From a virus, in the IMG/VR virus record IMGVR_UViG_3300037805_000447, positions 1 through 38,037 of that record: DNA of 38,037 nt; one strand, given 5' to 3'. The notes beneath the pieces were generated by a model that was not told where the DNA came from, did no database searches, and was given only the letters and a program-made list of their open reading frames with translations. Of this stretch, positions 1-38,037 are shown in pieces. Position 1 is the first letter of the stretch. Every line of letters starts with the position of its first letter. Both the position numbers and the translations under genes were made by a program.

Positions 1-3000
1 GTCAATTGTAGTCACATCAGTGACAAATACACCAACACCTTCAGCAGTTAGACCAGAAGCAGATCCTGTTGCGCCTGCTGTATCGATGATACCACCACCG
101 ATCAATTCTACTGTTGGAGTAACCTCAATGTCTGTAGTATCAGTGACAAATACACCAACACCATCACCTGTGATACCAGCACTTGTTGTTGTTGCGCCTG
201 CTGTATCAATCTCAGCAACTGTTGGCATAGCAACATTAGCAATTGCGTCAATTGTAGTCACATCAGTGACAAATACACCAACACCTTCAGCAGTTAGACC
301 AGAAGCAGATCCTGTTGCGCCTGCTGAGTCAACATCAGCATATGATGGTAATTCAACAGAACAAGATGCTTCAATGTCTGTCACATCAGTGACAAATACA
401 CCAACACCATCACCTGTGATAGCTGAACCAGATGCTGTTGAACCGATTGTGTCGATTACAGCAAGTGTGTATTGTTCAACTGTAGGACCAACTTCAATGG
501 TAGTCACATCAGATACTAGAACACCAACAGCATAACCTACATTAGATCCGGCACTTGCTGTGGCTCCATACACATCAATTTCTTCTGATATGCTGTATAC
601 ATTGTTTATAGCAGTTGATGTTGTAACCGCAGCACCGTCTACAGGAGCTGCGCCATTTGAGGTCAGTAGGGCAGTAGCACTTATAGCTGTTACGTTTGAC
701 ACCACCACGCCAGCACCGTCTCCTACGACTGCTGAAACTGAACCGATGTCACCATTAACTTCGATCTCTGCGGAAGCAGGAGAAGCAACACCACCAAATG
801 ATGTTACAACCGCATTATTGACATAATCAGCGTCTGTATCACCAACAATCTCTGTGATTGGTGAGGTGATCAAGTCACCTTCTGTGATAACAACACCAGC
901 ACCATCGCCTGTGACAGCGGAGCCAGATGCGGTAGCACCTTCAACAGTGATCTCTTCGGATGTTAGTGTGATCTCGTTGATAGAGTCAGAGTCTGCCGAT
1001 GCGAATGATGTGCTCTCACCAGCGCCACTTGATTCAATAGAAGCTGTGACATCAATATCAGTGACATCGGTTACAATGACAGCAACACCATCACCTATAA
1101 TACCTGAGCCGGATATTGTTATGCCTAGGGAGTCAATGTCAGCATATGCTGGTACTGTGATGATTGAAGTTGAGTCTACTACAGCAGATACTTCCAGATC
1201 ATCTAGTTCCGCATACATATCACCATGTGCTGTACCATCAACTTCAGTCACATCAGTGACAAATACACCAACACCGTCACCTGTGATAGCAGAGCCAGAT
1301 GCTGTAGCACCTTCAACAACGATTTCTTCTGAGTTTGATGTGCTCTCATTTACAGCGGATACATCAATTTGAGCTTCTGTTACACTGTCACCAGCACCAC
1401 TAATCTCAATAGAAGCTGTGACATCAATATCAGTCACATCAGTAACGAATACACCAACACCGTCGCCTGTGATAGCTGAACCAGATGCGGTAGCACCTTC
1501 AGCTTCAACCACACCTACACCATTATTTGTTAAATTGGATGTAACATCAACAACAGCAGACACTTCAAGGATATCAAGTTCCGCATACATATCACCATAT
1601 GATGTACTCGTCAGCTCTGTTACATCAGTGACAAATACACCAACACCGTCACCTGTGATAGCAGAGCCAGATGCTGTAGCACCTTCAACAGTGATTTCTT
1701 CTGAGTTGGAGGTCGATTCGTTTACGGCAGTTACATCAATTTGAGCTTCTGTTACACTGTCACCAGCACCACTAATCTCAATAGAAGCTGTAGCATCAAT
1801 GTCTATAACATTTGATACAATGACAGCAACACCATCGCCTGTGATAGCTGAACCAGATGCGTTAGCACCTTCAGCTTCAACAATTACAACACCATCACCA
1901 GTCACATTTGATGTAATCTCAACAACACCAGCAATGATATATGAGGCATCAAACGATACGTTCAAGTCAAGTGTAGGAGCGACTTCAATAGTGGTCACAT
2001 CGGTGACAAATACACCAACACCGTCACCTGTGATAGCTGAACCAGATGCGGTAGCACCTTCAGCTTCAACGGACTCAGAGTTGGAGGTTGATTCATTTAC
2101 AGCGGATACATCAATTTGAGCTTCTGTTACACTGTCACCAGCACCACTCATCTCAATAGAGGCGGTGGCTACTACAACAGTAGGAGCATTGACAAATACA
2201 CCAACACCGTCGCCTGTGATAGCTGAACCAGATGCGGTAGCACCCTTAACTTCGATCTCGCCATATCCATCATTTGAGACGGTTGGCTCACTTGTCACAA
2301 CAGCAGCATTGATATATGTGACATCTGTTGTTGCGTTTAGATCGAGATATGAATCAACATCAATCTCAGTCACATCACTTATGAACGCGCCAGCACCTTC
2401 GCCTGTATGAGCAGCAATAGAGCTAGTAGCACCATCAACAGTAACATCGCCGTATGTGGCAACTTCATTGATAGGAGCAGTTGTTAGGTCGCCATTAGCC
2501 GTAACATCACTAGATGCCGCTAAATCGAGCTTAGATGTTACATCAATGTCAGTTGTGTCGGATACAATGATACCAGCACCATCACCAGTAACACCTGATA
2601 ATGTACCAATATCACTAGATGCGTCAACATCACCGTAAGGATCAATTCTAACCTTACCAATAGAAGTCATTTCAGCACTAGCAACGGTGTCTGAATGCGC
2701 ATCTACTTTGGTTGTAATTGCGGCAGTTACTTCAACGACATCACTAATGAATACACCAGCACCGTCATTAACTGCGGCAGATGCGGTGATCATTACACCA
2801 ACACCTGTGATATCTGGTAAACTCGTACCAATTAATGTTCTAGCGATGACAACAGATTCGGCAGTTGCCGTTGTCTCTGAAATAGTAGATAGTGTTGATG
2901 TTGGAGTTGTCTCAACCTCACCAGATGTGAGATGAAGGGCCACACCGTGACCGACAATGCCAGGAGCAGTTATAGTGGTCTCAAAACCATCAATATCAGC

Positions 3001-4116
3001 ATCGCCTGAATGATCGGTTGTAGGCGCCGCTTCTCCAGCCTCTACAGGAGCAGGTACAGTAACCCACACCTCACCAGTAGTGATTAGTGTAGGAGCGACT
3101 TCAATATCAGTGACATCAGACACCAACATACCGGCGCCATCACCAGTAGCACCACCTGCACCATTAATATCACCAGACCCAGTGATTGTTGGTAGAGTAA
3201 CGTTAGCAGTATGATCAACTTGAGTCTCTACTGTTGCTTCACATACAATATCACCATAACCTAGATTGAGTACATCACAAGATGCTTCAATATTCGTTAG
3301 ATTATCAAGGATGAGGGCGGCGCCATCACCAGTAACACCAGAAGCACCTAATGAACCAGCATTGACCTCAATATCGGACAACACATATGTTAATTTTCTA
3401 CTCGTAGCATCAACTTCGCCAGATACTGTGACATCTCCTAGAGCGAATGCCTCGCTTTCAGGAGCAGTTTCAACGGTACCAGTTGTTAGTGATACACCAG
3501 CACCATCAGCAGTGATGCCAGATACAGATAAACTTGTAGCGTTTGATACGACAGCATCAACACTAGCGTCTAAATTAGTCTTAGCGGCGGAATCAATCTC
3601 GGCGGTACCAACAGTAGATGTGTTGGATATGTGTTCAACATTTGTGTCAGCATCAACACAATCACCCATTGAGATGATGAGGCCAGCACCATCACCAGTA
3701 ACACCTGAAGCGGTGACTACCAGACTCTGACCTTCAATTACATTAACTTCAGCGTAAATATCGGTTGATGGGATAACTTCAGATAAAGCATTGACTTCAG
3801 TGGCACTTTCTGCCTCTATTGTCATTGATGCGCCGGAGATAACTTCAGCATCCGCAGTTACACCTACAACACCATGTTTAGTGCTTGATGTAACTAAATC
3901 GATATGGGCAACGTCAATAGCAAATAGCGATTGACGCATAGACATCCTGCCGCCACCTGCTGTAACAGCAGCACCAGCATATTTGACGCCTGTTGACTCT
4001 GGATGTATATAAGCAACCACCCCATCATTCAATACAGGATCGAATGAACCCTCTGCCAACATACTACCTACCGAAGCTACACCTACAAAAGCGGCTCTTT
4101 GAAGAAATGTACTCAT
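1..4116 (-). CDS. Giant repetitive virion structural protein (C-terminus beyond window)
   Basis: The minus strand is open from an ATG at 4116 to the window edge, at least 1,372 codons, with no stop in the frame I checked at several points. The start has AGGAAA upstream and a late promoter at 4162-4170. The N-terminus (MSTFLQRAAFVGVASVGSML) is followed by about 20 copies of a Gly/Val/Thr/Asp-rich unit with core ITGDGVGVFVTDVT. This composition suggests a beta-rich fibre or adhesin. The gene follows gp15, so a tail, neck or decoration fibre is likely, but no named family is recognised. Long plus-strand frames rich in Thr-Pro-Ser here are shadows of the repeats. Confidence 0.85.
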   Translation of the reverse strand, partial: MSTFLQRAAFVGVASVGSMLAEGSFDPVLNDGVVAYIHPESTGVKYAGAAVTAGGGRMSMRQSLFAIDVAHIDLVTSSTKHGVVGVTADAEVISGASMTIEAESATEVNALSEVIPSTDIYAEVNVIEGQSLVVTASGVTGDGAGLIISMGDCVDADTNVEHISNTSTVGTAEIDSAAKTNLDASVDAVVSNATSLSVSGITADGAGVSLTTGTVETAPESEAFALGDVTVSGEVDATSRKLTYVLSDIEVNAGSLGASGVTGDGAALILDNLTNIEASCDVLNLGYGDIVCEATVETQVDHTANVTLPTITGSGDINGAGGATGDGAGMLVSDVTDIEVAPTLITTGEVWVTVPAPVEAGEAAPTTDHSGDADIDGFETTITAPGIVGHGVALHLTSGEVETTPTSTLSTISETTATAESVVIARTLIGTSLPDITGVGVMITASAAVNDGAGVFISDVVEVTAAITTKVDAHSDTVASAEMTSIGKVRIDPYGDVDASSDIGTLSGVTGDGAGIIVSDTTDIDVTSKLDLAASSDVTANGDLTTAPINEVATYGDVTVDGATSSIAAHTGEGAGAFISDVTEIDVDSYLDLNATTDVTYINAAVVTSEPTVSNDGYGEIEVKGATASGSAITGDGVGVFVNAPTVVVATASIEMSGAGDSVTEAQIDVSAVNESTSNSESVEAEGATASGSAITGDGVGVFVTDVTTIEVAPTLDLNVSFDASYIIAGVVEITSNVTGDGVVIVEAEGANASGSAITGDGVAVIVSNVIDIDATASIEISGAGDSVTEAQIDVTAVNESTSNSEEITVEGATASGSAITGDGVGVFVTDVTELTSTSYGDMYAELDILEVSAVVDVTSNLTNNGVGVVEAEGATASGSAITGDGVGVFVTDVTDIDVTASIEISGAGDSVTEAQIDVSAVNESTSNSEEIVVEGATASGSAITGDGVGVFVTDVTEVDGTAHGDMYAELDDLEVSAVVDSTSIITVPAYADIDSLGITISGSGIIGDGVAVIVTDVTDIDVTASIESSGAGESTSFASADSDSINEITLTSEEITVEGATASGSAVTGDGAGVVITEGDLITSPITEIVGDTDADYVNNAVVTSFGGVASPASAEIEVNGDIGSVSAVVGDGAGVVVSNVTAISATALLTSNGAAPVDGAAVTTSTAINNVYSISEEIDVYGATASAGSNVGYAVGVLVSDVTTIEVGPTVEQYTLAVIDTIGSTASGSAITGDGVGVFVTDVTDIEASCSVELPSYADVDSAGATGSASGLTAEGVGVFVTDVTTIDAIANVAMPTVAEIDTAGATTTSAGITGDGVGVFVTDTTDIEVTPTVELIGGGIIDTAGATGSASGLTAEGVGVFVTDVTTID
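20..3740 (-). repeat. Tandem degenerate repeats inside the giant structural gene
   Basis: The recurring core ITGDGVGVFVTDVT (variants ITADGAGV, LTAEGVGV) is spaced 186 bp (62 aa) in the middle of the gene, for example at 1265, 1451, 1637 and 1823. Near the left edge the spacing drops to 123 bp (41 aa), at 29, 152, 275 and 398. All copies stay in one frame. Units in the middle are nearly identical in DNA, while those towards the N-terminus (right) are more diverged. Confidence 0.9.
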
Positions 4117-4161
4117 TGTGTCAGAATTTCCTATGTTTTTGTCTGTAGAATCTTATGGATA

Positions 4162-4170
4162 TATTTATCA
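4162..4170 (-). promoter_or_regulatory. Late promoter (TGATAAATA)
   Basis: TGATAAATA on the minus strand lies between the gp15 stop and the giant gene's ATG at 4116. It matches the T4 late promoter element read by the gp55/gp33/gp45 system. The predicted leader is about 40 nt and carries an AGGAAA ribosome site. Confidence 0.7.
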
Positions 4171-4185
4171 TCACAAAAAGTCACT

Positions 4186-5004
4186 CTATGAGGGCGCGGC
4201 GGATATCATACAGTTACCGTGAAAATCAACACCGATAACAGGCAATCGATTCACATATGCGTCACACACTAAACTAGCACCACAAAATAGGTACACTTCC
4301 TGTTTAGTGGGAGTCATCCATATCTCTTCATCTTCAATATCACCAGATCCAGAAAGTGGTATGAAATTGATGAAGGTGGTCTCAATTATTCCGACCTTAC
4401 TAACAGGTGGGTGTAAATTAGCCCTTGCTGTTAAACTAATGTCAAATACGATGGAACGCAATCCGCCCTGATCGAAGTTACTAGACCAGTTATCATCAAT
4501 ATTAACACTATTGAGTATAACTGGAATATCTCGTAGAATCTCAAGTTCAGGTATCTCATTAACCGTCACATTGAAGTTAGGTCTAAACATAGGAGCTATT
4601 TGCTCAACTATCTGGAGAGCTTCATCCATAGTATTGGTGTATATGCTAACAATATATTCAACATCATAAGGGGAAGGGGTGTATGTGTTGGCCTTCGCCC
4701 AGCCAGTAGCGCCATGGCGAGGGTTGCCGTCCAGCTTATTATGAGGAGATAACTGTCTATCAGAAGCATATGCCATCGACTCCATCATAAACCCTATACG
4801 AGGGATGAAGTTCTGGACATTAACACTTGTATTTAATGACTTTATCTTAGTTAGAAATCTATCCTTAGATGAGTAGGATAACGGAACGCGATGTTCGTCT
4901 ACTATATTAGACTCATCATCCATCTTTCTAATAAACAGTGAGTTGAATATCGTCCCAACCGCGATTGTTAAGTTTCTGAGTTGTGAGTGTTGATAATACG
5001 GCAT
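4186..5004 (-). CDS. 15: Tail sheath terminator/stabiliser, gp15-like
   Basis: The protein has 272 aa, the same length as T4 gp15, which caps the contracted tail tube and sheath and joins tail to neck. It shows the family pattern: an N-terminal segment with a YYQHSQLRN start, then an LSYSSKDRFL segment, a QNFIPRIGFMMESMAY segment, YTPSPYDVEYIVSIYT, and QIVEQIAPMFRPNFNVTVNE. It lies two genes after gp14; in T4, gp15 directly follows gp14. Assignment is by recalled similarity to T4 gp15 and is strong. Confidence 0.93.
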   Translation of the reverse strand: MPYYQHSQLRNLTIAVGTIFNSLFIRKMDDESNIVDEHRVPLSYSSKDRFLTKIKSLNTSVNVQNFIPRIGFMMESMAYASDRQLSPHNKLDGNPRHGATGWAKANTYTPSPYDVEYIVSIYTNTMDEALQIVEQIAPMFRPNFNVTVNEIPELEILRDIPVILNSVNIDDNWSSNFDQGGLRSIVFDISLTARANLHPPVSKVGIIETTFINFIPLSGSGDIEDEEIWMTPTKQEVYLFCGASLVCDAYVNRLPVIGVDFHGNCMISAAPS

Positions 5005-5005
5005 A

Positions 5006-5983
5006 TTATGTTCCTGGTATAACAGTTAAAGTGGCCTTGACTCCAGAAACACTAGCACACATAGTTTCGACTGTGACAGCGGCGTATTCAACACCATAAT
5101 GATCCCAAACAGCTCTAATAACTGGCCAAGTGTATATTTCACAAGACATAACGCTATTTGCGCGTCCACTATGTCTATTTATACAAGCAGCTTCAACACT
5201 CCCAACACTTATAACCATACCTGCGCCCACCCGATCCTTTGAAGCCACAGACATAACAGCAGCGTCCACAACAATGTCAGCGGCCATAAATACGTCGGAG
5301 TTAGAATAAACTCTAGCAGTTGTTGAGCAGTTCACTTCACATGTCGGATACACGACTATTAAGCACTCGCTTGTACAAGTTGACGACACATACATCCGGT
5401 CACCGTACGGCTTATATACAACAACAACATTAGAGTCCACTGCTCCAGATGTTATAATCGTTCCACCATCGCCAGTGATACCCCACGCTGATATAATATT
5501 ATCACATTCAACAACAATATCAGCACTCATCTCATATATTGCGCCAACCTCATGGATAAGTTCGCCTGATACCACAACATCCGCGCTCGTATCAACTGTG
5601 CTTATAGCAGTAGCGTACACAAACACATCTGGAATCCAATGAACAAACGCCTCTACTATAAAATACTCTGAGGACGCCCAATATGTTGTATCTATCACAT
5701 CACCAACATATGTGCTTCGTGTATCACCGTGATTATTCTGTATGAGAACCTGCTCCTCATCTGCTATATTGAGGTCTATGGAGTCTATTGTTAGTACACT
5801 TGTCTCATATATATGATCATTCAGTAATACCTGATCTTCAGATGCGGCAGTGGAAATCTCTGTTTCATACACATATCGCTTAACTGTTGGAGCATCGTAC
5901 ACTTGCTCCTCATTGAATAGAGTGTCAACAGAGATTGTTACAACAGTCGATACTTCATAGTCTCTATTAACCACATCAATCAT
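5006..5983 (-). CDS. Unknown beta-rich virion protein between gp14 and gp15
   Basis: This 325 aa protein is rich in Val, Ile, Ser, Thr and Asp. Its start overlaps the gp14 stop by 8 nt and its stop lies 1 nt before the gp15 start, so it is translated with the neck operon. A segment near residue 175 (ITGDGGTIIT) resembles the repeat core of the giant protein at 1-4116, and the alternating hydrophobic pattern looks similar. It has unusually many Cys for a phage structural protein. T4 has no gene at this place. A neck or collar fibre or decoration protein is my inference; function is unknown. Confidence 0.75.
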   Translation of the reverse strand: MIDVVNRDYEVSTVVTISVDTLFNEEQVYDAPTVKRYVYETEISTAASEDQVLLNDHIYETSVLTIDSIDLNIADEEQVLIQNNHGDTRSTYVGDVIDTTYWASSEYFIVEAFVHWIPDVFVYATAISTVDTSADVVVSGELIHEVGAIYEMSADIVVECDNIISAWGITGDGGTIITSGAVDSNVVVVYKPYGDRMYVSSTCTSECLIVVYPTCEVNCSTTARVYSNSDVFMAADIVVDAAVMSVASKDRVGAGMVISVGSVEAACINRHSGRANSVMSCEIYTWPVIRAVWDHYGVEYAAVTVETMCASVSGVKATLTVIPGT

Positions 5984-6836
5984 TCATCACAAAATGGAAC
6001 GGATCAAAGTCGTCAAACGATATAACTTCATCACTCTCAGTCTTAAACGCATCAAACTCATTGTTCACGCCAACAGCTTCCCATAATACATGATTATCGT
6101 TGATTTGATCAGTAGCAGAAGACGGCCAGCGCGGCTCGTGTTCAGATACATTGGATAGTCCCAATCCATCAATCTGAATGACTTTATAATATAAGCCAGT
6201 CCAGTTTCCATCAACGGTGGGTCTACATACATCACCCACATTATATAGATAATTCGGACGCCAGTCCTGTAAGACTGCTGGCGAGTCGGGTATATTGGGA
6301 TATGATGAGATAGGTGTTCCCATAACATCAGCAAGGTCGTCAATGTTGAGATCACCTGTCTCAAATTGCTCATTAGCATACACAAACAGTTCACATTGAA
6401 GTGAATAGAATGGTATCGTGCCGGTTGGATAGAATATAGATCTATCAGTCGGTACGTTTGTCACCTCAAATAAACTATCAGATAATGGGAAGTATATGAG
6501 ATCTCCTTCCAATGGCTTATCCATGCCTGTATATTCAGTGAACTTTAAGGGATTCACGGCTAGTGTTATCCTATCCTTCAACTCTAGACCAAATTGAGCA
6601 AATAACTGGCCTTCACCCTCAAACGCATCAGTGCTCTCAATGTACATCTCAACATCATAAGAGTCTGAGAACTTATCAATAGTCGATTCGCCAAAAATCA
6701 GATCTTCCTGTAGACGCTCTCTAGGTAAATATGTAACATCGATGCCATAGTTCCTAATGAACTCCTGAGACAGTGAATGTATCAGTGTTTGCTCATTATC
6801 CGCGTCGAAGTGATTAAAGTAAGGTGAAGTAGGCAT
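5976..6836 (-). CDS. 14: Neck protein gp14-like
   Basis: This 286 aa protein matches the T4 gp14 neck family (256 aa in T4). Gp14 works with gp13 to close the filled head and make the site for tail joining. The N-terminal pattern NEQTLIHSLSQEFIRNYGID followed by VTYLPRERLQEDLIFGE is typical of the family. A Trp-rich stretch near residues 190-235 (DWRPNYLYNVGDVCRP) is also seen in marine T4-like homologues. The gene follows gp13 with a 15-nt gap that holds a weak late-promoter-like CATAAATA at 6843-6850. Confidence 0.92.
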   Translation of the reverse strand: MPTSPYFNHFDADNEQTLIHSLSQEFIRNYGIDVTYLPRERLQEDLIFGESTIDKFSDSYDVEMYIESTDAFEGEGQLFAQFGLELKDRITLAVNPLKFTEYTGMDKPLEGDLIYFPLSDSLFEVTNVPTDRSIFYPTGTIPFYSLQCELFVYANEQFETGDLNIDDLADVMGTPISSYPNIPDSPAVLQDWRPNYLYNVGDVCRPTVDGNWTGLYYKVIQIDGLGLSNVSEHEPRWPSSATDQINDNHVLWEAVGVNNEFDAFKTESDEVISFDDFDPFHFVMND

Positions 6837-6851
6837 ACTTTATATTTATGA

Positions 6852-7592
6852 TCATCCAACAAAAAACATTATAGGGTCGCTATATGTTGTGTGGAACTCT
6901 TCCAATAGCTTCTCCTTCAACTCTGTATACTCATCTAATATACCAGAAGCATTCAACGTCAAGCCGCCTGGGAGAACAGCACCATCATGTTTCTGTAGAT
7001 TGTTTCCCCATTGAATGCCACATAATGCTGTAGCGTATGACTTCAGCCACGCGTCATTCCACACATCAAGGTCAACATCAGGATCTAGCATAGTATAGCA
7101 ATGTACAGCAAACGAGTTTCCCTCCTCTAAAGCAGCACCCTCAATACGCAACTTATTAGAACTCTTGTTAAATGTGAAGTCCCTAACAGGCGAGAAGAAT
7201 TTGTTGGCCATACTGATTTGCTGTTGCGTCATCACATAATTCGACATATTAATAGATGTACCACTTCTCATATTATTATATGTCTGAGATTGTAACTGCC
7301 AAGCGTTTGACATCCACACATCTTTACCTGTCGTTGAAGATGGTTCTATAATATCAATGATTGCTATAATATTGTCAGGAATAGTGATATAATCATCGAC
7401 AACATCTTGCGCTGTTGTGATTATCTCATAATATGTGTTGTGCATCCCATCATAATGGTTTTCAGTGAAGAACTGAAGAGCATCATCCACATTTTGTTCA
7501 AATTGGGTAGGTGCCATATCAATGTTAATGACAGGCGCGCCTAGACGTTGTTGAACATATGTGATCAGATCAGATTTATTTTGAAGTTTCAT
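6852..7592 (-). CDS. 13: Neck protein gp13-like
   Basis: With the ATG at 7592 (MKLQNKSDLITYVQQRLGAP) the product is 246 aa, shorter than T4 gp13 (309 aa) but typical of marine relatives. The motif RLGAPVINIDMAPTQFEQNV, then DALQFFTENHYDGM, is characteristic. An upstream GTG at 7607 is possible, but the ATG at 7592 gives the conserved N-terminus and sits 5 nt after a late promoter. Gp13 forms the neck with gp14. The end of the preceding homing endonuclease gene overlaps the gp13 start. Confidence 0.92.
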   Translation of the reverse strand: MKLQNKSDLITYVQQRLGAPVINIDMAPTQFEQNVDDALQFFTENHYDGMHNTYYEIITTAQDVVDDYITIPDNIIAIIDIIEPSSTTGKDVWMSNAWQLQSQTYNNMRSGTSINMSNYVMTQQQISMANKFFSPVRDFTFNKSSNKLRIEGAALEEGNSFAVHCYTMLDPDVDLDVWNDAWLKSYATALCGIQWGNNLQKHDGAVLPGGLTLNASGILDEYTELKEKLLEEFHTTYSDPIMFFVG

Positions 7593-8946
7593 AAGTGTAT
7601 TTATCACCTATAAACACATCACCATTCTCTCCTGGCTCATACTCAACAAATGAGAATCCTAAGTCTCTCCAAGTCTTACATATATGTTCAGTTTTTAGAT
7701 ATTTAGACCGTTCCACCATCTGGCGTGTTATTGTAACATCCAGTTTGTTACGGTATATATGAGCCAACGCAACACTATTTCCAAGACTCCCCTCAACATC
7801 TTTAACAGTGAAAAATACTCCAGTTGGAGCAATATATATGCCTCTAAATGATGATATCCTAACAGGAATCGAATTATTTATTCTCTCAAGCTCTTTGATT
7901 ATGGGAGGTTCTTCATAGTCCTCATATATCTCCGATTCATTAACACCGTGTTCATAGTTGATGAAATGATATCCATCATTATTCCAATCAGTGACATTTA
8001 GCGCTTTGGATATAGTTGAATATGTGTTGTTCCCTATAGCCTTCAAGAGGAAATCTGGGAACATTCTGCGAGTCGCACGACCAAATGGAGTGACCAGTAT
8101 TGTTTTGATAACATGAGTCCCAAACTCTCTTGCTATATTAAGAGCAAGTTTTCTATTCTCCCTTTCAATGGTCAATGGATGCTTCAGTGAAAGTGGGTCA
8201 ATACCCAACAATTCAATCATCAAGTCTTCATTCTCATCCTTGATATAAGGAACACAACCAAATCCTATATCCTTATGTGTCTTACCGATCATATCCGATG
8301 TGAAGTACCAATTCATCTCACTCTGAGCATATGTGACTACATGATCAGGAATCCTAATAATTTTCTTCATTGTCTCTTCAGAAATCTTAGATGGGCAGCT
8401 ACCAACAGCACTTTGAATTGAGGCAAAATTACCCCAAGGAGTGACCTTCACACTCTCAAAGTTAGCAGGTAGTAGATTCGGATTAGCATTGAACTCATCC
8501 CTTGTGATCCTATAAGAGTCCCTATGAACAAGATCCAATACACATACCATATCTTTACTATTGGCTATCCAATCCCCCTTTAATTCACCTTGATGTATTG
8601 ATTTAGTCTCTCCAGTTTTAGTGTTCCTAGCAGTGACCATTCCAACAGTAGAGAATCCCTCATTAGCATTATACCCATTCCAATAAAATTGGTCCTCAGC
8701 AACATCGTGTTTGGCGTGATACATTTGCTCTTGATGTTCTGCCTCAATTCGAGTACAGTGAATTGTTAAAACGTGCTTTAAGAAGTCTAGAGGCCTCTCT
8801 TTGATTAATTTGTGATATACACGGTCAGCACAAGAACCCATATATAGATCTTTCTGAGGAAGACATTTAGAAGAGCGCACACCGTGATATAGATATTTAG
8901 GTGTGGTTGGATTAGTGTCCTCTATCAGATAAGTATAATGGTACAT
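7576..8946 (-). CDS. GIY-YIG homing endonuclease with repeated specificity modules
   Basis: This 456 aa protein begins with a GIY-YIG-type nuclease core: HYTYLIEDT, then KYLYHGVRSSKC and DLYMGSC, with a Glu in the QEQMYHAKHDVAEDQFYWNGYN region. Three copies of a roughly 65-70 aa module follow, at about residues 167-235 (VTPWGNFASIQSAV), 283-340 (VTPFGRATRRMF) and 368-440 (IAPTGVFFTVKDVE). The last ends in the pattern KTWRDLGFSF. The same module occurs in the HNH endonuclease at 10009. Such proteins are usually free-standing phage homing endonucleases. The gene sits in front of gp13 in the neck operon and overlaps its start by 17 nt, so it may be co-transcribed with it. Confidence 0.8.
   Translation of the reverse strand: MYHYTYLIEDTNPTTPKYLYHGVRSSKCLPQKDLYMGSCADRVYHKLIKERPLDFLKHVLTIHCTRIEAEHQEQMYHAKHDVAEDQFYWNGYNANEGFSTVGMVTARNTKTGETKSIHQGELKGDWIANSKDMVCVLDLVHRDSYRITRDEFNANPNLLPANFESVKVTPWGNFASIQSAVGSCPSKISEETMKKIIRIPDHVVTYAQSEMNWYFTSDMIGKTHKDIGFGCVPYIKDENEDLMIELLGIDPLSLKHPLTIERENRKLALNIAREFGTHVIKTILVTPFGRATRRMFPDFLLKAIGNNTYSTISKALNVTDWNNDGYHFINYEHGVNESEIYEDYEEPPIIKELERINNSIPVRISSFRGIYIAPTGVFFTVKDVEGSLGNSVALAHIYRNKLDVTITRQMVERSKYLKTEHICKTWRDLGFSFVEYEPGENGDVFIGDKYTYETSK
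7598..7606 (-). promoter_or_regulatory. Late promoter for gp13 inside the upstream endonuclease gene
   Basis: TGATAAATA on the minus strand ends 5 nt before the gp13 ATG, so initiation at the usual T4 late position would fall on or next to the A of the start codon. The promoter lies inside the last codons of the GIY-YIG gene. Confidence 0.7.
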
Positions 8947-8984
8947 ACATCAATTATATCATACAGTTACTCATCATGTAACCA

Positions 8985-9022
8985 TAAAAAAGGCCCTCAA
9001 GATTTCTCCTGAGAGCCTCTTT
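8985..9022. terminator. Bidirectional rho-independent terminator
   Basis: AGGCCCTCA (8991-8999) pairs with TGAGAGCCT (9010-9018) with one mismatch. A-rich and T-rich runs flank it on both sides, so it can act on either strand. On the minus strand it ends the small virion gene at 9059. Confidence 0.75.
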
Positions 9023-9023
9023 T

Positions 9024-9045
9024 GATTCAAACCTAAGTTTGAATC
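9024..9045. repeat. Perfect inverted repeat next to the terminator
   Basis: GATTCAAAC and GTTTGAATC form a 9-bp stem with a 4-nt loop between the stop at 9059 and the terminator. It has no T run of its own. It may stabilise the 3' end of the mRNA. Confidence 0.6.
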
Positions 9046-9058
9046 TTATCCCATGATA

Positions 9059-9475
9059 TTAATCAAGAGTTACGGTTACGCTACCAGCACTAAAGGTAAT
9101 TACGTCGCCATTTGTAAGTGTCTTGTTGAAGTTCATTGGAGTGTGATACAGAAGGTTACCACCAGACAAAGCATCATAGATACCGATGTGGCTGTAAGTC
9201 TGTGCAGCAGCACCGTCAAATGCTGGGAAAGAAACAGCAGAACCGTTAGAGGTGCTGTTTGAACCAGCAGGATCACTGAAAGATACAGCCTGACGAGCGT
9301 AAGCTGGGAAATCACCACCCTTAGCTTCGTTAGCAGTAGTGTCAGCATCACCAAGATCAGCAGTAGCCAATGCGATGTATGGGTTAACACCAGTGAAAGT
9401 TACGCCACGAAGTGTACAGTTGATGATCGCCTCTTCAGCGTAGTTAGAAACATTATCTTCGAGCATCATCGTCAA
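9059..9475 (-). CDS. Small virion structural protein, exon 2 of an intron-split gene
   Basis: The visible part is about 138 aa and resembles a family of small phage tail or decoration proteins. Signs of this are YAEEAIINCTLRGVTF near the start, ALATADLGDA, YARQAVSFSDPAG, the YSHIGIYDALSGGNLLYHTP segment and a GDVITFSAGSVTVTLD end. The frame has no good start: the first codon is TTG at 9475, with ATG at 9469. A group I intron lies directly upstream, and a strong ribosome site with ATG lies beyond it at 9758. I therefore read this as exon 2; the exact 3' splice site is unresolved. Confidence 0.8.
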   Translation of the reverse strand: MTMMLEDNVSNYAEEAIINCTLRGVTFTGVNPYIALATADLGDADTTANEAKGGDFPAYARQAVSFSDPAGSNSTSNGSAVSFPAFDGAAAQTYSHIGIYDALSGGNLLYHTPMNFNKTLTNGDVITFSAGSVTVTLD

Positions 9476-9479
9476 TTGA

Positions 9480-9745
9480 CACTCCGATCTTATCGATCTG
9501 CTCTACATTTCTATAGAGATGAGACTATATCGTCAGGCTTTCATCTCACCTGCACCCCGCTTCGGATCACTTGATCCTACTCCTTAATGGATAGTCGTTG
9601 AACCTTCACCTATACGGTGCTTGGCTGCTGATTGTCCAATCCTGCTATTTTCAAACATTCACGCCTACCGTTTCCAGTTTCGTTGTAGTTAGCAAGGCTC
9701 TAAGGAGTTTCCAGCAATTCAAGGTGTGTTTAGCGTCCGGCTAAA
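9480..9745 (-). ncRNA. Group I intron (IA-like), boundaries approximate
   Basis: The minus strand carries group I core landmarks in order. They are AATTGCTGGAAACTCC (P3/P4 side), AATCAGCAGCCAAG at 9620-9633, CAACGACTATCC at 9589-9600, then GGAGTAGGATCAAGTGA and CCGAA, and GATATAGTC (P7 3' strand) at 9523-9531. A P9-like hairpin CTCTA...TAGAG follows. The GACTATCC to GGAGTAGGATCAAGTGA part closely follows the T4 td intron. It contains no ORF. It sits between a ribosome site with ATG at 9758 and the coding frame at 9059-9475. Confidence 0.9.
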
Positions 9746-9758
9746 TCAACTCGGACAT
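9746..9758 (-). other. Putative exon 1 with start codon and ribosome site
   Basis: ATGTCCGAGTTG begins at 9758, preceded by TAGGAGATATTTAAA, a good Shine-Dalgarno. Read through, it meets TAG after five codons, inside the intron. A splice after roughly 11-15 nt could restore the frame, giving an N-terminus such as MSELI joined to the exon 2 frame. The exact 5' site (the expected U-G pair in P1) could not be fixed by eye. Confidence 0.55.
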
Positions 9759-9886
9759 TTTAAATATCTCCTATAAAGGTTAAAAATGGGGATTATTCCC
9801 CGGTTTGAATAATAATTCTACATCTATTTAGCATCGAAAAATCGAAAAATCGACTTTTTGAACAATGTTAATCATTCATATAATCT

Positions 9887-9915
9887 ATTATACATAAGTT
9901 ATGTCTATATGTAAA
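9887..9915 (-). promoter_or_regulatory. Sigma-70-like promoter, minus strand
   Basis: TTTACA (9910-9915) and TATAAT (9887-9892) are separated by exactly 17 bp, reading toward the intron-split virion gene. A weak hairpin GGGGA/TCCCC followed by ATTTTT (9786-9804) lies in the leader and could attenuate this transcript. Confidence 0.75.
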
Positions 9916-9939
9916 CACAACGCTAAGTATATGATACAA

Positions 9940-10022
9940 TGATAAATAGAACTGTAGATCGCGGACGGCCATCCCATCTACACTAACACTTATCAGGAGT
10001 ATCAGCATATGTCTATTTATCA
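9940..10022 (+). promoter_or_regulatory. Homing-endonuclease leader cassette, copy A
   Basis: The cassette starts with late promoter TGATAAATA (9940-9948). Next comes a hairpin with stem TGTAGAT/ATCTACA, then AGGAGTATCAGC and the ATG of the HNH gene at 10009. The first codons (ATGTCTATTTATCAC) contain a late promoter facing the other way (TGATAAATA on the minus strand, 10014-10022) toward the intron-split gene. A close copy in opposite orientation lies at 15221-15303. Confidence 0.8.
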
Positions 10023-10914
10023 CGAGTTCAAATCGCATGGGATTGAGGTGCTTGACAACAAGTACTTCAAGTGGTATTGTGAGTTAGTTGATCGTCGTAT
10101 TGAATGTCCATCACCCGATGATTATGTTGAGAGACATCATTGGATACCCAAGTCATTACATCCAAATGACGGTATTGTTGTGCTTTCTGCGCGGGAACAT
10201 TTCATTGCTCATCTGCTTCTGATCAAGTTCCTCAAGGACGACAATCTCAATAAAATGAGAAATGCTTTCTTTGGCATGAGTAAACACCAATCATTTGTAT
10301 CAGGTCGAACATATGAAGCACTTAGAAAAGCGTTCAATGTTCGTAACATTGGATCCAGTAATCCATCATGTAACGGTGTATATCATACTCCGTGGGGATC
10401 ATTTGATTTTCTAGGTGACGCTATTGATAAGTGTCCAGGTTCAACAACTAAGAGCACTGTGATTAAGTATTGTCATACATACAATGATAGAGTGATAACT
10501 GAGCATATGGTCATAAGAAGCCAATTGTTGATTCACGATGATATTGGTAAGACATTTCATGATGTGGGATTCTGGTTTGAGCCTAAGAGTGGATATACAC
10601 CAAATGTTTCATTCATTGTGAAGGGTGCTTCAATGAAATGTGTGATACGTGATAAGAAGCCGTATAAGACAGACAATGACTTCCATCGCAACAGAAATCA
10701 GTATATAGACTCATCTGGAGTGAAAAATAGTAATTGGAGGGGAACATATCACATCAATGATATGTCATTCGATACAGCTAAGGACCTGAGTGAATATACA
10801 GGGCTATCTCGATCGTTCATTAGTACACTATTCAAAGATGGATTGAATGATATAATCACTAAGAGACAGTCAAGGAACAACGTGTTCCTCAAATCACTCT
10901 CATTTGATCCATAA
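10009..10914 (+). CDS. HNH homing endonuclease
   Basis: This 301 aa protein has an HNH-type core near residues 40-72: YVERHHWIPKSLHPND, then VVLSAREHFIAHLLL, with the catalytic His pair and the downstream His expected of phage HNH homing enzymes. Residues about 123-193 hold one TPWGSFDFLGDAI...KTFHDVGFWFE module, the same module found three times in the GIY-YIG protein at 7576. The C-terminus (DLSEYTGLSRSFISTLFKDG) looks like a helix-turn-helix DNA-binding segment of the NUMOD type. It lies just upstream of the intron-split gene but on the other strand, so it may promote spread of that intron or flank. Confidence 0.88.
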   Translation: MSIYHEFKSHGIEVLDNKYFKWYCELVDRRIECPSPDDYVERHHWIPKSLHPNDGIVVLSAREHFIAHLLLIKFLKDDNLNKMRNAFFGMSKHQSFVSGRTYEALRKAFNVRNIGSSNPSCNGVYHTPWGSFDFLGDAIDKCPGSTTKSTVIKYCHTYNDRVITEHMVIRSQLLIHDDIGKTFHDVGFWFEPKSGYTPNVSFIVKGASMKCVIRDKKPYKTDNDFHRNRNQYIDSSGVKNSNWRGTYHINDMSFDTAKDLSEYTGLSRSFISTLFKDGLNDIITKRQSRNNVFLKSLSFDP

Positions 10915-10956
10915 GGAATGACATGGAGTGAACTTGGGCTATCGTTCAAAGAAAAA

Positions 10957-10986
10957 GAGGACACCCGTTAAGATGTCCTCCTTTTT
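10957..10986 (+). terminator. Rho-independent terminator after the HNH gene
   Basis: GAGGACA (10957-10963) pairs with TGTCCTC (10974-10980) and is followed by CTTTTT. Confidence 0.85.
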
Positions 10987-10988
10987 AT

Positions 10989-11020
10989 AAGCATCACTAA
11001 CTATTCAGCTAGTGATGCTT
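10989..11020. repeat. 11-bp perfect inverted repeat
   Basis: AAGCATCACTA and TAGTGATGCTT are separated by 10 nt, next to the terminator of the HNH gene and over the 3' end of a small minus-strand frame. Neither flank has a T run typical of a terminator, so it may be an mRNA-end stem or protein site. Confidence 0.6.
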
Positions 11021-11099
11021 CCAGTTGTTGCATGAAGAACATACGGCCGCCTTCAAGTTGCTCAACATTGAATCGAGCGGATCGTAAATTAGGATCCAA
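11001..11099 (-). CDS. Possible 32-aa protein downstream of the tail fibre
   Basis: A short frame directly after the tail fibre stop encodes DPNLRSARFNVEQLEGGRMF, then FMQQLEASLAE, from a TTG at 11099. The amphipathic Glu/Gln/Leu pattern looks like a real coiled-coil peptide, and a small fibre chaperone would suit the location. There is no ATG or clear ribosome site, so translation may be coupled to the fibre gene. Low confidence. Confidence 0.35.
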   Translation of the reverse strand: MDPNLRSARFNVEQLEGGRMFFMQQLEASLAE

Positions 11100-11111
11100 A
11101 TGAATTTCCCA

Positions 11112-11987
11112 TTACTTATCTCCCTTGATTAATTTCTCTAGCTCATCGATTCTCTTATGAGCATCCTGCAGAGCTGCTACCAGAATTGGTGTGATACGGC
11201 CATAATCCATAGACATCATCTCTTCACCGTCAGGATCTCCAGATACTGCTTCTGGTACAACATTCTTCATCTCTTGAGCAAGGAAGCCTGATACGGTGTC
11301 ACCTTCTGGATCAGCGACCCAGTTATGATCAACAGGATTCATCTCCATTAGACGCTCAGTGCCATCTTCAATTGATACCACATTAGTCTTCATACGAGCA
11401 TCTGAAGTGGTGTTGTATGTAGTGCCTGCTGATGTTACAGAGACAGAACCAACAACAGAGTTAGCTCTTATAAATCTAACAATGGTACCATCACCATCTC
11501 TTGAGAAATCAACAACAGAATTACCATCAACAGTCAACCCATCAGCCGTTACTGTGCCTGTTACGTTCACGCCTGTGGAGGTGGTGGCCAGCTTCTCATT
11601 ATCATCATTATATAATTTAACTGAACCATTAAGAGCTGCCGTTAGATACCTCTCATTACCAGCACTCAGCAGATCAAGACTGTTACCACGAAGTTTTAGG
11701 TTACCTGTACCGACATCACTAATATAGCTATTACTGCCATCATGATAAATCTCTAGATCGCCACTAGCACCAAATGTAGCCTTACTGTTATCATTGAACT
11801 TAGCACCACCTAGTCCAGAGAGAGTACCGCCATCAATCTTATCACCGCTAATGGAATCAGCAGGTACGTTAGCAACAGCATCTTTAATCGCAACTCTACG
11901 CGACACACCACCATCATTGACAAATAGCTCTTCTGAACCAGTTGGATTACTATCTAATGGTAACTCACTAATTTTTCTTTGTCCCAC
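11112..11987 (-). CDS. Tail fibre with C-terminal S74 intramolecular chaperone
   Basis: This 291 aa protein has an N-terminal phage-fibre segment (MGQRKISELPLD), middle repeats common in marine phage fibres (GDLEIYHDGSNSYISDVGTG, GNLKLRGNSL) and an S74 peptidase/chaperone domain from about residue 195. The domain shows SDARMKTNVVSIEDG, GFLAQEMKNVVPEAV, DYGRITPILVAALQ and a final coiled coil. S74 domains trimerise the fibre and then cut themselves off before the conserved Ser-Asp. ACTCTCCTAG upstream gives the ribosome site CTAGGAGAGT. Three late promoters precede it. Confidence 0.92.
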   Translation of the reverse strand: MGQRKISELPLDSNPTGSEELFVNDGGVSRRVAIKDAVANVPADSISGDKIDGGTLSGLGGAKFNDNSKATFGASGDLEIYHDGSNSYISDVGTGNLKLRGNSLDLLSAGNERYLTAALNGSVKLYNDDNEKLATTSTGVNVTGTVTADGLTVDGNSVVDFSRDGDGTIVRFIRANSVVGSVSVTSAGTTYNTTSDARMKTNVVSIEDGTERLMEMNPVDHNWVADPEGDTVSGFLAQEMKNVVPEAVSGDPDGEEMMSMDYGRITPILVAALQDAHKRIDELEKLIKGDK

Positions 11988-12018
11988 GACACTCTCCTAG
12001 AATTTATTTTTACACATC

Positions 12019-12070
12019 TATTTATACACATCTATTTATACATCAAATCAACACTAATACACTATTTATA
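12019..12070 (-). promoter_or_regulatory. Three late promoters in front of the tail fibre
   Basis: TATAAATA occurs on the minus strand at 12019-12026, 12033-12040 and 12063-12070. The first two are in a 14-bp direct repeat (TATAAATAGATGTG). All read toward the tail fibre start at 11987. Confidence 0.8.
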
Positions 12071-12087
12071 ACGCACTTGGAAATGAT

Positions 12088-12228
12088 TCACTTGTTCCAC
12101 TTAGCCCAAGCATCAAGACCCCTATCATGGAGAGTCTTTTTCTTACCTCGTTGACCTGTTGGAGTCTTCTTTAAATGCTCTCTGCCTTTCTTGATCCAAG
12201 CAGCAACATCTTGATTCTTTTTCTTCAT
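12088..12228 (-). CDS. Small basic protein (46 aa)
   Basis: MKKKNQDVAAWIKKGREHLK begins the product, followed by a basic TPTGQRGKKKTLHDRG stretch and an AWAKWNK end. It is very lysine-rich and could bind nucleic acid. The ATG at 12228 lies 5 nt after a late promoter TGATAAATA and has no Shine-Dalgarno, so it is probably read from a leaderless late mRNA. Unknown function. Confidence 0.65.
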   Translation of the reverse strand: MKKKNQDVAAWIKKGREHLKKTPTGQRGKKKTLHDRGLDAWAKWNK

Positions 12229-12233
12229 TTATG

Positions 12234-12242
12234 TATTTATCA
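12234..12242 (-). promoter_or_regulatory. Late promoter, 5 nt before an ATG
   Basis: TGATAAATA on the minus strand, then CATAA, then the ATG at 12228. Confidence 0.7.
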
Positions 12243-12258
12243 CGGTCTAAATAATGTC

Positions 12259-12432
12259 ATGAGACAATATAATATATACAAGAGGCAACACTTAGAGATA
12301 GATGAGCATGAAGGTGTCTTTATAAACGGTGTCCATCAAAATGATATGGATGCTTATGTATGTGTAATGGAAGAAGACAACTTTGTGTTTAAGCAAGTAA
12401 AGAGTCTTAAAAGGGATGATTGGATTATATGA
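12259..12432 (+). CDS. Small hypothetical protein (57 aa)
   Basis: From the ATG at 12259 the frame gives MRQYNIYKRQHLEIDEHEGV, then INGVHQNDMDAYVCVMEEDN and a KQVKSLKRDDWII end. It looks like a soluble alpha/beta peptide with no recognised family. The longer upstream reading overlaps the opposite-strand gene and is less likely. A CTAAATAATG element precedes it. No strong ribosome site is visible. Confidence 0.5.
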   Translation: MRQYNIYKRQHLEIDEHEGVFINGVHQNDMDAYVCVMEEDNFVFKQVKSLKRDDWII

Positions 12433-12448
12433 TGTGAATGTGTGACAG

Positions 12449-12478
12449 CGCGAAGCGTGGAACACAACGCGAAGCGTT
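12449..12478. repeat. CGCGAAGCG mini-hairpins
   Basis: CGCGAAGCGT occurs at 12449-12458 and 12468-12477; the second forms AACGC-GAA-GCGTT. The related CCGCTTCGCGG lies at 12693-12703. These GAA-loop hairpins punctuate the otherwise non-coding stretch and could be RNA-end stems or replicating hairpin elements. Confidence 0.55.
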
Positions 12479-12649
12479 TCTATCAACACCTAATGTACTT
12501 ATTATTGATCATTAGACAATATAAAATCGTTATTAGTGTACATATTAATGGTCATTAGACATCTTAGTGATCAATATATTGTACATTTACGGTAGACGTA
12601 GAAATCCATTGTGACTCAGAGAAAAGTCATATATTATCATAGGTGTATG

Positions 12650-13253
12650 TATTATTGTTAGGAGAGGTCGGCTGGCGCCTCCCTTGATGCTCCCGCTTCG
12701 CGGATCACATCAAATTATCTTTAGGATAAAAGATACTTTTTATATAGTGTCTTTAGTGTTTGTTAAAATCTTACAGCAACCGCGTAGAACCCCCAACCAA
12801 TATAAGATAAAGTTAAACGAATCGTTACTTCTGTTGTTACTTTATCCCCTATTGATTATGAGGTTTGCCTTATCCTCCTTCAGCAGAGGTCATGTTTATT
12901 CATGACTGTTGATTGGCTCTACTAATGCCCTTGGTCCGCCTTTAGAGCGTTGTCTTATTCTAGATAAGCATGGTACTTGACATTAGCAGTTGGTGATTTA
13001 TAGCCTGCTAGGTTTTACTATTAGAGGTCTGATGAGTGGTTATGATTTCCCTCTCACCTTTATACTTTCTTGATACACCAAAGACTCTCTATCCCATGAG
13101 GGGTCCATCTCTTCCAATTAGGGGCTGTCTTACATCCTTGCGGGTAGTGGTGTACCATTGAACATCTGCTGCTCGCTTACCCTCTCATGCGGTTGTGAAG
13201 GGATTTAGCACTACCATATCAGTTCCCGGTAGCAGGGTTAATCAGATTGTGTT
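12650..13253 (-). ncRNA. Candidate large structured non-coding RNA (~600 nt)
   Basis: No convincing ORF exists on either strand, yet the minus strand is full of perfect stems. They include CTACC/GGTAG near 13210-13230, TAGCAG/CTGCTA near 12990-13010, and GTCATG-AATAAA-CATGAC near 12890. GATAAAGT/ACTTTATC encloses AACGA/TCGTT near 12800-12850. TATCTTT/AAAGATA lies near 12720, and CCGC-GAA-GCGG near 12697. A perfect TATAAATA late promoter at 13260 faces into it. Size, phage location and late expression recall the GOLLD and ROOL classes, but I cannot match a consensus by eye. Ends are approximate. Confidence 0.6.
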
Positions 13254-13259
13254 GGTATA

Positions 13260-13267
13260 TATTTATA
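13260..13267 (-). promoter_or_regulatory. Late promoter (TATAAATA) for the putative large RNA
   Basis: A perfect T4 late consensus on the minus strand reads into the structured non-coding stretch, not toward a nearby coding frame. Confidence 0.7.
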
Positions 13268-13327
13268 CAATATAAAACCGTATTCTGATCAATTATATCA
13301 TATGTGGAGTTGTTTGTGAACAAAGTG

Positions 13328-13356
13328 TTTACAAGGCACTGGAAATGTGCTATTGT
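13328..13356 (+). promoter_or_regulatory. Sigma-70-like promoter of the methyltransferase
   Basis: TTTACA (13328-13333), 17 bp, TATTGT (13351-13356). The spacer carries CACTGGAAATGTG, shared with the promoter at 14265-14293 (CACTAGAAATGTG). Confidence 0.75.
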
Positions 13357-13390
13357 GATGTATGTGTTACGAAAAATATGAGATAAGTGT

Positions 13391-14173
13391 ATGATAAATT
13401 TGATGAAAGGTGACTGTTTAGAGAAGATGTGTGATATTGAAGATGGATCTATTGATCTCATATTAACAGATCCTCCATATGGTACCACTGCGTGTAAATG
13501 GGATAGTGTTATCCCCTTGGATGAGATGTGGACACATTTAAAACGTCTAATTACACCAACAGGCGCTATAGTGATGACTGCAAGCCAGCCATTCACTACC
13601 ACATTGATTGCCTCTAATCTTGATATGTTTAAGTATTGTTGGGTGTGGGAGAAGACTAAGGCAAGCAACTTTGTCCACTCAAATTTTCAGCCGATGAAGG
13701 TTCATGAGGATATTGTTGTGTTCAGTCACGGCGGTGCCGCTCAAGGATCCAAGACCCCTATGACATACAATAAACAGATGACTGCCGGCGAGCCTTATAG
13801 TAGACGAGATACAACTGGAGGGAACAGGGTTTTAGCGGGTGGGTTGAACGGTGTTGATGTTGTGAATGTGACGGGCCAGAGACCTCCTAAGAGCATTGTG
13901 AAGATATCTAATCCGTCCGGTAAGGGACATCTTCACCCCACACAGAAGCCTGTGGAGCTGATGGAGTATCTCATCAATACATATAGTAATGAGAACGATA
14001 CTGTACTAGATTTCACAATGGGAAGCGGTACTACAGGAGTAGCGTGTAAGAGGACGAATAGATCATTCATAGGAATTGAGATGGATGCTGAATACTTCAA
14101 CATCGCAGAGTCACGCAGCAATGATACTATCCTCGTTGGTGAGGATACTGGTGTACTCCAATGGATGGAGTAA
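13391..14173 (+). CDS. DNA methyltransferase, beta-class N6-adenine type
   Basis: This 260 aa protein has catalytic motif IV DPPYG (about residues 27-31) near the N-terminus and the AdoMet-binding motif I DFTMGSGTTGVA near residues 206-217. Between them is a target-recognition stretch with HPTQKPVELMEYLI just before motif I. This order defines the beta class of adenine methyltransferases. No restriction partner is nearby, so it probably protects phage DNA from host enzymes or marks it for regulation. It stands alone behind a sigma-70-like promoter, suggesting early expression. The ATG at 13403 is an alternative start. Confidence 0.9.
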   Translation: MINLMKGDCLEKMCDIEDGSIDLILTDPPYGTTACKWDSVIPLDEMWTHLKRLITPTGAIVMTASQPFTTTLIASNLDMFKYCWVWEKTKASNFVHSNFQPMKVHEDIVVFSHGGAAQGSKTPMTYNKQMTAGEPYSRRDTTGGNRVLAGGLNGVDVVNVTGQRPPKSIVKISNPSGKGHLHPTQKPVELMEYLINTYSNENDTVLDFTMGSGTTGVACKRTNRSFIGIEMDAEYFNIAESRSNDTILVGEDTGVLQWME

Positions 14174-14264
14174 AAGGATGTCACTCACGGTGGGATGGTT
14201 CACCCAGCGACAGTATCATTTCGGAGACCCCTCTCCCTATGTGACACACTTCTATTTATCACGG

Positions 14265-14293
14265 TTGTCAAATCACTAGAAATGTGTTATTAT
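14265..14293 (+). promoter_or_regulatory. Sigma-70-like promoter separated from its gene
   Basis: TTGTCA (14265-14270), 17 bp, TATTAT (14288-14293), with spacer CACTAGAAATGTG. It now reads into the antisense of the homing endonuclease relic. It may once have served the helicase gene before the insertion. Confidence 0.65.
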
Positions 14294-14304
14294 CACAAGA
14301 TGAG

Positions 14305-15235
14305 TTATGTGAACACTTTGTTTAGTATTTCATCTATCTCATTGAATTTGGTGTACTTTATGCGAATCAAGCGTATATCATTATCTTTGTAAAATGTGTT
14401 TTTGATATTATCTAATTTCTGTCTTTGTTTCAACGCTTCTTCTCCACCGAACAACACTCTCGGTTTAAAGTGTTGTATGCCATCATATTCGATACATAGA
14501 TTTTTAGAATGTATGAAGAAATCGAAGGGTAAATGTCTCTTGTATTTACATTTGTCGAATGTGTGTTGTGTTGTATAATTAATGTTATTTGATATGAGGT
14601 ATTCTTCTATCGCTGCTTCGCCCTTAGAAATTTGACATTTTGGGCAATTTGTTCCATTGAGATGGCTATTTGGTGTTTGCTTAAATGTGCCATGAGAGGG
14701 ACATATTATGTCTACCTTTATATTGGATTTGATGTAATTAACATTTGTGTAATTATATTTTTGGCCGTGAATCCTCACTGCACCATCTATGAATTCTTCG
14801 GTGGTTTTTCTACTGAAAGGGGAGCATTTAGGACACCCCTTTCCTTCATAATGATTTTTGGCTTTCTGAGTGAATTCACCGTGTATTGGACAAATTATTA
14901 TCACAGAAGCATCACATGATGTGTATTCCACCTTTGAATAATTATATTTATTCTTATGTGCTTGTGTTGATAGTGTGATAAAATCACCAGTCGATTTTCT
15001 GAAACTATCGGTGTGACATTTTGAGCACCCTGCCCACTTAAATGTGATCCAGCGAGCTGAGTGAATTCACCGTGTATTGGACAAATTATAATAATCTTGG
15101 AACTTGTATTTGTGTAAACTGCTTTTACTGTAGTCGAATTTATTGTTATGAGCTTTAGATGACTCATTAATGAATTGTGATTGAGTTCTCCTTTTACCGC
15201 CCATGAAGAATCTCCGAGTTTGTATAAATAGTCAT
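14305..15235 (-). pseudogene. Decayed homing endonuclease (zinc-finger repeats plus VSR/DUF559-like nuclease)
   Basis: The intact C-terminal 208 aa holds CPxHG...CPKC zinc-binding repeats and a nuclease end (IEYDGIQHFKP, DNIKNTFYKDNDIRLIRIKY) of the VSR/DUF559 type. Homology continues upstream but breaks frame. Near 15032 one base is missing, so GQG-CSKC reads GQGAQN. Near 15125 an extra A in AAAA breaks FDYSK-AVYTNTSSK. Near 15200 the initial frame MTIYTNSEILHGR hits TAA. At least three frame changes separate the start at 15235 from the nuclease, so the gene is almost certainly inactive. Its leader is a copy of that of the HNH gene at 10009. Confidence 0.85.
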
Positions 15236-15303
15236 GCTGATACTCCTAGTAAGTGTTAGAGTAGATGGGACGCCACATCCGCGATCTACACTCTTATTTA
15301 TCA
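15221..15303 (-). promoter_or_regulatory. Homing-endonuclease leader cassette, copy B
   Basis: On the minus strand: late promoter TGATAAATA (15295-15303), hairpin TGTAGAT/ATCTAC, AGGAGTATCAGC, then ATGACTATTTATAC. The layout and most bases match copy A at 9940-10022. The first codons contain an outward TATAAATA on the plus strand (15223-15230) facing the helicase gene. Confidence 0.8.
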
Positions 15304-15332
15304 TTCACAAACACCTTTTTTTGTGATATTAT
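15304..15332 (+). promoter_or_regulatory. Sigma-70-like promoter of the helicase, leaderless layout
   Basis: TTCACA (15304-15309), 17 bp ending in TTTTTTTGTGA, TATTAT (15327-15332). The predicted start of transcription falls at about the ATGATG of the helicase (15336-15341), so the mRNA may be leaderless. Confidence 0.7.
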
Positions 15333-15335
15333 GTT

Positions 15336-16517
15336 ATGATGATCGGAAGAAATCAACTGACATCAGACCAGATGTATGTATACGACTCTATTATTGATAC
15401 CATCAACACACGGAAGAGTTCGGTGATCACTATTTCTGGAGGTGGTGGTACAGGGAAGACCACACTATTAAATACATTGTCCTTTATAAGTGGGATGAAA
15501 TTCACTGCGCCTACTAACAAGGCGGTAACACACTTGGACTATGCCAACACATCAACAATCCACTCACATCTCCGCTTAAAGCTTCAGCCAAACTTCAGAG
15601 ATGGGGGATATGAGCTAGTCAAGAACAAGGGCAATGTGCCGCACCATAATGTACTCATCATTGATGAAGCGTCAATGGTCAGTGAGAGCCTCCACCAATA
15701 CATCCTAAACTCTGAGTCTTATAACCACCTCATATATGTAGGGGATCATAATCAGCTTCTACCTGTGGACGAGGAAAATCCAGAGTTTAGTGTCTTCACC
15801 TTACCTAACGCTAACAAGTTCTATCTCACCGAAAATCTTCGTACGGACAATGATATACTCCACAAACTCTTCAATGACATCTTGGAATGTGATGATTGGA
15901 GTTCAATCATTGATGTTCTTCAAGGCAGTGGTGGCGTTGACTGCTTCTATGATAAGAAGGTGTTCATCCAGGATTATCTGAAGACGGATAGGAAAGGTAA
16001 TGAAGATGGGTGTATAGGCGCTTATGCCAACAAGACTGTTGATCTATATAATGATATTTGTCGGATGATGACCATCCCTAAAGCAGAGCATCCTATCCAT
16101 CCCGACGATGTCCTCGTTCTTCAAGAGGGTAATGGTGTAGATATGTATAATGCTGAGCACGTGCGGGTACATAGCTGGAGCCGCGATCCAGAGCAGAATG
16201 CTTACGTTGTCAACACTACATGTATGAGATCCTTCATGACTCCAATGGATTGGGGTATCTACAACAAAAAGCTGGAGGAAGCTAGGCAGAATGGCATCAA
16301 TAAGAAGATGTGGAAGGACTACTACGGCCTGAAAGAAAGCTACCTAGAAATCGCATATCACTATTCGAGCACTCTTCATAAGCTTCAGGGTAGCTCATAC
16401 AACGACACTTATCTAGATCTGAAGGGATTGGGTATGGTGCCATTTGACACTGCCAAGCGGCTGGTTTATGTTGGTGTAACACGCTCAAGCGGCGATAAAG
16501 TGAAAGTTCTACTATAA
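15336..16517 (+). CDS. dda: Dda-like DNA helicase
   Basis: This 393 aa protein is a superfamily 1B (RecD/Dda) 5'-3' helicase. It has Walker A GGGGTGKTT at about residues 35-43, FTAPTNKAV (motif Ia), LIIDEASM (motif II, about residue 110), VGDHNQLLPV (motif III), and the C-terminal motifs TLHKLQGSSYNDTYLD (V) and RLVYVGVTRSS (VI). T4 Dda is 439 aa and aids replication start, fork restart and removal of proteins from DNA. The gene follows an early-type promoter. ATG codons at 15336 and 15339 are both possible. Confidence 0.93.
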   Translation: MMIGRNQLTSDQMYVYDSIIDTINTRKSSVITISGGGGTGKTTLLNTLSFISGMKFTAPTNKAVTHLDYANTSTIHSHLRLKLQPNFRDGGYELVKNKGNVPHHNVLIIDEASMVSESLHQYILNSESYNHLIYVGDHNQLLPVDEENPEFSVFTLPNANKFYLTENLRTDNDILHKLFNDILECDDWSSIIDVLQGSGGVDCFYDKKVFIQDYLKTDRKGNEDGCIGAYANKTVDLYNDICRMMTIPKAEHPIHPDDVLVLQEGNGVDMYNAEHVRVHSWSRDPEQNAYVVNTTCMRSFMTPMDWGIYNKKLEEARQNGINKKMWKDYYGLKESYLEIAYHYSSTLHKLQGSSYNDTYLDLKGLGMVPFDTAKRLVYVGVTRSSGDKVKVLL

Positions 16518-16533
16518 ACCCGTTTTATTCATG

Positions 16534-16633
16534 TATAAATAGAAGTAATCTATGTTAGCATTCATTAATATTGTTTACAAACTATATTAGAGTATGCTAT
16601 ACTATATGTAAATGTTAAGAAATTGTTCTTAAC
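16534..16633 (+). promoter_or_regulatory. Dual late and early promoter with leader hairpin
   Basis: Late TATAAATA lies at 16534-16541. A sigma-70-like TTTACA (16574-16579), 18 bp, TATACT (16598-16603) follows. The leader then forms the perfect 8-bp hairpin GTTAAGAA-attg-TTCTTAAC (16614-16633) ahead of the AGAGGAAT ribosome site. Confidence 0.7.
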
Positions 16634-16655
16634 AACAAACTTAGAGGAATCTATT

Positions 16656-16961
16656 ATGAAAATGACTAAAATTTTGACTACCATCGCCCTTATCGCTGCT
16701 ACTACTTCAGCATCCGCTTTTTTCGGGGACAACAATAACAGTAATGGCCGTGGCTACTCAAACGGTGATGGCGCTTTTGATGGAGACACTTCAGGACAAG
16801 GATACGCTAAAGGTAACGCGGAGGGCAACTTCAGCATGACCATCAACACTTCTGGTAAAGCATTCTCTAAGATGCGCGCCGATTTCGACGGTAACACAGC
16901 TTCTCGCCTACAGGGAACCAGTGATATCAACGGCACCAGCTCCACAACTGATAACTTTTAA
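16656..16961 (+). CDS. Exported Gly/Asn/Ser-rich protein
   Basis: The ATG at 16656 follows AGAGGAATCTATT and gives 101 aa. MKMTKILTTIALIAATTSAS then AFF is a clear Sec signal peptide with cleavage near ASA-FF. The mature part is rich in Gly, Asn, Asp and Ser (NNNSNGRGYSNGDGAFDGDT) without Cys. It resembles small periplasmic proteins of marine gammaproteobacteria annotated as sulfur-globule-like, but that likeness is only by composition. It heads a run of genes aimed at the cell envelope. Confidence 0.7.
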   Translation: MKMTKILTTIALIAATTSASAFFGDNNNSNGRGYSNGDGAFDGDTSGQGYAKGNAEGNFSMTINTSGKAFSKMRADFDGNTASRLQGTSDINGTSSTTDNF

Positions 16962-17008
16962 ACCACTATACATCTAGGAAGATGTTTCAATATTACAAGG
17001 AAGTAACT

Positions 17009-17236
17009 ATGAAGACTTATATAACATTAGCAGCATTGATTTTAAGTGCTAACGCAACAGCAAACTCGGTTGATTATTGGGGTGAGTATATATCATTTGA
17101 CGAGGAGAACTATGAGGAAGTGAGTATTTCACCTAATCAAGCTAATTATCTAGCATTTGATGAGGAGCAATATAGAACTGACAGCTTGTACTCGTATATG
17201 GATGTATATGACGATACCGTTTATGTGGTGGACTGA
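17009..17236 (+). CDS. Small exported acidic protein
   Basis: From the ATG at 17009 (after CAAGGAAGTAACT) the product is 75 aa with signal peptide MKTYITLAALILSANATA. The mature part is strongly acidic and tyrosine-rich, with two related stretches (ISFDEENYEE and LAFDEEQYRT). It probably acts in the periplasm. The gene follows the Gly-rich exported protein by about 45 nt, in one transcript. Family unknown. Confidence 0.6.
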   Translation: MKTYITLAALILSANATANSVDYWGEYISFDEENYEEVSISPNQANYLAFDEEQYRTDSLYSYMDVYDDTVYVVD

Positions 17237-17342
17237 TTATACGTTTTTAGACTATATGATGTATATATTATTAATGGCATTCATATTACTAGGCTTCGAC
17301 TTCACTTGTGAGAAGTGTTTAGGACTGTGTATTAAGTGTTAA
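17223..17342 (+). CDS. Small membrane protein with Cys-rich tail (39 aa)
   Basis: An ATG overlapping the end of the acidic exported protein gives MWWTDYTFLDYMMYILLMAF, then ILLGFDFTCEKCLGLCIKC. It has one hydrophobic helix and a C-terminal CxxC...CxxC motif. Translation is probably coupled to the upstream gene, as no separate ribosome site is seen. The terminator follows 7 nt later. Function unknown. Confidence 0.5.
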   Translation: MWWTDYTFLDYMMYILLMAFILLGFDFTCEKCLGLCIKC

Positions 17343-17348
17343 AATAAA

Positions 17349-17373
17349 GGGGATCTATTACAGATCCCCTTTT
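17349..17373 (+). terminator. Rho-independent terminator
   Basis: GGGGATCT pairs with AGATCCCC across a 5-nt loop and is followed by TTTTCTTT. It separates the exported-protein genes from the convergent 47-aa gene. Confidence 0.85.
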
Positions 17374-17375
17374 CT

Positions 17376-17519
17376 TTATGTTTTGAATGAATCAACAAGA
17401 CTCTTGACAATTTTATCATCAACCTTATTATCGGTTTGTTGAGCTGCCCATTCAGCTAAATTTAAGAGGATGTCGATTAGTACCTTCTTAGGAAGGATTG
17501 CTGCTAGAAATGTGCCCAT
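17376..17519 (-). CDS. Small amphipathic protein (47 aa)
   Basis: MGTFLAAILPKKVLIDILLN, then LAEWAAQQTDNKVDDKIVKS and LVDSFKT. The ribosome site ATAGGAAACAATAAA precedes the ATG at 17519, and a late promoter lies at 17579-17587. Short proteins of this look occur in marine T4-like phages without known function. The N-terminal hydrophobic segment is too short for a clear transmembrane helix. Confidence 0.7.
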   Translation of the reverse strand: MGTFLAAILPKKVLIDILLNLAEWAAQQTDNKVDDKIVKSLVDSFKT

Positions 17520-17578
17520 TTTATTGTTTCCTATATGTGATTTTTGTGATATAATGAAATTATATGATTATATGTTAA

Positions 17579-17587
17579 TATTTATCA
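17579..17587 (-). promoter_or_regulatory. Late promoter (TGATAAATA)
   Basis: Minus-strand TGATAAATATT lies upstream of the 47-aa gene, with about a 60-nt leader. Confidence 0.65.
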
Positions 17588-17598
17588 CAAAAAAATAA

Positions 17599-17629
17599 TT
17601 TACATTTGTCAATTTTTGTGATATAAATA
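17599..17629 (+). promoter_or_regulatory. Overlapping early and late promoter
   Basis: TTTACA (17599-17604), 17 bp ending in TTTTTGTGA, TATAAA (17622-17627). The same bases form the late consensus TATAAATA (17622-17629), so one site could serve both phases. TTAGGAGATATATC precedes the ATG at 17677. Confidence 0.75.
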
Positions 17630-17676
17630 GATATAGAGACTGACTATTTTGGTCAAGTATTATTAGGAGATATATC

Positions 17677-17898
17677 ATGAGAAATAAAGGACCGCGCAGG
17701 ACCATACAAGTTTGGGGTGTACAGCTTGATGATGGAACAAAGATCGATGCTGGAGACAAGTGGGAAGATGGCCGCAAGATCGTGTCTGTGTATAATCTAG
17801 GTGGTAAAGACGGTAGAGGATATAAGATGGTGTTCGGTGACAACTCTTCTATTGTAAAGGAAGCTAATGTTGTTCTGGCCAACCCTAGATTCAACTAA
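17677..17898 (+). CDS. Hypothetical protein (73 aa)
   Basis: MRNKGPRRTIQVWGVQLDDG begins a soluble, basic-then-mixed protein that reads like a small beta-barrel (DKWEDGRKIVSVYNLGG, YKMVFGDNSSIVKE). It has a strong ribosome site and a dual promoter. No family is recognised. The DUF1289-like gene follows 2 nt after the stop. Confidence 0.7.
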   Translation: MRNKGPRRTIQVWGVQLDDGTKIDAGDKWEDGRKIVSVYNLGGKDGRGYKMVFGDNSSIVKEANVVLANPRFN

Positions 17899-17900
17899 TC

Positions 17901-18122
17901 ATGACTAAGGAAAGCAGGAATGCTATAAGTGTTGGTAGCATAATGGCAACACAACACCATACATTCCGTGAAAGTGAGTATGAGAGTATCCGGGTGATCT
18001 CACTACATCTACTAAATAATGATGTGGTGAGTGTGCCTAAGACTTCATGTAAGGGTATTTGTCGTTTGAGTCCCTCCCAACATTGTGTAGGTTGTGGGAG
18101 GCATATAAGTGAAATGGAGTAG
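17901..18122 (+). CDS. DUF1289-like Cys-motif protein
   Basis: This 73 aa protein ends in SCKGICRLSPSQHCVGCGRH followed by ISEME. It matches the DUF1289 pattern C-x3-C-x-L-x(n)-C-x2-C-G-R, thought to bind a metal or Fe-S cluster. The N-terminal half is not conserved in my recollection, so an internal start such as ATG 17943 is possible. It sits between a hypothetical gene and the dUTPase fragment in one transcript. Confidence 0.7.
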   Translation: MTKESRNAISVGSIMATQHHTFRESEYESIRVISLHLLNNDVVSVPKTSCKGICRLSPSQHCVGCGRHISEME

Positions 18123-18124
18123 TA

Positions 18125-18292
18125 ATGAAACTAGCCATCCGTCAAATCGAGAATGTTGTCTCATTAGAGTCGATGTTGAACGATAGATTGTGCCAGTTGC
18201 TGGTGAAACCCCTCCATATTGTGGATGTCGTGGAAGTGGACAGTCTTGATGAGACGGTACGCGGATCAGGTGGTTACGGAAGCACGGGGTGA
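18125..18292 (+). CDS. dUTPase C-terminal fragment (55 aa)
   Basis: The product ends in SLDETVRGSGGYGSTG, which is dUTPase motif V (RGxGGFGSTG), and holds NDRLCQLLVKPLHIVDVVEV, matching the motif IV strand. The uridine-binding hairpin and catalytic Asp (motifs I-III) are absent, and the region upstream codes for another protein. It is either a relic of a lost dut gene or a free motif-V peptide that could complete another subunit's active site. An ATG follows the DUF1289 stop by 2 nt, so it may still be translated. Confidence 0.7.
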   Translation: MKLAIRQIENVVSLESMLNDRLCQLLVKPLHIVDVVEVDSLDETVRGSGGYGSTG

Positions 18293-18297
18293 GATTG

Positions 18298-18326
18298 TTT
18301 ACAAATGATAAATAATGTTGTATAAT
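18298..18326 (+). promoter_or_regulatory. Early promoter with embedded late promoter, for the porin
   Basis: TTTACA (18298-18303), 17 bp, TATAAT (18321-18326), close to the sigma-70 ideal. The spacer holds the late element TGATAAATA (18306-18314). AAAGGAAAAAT precedes the ATG at 18360. Confidence 0.8.
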
Positions 18327-18359
18327 AATCAATATCATCATTTTAATAAAAGGAAAAAT

Positions 18360-19187
18360 ATGAATAAGACTATTTTAAGTGCGGCAATCATTGCTGCTTC
18401 TTTCGGCGCAAATGCTGTAGGTGTTAATGGATCAGTGGAATATGTTATGTCCAGTGACAACGGCGTGTTGGACATCAAGACAGATGACACATTTGTATCA
18501 TTCACTGATAGTGAGAGTTTAGGTGAAGGTGTAAGTGCGTACACTGTACTCTCTGCTGATGTTGACTCAGAGGCGGGAACAGCAGTAACAACTCGTGATG
18601 CTCTAGTAGGCATCAAAGCTGGAGGCGTGAATGTAGCAGTGGGCCGTATGGCTAATGTTCAGAAGGATCTCAGTGGAGCAACTGTAGATATTTTTGAAGG
18701 TAATGGCCAAGCATTGGCTGGAGCTGCTCGCGTAAACAACTCTATTAAAGCAGAGTTGGATATGGGTAAGGTTACATTGATGGGCGGTGCTGTTGTTGAA
18801 GGATCTACTGGAGAGGACAAAGCAGACTCTTATGAGATTGGTGCTATGACTGATTTAGGTGATGTCCGAGTTGGTGGTGTATACACTGAAGATCTCACCA
18901 CTAATGTCGCATCTAAGGTGGTGGCAGGATCAACAGTAGTTGGTGGCGCAACTGTTGGAGCATCATTTGAGCGGGCTGTTGTTGATACCGTGAATGTTGT
19001 TGCTTCTATTGATGTCGGAGCAAACACTATTAAGGCTGGCTATGCTGATGTTGAAGCAGGCGCTGATATTGTGACACTTGAAGGTGTTCATAACTACTCG
19101 AATCGCACATCTGCTTATGTGAACGTTCAGAGTGATAGCACTGCGGCCAATGAAGTATATCAGGTTGGTTTGAAGCACACATTTTAA
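18360..19187 (+). CDS. Outer-membrane porin (Gram-negative porin family)
   Basis: This 275 aa protein has a signal peptide (MNKTILSAAIIAASFGANA) and a mature start VGVNGSVEYVMSS like general porins. Porin landmarks follow: FVSFTDSESLGEGVSAYTVL (the lightly altered GSEDLGNG loop), ALVGIKAGGVNVAVGRM, and an alternating beta-strand pattern. The last residues YQVGLKHTF end in the aromatic residue needed for BAM-dependent insertion. It is shorter than most porins (300-400 aa), so it may have fewer strands. It should go to the host outer membrane during infection. Strong early and late promoters and a terminator make it an independent unit. This is a very unusual cargo for a phage. Confidence 0.82.
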   Translation: MNKTILSAAIIAASFGANAVGVNGSVEYVMSSDNGVLDIKTDDTFVSFTDSESLGEGVSAYTVLSADVDSEAGTAVTTRDALVGIKAGGVNVAVGRMANVQKDLSGATVDIFEGNGQALAGAARVNNSIKAELDMGKVTLMGGAVVEGSTGEDKADSYEIGAMTDLGDVRVGGVYTEDLTTNVASKVVAGSTVVGGATVGASFERAVVDTVNVVASIDVGANTIKAGYADVEAGADIVTLEGVHNYSNRTSAYVNVQSDSTAANEVYQVGLKHTF

Positions 19188-19199
19188 TTGACATTTTTA

Positions 19200-19236
19200 G
19201 CCCGGAGCAGGAATAAGATTCTTCCGGGCCCTTTTT
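19200..19236 (+). terminator. Rho-independent terminator of the porin
   Basis: GCCCGGA pairs with TCCGGGC and is followed by CCTTTTT. Confidence 0.85.
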
Positions 19237-19250
19237 ATGAGGAATATATT

Positions 19251-19448
19251 ATGCCAGCAGTAAAACAGGATTTTATTGGTAAGAGATGTAAACTAGCGTT
19301 ACACTCAGCAGGACAAACAGGTATCACTAAAGAAGTGTTGCCACTAAGACATGCCGCAGGTGTGTTGACATATGAAGACAAGGGACGCATCTTCCACACA
19401 ACACTGCCTTATGTGATTGAAGAGCTGCCAGAACCAGAGAAGGTTTAA
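19251..19448 (+). CDS. Hypothetical protein (65 aa)
   Basis: ATGAGGAATATATT precedes the ATG at 19251, giving MPAVKQDFIGKRCKLALHSA and then QTGITKEVLPLRHAAGVL. The upstream part of the open frame runs through the terminator and is not used. It is a small soluble basic-acidic protein of unknown family. Its stop overlaps the next ATG (TAATG). Confidence 0.65.
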   Translation: MPAVKQDFIGKRCKLALHSAGQTGITKEVLPLRHAAGVLTYEDKGRIFHTTLPYVIEELPEPEKV

Positions 19449-19624
19449 TGGATATCATCACCACACAAGTTCAAGTGACTCATGTTCCTACAGGTGAAAC
19501 CATCACTGTGAATGATGCTCATGATTCAATTAATATGTGGGATCACGAGTGTCCAGTAGATGGTTCTATATCAGTGGGTAAGGGTGAGGAATGTAACTGG
19601 TGTGGTGCTACGGAAGATAAATAG
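19448..19624 (+). CDS. Small zinc-ribbon-like protein (58 aa)
   Basis: MDIITTQVQVTHVPTGETIT leads to a metal-binding-like pair HECPVDGS ... EECNWCGATEDK. The TAATG overlap with the upstream gene suggests coupled translation. Its last codons GAAGATAAATAG double as the late promoter of the tmRNA. Function unknown. Confidence 0.6.
   Translation: MDIITTQVQVTHVPTGETITVNDAHDSINMWDHECPVDGSISVGKGEECNWCGATEDK
19615..19623 (+). promoter_or_regulatory. Late promoter of the tmRNA
   Basis: AGATAAATA inside the end of the 58-aa gene starts transcription at about 19630, right before the acceptor piece of the tmRNA. Confidence 0.65.
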
Positions 19625-19627
19625 CTG

Positions 19628-19870
19628 TGAAAGAGCGTAAACTGATGTTTGGAAGGTAGACAACACGCGGGTTCGACCCCCGCCTCCTCCACCATAAGTG
19701 TTATTACTGCGATGAACGGTAAAATAGCATTTATGATGGGGGTGAATTGGAATCGACTGATATTGGAAGGATATTGGCGCTAGGTAATGTGAAAGCCTTA
19801 ATAGACACACTTAAAGTAATTGCAAATGACAACTACTACCGAATGGCGGCCTAGAGCCCTATTCTAAGGT
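19628..19870 (+). ncRNA. ssrA: Circularly permuted two-piece tmRNA
   Basis: The acceptor piece comes first: a T arm GCGGG-TTCGACC-CCCGC, then CTCCTCC and ACCA ending at 19694. A 43-nt intervening segment follows. The coding piece starts GGGGGTGAATTGGAATCGAC (19738 on), as in tmRNA 5' ends. GGGGGTG pairs with CTCCTCC, with a G3-U70 pair (the alanine identity mark) and one U-U mismatch. The tag frame at 19822-19854 encodes ANDNYYRMAA plus stop, close to known tags (AND...AA). CCA before the 5' part is the hallmark of permuted genes. The 3' end of the coding piece is uncertain. Confidence 0.9.
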
Positions 19871-20075
19871 TCTTTCCAGTTCCACCTTATCATCAAACGG
19901 AACTGGAACCTAATTCAAAAACGGTGGGTTAAAGGATCACAGGAACGATCTAAAGGTAAGGGAATCCCATAAAACTTCATCCCCTAGTGAGTTTACCGTG
20001 CTCACAAGAACATAACCAACACAGGGTTGGTTGTGATTTAACGGGATGCTTCAGGGTCCCATAATACAGGAGTAC
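19870..20075 (+). other. Structured stretch between tmRNA tag and hsp20
   Basis: There is no ORF. Strong stems are present: TTCCAGTTCC/GGAACTGGAA (10 bp), AACCAAC/GTTGGTT, GTGAG/CTCAC and GGGA/TCCC. The first could close the coding piece of the tmRNA (pseudoknot region); the rest may be a leader of hsp20. No riboswitch consensus could be matched by eye. Confidence 0.5.
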
Positions 20076-20079
20076 AATT

Positions 20080-20514
20080 ATGTACAGTAACGACATCGAG
20101 CGTTTTTTCAACTCAACACTTGGCTTCCATTCAATCATTCGAGCAATGAATGAAACTGATTCTCAACAGAAGTTTCCACCAGCCAACATCTCATCATATG
20201 AAGATGATGGGGGTAAAGCGATCATTCGAGTAGATCTGGCTCTAGCTGGATGGGCAATTAATGAACTGGACGTGAAGTTTGGTGATAATAAGATTATCGT
20301 AGAGGGGACACCTGAGAATCTCGGTGAGATTGAAAATGTCCATTATCACCATAAAGGCATCTCAAAAAGAGCATTCTCTTGGCAACGAGTTGTTCCCGCT
20401 AATAATGTGATTAATGATGTTGTGTTTGATAATGGCATCTTAACGATTTTCATCTCAGTGGTTGTTCCGAAGAGTCAGGAAATTCGGGAAGTCTCTATTA
20501 AACAGATGAAGTGA
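20080..20514 (+). CDS. hsp20: Small heat-shock protein, Hsp20/IbpA family
   Basis: This 144 aa protein has an alpha-crystallin domain: IIRVDLALAGWAINELDVKF, then DNKIIVEGTPE, and HHKGISKRAFSWQRVVP followed by VVFDNGILTIFISVVVPK. Length matches the family. Hsp20 is common in marine T4-like phages and holds unfolding proteins, perhaps phage capsid or scaffold subunits. ACAGGAGTACAATT gives a good ribosome site. Confidence 0.9.
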   Translation: MYSNDIERFFNSTLGFHSIIRAMNETDSQQKFPPANISSYEDDGGKAIIRVDLALAGWAINELDVKFGDNKIIVEGTPENLGEIENVHYHHKGISKRAFSWQRVVPANNVINDVVFDNGILTIFISVVVPKSQEIREVSIKQMK

Positions 20515-20524
20515 ATGTAAAAGG

Positions 20525-20564
20525 AAAAGGAGATGTTCACATACATCTCCTTTTTTGATATAAT
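20525..20564 (+). promoter_or_regulatory. Terminator overlapping a sigma-70-like promoter
   Basis: AAAAGGAGATGT/ACATCTCCTTTT forms a 12-bp stem with a T run, ending hsp20 transcription. The loop and T run also form TTCACA (20536-20541), 17 bp, TATAAT (20559-20564), which would start the next operon. Confidence 0.75.
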
Positions 20565-20570
20565 GAATAA

Positions 20571-20702
20571 ATGAGTATGATTGAAGCACTATTAAGAAAA
20601 GCAGGGAATTTCTTCCACATAATGGGCAATAAGATGTATGACATTGCTGACGCGTTAGATTTCTCTAAAGATGAACATGAAGACATTGAAAGGAATATAT
20701 AA
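20571..20702 (+). CDS. Small hypothetical protein (43 aa)
   Basis: MSMIEALLRKAGNFFHIMGN, then KMYDIADALDFSKDEHEDIE. It is a helical peptide whose stop overlaps the ATG of the DsbA-like gene (TAATG). The predicted transcription start lies within a few nt of its ATG at 20571, so it may be read from a leaderless mRNA. Confidence 0.55.
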   Translation: MSMIEALLRKAGNFFHIMGNKMYDIADALDFSKDEHEDIERNI

Positions 20703-20989
20703 TGAGTGAAGCACTACAAACAACCAATCCAGAGGATCTTAAAAAGATCAATAGCGGCCTTGAAGCAATGTCTGTGGAGATGACGAAGATTGATCTCCAT
20801 AGAGAGACTATCAAAGAAACTGTGAACTTTCTCCATGAAGAGTTCTCTATCCCTAAGAACATCATTAGGCGCCTTGCTAAAGTCACCCACGCCAAGACAT
20901 TTTTAGAAGAACAAGCTCAAGATGAGGCATTCGTTGAAGCATATGAGACATTAGCAACGGTGGATAATCGCCTAACTGATGGTTCTTGA
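20702..20989 (+). CDS. dsbA: DsbA-like double-stranded DNA-binding protein
   Basis: This 95 aa helical protein has the pattern of T4 DsbA (89 aa): a charged N-terminal helix, INSGLEAMSVEMTKIDLHRE, then LHEEFSIPKNIIRRLAKVTH. T4 DsbA binds DNA at late promoters. Position supports this: in T4 the order dsbA-33-59-32 is kept nearby, and here it is followed by a nuclease, gp33, gp59 and gp32. Confidence 0.65.
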   Translation: MSEALQTTNPEDLKKINSGLEAMSVEMTKIDLHRETIKETVNFLHEEFSIPKNIIRRLAKVTHAKTFLEEQAQDEAFVEAYETLATVDNRLTDGS

Positions 20990-21623
20990 TTTACCTCATC
21001 TGGAGTGTATAACAGGCGCACATAGACGCTATTATATCACTCCAGACGGACAAGAGCTGGATTCAGTCACCACTTGTATTGGATATGATAAGTCTGGCCT
21101 AGATGATTGGAAGAAGCGTGTTGGTGAAGAGAACGCTAAACAGATAGGTGAAGAGGCTGCCAACTTCGGCACTAAGATCCATGATATGACAGAGAATTAT
21201 CTGTTGGATCGACCTGTTGAGCGAAATGATGTGTATAAGACATTTGTTCTGTTGAAGTGGAAGTTGGATCAAATAGGTGAGATTATTGGTCTAGAAACCC
21301 CATTATACTCTTTAGGGATGAAGCTTGCTGGTCGTGTTGATTGTGTGGGTGAATATAAGGGTGAGATGGCAATCATCGATTTCAAGACGAGTAGACGCAT
21401 CAAAAAAGAGGAATGGATCATTGACTATTGGCTTCAGACAACTGCGTATTCCTTGATGATCGAGGAACTCACTGGCATCAAAATTGAGAAGCTTGTGATA
21501 TTGATGGTGTCAAGGGATAATGATGTGAAGGAATTCATATCACACAGAAGTAAGTGGTTAGAGCCGTTGAGACAGCGGATATTAGATTATAGAGCATGGA
21601 GGGATGGAAATGGTGTCACCTAG
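20979..21623 (+). CDS. PD-(D/E)XK exonuclease
   Basis: This 214 aa protein has the Cas4/RecB-like nuclease core. GTKIHDMTENYLL gives the His motif (about residue 67), LAGRVDCVGEYKGEMAIIDF then KTSRR gives the D...(D)XK catalytic pair (about residues 113-136), and QTTAYSLMIEELTG is motif III (QxxxY). Such nucleases appear beside gp33/gp59 in marine T4-like phages, probably in recombination or host-DNA breakdown. Its start overlaps the DsbA stop. Confidence 0.85.
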   Translation: MVLDLPHLECITGAHRRYYITPDGQELDSVTTCIGYDKSGLDDWKKRVGEENAKQIGEEAANFGTKIHDMTENYLLDRPVERNDVYKTFVLLKWKLDQIGEIIGLETPLYSLGMKLAGRVDCVGEYKGEMAIIDFKTSRRIKKEEWIIDYWLQTTAYSLMIEELTGIKIEKLVILMVSRDNDVKEFISHRSKWLEPLRQRILDYRAWRDGNGVT

Positions 21624-21846
21624 ACAAACTAACTTTGCGAAGAGGGTGGAAACACTTGTTCAAACAGATGGTATATCGTATATGCAAGCGGTGGCATATG
21701 TGGTTGATGATATGTCAATAGAGCCGTCAACGGTTAATAGATATATTGATGATGGATTGAAACATAGGATTTCTAGATGTTGTGCTAAAAATAAGACCAT
21801 CAAACACCACTCTGAGTTTGAAGAACCACCGAAACTATATGAATGA
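21604..21846 (+). CDS. 33: Late promoter transcription accessory protein gp33-like
   Basis: This 80 aa protein has the short marine-phage gp33 pattern: NFAKRVETLVQTDGISYMQA, then VDDMSIEPSTVNRYIDDGLK, and a hydrophobic tail. Gp33 bridges the sliding clamp and the RNA polymerase flap and works with gp55 at TATAAATA-type promoters. The overlap with the nuclease and gp59 genes shows one operon. The abundant late promoter elements in this window agree with the call. Confidence 0.8.
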   Translation: MEMVSPRQTNFAKRVETLVQTDGISYMQAVAYVVDDMSIEPSTVNRYIDDGLKHRISRCCAKNKTIKHHSEFEEPPKLYE

Positions 21847-22439
21847 ATTCAACACAATATCTGAAAACCTTTAAGGCCATTAGATTTCACTTTTCACAGG
21901 ACTATGATATTCAGAAATATGGTATATCTGGTATCAAGGTCAGTAAAAAGGAATATGATAAGTATAATCGGTTCATAAATAAAGCCCTGAACACATTCAA
22001 ACCAGATGAGTTCATTGAGTATATTGTCTCAAATATAGTTTATGGTACACCATTCGATGACATTATTAAAATGAATATGACCACATATAGAAAGTGGAAG
22101 AGTGTTATGAATAGGTTACAAACAGTGGTTGAAGATGATATAATAGACATACGGGATGAGTTTTTAAGACCTAACAATCTATTGATGAGTGATCTGTTTA
22201 AGTGCCAAAACGGTGAGCATCCATATATTTTTAAGATGTATCTATCTGAAGATATCCATAAGGAGACGTTAGTTGTTTTGAATGGAATGCTGTCTCTATT
22301 TGATAAATTCGACAAATGTATGGATGATTTTATCTGGAGAGACGAAAGAGATGTGTTGATTAAATACTCATCATTTATAAATTACAATAAACAAGATATG
22401 ATGAAGAGGATATATAATGTCTTACAAGATGTTGAATGA
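21843..22439 (+). CDS. 59: Helicase loader gp59-like
   Basis: This 198 aa all-helical protein (T4 gp59 is 217 aa) has the family start YLKTFKAIRFHFSQDYDIQK and YNRFINKALNTF. It loads the replicative helicase gp41 onto gp32-coated forks. Its place between gp33 and gp32 matches T4 order. The gene after it overlaps by 23 nt. Confidence 0.88.
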   Translation: MNSTQYLKTFKAIRFHFSQDYDIQKYGISGIKVSKKEYDKYNRFINKALNTFKPDEFIEYIVSNIVYGTPFDDIIKMNMTTYRKWKSVMNRLQTVVEDDIIDIRDEFLRPNNLLMSDLFKCQNGEHPYIFKMYLSEDIHKETLVVLNGMLSLFDKFDKCMDDFIWRDERDVLIKYSSFINYNKQDMMKRIYNVLQDVE

Positions 22440-22668
22440 TGATAGTGATACGATTAGCGGTAAAGAGCTGAATCAAATCACTAAAGTCGCCTATAGACCT
22501 GAAAAGAATAAGGACTGTTTAGTAGTGTGGCAAAGTATTGGTGATGTGTTATTTGAGCGGTCATATTACTACTCGAATTATGATGATGCTAAAGAAGATT
22601 TTATGAACATTAAGACAAATGTTGAAATGATGGTTAAATCGTCATTACTTAAAACAGAAGGAAACTAA
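22417..22668 (+). CDS. Hypothetical protein (83 aa)
   Basis: MSYKMLNDDSDTISGKELNQ, then a SYYYSNYDDAKEDFMNIKTN segment. The start overlaps the end of gp59, after AAGAGGATATATA, so it is part of the same operon. No family is recognised. Confidence 0.65.
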   Translation: MSYKMLNDDSDTISGKELNQITKVAYRPEKNKDCLVVWQSIGDVLFERSYYYSNYDDAKEDFMNIKTNVEMMVKSSLLKTEGN

Positions 22669-22670
22669 AT

Positions 22671-22919
22671 ATGGAACCAAATAAGCTGATCCTCAATGAA
22701 GATCCAACAATCACTAATATTTTTGATAGTCCTAGTGATCACCATGATGTATCGCTAACATCTAAAATGGAAGCTTCTGCGGGAGTCACTAATAACACCG
22801 TCAACGCTCACAATCCTATTGTTGATGCTATCAATAAACTTCACTCAGATCATTTGAGTATGTTGGAGGATGCTTTATATACCATCGACACTATTTTAGG
22901 TAAAAATGAGCATGTATAA
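22671..22919 (+). CDS. Hypothetical protein (82 aa)
   Basis: The sequence is mostly polar, with a likely disordered first half (PSDHHDVSLTSKMEASAGVT) and a helical end (IVDAINKLHSDHLSMLEDAL). It starts 2 nt after the upstream stop, with AAGGAAACTAA as ribosome site. No family is recognised. A late promoter for gp32 begins in its last codons. Confidence 0.6.
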   Translation: MEPNKLILNEDPTITNIFDSPSDHHDVSLTSKMEASAGVTNNTVNAHNPIVDAINKLHSDHLSMLEDALYTIDTILGKNEHV

Positions 22920-22922
22920 ATA
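22915..22922 (+). promoter_or_regulatory. Late promoter ahead of gp32
   Basis: TATAAATA overlaps the end of the 82-aa gene; the gp32 ATG at 23003 follows an 80-nt leader with AAAGGAATATATT. A leader suits gp32, whose T4 mRNA is self-regulated, though no pseudoknot was resolved. Confidence 0.6.
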
Positions 22923-23002
22923 ATGATGTCTAGTAGATTGACCATGCGATACTACTAGATATAACTTAAAAATCATGGAAAATCGACTAAAAGGAATATA
23001 TT

Positions 23003-23929
23003 ATGTCAAAAAGTAGTGCCTTCGCGCGTTTAAAGAAGAAACGTACTAATGTCTCTGAGTTAGCATCCAAGTTAGAGAGTGCCAGTGGTAAAAAGTCTTA
23101 TGGTGATGACCGCTTCTGGAAGCTCCATAAGGAACAGTCTGGTATCGGATCTGCTGTAATTCGCCTACTCCCTGCCTCAGAGGGAAATGATACCCCATTC
23201 ATTAAAAAATATTCACACGGCTTCCAAGGTCCTGGTGGTTGGTATATTGATGTTTGTCCAACAACTATCGGCCAAGAGTGTCCAGTATGTGATCATAATA
23301 AGGGTGTTGTTGAGAAAGGCGGCGGCTGGGAAGATCTTGATGAGCCTGGGAAGAAGTATGTCCGAGAGCATAAACGCCGTGAGGAGTATAACTTCAATAT
23401 CCTCGTCCTGAAAGATGACCATAATCCTGATAATGAAGGGAAGAATTTCTTATGGTCGTGTGGTAAGAGTGTCTTCGATATCATCATTTCAGCAATGGAT
23501 CCAGAGTTCGATGATGAAGATCCATTGAATCCATTTGATATGTGGGAAGGGGCTGACCTCAAATTGAAGTCTCGTAAAGCAGACGGATACATTAAGTATG
23601 ACAGATCAGGATTTGAGAGTCCAACAGCTCTGTTTGATGGTGATGATGAGAAGCTGGAAGAGTTATATGGTAAACAGTATGATTTGAACGAGTTTGTTGA
23701 TCCTAACAACTTCAAGGATTACGCATTTTATGAGAGTAAACTGAATACAGCTCTCGGTACAAAGAAGCCTAAACGCACTGTAACTGAGGATTCAGGTGAC
23801 GATTCTCCAGCACCTAAGCCTGTTAAGAGTGAAAAGGCATCTAAAACAACTGATGCCCCATCAACTTCTACAGATGATGGTGATGACGAAGAGATGATGG
23901 CATACTTCTCAGCGATGGCAGAGTCTTAG
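23003..23929 (+). CDS. 32: Single-stranded DNA-binding protein gp32-like
   Basis: This 308 aa protein (T4 gp32 is 301 aa) has a basic N-terminal cooperativity region (SAFARLKKKR), an OB-fold core with DRFWKLHKEQSGIGSAVIRL, a zinc-binding stretch (VCPTTIGQECPVCDHNKG), FNILVLKDDHNP, and an acidic C-terminal tail (TDDGDDEEMMAYF) that recruits partners. It coats single-stranded DNA in replication, repair and recombination. It ends 7 nt from the convergent tape-measure gene. Confidence 0.95.
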   Translation: MSKSSAFARLKKKRTNVSELASKLESASGKKSYGDDRFWKLHKEQSGIGSAVIRLLPASEGNDTPFIKKYSHGFQGPGGWYIDVCPTTIGQECPVCDHNKGVVEKGGGWEDLDEPGKKYVREHKRREEYNFNILVLKDDHNPDNEGKNFLWSCGKSVFDIIISAMDPEFDDEDPLNPFDMWEGADLKLKSRKADGYIKYDRSGFESPTALFDGDDEKLEELYGKQYDLNEFVDPNNFKDYAFYESKLNTALGTKKPKRTVTEDSGDDSPAPKPVKSEKASKTTDAPSTSTDDGDDEEMMAYFSAMAES

Positions 23930-23936
23930 CCATTGA

Positions 23937-26189
23937 TTAGTTGGGTTCTCCGTGTGACGGTGCGGCATTGATAATGTTTGTGGTGTTACTCGTTGAACCC
24001 GACACTGGTTGTTGTGAAGCATATATAGCTTGAACTATTTGTTCCATATATCCTCTATTCTCACGAATAGTGTTTGCTAAGAACTGATTAGCGCTTTCAT
24101 TTCCACCGTGTTGTTTAATTAAATTGAACTGATCGGCTATCTCTTTAGGTGTCTCCACCATCAGATCGTTTTTCAGATTCTCTAAATTATGAGGTGTTAG
24201 AGCCGCATCGCCTAACTCTGGCTCACTTGATAGAATGGTACCTATCACACCATCGCTACTAACACCCAACTGGGCATCTTCAAATTGTTTAATGTCCTTA
24301 AACTGTTTAGTGGAGTCTTGAACTGGTTTTGATACTATAGCGACTTCTTCTTCAATTTTATCTTGTTTTCTCGCTTGTATATCAGCCTCGATTGATAAAT
24401 TATGAGGTGTTAGAGCCGCATCGCCTAACTCTGGCTCACTTGATAGAATGGTACCTATCACACCATCGCCTAACTCTGGCTCACTTGATAGAATGGTACC
24501 TATCACACCATCGCTACTAACACCCAACTGGGCATCTTCGAATTGTTTAATGTCCTTAAACTGTTTAGTGAAGTCTTGAACTGGTTTTGATACTATAGCG
24601 ACTTCTTCTTCAATTTTATCTTGTTTTCTCGCTTGTATATCAGCCTCGATTGATGCTATCTTCGAGTTGAAATCAAACCCAGCTACTCTCATCACAGTGC
24701 CTAAAGCACTATCTTTAAGCCACTTCAACGTGCTGATTCTCATTTCATCTAAAGAGTTAGCAACAGTCTTAAATATTGATTTGATTGGATCCAATATATA
24801 TTCACTAGCGAGCGCGGTGATACTATCTTTCATACCAACCACGGCACCTGCCATACTATTGCCTATATTAGACCAGAACTCCGTGGTGAATAACGAGCTG
24901 ATGATATCGGTTATTTTGAAACTGTCCAGCCACGCTGAAGCATTATCAGCGCCCAGCCATCCTAATATAGAAGATACACCACTCTTAACTAGGTCTAATA
25001 AGCCACCGAAAACACTATTAACGATGCCTGCTAACCCTTTGCCTATCGCGGATGACCAACCACCTTCCTCATAACCCTTAATACCCTCATTGATTCCGTT
25101 CCACACACCCATAATGATAGTTAATGGATAAGCGACCTTAGATATGATACCGCCTAACACACCCATAAACTTAGGAAGGAGTGAGATTGTTTTACTGAAG
25201 AAGCTGATGGTTTTACTTACAGCATTACCAACTATAGAGACTGCTTTAAAAAGGCGGGTCGTAGCTGACCACTTCACCACAATTGACCCAAACGCTTTGA
25301 TTGTGTCGATCATAGGAGCAATCGTTTTAGATATAGTGTTAAACCCTTTAATGTTCTTTATACTGGCAACAGCATTAGACATAGGCTTAGCCAATAGTGA
25401 TAATTTATCCGATATCGCTGTTTTAACAGCTTTCAGCGCGTCTATAACTGGATTAGCGGCTACCAATACAGAAGCACCTAAAACACCTTGCTTCAGAGCA
25501 TTGATTGAACTTAGGAATTTACCATATACCGCTGGCATGAATCCACTAATCGCACCCTCTAATTCATAACCACCATCTTCCTTATTACTTGATAATGTGA
25601 AGAAATTATTTAATCGTGTAGTGAATGAGCCAAATGCCTCAGAAATTTTATCACTATACGTATATAAACCTTCTATTACTACCACTATAGCACCTGTCAT
25701 AAGTGCTATTCTTCTCGTTAGGGACGATAATATATCACCTAGAATTGATTTTTTACCGATCTCAAGATCTGTTGTATAAGGATCACTTTCACTTGTTTGT
25801 TTACCTTCCTTCTCTCTATCACGTAACGCCTCATCGTTCTCCTTCGCCTTGTTCTCCAATCGAAGGCGTTCAGTATCTTTCTTATCATCTTCGATCCAGT
25901 TAGCAACTACAGTATTCGTGTGGTTTCTAAATAAACCAACAAGATCACTTAAATGATCTGAAATTGTACCGAGAGTTGATTCAACACCTGTACTTAACAC
26001 TGTTGATGTGTTCCCATGTGTTAAAGACAATAAACTCACTGAGTTTGACAAGTTATCTATAACACTGTTCATATTGGAGAATATAGACACACCTTCATCA
26101 GAGAACATTCTACTCTCTTCAAACGCGCCATTTATCACCATTAATTTTGATTCAATGGGTGGTAGTAATGGTAGTGACATCTCGCTCAT
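23937..26189 (-). CDS. 29: Tape measure / baseplate hub protein, gp29-like
   Basis: This 750 aa protein has a coiled N-terminus, a charged stretch (WIEDDKKDTERLRLENKAKE), and long hydrophobic Gly/Ala-rich helices (for example FMGVLGGIISKVAYPLTIIM) typical of tape measures. Its place just after gp26/gp51 matches T4 gp29 (590 aa). The start ATG overlaps the gp51 stop (ATGA). A recent in-frame tandem duplication occurs near residues 512-668. In this protein class length sets tail length, so the duplication may matter. Confidence 0.75.
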   Translation of the reverse strand: MSEMSLPLLPPIESKLMVINGAFEESRMFSDEGVSIFSNMNSVIDNLSNSVSLLSLTHGNTSTVLSTGVESTLGTISDHLSDLVGLFRNHTNTVVANWIEDDKKDTERLRLENKAKENDEALRDREKEGKQTSESDPYTTDLEIGKKSILGDILSSLTRRIALMTGAIVVVIEGLYTYSDKISEAFGSFTTRLNNFFTLSSNKEDGGYELEGAISGFMPAVYGKFLSSINALKQGVLGASVLVAANPVIDALKAVKTAISDKLSLLAKPMSNAVASIKNIKGFNTISKTIAPMIDTIKAFGSIVVKWSATTRLFKAVSIVGNAVSKTISFFSKTISLLPKFMGVLGGIISKVAYPLTIIMGVWNGINEGIKGYEEGGWSSAIGKGLAGIVNSVFGGLLDLVKSGVSSILGWLGADNASAWLDSFKITDIISSLFTTEFWSNIGNSMAGAVVGMKDSITALASEYILDPIKSIFKTVANSLDEMRISTLKWLKDSALGTVMRVAGFDFNSKIASIEADIQARKQDKIEEEVAIVSKPVQDFTKQFKDIKQFEDAQLGVSSDGVIGTILSSEPELGDGVIGTILSSEPELGDAALTPHNLSIEADIQARKQDKIEEEVAIVSKPVQDSTKQFKDIKQFEDAQLGVSSDGVIGTILSSEPELGDAALTPHNLENLKNDLMVETPKEIADQFNLIKQHGGNESANQFLANTIRENRGYMEQIVQAIYASQQPVSGSTSNTTNIINAAPSHGEPN
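24184..24654 (-). repeat. Nested tandem duplication in the tape-measure gene
   Basis: A 213-bp unit (71 aa) at 24184-24396 is repeated at 24397-24654 with only two or so base changes. The second copy carries an extra 45-bp tandem repeat (15 aa, DGVIGTILSSEPELG) in its middle. All changes keep the frame. Confidence 0.92.
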
Positions 26190-26356
26190 TTATTTTTCTC
26201 TTCTTGTTCTTTGATGTGCTTTACTTGAAGACCTATGTATATAGATCTCTCCCAAGGTAACATATTCTCCAGCTCTGTTATAGAGTACCCGTGATGAGCA
26301 ACCAGCGCGAAATTAATCTCGTAGTAGTTTCTTAGGTTATCATCAAGGGCTATCCG
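26186..26356 (-). CDS. 51: Baseplate hub assembly protein gp51-like, made by -1 frameshift
   Basis: The frame encodes RIALDDNLRNYYEINFALVA, then HHGYSITELENMLPWERSIY and a charged helical tail, the pattern of gp51-like proteins next to gp26 in marine T4-like phages. There is no usable start codon: the frame is closed by TAG 16 codons upstream of the slip site and then has only ATT/ATC-type codons. It lies in the -1 frame after a T TTT TTC heptamer at the end of gp26. The likely product is therefore a gp26-gp51 fusion of about 288 aa. Confidence 0.75.
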   Translation of the reverse strand, partial: RIALDDNLRNYYEINFALVAHHGYSITELENMLPWERSIYIGLQVKHIKEQEEKNK

Positions 26357-27051
26357 AAAAAACTCGATAAACCCTCCAATCTAATAACATTTTTTTCTCC
26401 ACAAGACGGACATATTACTTCAGAGTTATATGTGATCTTCGGCATGTTCTCCATGAATGTGTTCATTTTAAGGAACACTTCTTCAGGTAGCGCCTCTATC
26501 CAGTCAACGAGTTCGCTGTTGCTATATGAACTCGCTTTGTGTATAGTGTCGCCGTCATATACTGAACTAATCATCGCTGCTATTAGATTGAATGATTTTT
26601 CAATTTTTGTGGCCCCCTCAACATTTAAACCAGACATGGACGGATATCTCATTTCAATGCCCATAGAATCTGATATCTGTATCACGTTGTCGCCTTCATC
26701 TACTGTATTAAGGACGACTTCATCTAGATTAATCTCAGCAGGCACCTCTCCCTCACACTTCGAGCATTTTGTACTGGCGGTGATGATCTCTCCGATGCTC
26801 TTCTTCCTCAACTGGATGAATATGTGCTCAATATCGAAGTATGGCAGCTCCTCAACACTCTTTATTTTACCCATTGTACAGTTGTCTATGATCTGAATGA
26901 TGGCATTGAACATATCCCCTTCATCTTCAGATTCTAGAGCCATCATAAGGATCTTCTCTTCCTTAACATTGAATGCTCTATATTTGATGACCTGTTGTGT
27001 TGATGGTAGTGTTAGTTGGTATGTTGCGTAATCTATTTGTGGTAAACCCAT
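26350..27051 (-). CDS. 26: Baseplate hub protein gp26-like
   Basis: This 233 aa protein (T4 gp26 is 208 aa) has QLTLPSTQQVIKYRAFNVKE, then EKILMMALESEDE, DIEHIFIQLRKKSIGE, a treble-Cys-type pair (CSKCEGEV) and a C-terminal CPSCGE, ending LEGLSSFFG. This matches marine gp26 proteins closely. Such proteins sit directly before the tape measure, where other phages encode tail assembly chaperones. A slippery T TTT TTC in the last codons may direct some ribosomes into gp51. Confidence 0.9.
   Translation of the reverse strand: MGLPQIDYATYQLTLPSTQQVIKYRAFNVKEEKILMMALESEDEGDMFNAIIQIIDNCTMGKIKSVEELPYFDIEHIFIQLRKKSIGEIITASTKCSKCEGEVPAEINLDEVVLNTVDEGDNVIQISDSMGIEMRYPSMSGLNVEGATKIEKSFNLIAAMISSVYDGDTIHKASSYSNSELVDWIEALPEEVFLKMNTFMENMPKITYNSEVICPSCGEKNVIRLEGLSSFFG
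26356..26362 (-). other. Slippery heptamer T TTT TTC for -1 frameshifting
   Basis: In gp26 the codons AGT TTT TTC GGA TAG form T-TTT-TTC in the correct phase for simultaneous slippage. After the slip, reading continues CGG ATA GCC CTT GAT GAT AAC in the gp51 frame, avoiding the gp26 stop. Confidence 0.7.
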
Positions 27052-27061
27052 TATAAAAATC

Positions 27062-27595
27062 CTATATAATTGTCAAGTCTCTGTATGAAAAATTAACTGT
27101 AAATTCTGATGGTGTGTTCGATGATCCTGCTGCGTATACTTTCGAGGATATGCTGATTGGATAGATGTCCTCAAACTTGAACTCGGTCACACTCATACCG
27201 TGTCTATTGAGCTGCTTGACTAAACAAGAACCGGTAACATCATCAAAGTACCGTACGGTGTCATCCTCTATCATCATATTTGTTATCCAGTCCTCAAATA
27301 ACATATAATAAATGTGCTCTGGATCCGTTAATAGAGTGATCTCCAGATCTGATTCATGGGCAACATCTTGTATAGGCTTAACTCTCCTATATCCATCACC
27401 TAAACGAGGATTATTTGTGACTGAGTTCGGTGAAAATGTGACTCCTTTAGTGTACACGGACACATTTCTGACATCATCGCCATAATCAAGGTCCTCTCGG
27501 ATAAAGGCTGGCACGTTGGTCATCGAAAACTCGAATAGATTGTCTCTAGCGAGATCACTATTAAAAACGGTCGATCTGAACTCGCTTATATTCAT
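27062..27595 (-). CDS. Tail-tube-like protein (gp19/gp54 family)
   Basis: With the ATG at 27595 (MNISEFRSTVFNSDLARDNL) the product is 177 aa. It has the tail-tube fold pattern: DLARDNLFEFSMTNVP, then VSVYTKGVTFSPNSV, DLEITLLTDPEHIYYMLFED, and FKFEDIYPISISS before a last beta strand. Gp19, gp54 and gp48 share this fold. Being with hub genes, it is more likely a baseplate-tube initiator than the main tube protein. The ATG overlaps the upstream stop (ATGA) after GGAGAGC. Confidence 0.75.
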   Translation of the reverse strand: MNISEFRSTVFNSDLARDNLFEFSMTNVPAFIREDLDYGDDVRNVSVYTKGVTFSPNSVTNNPRLGDGYRRVKPIQDVAHESDLEITLLTDPEHIYYMLFEDWITNMMIEDDTVRYFDDVTGSCLVKQLNRHGMSVTEFKFEDIYPISISSKVYAAGSSNTPSEFTVNFSYRDLTII

Positions 27596-28254
27596 GCTCT
27601 CCATATCTCCTTAGCAGAAGCGCCCACGAAGTTGGCAGTTGGGAGGAATAGTGTGTTTTCCCACTCACTTGGATATATTTCCATCAACTGTGATTTGATG
27701 TGTGAGAATAAGTACCTATGTATTGTCTTTTTGACATATGGGATCCTCGCCACCGCCTGCCAGTTCACGTTGAACTTATCATCATCCGTGACATCCGCAA
27801 TATCATTTCTACCAGTGAACTTCATCAACCCATCAAAGAATCTAGCCCTTATCATAGGCGGTAGATAGTGAACGTTGAGGCCTAAGAGTGAGTCATTATC
27901 TATGCCTATGATGATTGATAATGGGTGTTTGTCCCAATAGGGTAATGTGTCCTGATGTTTAGCATCATATAAAAATGTGACCATTGATCCGTGCTTAGGA
28001 AAAGACACTTTCTTTGGATGCTTCATCTCATCATCAATGGTATTCATGAACCACTTCATGGCGTGTTTAGGCGCACTCTTTCCAGGAAGAATCTTCTCAC
28101 CTGTTGCCTTTTTTGATAGCTCATACTGGATAGCTTTAGGTGCTATTACACCTGTTTTACCTGTTTTCGTGACACGTGCCCAGACAGCACCCTTCCAACG
28201 GTACCAGTTACCGTCTGCTGCTAATTGCTCTGTGCCTTTTGCTATCTTCTTCAT
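27592..28254 (-). CDS. Conserved phage assembly protein with LPYWDKHP / LNVHYLPP motifs
   Basis: This 220 aa protein has a central core TLPYWDKHPLSIIIGIDNDS, then LLGLNVHYLPPMIRARFFDG, and YVKKTIHRYLFSHIKSQLME near the end. I recall this core from hypothetical or structural proteins of marine T4-like phages beside gp4, but not a proven function. The N-terminal 65 residues are basic (WYRWKGAVWARVTKTGK). The ATG lies 5 nt after a late promoter with no ribosome site. Confidence 0.7.
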   Translation of the reverse strand: MKKIAKGTEQLAADGNWYRWKGAVWARVTKTGKTGVIAPKAIQYELSKKATGEKILPGKSAPKHAMKWFMNTIDDEMKHPKKVSFPKHGSMVTFLYDAKHQDTLPYWDKHPLSIIIGIDNDSLLGLNVHYLPPMIRARFFDGLMKFTGRNDIADVTDDDKFNVNWQAVARIPYVKKTIHRYLFSHIKSQLMEIYPSEWENTLFLPTANFVGASAKEIWRA

Positions 28255-28259
28255 CTATG

Positions 28260-28268
28260 TATTTATCA
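28260..28268 (-). promoter_or_regulatory. Late promoter, 5 nt before an ATG
   Basis: TGATAAATA, then CATAG, then the ATG at 28254, squeezed between the gp4 stop and the next gene. Confidence 0.7.
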
Positions 28269-28706
28269 TCATCTACACAAAACGCGCTCGGTGAGTATGG
28301 TGAACTCCCACCCTCTCTTGTCACTATATAGCTTGGCTGCCTTCCACTTCGCTTGATTTATCGCATATGTCTCAATTGACTTCATATACCCCTTTGTTCT
28401 TCTCCCACTCTTCGGTAACTTAGGCGGCTCTGTCTCCTTCAATGGTTTTATCTCGACTAAGTATATCTTCCCATTTGCCATCTTCATCCAAGCGTCCACG
28501 AAATAACGATGTGGTCGATTGTCAACAGGACTTATATACGGTACCACGACCTCTTCACTGTTCCATTCAACGACATCTACAGCATTATCGGCCCACGTGA
28601 AGAATCGGCGTTCCCAACTCGATCTATAAACTATTGAATCGACATTGCCACGATACTTATCCTCGTTGATTGGTTTCCATACGCCTTGATTGTAGTGTTT
28701 ACTCAT
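28269..28706 (-). CDS. 4: Head completion protein gp4-like
   Basis: This 145 aa protein (T4 gp4 is 150 aa) has NPE/NEDKYRGNVDSIVYRSSW, then ERRFFTWADNAVDVVEWNSE, and VDAWMKMANGKIYLVEIKPL. The last part has the D...E-x-K nuclease-like signature of the TnsA/endonuclease fold. Gp4 finishes the filled head before tail joining. It opens the minus-strand hub operon from a divergent promoter pair. Confidence 0.92.
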   Translation of the reverse strand: MSKHYNQGVWKPINEDKYRGNVDSIVYRSSWERRFFTWADNAVDVVEWNSEEVVVPYISPVDNRPHRYFVDAWMKMANGKIYLVEIKPLKETEPPKLPKSGRRTKGYMKSIETYAINQAKWKAAKLYSDKRGWEFTILTERVLCR

Positions 28707-28710
28707 GATG

Positions 28711-28743
28711 TGCTAAATAGTATTGATTTAACTATATTTAGCA
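28711..28743. promoter_or_regulatory. Divergent late promoter pair
   Basis: GCTAAATAG on the plus strand (28712-28720) and GCTAAATATAG on the minus strand (28732-28742) form an imperfect inverted repeat. They face gp48/54 at 28751 and gp4 at 28706. They differ from the consensus in having CTAAATA. Confidence 0.55.
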
Positions 28744-28750
28744 GGTTAAC

Positions 28751-29653
28751 ATGGGTATAAAAGCGAGTAGTGTCACACTCAATGATAATGTTGATGTCGG
28801 CGCCGTTTCATCTTCATCCAGTACACTTAAATATCCAGAGGATATGGAGAGTGTGCGGTTTATGGCGTCCTTCAGGATCAATAGAATGTTTGACGGCGCT
28901 CAAGGCAGTTTATCGAGCATCGCATCAAAAGATTCAAGAGGTCAATCTAGTGTCGATCTGAAGAAGGTGACGGCACAACACATAATGTTGTATCAAACAC
29001 CTGTGAATGTGTCATATTCCCAGAACTGGGCGAAACAAGAGGGTGTGTATGGTGAGTATGGTGGATTTGAGAAGATCGCCAATATGAACTCTCTCGGTCT
29101 GATAAAGGAGCACTTCACGACCATGTCTAAAACTGTCATTGGTGGTATAGCCAAAGCGGCGTGGGCTGGTGATATGTCGGTTAAAACTGGTGTGGCCGTT
29201 AATCCCTTCCTCGGTGTAGCATATGAGTCGCCCAATCTCAGAACATTGACAGTGCCATATGTTTTTGAGCCTAAGAGTAGACACGAAGCACAGGCGGTGA
29301 TTGATATTATCGGCGCATTTAAATTCCATTCGGCTCCATCATATATAGATGCTTCCGATGTTTTCAATTCCGATATACTTAAAGATGTCTCAGATTCATT
29401 ATCACTTAATCAGGCACTGTTGAAGTCGCCTAATGTGTTTGAGATTAGCTTCCTAGACAGGGACAGTGACACTGGTAGAAATAAGAGCTTGTTCAAGTTC
29501 GGCCCTGCTGTGTGTATGGATGTGAACTGTAACTACGCTTCTAATGGTATATGGAGAGCACTTGAAAGTGGTTTGCCTGTGTCTGTTGAGCTGAACCTCA
29601 CATTCCAGGAGATGGAAATCATCACAAGAGATAAGATTATAGGTGGCTGGTAA
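28751..29653 (+). CDS. Baseplate tail-tube cap/initiator, gp48/gp54-like
   Basis: This 300 aa protein has SVRFMASFRINRMFDGAQGS, a membrane-like or helical centre (GIAKAAWAGD), LTVPYVFEPKSRHEAQAVID followed by IIGAFKFHSAPSY, and the C-terminal signature FKFGPAVCMDVNCNYASNG, then LPVSVELNLTFQEMEIITRD. This pattern is shared by gp48 and gp54, which start the tail tube on the baseplate. I cannot separate the two by eye. It begins the plus-strand baseplate operon. Confidence 0.85.
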   Translation: MGIKASSVTLNDNVDVGAVSSSSSTLKYPEDMESVRFMASFRINRMFDGAQGSLSSIASKDSRGQSSVDLKKVTAQHIMLYQTPVNVSYSQNWAKQEGVYGEYGGFEKIANMNSLGLIKEHFTTMSKTVIGGIAKAAWAGDMSVKTGVAVNPFLGVAYESPNLRTLTVPYVFEPKSRHEAQAVIDIIGAFKFHSAPSYIDASDVFNSDILKDVSDSLSLNQALLKSPNVFEISFLDRDSDTGRNKSLFKFGPAVCMDVNCNYASNGIWRALESGLPVSVELNLTFQEMEIITRDKIIGGW

Positions 29654-30138
29654 TGAAAGGATATTTTGAGGCATTCCCTTATATTGACTATGACGGCCAT
29701 AAAATGAAGGATATTTTTAGGCGTGTTAAGATCACTGATAATATTGATGACATGTTCCATATATATGAGTACATCGTTGAAGATGGTGAGACGCCGGAGC
29801 TCCTCTCATATAAAATATATAATGATCCCAACAAGCACTGGGTGTTGTTGTTGATCAACGAGATCATCGACCCCTATACTGAGTGGCCTATGTCGATTGA
29901 TGAGCTTGAGCGGTATACTGCTATGAAATATCACGATATTAACGGTTTTCATCATTATGAGGATGATACAGGTGCTGTGGTGTATGATAATAGAGTAGAT
30001 CAACCGAACACTTATAATCTGATATATGTCACCAACATCATACACGAAACTGCTGTTAATGAATCTAAACGCACTGTGAAGGTGATGCCGTTGAAATATT
30101 TGTCTGAGTTTGAGACCACCTTCGAAGGTAAGATATGA
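29653..30138 (+). CDS. 53: Baseplate wedge protein gp53-like
   Basis: This 161 aa protein (T4 gp53 is 196 aa) has FEAFPYIDYDGHKMKDIFRR at the start and EYIVEDGETPELLSYKIYND followed by PNKHWVLLLINEIIDPY, the LysM-like core of gp53. Gp53 clips wedges together in the baseplate. The ATG overlaps the upstream stop (TAATG). Confidence 0.93.
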   Translation: MKGYFEAFPYIDYDGHKMKDIFRRVKITDNIDDMFHIYEYIVEDGETPELLSYKIYNDPNKHWVLLLINEIIDPYTEWPMSIDELERYTAMKYHDINGFHHYEDDTGAVVYDNRVDQPNTYNLIYVTNIIHETAVNESKRTVKVMPLKYLSEFETTFEGKI

Positions 30139-31343
30139 AGGAGTCTAAACGCAGTGTAAAGGTGTATGATCTATTGACTTTCAGCATAACGAATTGCTGG
30201 GGACAAGAGACTGATATACACACACTGTTTACATCATTTACTGTTACCGAGAGTGTCTTCAGAAAGGGTACTAGAGGCACAGTGTCGGTTGTTGATGATC
30301 TTGGATTATTTGAGATGCTGCCGTTGGTGGGCGACGAATATATCAATATATCATTCAGAACAGATTGGATGGGTGTAGAGGATCCTATATACGACAGGAC
30401 CTTTAGGATATATCGTATTGATAATGGTAAGCAATACAGTGGTGCCACACGCTCGTATATAATTCACTTCATATCCCCCGAAGTGGAACACAATGAGAGT
30501 GTATATATATCGAGGTCATATAAAGGTAAGACATCGGATATGATTGTGAGAGACGTGTGGAATAACTTATCCGATGTTGATGCTCTGACTTGTGTAGAAT
30601 CTGTGAACGCTCCAAGATACATTATACCCAATCTCCATCCATTTGATGCTATATCGTGGCTATCAGAGAATTCGGTGAGCGATAAGGGTTATAGCGATTA
30701 TGTGTTATATGAAAATCGAGATGGGTGGAATTGGCTGCCTTTGAGATCTTTGATGGACGATGAGCCAATTCAAACGATCCGAAGAAGTATGTCCAATATC
30801 AGCAACTTATCCAGCGTCAGTAGAGATAATGCTGAAGATATAGAGTTCAGTAGATTATATGACACCATTGAAATGTGTAGAAGCGGACTATATGGTGTCG
30901 ATGAGACTCAATACTCGTTAGTGAATAAAACAGTGAATATTGAGGGTGTATCATATAACGATAGAGATTTTGTTGAGATGCCACGAGCGAATGCCTCAGT
31001 TATTGAGCAATGTGATATGCCCATCGGCGCAGGGATGAATCTCATTAGAGGGAATGACCCTGAGACCGTGTATCAAGGATCACATAAGCCGCTGATGAGA
31101 CGCAAACAGTTGATGTCTGAGTGGAAGGGTAATACATGGTCAATCACTGGCCCAGGAAACAGCAACCAAACGTGTGGTAAGGTGATATATCTAGACTTAC
31201 CATCAATGAGCATAAACAACTCAGATGAGGTTGATGGTAAGTACGGCGGGAGGTACTTGATCACCGACATTAACCACCACTTCAATCAAACCGAGTACAC
31301 TACTGGCATGACTATACGATCTAATATACTGAGGACTGAATGA
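30135..31343 (+). CDS. 27: Baseplate hub protein gp27-like
   Basis: This 402 aa protein (T4 gp27 is 391 aa) has the hub fold pattern: FTSFTVTESVFRKGTRGTVS, LVGDEYINISFRTD, PFDAISWLSENSVSDKGYSD followed by YVLYENRDGW, and the final GGRYLITDINHHFNQTEYTT. Trimers of gp27 form the torus that carries the gp5 spike. It lies between gp53 and gp5, with overlaps of 4 nt on each side. Confidence 0.85.
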   Translation: MKESKRSVKVYDLLTFSITNCWGQETDIHTLFTSFTVTESVFRKGTRGTVSVVDDLGLFEMLPLVGDEYINISFRTDWMGVEDPIYDRTFRIYRIDNGKQYSGATRSYIIHFISPEVEHNESVYISRSYKGKTSDMIVRDVWNNLSDVDALTCVESVNAPRYIIPNLHPFDAISWLSENSVSDKGYSDYVLYENRDGWNWLPLRSLMDDEPIQTIRRSMSNISNLSSVSRDNAEDIEFSRLYDTIEMCRSGLYGVDETQYSLVNKTVNIEGVSYNDRDFVEMPRANASVIEQCDMPIGAGMNLIRGNDPETVYQGSHKPLMRRKQLMSEWKGNTWSITGPGNSNQTCGKVIYLDLPSMSINNSDEVDGKYGGRYLITDINHHFNQTEYTTGMTIRSNILRTE

Positions 31344-32365
31344 TGATAATGCACGGGTTTTGGGGTGTTGTAGAAGATAGAAATGATCCATCTCAGCTCG
31401 GAAGAGTGCGAGTGCGTATCATAGGCTTACACACTGACGATAAGAGTGAGAGTGGTATATCCACAGACACGTTGATGTGGGCGTATCCCCTGATGCCTAT
31501 CACCTCAGCTAATGTAAATGGTGTTGGACAGTCGCCATTAGGCGTATTAGAGGGGTCTTGGGTGTTCGGCTTCTTCAGAGATGGTGAAGCGGCACAGGAT
31601 CCTGTTGTTATGGGATCAATAGGAGGTATACCTAGAGGGTTACCCAACACCGATATGGGATTCTCAGATCCTTCGGGTGTTTATCCAAAAGTGGACTTCA
31701 TCAATGAGCCAGATATGAATAGACTGTCTCGTGGGGTGACAACGGACGAGAATGATGAGACTGTTGGAGAGGACTGGATCGATCCGGTAGATCAGACACC
31801 CCACGCTAATAAGATCGGAAACACCATTGTAAAGACGAAGCAATACGCTAGAGAGCAGGATAAAGAGGTATCCATAGGCAAGGGTAGGGACGGGACGAAC
31901 TCTACTGGTGACCACTCAGAGACGTGGACAGAGCCGCATATACCATATACTGCTAAGTACCCTTTCAATCATGTTAGAGAGAGTGAAAGCGGCCACATCG
32001 AGGAGTGGGATGACACTCCAGGCGCTACAAGACTCCACAAGTATCATAACAGTGGTACGTTTGAGGAGACACATGATGATGGCACAAAAGTCACTAAAGT
32101 TGTCGGCGATCAGTACACTATAGTATATGGAGAAGACTTCATCCACGTGAAGGGTGATGTATCGATAACCGTTGATGGCGATGCTAACATATACACAAAG
32201 GGCACTGTTAATGAACAGGTAGATGGTGACTATCATCGCCACATCACAGGAAACTTCATTGAACAGGTTGATGGTAAGGTGGACAGGAAGATCGGCGGCA
32301 CATTCGATCAAGTTAGTGGTGGTAATGCCAAGGTGATTGCACCTAGAATCGATTTGAATCCGTAG
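31340..32365 (+). CDS. 5: Central spike protein gp5-like without a visible lysozyme domain
   Basis: This 341 aa protein has an N-terminal OB fold (FWGVVEDRNDPSQLGRVRVR, then WAYPLMPITSANVNGVGQSP and GSIGGIPRG) and a C-terminal beta-helix needle of short repeats (DFIHVKGDVSITVDGDANIY, HRHITGNFIEQVDGKVDRKI). T4 gp5 is 575 aa with a lysozyme between these parts. Here the middle is a polar linker with no lysozyme motif, so cell-wall digestion must be done elsewhere or not at all. Confidence 0.9.
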   Translation: MMIMHGFWGVVEDRNDPSQLGRVRVRIIGLHTDDKSESGISTDTLMWAYPLMPITSANVNGVGQSPLGVLEGSWVFGFFRDGEAAQDPVVMGSIGGIPRGLPNTDMGFSDPSGVYPKVDFINEPDMNRLSRGVTTDENDETVGEDWIDPVDQTPHANKIGNTIVKTKQYAREQDKEVSIGKGRDGTNSTGDHSETWTEPHIPYTAKYPFNHVRESESGHIEEWDDTPGATRLHKYHNSGTFEETHDDGTKVTKVVGDQYTIVYGEDFIHVKGDVSITVDGDANIYTKGTVNEQVDGDYHRHITGNFIEQVDGKVDRKIGGTFDQVSGGNAKVIAPRIDLNP

Positions 32366-32373
32366 GAGATCAT

Positions 32374-33867
32374 ATGAAAGACACTAGAATAGGGTATACC
32401 TGTAGAGGCGGCGATCCAATGGCATTCACTGAGAGTGAGTGTGTGGAGACAGGAGGTTCTTGGATAGGCGAGGAAATGCCAGAGGGGACACCTGATTTTG
32501 CTAACATTGCTGGTGGCGGCTTCAATAATGTTGTGGACAACGCATCATCATTCATTCAATATCCTGGTCAAGAGAGTCTATCGCAGATGTCAACACTCGG
32601 TAAGGGTGTAAGTGCCAGTACTAAGATGGGATACACTAATGTATCGGACATCAATCTATCAGGATTTGAGCCCACAACTCAAGTGAAGATAAAGAGTGTG
32701 CTCTCAAAAGTGGATCAACTTGGAGAGAATGTGGATGTATGCTCTTCTGTTATACAGGTCATTGTCGATAAGAATATGGCAGATGTACCCAAAACGACAA
32801 CAGTGTTATCTGCGTATAAGAGCGCGTCCAACCTTATAAGCTGTGGCGACGGTTTAGATGTCATTACCAAAACGAAGCCTTATATCGACTCATTTATAAG
32901 CAATTCGAATTTGAGCGGTGCTAGTTCTATTGTTGATAGGATTTCTAGTAAGACCTCATCTAACTTATTCACTGCGCTTCCATCCTCTAATGGTCCTACT
33001 ATGTCGTGTGTTTGTCACGGAGGAGACGCATTTGATGCTAATGAGACAGATTGTCTAGCTCATGGTGGTAAATGGGTGTGTCAGGAAGTTGACACGGCAA
33101 CGGCAACGACATTTAATGCTGATTTTATGAGTGATATATCTTCATTGGATGATGTGGTTACCGCTGCTGACGGCATGTGCTCAGATCTGAAGACCGCTGT
33201 AGAGAACTTCCACAAGGATACGGTTAATTTAGTAGCAAAGGCAACAGTGTATCTAGAGAAGTTGAGTGTGTTGTCTAACTTAGTCTCTTCAACTGATCCG
33301 TGTGGCGCTCTTGAATTATTGATACCTGATGGCGCGAATGACATATTATCCAAGGTCGGTGATGTTTTATCTGGTGGTGATGGAACGGGTACATCTTGTG
33401 TTTGTCATGGAGGAGACGCATTTGATGCTAATGAGGCAGATTGTCTAGCTCATGGTGGTAAATGGGTGTGTCAGGAAGTACCTTCAAGTGCTCTACCATC
33501 AATACCTGACATACCATCAATATCATCAATACCTAATATTCCGACCATACCGACTATATCCGTATCTGAAGTTACCGCCGCAGTGAAATTGCCTATAAAG
33601 GTCGGTTCTGATATACCTGTTGATTTGAATGGTATTAGATCTGTTGGTGGTATATCAACAACACTCTTGAATACTATGAATAATAAGATAGGGGCACTAT
33701 CTGGTGTTATTGGTAGTGGATCCGTTGCTTCAGTGCCTTATATCCCCTCTACAGAATCAAGCAGTAGACAGATCTCATCCAGTGATGTGCCTGATATATG
33801 GACAAAGGCTGATGGATCAAAGATGTCTGCCCAAGAGATAAGAGAAGCCCAAGAGAGGTATTTATAA
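32374..33867 (+). CDS. Unknown baseplate-associated protein with three Cys-motif repeats
   Basis: This 497 aa protein contains a recurring small domain. It appears as YTCRGGDPMAFTESECVETG at residues 9-28, and as VCHGGDAFDANETDCLAHGG and VCHGGDAFDANEADCLAHGG near residues 213 and 343. The last two are followed by KWVCQEV. Helical stretches and a Pro/Ile/Ser linker (IPDIPSISSIPNIPTIPTIS) separate them. The gene lies between the gp5 spike and the PAAR tip, so the protein may belong to the spike or hub. Cys spacing suggests disulfides or metal binding. No family is recognised. Confidence 0.75.
   Translation: MKDTRIGYTCRGGDPMAFTESECVETGGSWIGEEMPEGTPDFANIAGGGFNNVVDNASSFIQYPGQESLSQMSTLGKGVSASTKMGYTNVSDINLSGFEPTTQVKIKSVLSKVDQLGENVDVCSSVIQVIVDKNMADVPKTTTVLSAYKSASNLISCGDGLDVITKTKPYIDSFISNSNLSGASSIVDRISSKTSSNLFTALPSSNGPTMSCVCHGGDAFDANETDCLAHGGKWVCQEVDTATATTFNADFMSDISSLDDVVTAADGMCSDLKTAVENFHKDTVNLVAKATVYLEKLSVLSNLVSSTDPCGALELLIPDGANDILSKVGDVLSGGDGTGTSCVCHGGDAFDANEADCLAHGGKWVCQEVPSSALPSIPDIPSISSIPNIPTIPTISVSEVTAAVKLPIKVGSDIPVDLNGIRSVGGISTTLLNTMNNKIGALSGVIGSGSVASVPYIPSTESSSRQISSSDVPDIWTKADGSKMSAQEIREAQERYL
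33007..33479 (+). repeat. Near-identical 83-bp repeat pair coding for the Cys motif
   Basis: Copies at 33007-33089 and 33397-33479 are 390 bp apart in frame and differ by about two bases. The more diverged N-terminal copy (32400-32475) shares the protein motif only. Confidence 0.9.
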
Positions 33868-34190
33868 TGCCAGCAGCAGTTAGGAAGGATGGTGTTGATG
33901 TTACAAGTGATCCAGATGGCGCTGGACTGTGTTGCGCATCACCAGCAAATCACTCCACGGCGGCAGGAAGCTCTAATGTCTTCACCAACAGTATAGGGAA
34001 TGTGAGACATGGAGATGCCATGATAACACATCCATATCCAGGACCTTGCTGTACACCCCACGCGCCTACTTGTTCAACACATAGCACCAACGTCTTCATT
34101 AATGGTAAAGGCGCTATGAGGAAGGGGGATGTATTCGGGGGAGATCACGTGGCCATCACTGGTTCATCAAATGTTTTTATAAATGGGTGA
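33867..34190 (+). CDS. PAAR-repeat spike tip protein
   Basis: This 107 aa protein has PAAR features: GSSNVFTNSIGNVRHGDAMI, then STNVFINGKGAMRKGDVFGG and ITGSSNVFING, with Cys and His (CCASPANHS, CCTPHAPTCSTH) that would bind a metal at the sharpened tip. In T4 the equivalent is gp5.4. It starts where the Cys-motif gene ends (TAATG). Confidence 0.92.
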   Translation: MPAAVRKDGVDVTSDPDGAGLCCASPANHSTAAGSSNVFTNSIGNVRHGDAMITHPYPGPCCTPHAPTCSTHSTNVFINGKGAMRKGDVFGGDHVAITGSSNVFING

Positions 34191-34196
34191 TAAATA
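34188..34196 (+). promoter_or_regulatory. Late promoter, 5 nt before the gp25 ATG
   Basis: TGATAAATA overlaps the PAAR stop; the gp25 ATG at 34202 follows after GATGA. Another ATG at 34198 is out of frame with gp25. Confidence 0.7.
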
Positions 34197-34201
34197 GATG
34201 A

Positions 34202-34609
34202 ATGGAAGCGTTTAACACTAAAACAAAGACAAAAAAATATACTGATTTTGACATGGATTTCATGAGACATCCATTCACTAAGGATATTGTCAAGGTAACA
34301 GACGAGAACTCCATAAAACAGTCGTTTTTGTCACTGATACAAACAAATAAAGGTGAACGGGTATTTAGGCCGTGGTTAGGTTCTGATATCGAGTCTATGT
34401 TATTTGATTCAATGGATGATAGTACTGCTATAATGATACAGTACAAAATAGACGACCTTATACATAATTTTGAGCCTAGAGTAGTGTTACATGATGTTAC
34501 AGTACGGCCCGATTATGATAAAAATAGTTACAGCGTAACAATACAATTCTCGATTATTAATGTACCAGGTGAAAAAGAGATGAATCTTCAATTAGAGAGA
34601 ACCCGATGA
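34202..34609 (+). CDS. 25: Baseplate wedge protein gp25-like
   Basis: This 135 aa protein (T4 gp25 is 132 aa) has the gp25/lysozyme-like family signature: DMDFMRHPFTKDIVKVTDEN, then SFLSLIQTNKGERVFRPWLG and the end MNLQLERTR. Gp25 contacts the sheath initiator region of the wedge. The EPR-like core (NFEPRVVLHDVTV) is present. It overlaps gp6 by 4 nt. Confidence 0.94.
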   Translation: MEAFNTKTKTKKYTDFDMDFMRHPFTKDIVKVTDENSIKQSFLSLIQTNKGERVFRPWLGSDIESMLFDSMDDSTAIMIQYKIDDLIHNFEPRVVLHDVTVRPDYDKNSYSVTIQFSIINVPGEKEMNLQLERTR

Positions 34610-36315
34610 ATCTGGATTTTAATGATATTAGAGAAGACTTAAAGACGTATCTCCGCGCTCAGAGTGAGTTCTCGGATTATGACTTCGACGGGTCTGGCCT
34701 ATCTGTGCTTATAGACACGTTAGCATACGCGACCCACTATAACGCTCTCCACGCAAACGCAGCAGTGGCAGAATCATTCATGGATAGCGCCCTTCGTAGA
34801 AATAGTGTGGTTTCTCACGCTAAGACAATAGGTTATACGCCATCATCGACCACCGCATCGGCAGCAACAGTTTCACTCACATTTACAGATGCTGACTTAG
34901 AGCAATATGATGAGGTTGGTGTAACGATTGAACGAGGATCTAAGTTCATTGGTGTATATCAAGGTGAGACTTATCCGTTTGTCACAACAGACACATACAC
35001 TGTAACATATCCATACCAGATAGATGTGCCTATCAGTCAGGGCGTGTATCATTCAAAGACATTCACTTGGCACGAAGGTGTGTCACAGGAGTTCATATTA
35101 GGTGAGGATGATCTTGATAGATCAACCATAAATTTGAAGGTGAATGATGTCTTTTGGTCATTCAATGATGGTGATTTGTCTGATGTTGATGGTGAGTCTA
35201 TTATGTTCTACACACAAGAGAATTATAACGGACAGACGGAGATATACTTTGGCCCATCTAGTGGGCGGTTTGGTGCTAGACCTAAAGATGGTGATGTGAT
35301 TGAGGTCTCATATCTCAGATCGGAAGGTGGTATACCCAACGGCGCCGATGTTTTCAGTATTCCGGGGTTGATAGGTGGATATGATGCTCAATCTATCAGT
35401 ATATACACTGTTTCGCCTGCTTCATTAGGCGCCAGTGCTGAATCCATCGAGGATATAAGATTTAGAGCGCCCAAGAACTATGAGCGCCAGAATAGAACAG
35501 TGACATCAGATGACTTCAAGGCGATCATTGCTGAGAAGTTTGGTAATGTGGCCTCAATTAATGTGTGGGGTGGAGAGAAGAACACCCCTCCTCAGTATGG
35601 GAAGGTGTTGATCTCAATTAAACCCAAGACAGGCACAACACTATCTCCTATCAGTAAGGCATATATTATTGATGAGGTGTTGAGTGATTATAGTGTCGTG
35701 GGTATTACTCCTGTCATAATTGACCCTGAATATGTGTATGTGACTGTGAATAGTAAGGTGTCATATTTCAAGAACAACACAGCGAAGTCACATGGTGAAA
35801 TGATTGCCGCAGTCAACCTAGCAGTCACACATGAGTTTAGTGACTCATTAAATAAGTTCGGGTCTACATTACATTACTCATCACTGATTGGCGCGGTGGA
35901 CAACTGTGAACGCGCGATAGTTAGCAACAACACAACACTTCAGATGTCCAAGCGATTCACTCAAGATGTGACTAATTTACAGGGTGTGTATACGCTACAG
36001 TATTACAATGCCATTAAGCCTGGTACTGTCATCAGTAGTGAGTTGGTCCACACGGGATATGACTCAAGAGTGTTGATGGATGATGGTTTAGGTAAAATGA
36101 CTCTATACAACATCAACCAAGAAGTCTTTGAGTCTGTCAATATGGGGACCGTTGATTATAACACAGGCATCGTATATATTGACAACTTCACAACTAACAT
36201 AGATATTGGCCAGAACATATCAATGTATTGTGTGTCACAGGATGTGAATATATCGTCAAATCAGAACGCTCTAATACTGTTAGATCGAGCCAACATTGAG
36301 ATGGTGGCTATCTAA
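34606..36315 (+). CDS. 6: Baseplate wedge protein gp6-like
   Basis: This 569 aa protein (T4 gp6 is 660 aa) belongs to the gp6/J family. It shows DFNDIREDLKTYLRAQSEFS, then FDGSGLSVLIDTLAYATHYN, the SFMDSALRRNSVVSHAKTIG core, and ESIEDIRFRAPKNYERQNRT with VTSDDFKAII in the J-like middle. Gp6 dimers make the iris ring of the baseplate that opens on contraction. Confidence 0.95.
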   Translation: MNLDFNDIREDLKTYLRAQSEFSDYDFDGSGLSVLIDTLAYATHYNALHANAAVAESFMDSALRRNSVVSHAKTIGYTPSSTTASAATVSLTFTDADLEQYDEVGVTIERGSKFIGVYQGETYPFVTTDTYTVTYPYQIDVPISQGVYHSKTFTWHEGVSQEFILGEDDLDRSTINLKVNDVFWSFNDGDLSDVDGESIMFYTQENYNGQTEIYFGPSSGRFGARPKDGDVIEVSYLRSEGGIPNGADVFSIPGLIGGYDAQSISIYTVSPASLGASAESIEDIRFRAPKNYERQNRTVTSDDFKAIIAEKFGNVASINVWGGEKNTPPQYGKVLISIKPKTGTTLSPISKAYIIDEVLSDYSVVGITPVIIDPEYVYVTVNSKVSYFKNNTAKSHGEMIAAVNLAVTHEFSDSLNKFGSTLHYSSLIGAVDNCERAIVSNNTTLQMSKRFTQDVTNLQGVYTLQYYNAIKPGTVISSELVHTGYDSRVLMDDGLGKMTLYNINQEVFESVNMGTVDYNTGIVYIDNFTTNIDIGQNISMYCVSQDVNISSNQNALILLDRANIEMVAI

Positions 36316-36316
36316 T

Positions 36317-36934
36317 ATGTTATCATCTATAAGTAATAGACTTATACCTGAATTCGTTCGAGAGAACCATCCTGATTTTGAAGCATTTTTAAAGGCGTGG
36401 CTTGAATATCTAGACAATGGTACTAATGGCCCGCATGACAAGATCAATAATTTAGGTGAGTATGTGGCGCCTGATGAGTCAGTGTACATCGATACACTGA
36501 AAGAGACATATATGGTGTCTTACCCTAAAATACCATTAGGGGAAGTTGAGAAGACCGATGACGCATTCCTCATTAAGCATATGAGAGATGTGTATAAGCA
36601 AAAAGGTAGTGAGGCAGCATTCAAATTTTTCTTCCAAGAGCAGTTTGGTGTTGACATCACATTCAACTACCCCAAAGAAAAGATTTTAAGAACATCTGAT
36701 GGTAAGTGGCAGTTATATAGATACATAATGATCGAGTTTAGTGCTGAGGACATCGATGAGATTATTGGTAGATTCTTCAATAGACAGATAGTTGGTCGCA
36801 CAAGTGGTGCTACTGCCTTTGTTAATATTCCAGAAGGGGTGGATCCAACATACTGGATCAACAAAGAGGAGCTTCCATTAAAGGACATACAAGGCGATTT
36901 CATCGCGGGTGAGATTGTTGAGGTAGTCACCTAA
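36317..36934 (+). CDS. Baseplate wedge protein gp7-like N-terminal part
   Basis: The true start is the ATG at 36317, just after the gp6 stop, giving MLSSISNRLIPEFVRENHPD (205 aa). The pattern FEAFLKAWLEYLDN, then LIKHMRDVYKQKGSEAAFKF and FQEQFGVDITFNYPKEKILR followed by TSDGKW, matches the N-terminal part of large wedge or tail structural proteins that follow gp6 in marine T4-like phages. It is much shorter than T4 gp7 (1,032 aa); the following overlapping frame may supply the rest as a separate chain. Confidence 0.75.
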   Translation: MLSSISNRLIPEFVRENHPDFEAFLKAWLEYLDNGTNGPHDKINNLGEYVAPDESVYIDTLKETYMVSYPKIPLGEVEKTDDAFLIKHMRDVYKQKGSEAAFKFFFQEQFGVDITFNYPKEKILRTSDGKWQLYRYIMIEFSAEDIDEIIGRFFNRQIVGRTSGATAFVNIPEGVDPTYWINKEELPLKDIQGDFIAGEIVEVVT

Positions 36935-38037
36935 TGGAATACTTTTGTGAAGCCAACATAATCAATGGCATATACGACGACATTGAGTTAGAGGATGGCG
37001 GGAGCCTTCTACTAGACAATGGCGATAACGTGTTTGTTGAGGATGGTGGTTATGTTATATCCGCACTGCCTTATGTGGTGATGTTTGAGGATAATGTTTT
37101 TGTCTCGGATACTCATATATCTGGTCATGCCGTTTGTCAAGTGAGTCATATAGACCAAGGGCTGATATATAGGGAAGTTCCGGGTATTGCTGATGTACAG
37201 TGTGTTGGTGGAATTATGTCTGCGAGTACAGCAGCACATTTTGGTGCCGATGTTGTTATTGCTGGCGCTGTAGTAAAAGCTAACATATTCGCACTACGCT
37301 GTGTTAGTGGCGTGCTCACACAGTCTGATAGAGGGTATTGGGAAAATACGGATGGTATGCTATCGTCTGATATGCGCCTACAAGACAACTGGTACTACCA
37401 AGAATATTCATATGAGATTGAGAGTTCTGTATCAATCAATCACTATAGATCAACAGTCACATCACTATTACATCCTGCTGGCACTAAAATGTTTGGTAAG
37501 TATGTATGGGACACAGAAGCAAGTGTTGGCCCAGGAGTGGAGAAATCTTGGATTGAGTTCACCTCAATCGGTGGTAATGATTTCGCTGCTAATGGTGATG
37601 TTGAGACTTCGCCTGAAATAGTAGCTCATGGTGCTGGTAGTATTGTCGCACAGTCATTTGATAACTCTATCGTTGGATTGAACTCTAATTTACTAGGTGA
37701 TAGTCTCCTAAATGATTCGATGTTTGAGGAACATCAAGAGCCTAAGTCAAATGTCCTTCATCATGGTACTGGAGACATATTCGCGGGCGCTGTTAATATC
37801 TCATTCGCGGAAACTGAAAATCTTGCTGTGTCACTGAGTATGAACATCGGTGATGTTGATGTCACCTCAATCGTATTACATCATGGTGCTGGTAGTATTG
37901 TCGCACAGTCATTTGATAACTCTATCGTTGGATTGAACTCTAATTTACTAGGTGATAGTCTCCTAAATGATTCAATGTTCGAGGAACATCAAGAGCCTAA
38001 GTCAATCGTATTACATCATGGTGCTGGTAGTATTGTC
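36934..38037 (+). CDS. Repetitive structural protein (C-terminus beyond window)
   Basis: An ATG overlapping the previous stop (TAATG) opens a frame of at least 368 codons to the edge: MEYFCEANIINGIYDDIELE and so on. The first 230 residues are beta-rich. From about residue 232 near-identical units HGAGSIVAQSFDNSIVGLNS, then NLLGDSLLNDSMFEEHQEPK begin. It probably continues the gp7-like wedge or forms a fibre attached to it. Several short frames on either strand here are shadows. Confidence 0.8.
   Translation, partial: MEYFCEANIINGIYDDIELEDGGSLLLDNGDNVFVEDGGYVISALPYVVMFEDNVFVSDTHISGHAVCQVSHIDQGLIYREVPGIADVQCVGGIMSASTAAHFGADVVIAGAVVKANIFALRCVSGVLTQSDRGYWENTDGMLSSDMRLQDNWYYQEYSYEIESSVSINHYRSTVTSLLHPAGTKMFGKYVWDTEASVGPGVEKSWIEFTSIGGNDFAANGDVETSPEIVAHGAGSIVAQSFDNSIVGLNSNLLGDSLLNDSMFEEHQEPKSNVLHHGTGDIFAGAVNISFAETENLAVSLSMNIGDVDVTSIVLHHGAGSIVAQSFDNSIVGLNSNLLGDSLLNDSMFEEHQEPKSIVLHHGAGSIV
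37627..38037 (+). repeat. Near-identical in-frame repeats at the right edge
   Basis: The 124-bp copies at 37627-37750 and 37882-38005 differ by about two bases and are offset by 255 bp (85 aa). A third copy starts at 38017, offset by 135 bp (45 aa), and runs off the edge. Confidence 0.92.

Follow-up and report, generated by a model that had tools for sequence, protein, structure and literature searches.

The sequence analysed here (the window) covers the linear virus contig IMGVR_UViG_3300037805_000447 over its full length of 38,037 nucleotides (38 kb). It contains matches to a Dda-like helicase, a gp59-like loader and gp32 of the T4-like phages, and further T4-like matches to a gp26-region baseplate hub, a gp5-like hub/lysozyme, PAAR, gp25 and gp6; the T4-like context given to the locus in the original prediction is borne out by the helicase, gp59-like, gp32, gp5-like, gp25 and gp6 matches. 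The ORF P0001, which encodes a putative outer membrane porin, has the helicase on one side and the gp59/gp32 region on the other. The sequence recurs, 99.985% identical, in another IMG/VR contig (L001; 6468 bp, ~6.5 kb), indicating that the porin locus is not an assembly error. The parts of the porin unit are:

18298..18326, + strand: sigma-70-type promoter TTTACA-17-TATAAT, 11/12 (consensus match)
18307..18314, + strand: T4-type late-promoter element GATAAATA, overlapping the sigma-70 spacer (over-represented octamer)
18348..18359, + strand: end of the leader with the ribosome-binding site AAGGA (sequence)
18360..19187, + strand: porin CDS P0001, 275 aa plus stop (ORF, Pfam, model)
18651..18734, + strand: predicted L3 constriction loop, codons 98-125, between strands 5 and 6 (AF2 model)
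19155..19184, + strand: putative BAM signal, the C-terminal strand with its final Phe (sequence, family alignment)
19200..19236, + strand: intrinsic terminator made up of the 19200-19229 hairpin and a run of T (fold energy)

The original prediction that the gene is transcribed as an independent unit is supported: promoter signals of the sigma-70 type and of the late type lie in front of it and a terminator behind it. Sigma-70-type sites of 11/12 quality occur seven times in the window against 1.6 expected from Markov shuffles, the GATAAATA octamer 12 times against 2.4, and TATAAATA ten times against 3.1. The terminator stem (GCCCGG..CCGGGC) is followed by TTTTT, with a folding energy of -18.9 kcal/mol (z -2.7) for the 61-nt stretch; having a loop of more than 8, this hairpin escaped a simple terminator scanner. 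The early promoter proposed for the gene is retained as a candidate on its 11/12 match to the sigma-70 consensus. For the late signal, the core [AC]TAAATA is found 47-100 nt upstream of 25 of 26 non-redundant phage porin genes, a set that took in only L062 from a third group of loci (L062 and L159-L165) in which the core is absent. Random stretches of the same loci contain it in 2.2 of 26 cases, the highest count over 300 draws being 7, for a core that was fixed after some upstream regions had been inspected. Terminators also lie directly 3' of the porin gene in several relatives. Taken together, the sequence signals suggest that the phage porin is probably a late gene. A small hairpin (ATCCCGTCCTGGGAT) is conserved before the ribosome site in the HTVC-type porin leaders; it precedes the porin start by 20-70 nt in L007, L015, L031, L049 and others, and is possibly a translation or stability element.

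P0001 starts with ATG and has 275 aa, comprising a predicted signal peptide (~residues 1-19) and a mature barrel of ~256 aa. Inspected by eye, its N-terminus (MNKTILSAAIIAASFGANA, with V as the first residue after cleavage) has the n/h/c pattern and an ANA cleavage motif. The C-terminus reads ...YQVGLKHTF, and the terminal Phe is shared by all 26 aligned family members; the His at the -3 position from the C-terminus is atypical for a BAM signal. Pfam assigns residues 8-261 to PF13609 (Porin_4, profile positions 3-307) with an E value of 5e-12 and a score of 46.7 bits, the curated cut-off being 27. NCBIfam and PHROGs contain no family for P0001, and a search of the PDB by sequence gave weak matches to PorB/Omp38 only. 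The AF2 model, which was built with 26 phage relatives and is moderately confident (mean pLDDT 73), consists of a helical signal followed by 16 barrel strands, one short strand within L1 being discounted. Between strands 5 and 6, in the place of the porin L3, it has a 28-residue loop with a short helix (100-107), part of which falls below pLDDT 50. It superimposes on Omp32 (2fgq) over 256 residues with a VIA-align Z of 26.4 and an rmsd of 2.1 A, and Z is above 23 for PorB, OmpU, OmpF, OmpC and the R. blastica porin alike. An HTVC008M-type relative, modelled as the first sequence of its own alignment, gave the same fold (pLDDT 84, Z 26.3). Structure prediction, proposed beforehand as the check for a beta-barrel, thus returned a barrel of the general-porin type that has 16 strands and an L3 folded inward, and neither of the outcomes named in advance as speaking against a porin, a non-barrel fold or homology to a virion family, was found. 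The assignment as an outer-membrane porin is upheld by the Porin_4 match, the predicted fold, the signal peptide and the terminal Phe, and we regard P0001 as very probably a porin of the host outer membrane.

The long, variable extracellular loops that are typical of Gram-negative general porins, though not strictly defining, are absent from P0001. In the model, L1, L2 and L4-L8 have 10, 7, 10, 4, 1, 4 and 4 residues, and L3 is full at 28. The mature protein of ~256 aa compares with 289 residues for the shortest chain among the PDB matches listed, and the deficit falls in the extracellular loops, L3 being kept. The loops of the phage family are also less variable than its strands (entropy 0.47 versus 0.69 bits), loops being lower in 500 of 500 random quartets, which are not independent and come from a set of mostly marine myophages. 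By the same measure the E. coli porins OmpF, OmpC, PhoE and OmpN show the reverse (loops 0.87, strands 0.44), with loop borders that follow the P0001 model in the phage set and OmpF in this E. coli control. The modelled surface is nearly loop-free, so phages and bacteriocins that bind porins would be expected to find little hold on it. The short loops could have been inherited from a short-looped bacterial porin. The loop-poor architecture would also make the protein a minimal 16-strand porin of natural origin.

A single annotated relative was found among phages: I899_gp042 (YP_007517908.1), named "outer membrane porin", of the Pelagibacter (SAR11) phage HTVC008M, which is 30% identical to P0001 (tblastn 8e-7). 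In a small blastp set, P0001 matched HTVC008M-type porins at ~1e-17 to 1e-19 and E. coli porins at 0.04 or worse. Relatives in IMG/VR amount to 58 loci found via the HTVC008M porin and the best 80 of 88 found via a profile, and members of the family are frequent among SAR11-type myophage contigs. No description of a pelagiphage porin was found in the open literature, and a paper on pelagimyophages does not contain the word "porin" (PMC7029224). The HTVC-type porin genes are under purifying selection, with a median dN/dS of 0.17 in that clade. In a tree whose bacterial porins are E. coli only, the branch leading to P0001 itself is very long, at 3.69 changes per column, and P0001 may for this reason function differently from its relatives. 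It may descend from a phage ancestor in common with them or have been acquired independently. In near relatives by gp32/gp6, most of whose records are fragments, the Porin_4 gene is absent, as in the 149-kb G001, which implies that it is dispensable.

The family occurs in at least two unrelated phage lineages, one of them T4-like and the other that of a phage exceeding 200 kb. The latter is represented by one contig of 204 kb in which no T4 gp6 was found, and its porin gene is surrounded by DnaB-type helicase, primase, ribonucleotide reductase and phage protease families. In L159, L160, L161, L162 and L165 of this second lineage an alphaproteobacterial-type tmRNA (~2600-2950) lies directly 5' of the porin gene. 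These tmRNA-porin contigs (L159-L165) were considered as a bacterial chromosome or donor, and this was rejected in favour of a phage origin on account of the phage-type genes around the porin in the 204-kb contig. The homology search that was expected to lead to a Gram-negative donor lineage yielded no bacterial donor among the genomes and plasmids scanned. Scans with P0001 and the profile A2 gave no relative in 84,980 bacterial and archaeal genomes, a blank result that does not equal absence, as the scan relies on short conserved peptides; a plasmid search was likewise negative.

Phage-encoded porins are already known from lambdoid phages. The novelty of the present gene is therefore smaller than was first held, given these porins and the annotated one of HTVC008M, and P0001 is a divergent, compact variant of known phage porins. 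The HTVC008M porin and its IMG/VR relatives share Porin_4, the signal peptide and the terminal Phe with P0001; the HTVC008M gene also lies in a T4-like phage with the late core upstream, and its product has the same predicted barrel and belongs to the same length class (285 versus 275 aa). The two phages differ in the neighbours of the gene and in GC content (33% in HTVC008M, 41% in the window phage), and the porins are only ~30% identical. Lc of phage PA-2 and NmpC, which is annotated in DLP12, resemble P0001 in being phage-borne general porins expected in the host outer membrane. However, they are OmpC/OmpF-type proteins of temperate lambdoid phages and are expressed in the lysogenic state, whereas P0001 comes from a T4-like phage and has a late signal and a mature barrel of ~256 aa. 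P0001 matches E. coli OmpN with an E value of 0.04 at best and OmpF/OmpC more weakly; judged by these E. coli porins and by its T4-like context, it is not of the PA-2/NmpC type. E. coli OmpF, OmpC, PhoE and OmpN have 351-377 aa and longer loops. Omp32, PorB, Omp38 and V. cholerae OmpU share 16 strands and L3 with P0001 (Z 25-26), but are bacterial, measure 302-343 residues in the matched chains, have longer extracellular loops and are 13-19% identical to it. A viral OmpL-like porin encoded beside glnK-amtB in putative Bacteroidetes phages (PMC8115048) is likewise a phage-encoded barrel proposed to function in the host envelope; it belongs to a nitrogen-uptake cluster with flavobacterial gene order, whereas P0001 is encoded by a lone gene. 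What is new is the family view of widespread, late-signalled, loop-poor phage porins, with a late core conserved upstream of nearly all relatives, purifying selection in the HTVC-type clade and short loops of low variability.

We propose that the phage porin would be synthesized mainly late in infection and exported by Sec, and that the host BAM machinery would insert it, a trimer being its probable form. It would then open a diffusion pore in the outer membrane of the infected cell and may sustain solute uptake during the shut-off of host genes. With moderate confidence we favour the reading that a late phage gene here equips the outer membrane of the infected cell with a loop-poor diffusion pore; that the selected benefit is mainly solute uptake is an evenly balanced proposition. 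Solute supply is favoured because of the late timing signal, the kept L3 and the purifying selection.

A different benefit, the chief alternative to solute supply, which we put forward as possible but doubtful, is that the phage porin displaces host porins that serve as receptors for the phage itself or for its competitors, so that superinfection is excluded or less progeny sticks to debris; the stripped loops would then be the point of the protein. The loop-poor surface, with short and conserved loops around a kept L3, is the best clue in this direction, and porins are indeed bound by known phages, OmpC for instance being the receptor of phi330 (PMC12502783). There is also a precedent in IpeX, a small RNA made from a lambdoid phage porin transcript, which is reported to lower host OmpC (PMC12197685). 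On the other hand, a late gene acts too late against most superinfection, and neither a repressor of host porins nor an IpeX-like RNA was recognized beside the P0001 gene. Solute supply and receptor replacement can both be true. A tentative extension joins them in "stealth" porins of marine T4-like and larger phages, made late and stripped of the loops used by phages and bacteriocins, which would assume control of outer-membrane permeability while presenting no receptor; the cell would keep feeding and be hard to re-infect or to trap progeny. If lytic phages routinely rebuild outer-membrane permeability in this manner, infected marine bacteria would differ in their nutrient uptake and in the phages that can attach to them. 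HTVC008M, a family member with a cultured host, makes the idea directly testable.

It is improbable that P0001 is a recently captured host porin drifting without a selected role. The patchy presence of the gene, absent from the G001 relative, and the divergence of P0001 would fit such a history, but the frame is open with promoter and terminator intact, the family spans unrelated phage lineages as described above, and selection is purifying in the related HTVC-type clade (P0001 itself having one near-identical copy only). Least probable is that the porin-like barrel belongs to a protein of the virion or of lysis. The late promoter resembles those of structural genes and the HTVC008M porin gene lies between baseplate and tail genes, but P0001 matches no PHROG virion family, an outer-membrane destination is indicated by its signal peptide and terminal Phe, and its best structural matches are all bacterial porins.

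Several other genes in the window deserve mention. Upstream of the porin gene, two small ORFs (16656-16961 and 17006-17236, + strand) have signal-peptide-like starts, and one of the products is Gly/Asn/Asp-rich. Neither product has a family match, and no homologue of the small exported protein encoded at 16656-16961 was found among phage/viral sequences; together with the porin they possibly form an envelope-directed gene cluster. About 450 bases 3' of the porin gene lies a permuted tmRNA gene (19633-19854, + strand; Rfam RF04321, 87 bits), and a tmRNA gene is also present in 6 of 16 phage records tested, HTVC008M included. The window also has a gene for an Hsp20-type small heat-shock protein (20080-20514, + strand; Pfam HSP20, E 4e-10; PHROG 432). 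A group I intron (9501-9839, - strand; Rfam RF00028, 76 bits) lies near a 301-aa ORF (10009-10914) that, judged by eye, has the look of a homing endonuclease. A DNA methylase gene (13391-14173) adjoins a gene (14305-14931, - strand) whose product has DUF4379-type treble-clef zinc-finger repeats.

Follow-up and report, generated by a model that had tools for sequence, protein, structure and literature searches.

The gp51 gene of a marine T4-like virus has no start codon of its own, which raises the question of how its frame could be translated. We examined the whole of IMG/VR record IMGVR_UViG_3300037805_000447 (38,037 nt, referred to here as the window), in which gp26, the gp51 frame, and an ORF of 750 aa all lie on the minus strand. 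Phages lambda (gpG/gpGT) and P2 (E/E+E′) make a short and a long product by a −1 frameshift 5′ of the tape measure gene, and a preliminary description of the window had proposed gp26 and gp51 as the T4 counterparts of G and GT. We find it very likely, from sequence and its conservation, that gp26 and the start-less "gp51" are one gene giving two tail assembly chaperone (TAC) products through a −1 frameshift. The features concerned are the following.

26350 to 27051, minus strand: gp26, putative short chaperone (TAC-N), 233 aa from ATG to TAG; matches PF12322 (T4_baseplate; E = 2.5e-65) and phrog_150 ("baseplate hub"; E = 3.2e-65); AlphaFold2 model with a pLDDT of 91.3.
26372 to 26377, minus strand: Shine-Dalgarno (SD)-like GGAGGG, 9 nt 5′ of the heptamer, duplex energy of −9.8 kcal/mol; probable frameshift stimulator.
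26356 to 26362, minus strand: slippery heptamer T TTT TTC in the zero frame of gp26, recognized by sequence and conservation.
26350 to 26352, minus strand: gp26 stop codon TAG, one codon past the heptamer.
26186 to 26380, minus strand: −1 frame annotated "gp51," open from stop to stop, 64 aa; matches phrog_634 ("baseplate hub assembly catalyst"; E = 1.7e-22), has homology to the C terminus of T4 gp51, and bears signs of coding constraint.
From 26356, minus strand: predicted TAC-C domain of the 288-aa TAC-NC fusion, being the post-slip part of the −1 frame.
26280 to 26356, minus strand: stable RNA stem 3′ of the heptamer (z = −3.22), not conserved in relatives.
23937 to 26189, minus strand: 750-aa ORF, probable tape measure protein by its position and by a homologous, length-variable ORF in relatives; its start overlaps the gp51 stop.

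The final codons of gp26 in the window are AGT TTT TTC GGA TAG, and translation through a tandem −1 slip at T TTT TTC joins GLSSFF to RIALDDNL in a protein of 288 aa, the length that the preliminary description had predicted for a fusion. Its account of the gp51 frame as start-less and −1 to gp26 also holds: the first ATG comes 31 codons past the slip, in the middle of the domain, and neither GTG nor TTG precedes it. The frame closes with a TGA (26188 to 26186) that overlaps the ATG at 26189 of the 750-aa ORF (ATGA), in agreement with the claimed place just before a tape measure gene, if that ORF is what it probably is. Besides phrog_634, the gp51 frame matches the C-terminal end of phrog_150 (positions 227 to 281 of 282). 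The only in-frame copy of T TTT TTY among 7,705 codon positions, counted over 25 larger ORFs in the window, is the one at the end of gp26.

We fetched 80 related loci from IMG/VR and added isolates to obtain 86 comparable loci. All IMG/VR loci with a complete gene end have a zero-frame T TTT TTC or T TTT TTT no more than three codons from the stop, and the −1 frame is open for about 54 to 64 aa wherever the contig is intact and long enough. Aligning the gp26-gp51 junctions, as had been suggested, revealed a conserved heptamer: it is kept in 86/86 loci, a count that leaves out the Ackermannviridae and Vibrio phage D495 group discussed below. In the non-redundant set (36 loci, <85% identity), all 36 have it against 12.4 expected from synonymous codon choice, an excess that carries no formal probability because the loci share descent. 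Other Phe-Phe pairs of the same genes provide a comparison, with the heptamer in 0/18. The site thus has the X XXY YYZ form of a −1 frameshift signal, lies in the zero frame, and is conserved beyond codon usage.

A run of T could also give a fusion through slippage of the RNA polymerase rather than of the ribosome. The heptamer is itself such a run and lengthens to 8 T in a small number of loci (L003, L092), but the window and 22 of the 36 non-redundant loci have just 6 T followed by C. Six T is short for transcriptional slippage, and we regard this explanation as extremely unlikely.

The −1 frame itself was compared over the first 16 codons past the slip in 33 marine loci. In this frame none of the 33 has a stop, while the other two frames are interrupted by stops in 33 and 31 loci. 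Differences between loci fall preferentially on the third codon position of the −1 frame (2412, 2075, and 4531 at positions 1, 2, and 3), and the ratio of synonymous to nonsynonymous codon differences is 2727:3102, the other frames giving 753:4943 and 554:5094. Read as protein-coding sequence, the −1 frame is therefore under constraint 5′ of any start codon. In 18/33 loci the first 15 post-slip codons contain no ATG, GTG, or TTG, as is the case over 31 codons in the window; constrained codons that lack a start must be reached from gp26.

These data bear on two further explanations. One is that gp51 is translated on its own, as a small separate protein, by termination and reinitiation at the gp26 stop, with the upstream SD-like GGAGGG serving reinitiation. 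An ATG overlaps the stop (TAATG or TGATG) beside the heptamer in phages VH7D, Moby, and Atu_ph04, and an overlapping ATG without the heptamer is found in LIMEstone1 and Vibrio phage D495, as reinitiation would have it. The constrained, start-less codons of the window and of the 18 marine loci argue against it, however, and it leaves the conservation of T TTT TTY unexplained; we consider it very unlikely. The other explanation is that gp51 is a decayed remnant, or that an assembly error has split one gene. gp51 is indeed often annotated as short or missing, but many contigs and isolates, independent of one another, show the same split with the same heptamer, and coding constraint acts on the −1 frame. 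The conservation data already contradict this explanation, to which we give next to no credence. A single gene with two products would also account for the annotations, since many records would then list a gp51 that is start-less, truncated, or missing. Relatives are encoded by 1,162 phage records, and among the matches listed, the best ones all come as two ORFs.

Two candidate stimulators flank the heptamer. SD-like potential in the 36 loci peaks about 7 to 10 nt 5′ of it, and the mean best energy (−5.88 kcal/mol) is lower than that of synonymous shuffles (−4.71 kcal/mol; standard deviation, 0.25), none of 200 being as low. An AGAGG-type sequence is present at the same peptide in T4-type gp26 genes that have no heptamer, which calls for caution in reading this signal. 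The dnaX frameshift is stimulated by an SD-like site located some 10 nt upstream, and the GGAGGG of the window (26377 to 26372) probably aids the slip in the same manner. Folding energies were compared with those of mononucleotide shuffles. On the 3′ side, the stem at 26280 to 26356 is specific to the window: relatives have no conserved equivalent, and RNAalifold gave no consensus pairs 3′ of the heptamer in 23 sequences or in an anchored alignment.

We propose that most ribosomes would terminate at the TAG and release TAC-N (gp26, 233 aa), while a minority would pause at T TTT TTC, probably aided by the SD-like site, and move back by a single nucleotide, both Phe tRNAs then pairing with TTT TTT. 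Reading past the slip would then produce TAC-NC. The N domain may form a coat on the tape measure protein, as in lambda G/GT, and the tube protein may be brought in by the C domain, which belongs to the less abundant long form. We infer that ribosomes slip in vivo at some efficiency, that the SD-like sequence plays a role, and that the products act as chaperones, from what was observed, namely, the sequence, its conservation, the constraint on the −1 frame, homology to both T4 proteins (gp26 and gp51), and structural similarity to a known chaperone. Points against the frameshift are that a conserved downstream RNA structure is absent, that structural Z scores are moderate, and that Ackermannviridae and D495 have the layout without the heptamer.

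In T4, genes 26 and 51 adjoin on opposite strands (divergent), each with its own start codon and neither with the heptamer. Against the T4 gp51 family, a profile of the marine fusion aligns through to the C-terminal end (E = 3e-19); against the T4 gp26 family, it aligns as far as the junction (E = 8e-27). The short product is thus homologous to T4 gp26, and its extension reaches the C terminus of T4 gp51. Taken by itself, the C domain matches the gp51 family at E = 1.1e-6, compared with 0.54 for the gp26 family. T4 gp26 and gp51 also match each other (E = 1e-18, profile comparison), and of the 282 positions of phrog_150, T4 gp51 covers 13 to 280 and T4 gp26 covers 14 to 235. By these profiles, T4 gp26 and gp51 are paralogues, gp26 corresponding to the short product and gp51 to the whole fusion. 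With the two paralogues encoded by separate genes in T4, only the C-terminal domain of T4 gp51 has its counterpart in the marine "gp51" ORF. Reinitiation leaves this in-frame long form of T4 unexplained.

In a tree of the N domain, in which the root is arbitrary, T4-type gp26 sequences form one group and T4-type gp51 sequences another; the two join with a support of 97/93 and stand apart from the frameshifting genes. Together with the profile matches, the tree agrees with a single duplication on the T4 lineage; from then on, the short and long forms would have had genes of their own, and the heptamer would have been lost. The preliminary description had held an ATG-started gp51 with no slippery site to speak against a frameshift. 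T4 has exactly that, yet it is not fatal to the frameshift reading, because the duplication accounts for it. The proposed equivalence with G and GT was right in that there is a short and a long form, and it receives support from heptamer conservation, the coding constraint in the −1 frame, the place 5′ of a probable tape measure gene, and a structural match to phage HK97; it needs amending for T4 itself, which uses separate genes and in which gp51 is the whole fusion. The proteins are homologous between T4 and the window, whereas the T4 genes are divergently oriented and the tape measure gene 29 comes after 51-27-28.

Two observations were made in passing on T4-type loci. In phage JSE (L083, 4758 to 5868), two adjoining short "baseplate hub" ORFs lie between gp51 and a gp28-like gene, where T4 has the single gene 27, which may reflect splitting of the gene or a frameshift introduced in sequencing. 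In a 167-kb contig (L120, 3001 to 3746), a 746-nt match to T4-type gp51 contains internal stops, from a sequencing error or a broken gene. This locus, in which gp51 is not readable in one frame, was left out of the clean comparison, as was L119, whose gp26 was badly extracted.

The marine loci carry the heptamer, as do Kyanoviridae isolates and phages VH7D (Schizotequatrovirus), Moby (Menderavirus), and Atu_ph04 (Pootjesviridae); relatives of Atu_ph04 gp26 were not found among the viral contigs searched. The heptamer is not universal, since Ackermannviridae (L085, L090, and L095 to L109) and Vibrio phage D495 (L088) share the two-ORF gp26/gp51 layout without T TTT TTY. The Ackermannviridae junction, ATT TTC ATT TAA, is invariant in the sequences examined. 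A possible start overlapping the stop is ATG in LIMEstone1 and D495 and only ATT in Det7 and its relatives, and the small ORF of Det7 resembles phrog_634 (E = 0.0027).

We tentatively suggest, as a single joint reading that may well prove wrong, that T4-related phages have three routes to the long or C-terminal chaperone: a frameshift, a duplication, and a route free of the heptamer. Marine, Vibrio, Stenotrophomonas, and Agrobacterium phages might use a −1 frameshift with an SD-like stimulator, and T4 might rely on gene duplication. Ackermannviridae and some Vibrio phages might either reinitiate (at ATG in LIMEstone1, at ATT in Det7) or slip at the non-canonical ATT TTC ATT TAA. The ratio of short to long form is predicted to be set by frameshifting in most lineages and by two separate genes in T4. 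The "genes 26 and 51" of cyanophages and marine T4-like phages are most likely one gene with two products.

The abstract of the 2022 study by Vladimirov and colleagues is said to name T4 genes 26 and 51. That study identified the tail assembly chaperone genes of T4-like phages (Vladimirov, Gautam & Davidson, Virology 2022, 566:9-15). It is cited in PMC10885494 for T4-like phages with one short and one fused long gene and no frameshifting, and in PMC12846349 for poly-T slippery sequences in the TAC-N genes of T4-like phages. The idea of a frameshifted T4-like chaperone was therefore published in 2022, and our locus is a further example. As far as these accounts describe them, the phages of that study share short and long chaperone genes and poly-T sites with the window, which differs in coming from an uncultured marine virus. 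PMC12846349 also describes a similar locus in Pseudomonas phage Adele and the Andersonviridae, with TAC-N, a conserved poly-T motif, a −1-frame TAC-C, and a tape measure gene; there, the motif is GTTTTT and the phage families are different. The conserved SD-like sequence and the heptamer-free Ackermannviridae, with ATG or ATT over the stop, both of which, like the codon statistics, come from our analysis, may be additions to Vladimirov et al. (2022). The value of the locus lies in these two elements and in confirmation from an uncultured marine lineage.

Evidence on the chaperone identity of gp26 comes partly from structure. Among 999 chains aligned with its AlphaFold2 model, the top match was 3fgx, an uncharacterized protein (Z = 8.3), the second was 2ob9, the tail assembly chaperone of HK97 (Z = 7.6), and the third was a protein from a Vibrio PICI-like element (Z = 5.2). 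The match to 2ob9 covers residues 1 to 86 of the model (84 residues; rmsd, 4.3; identity, 8%) and is supporting rather than decisive, Z scores of 7.6 to 8.3 being within reach of unrelated folds. A sequence search of the PDB returned no relative, and Foldseek alone against the PDB returned nothing significant. Structural comparison of a T4-type gp51 model gave no chaperone match, the absence of which does not rule one out. Unlike 2ob9, gp26 continues for about 145 more residues with CxxC pairs. Its likeness to lambda and P2 is one of layout, not of sequence comparison: the design is alike, the lambda slippery sequence differs from T TTT TTC, and gp26 has an extra Cys-rich C-terminal half.

A review (PMC3004832) lists T4 gp26 and gp51 as hub assembly chaperones and gives gp51 as absent from the particle. 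A tail assembly chaperone would be expected to bind the tape measure protein and to be missing from the mature virion; the gp26 homologue of LIMEstone1 carries the annotation "confirmed structural protein." Given the moderate Z scores, the short and long design, and the place 5′ of a long, homologous, length-variable ORF, a tail assembly chaperone is the best reading of gp26, which would link the T4 "hub" genes 26 and 51 to this protein family.

The 750-aa ORF had no match in phage records. It is probably the tape measure gene, judging from its position and from homology among unannotated ORFs, as relatives have a homologous ORF of variable length 3′ of the gp51 frame. Within it, at 24183 to 24654 of the window, is a 191-nt duplication whose two copies are 99% identical and start 258 nt apart, with an inner 45-nt tandem repeat. 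The duplication is recent and, if the ORF is the tape measure gene, would alter tail length.
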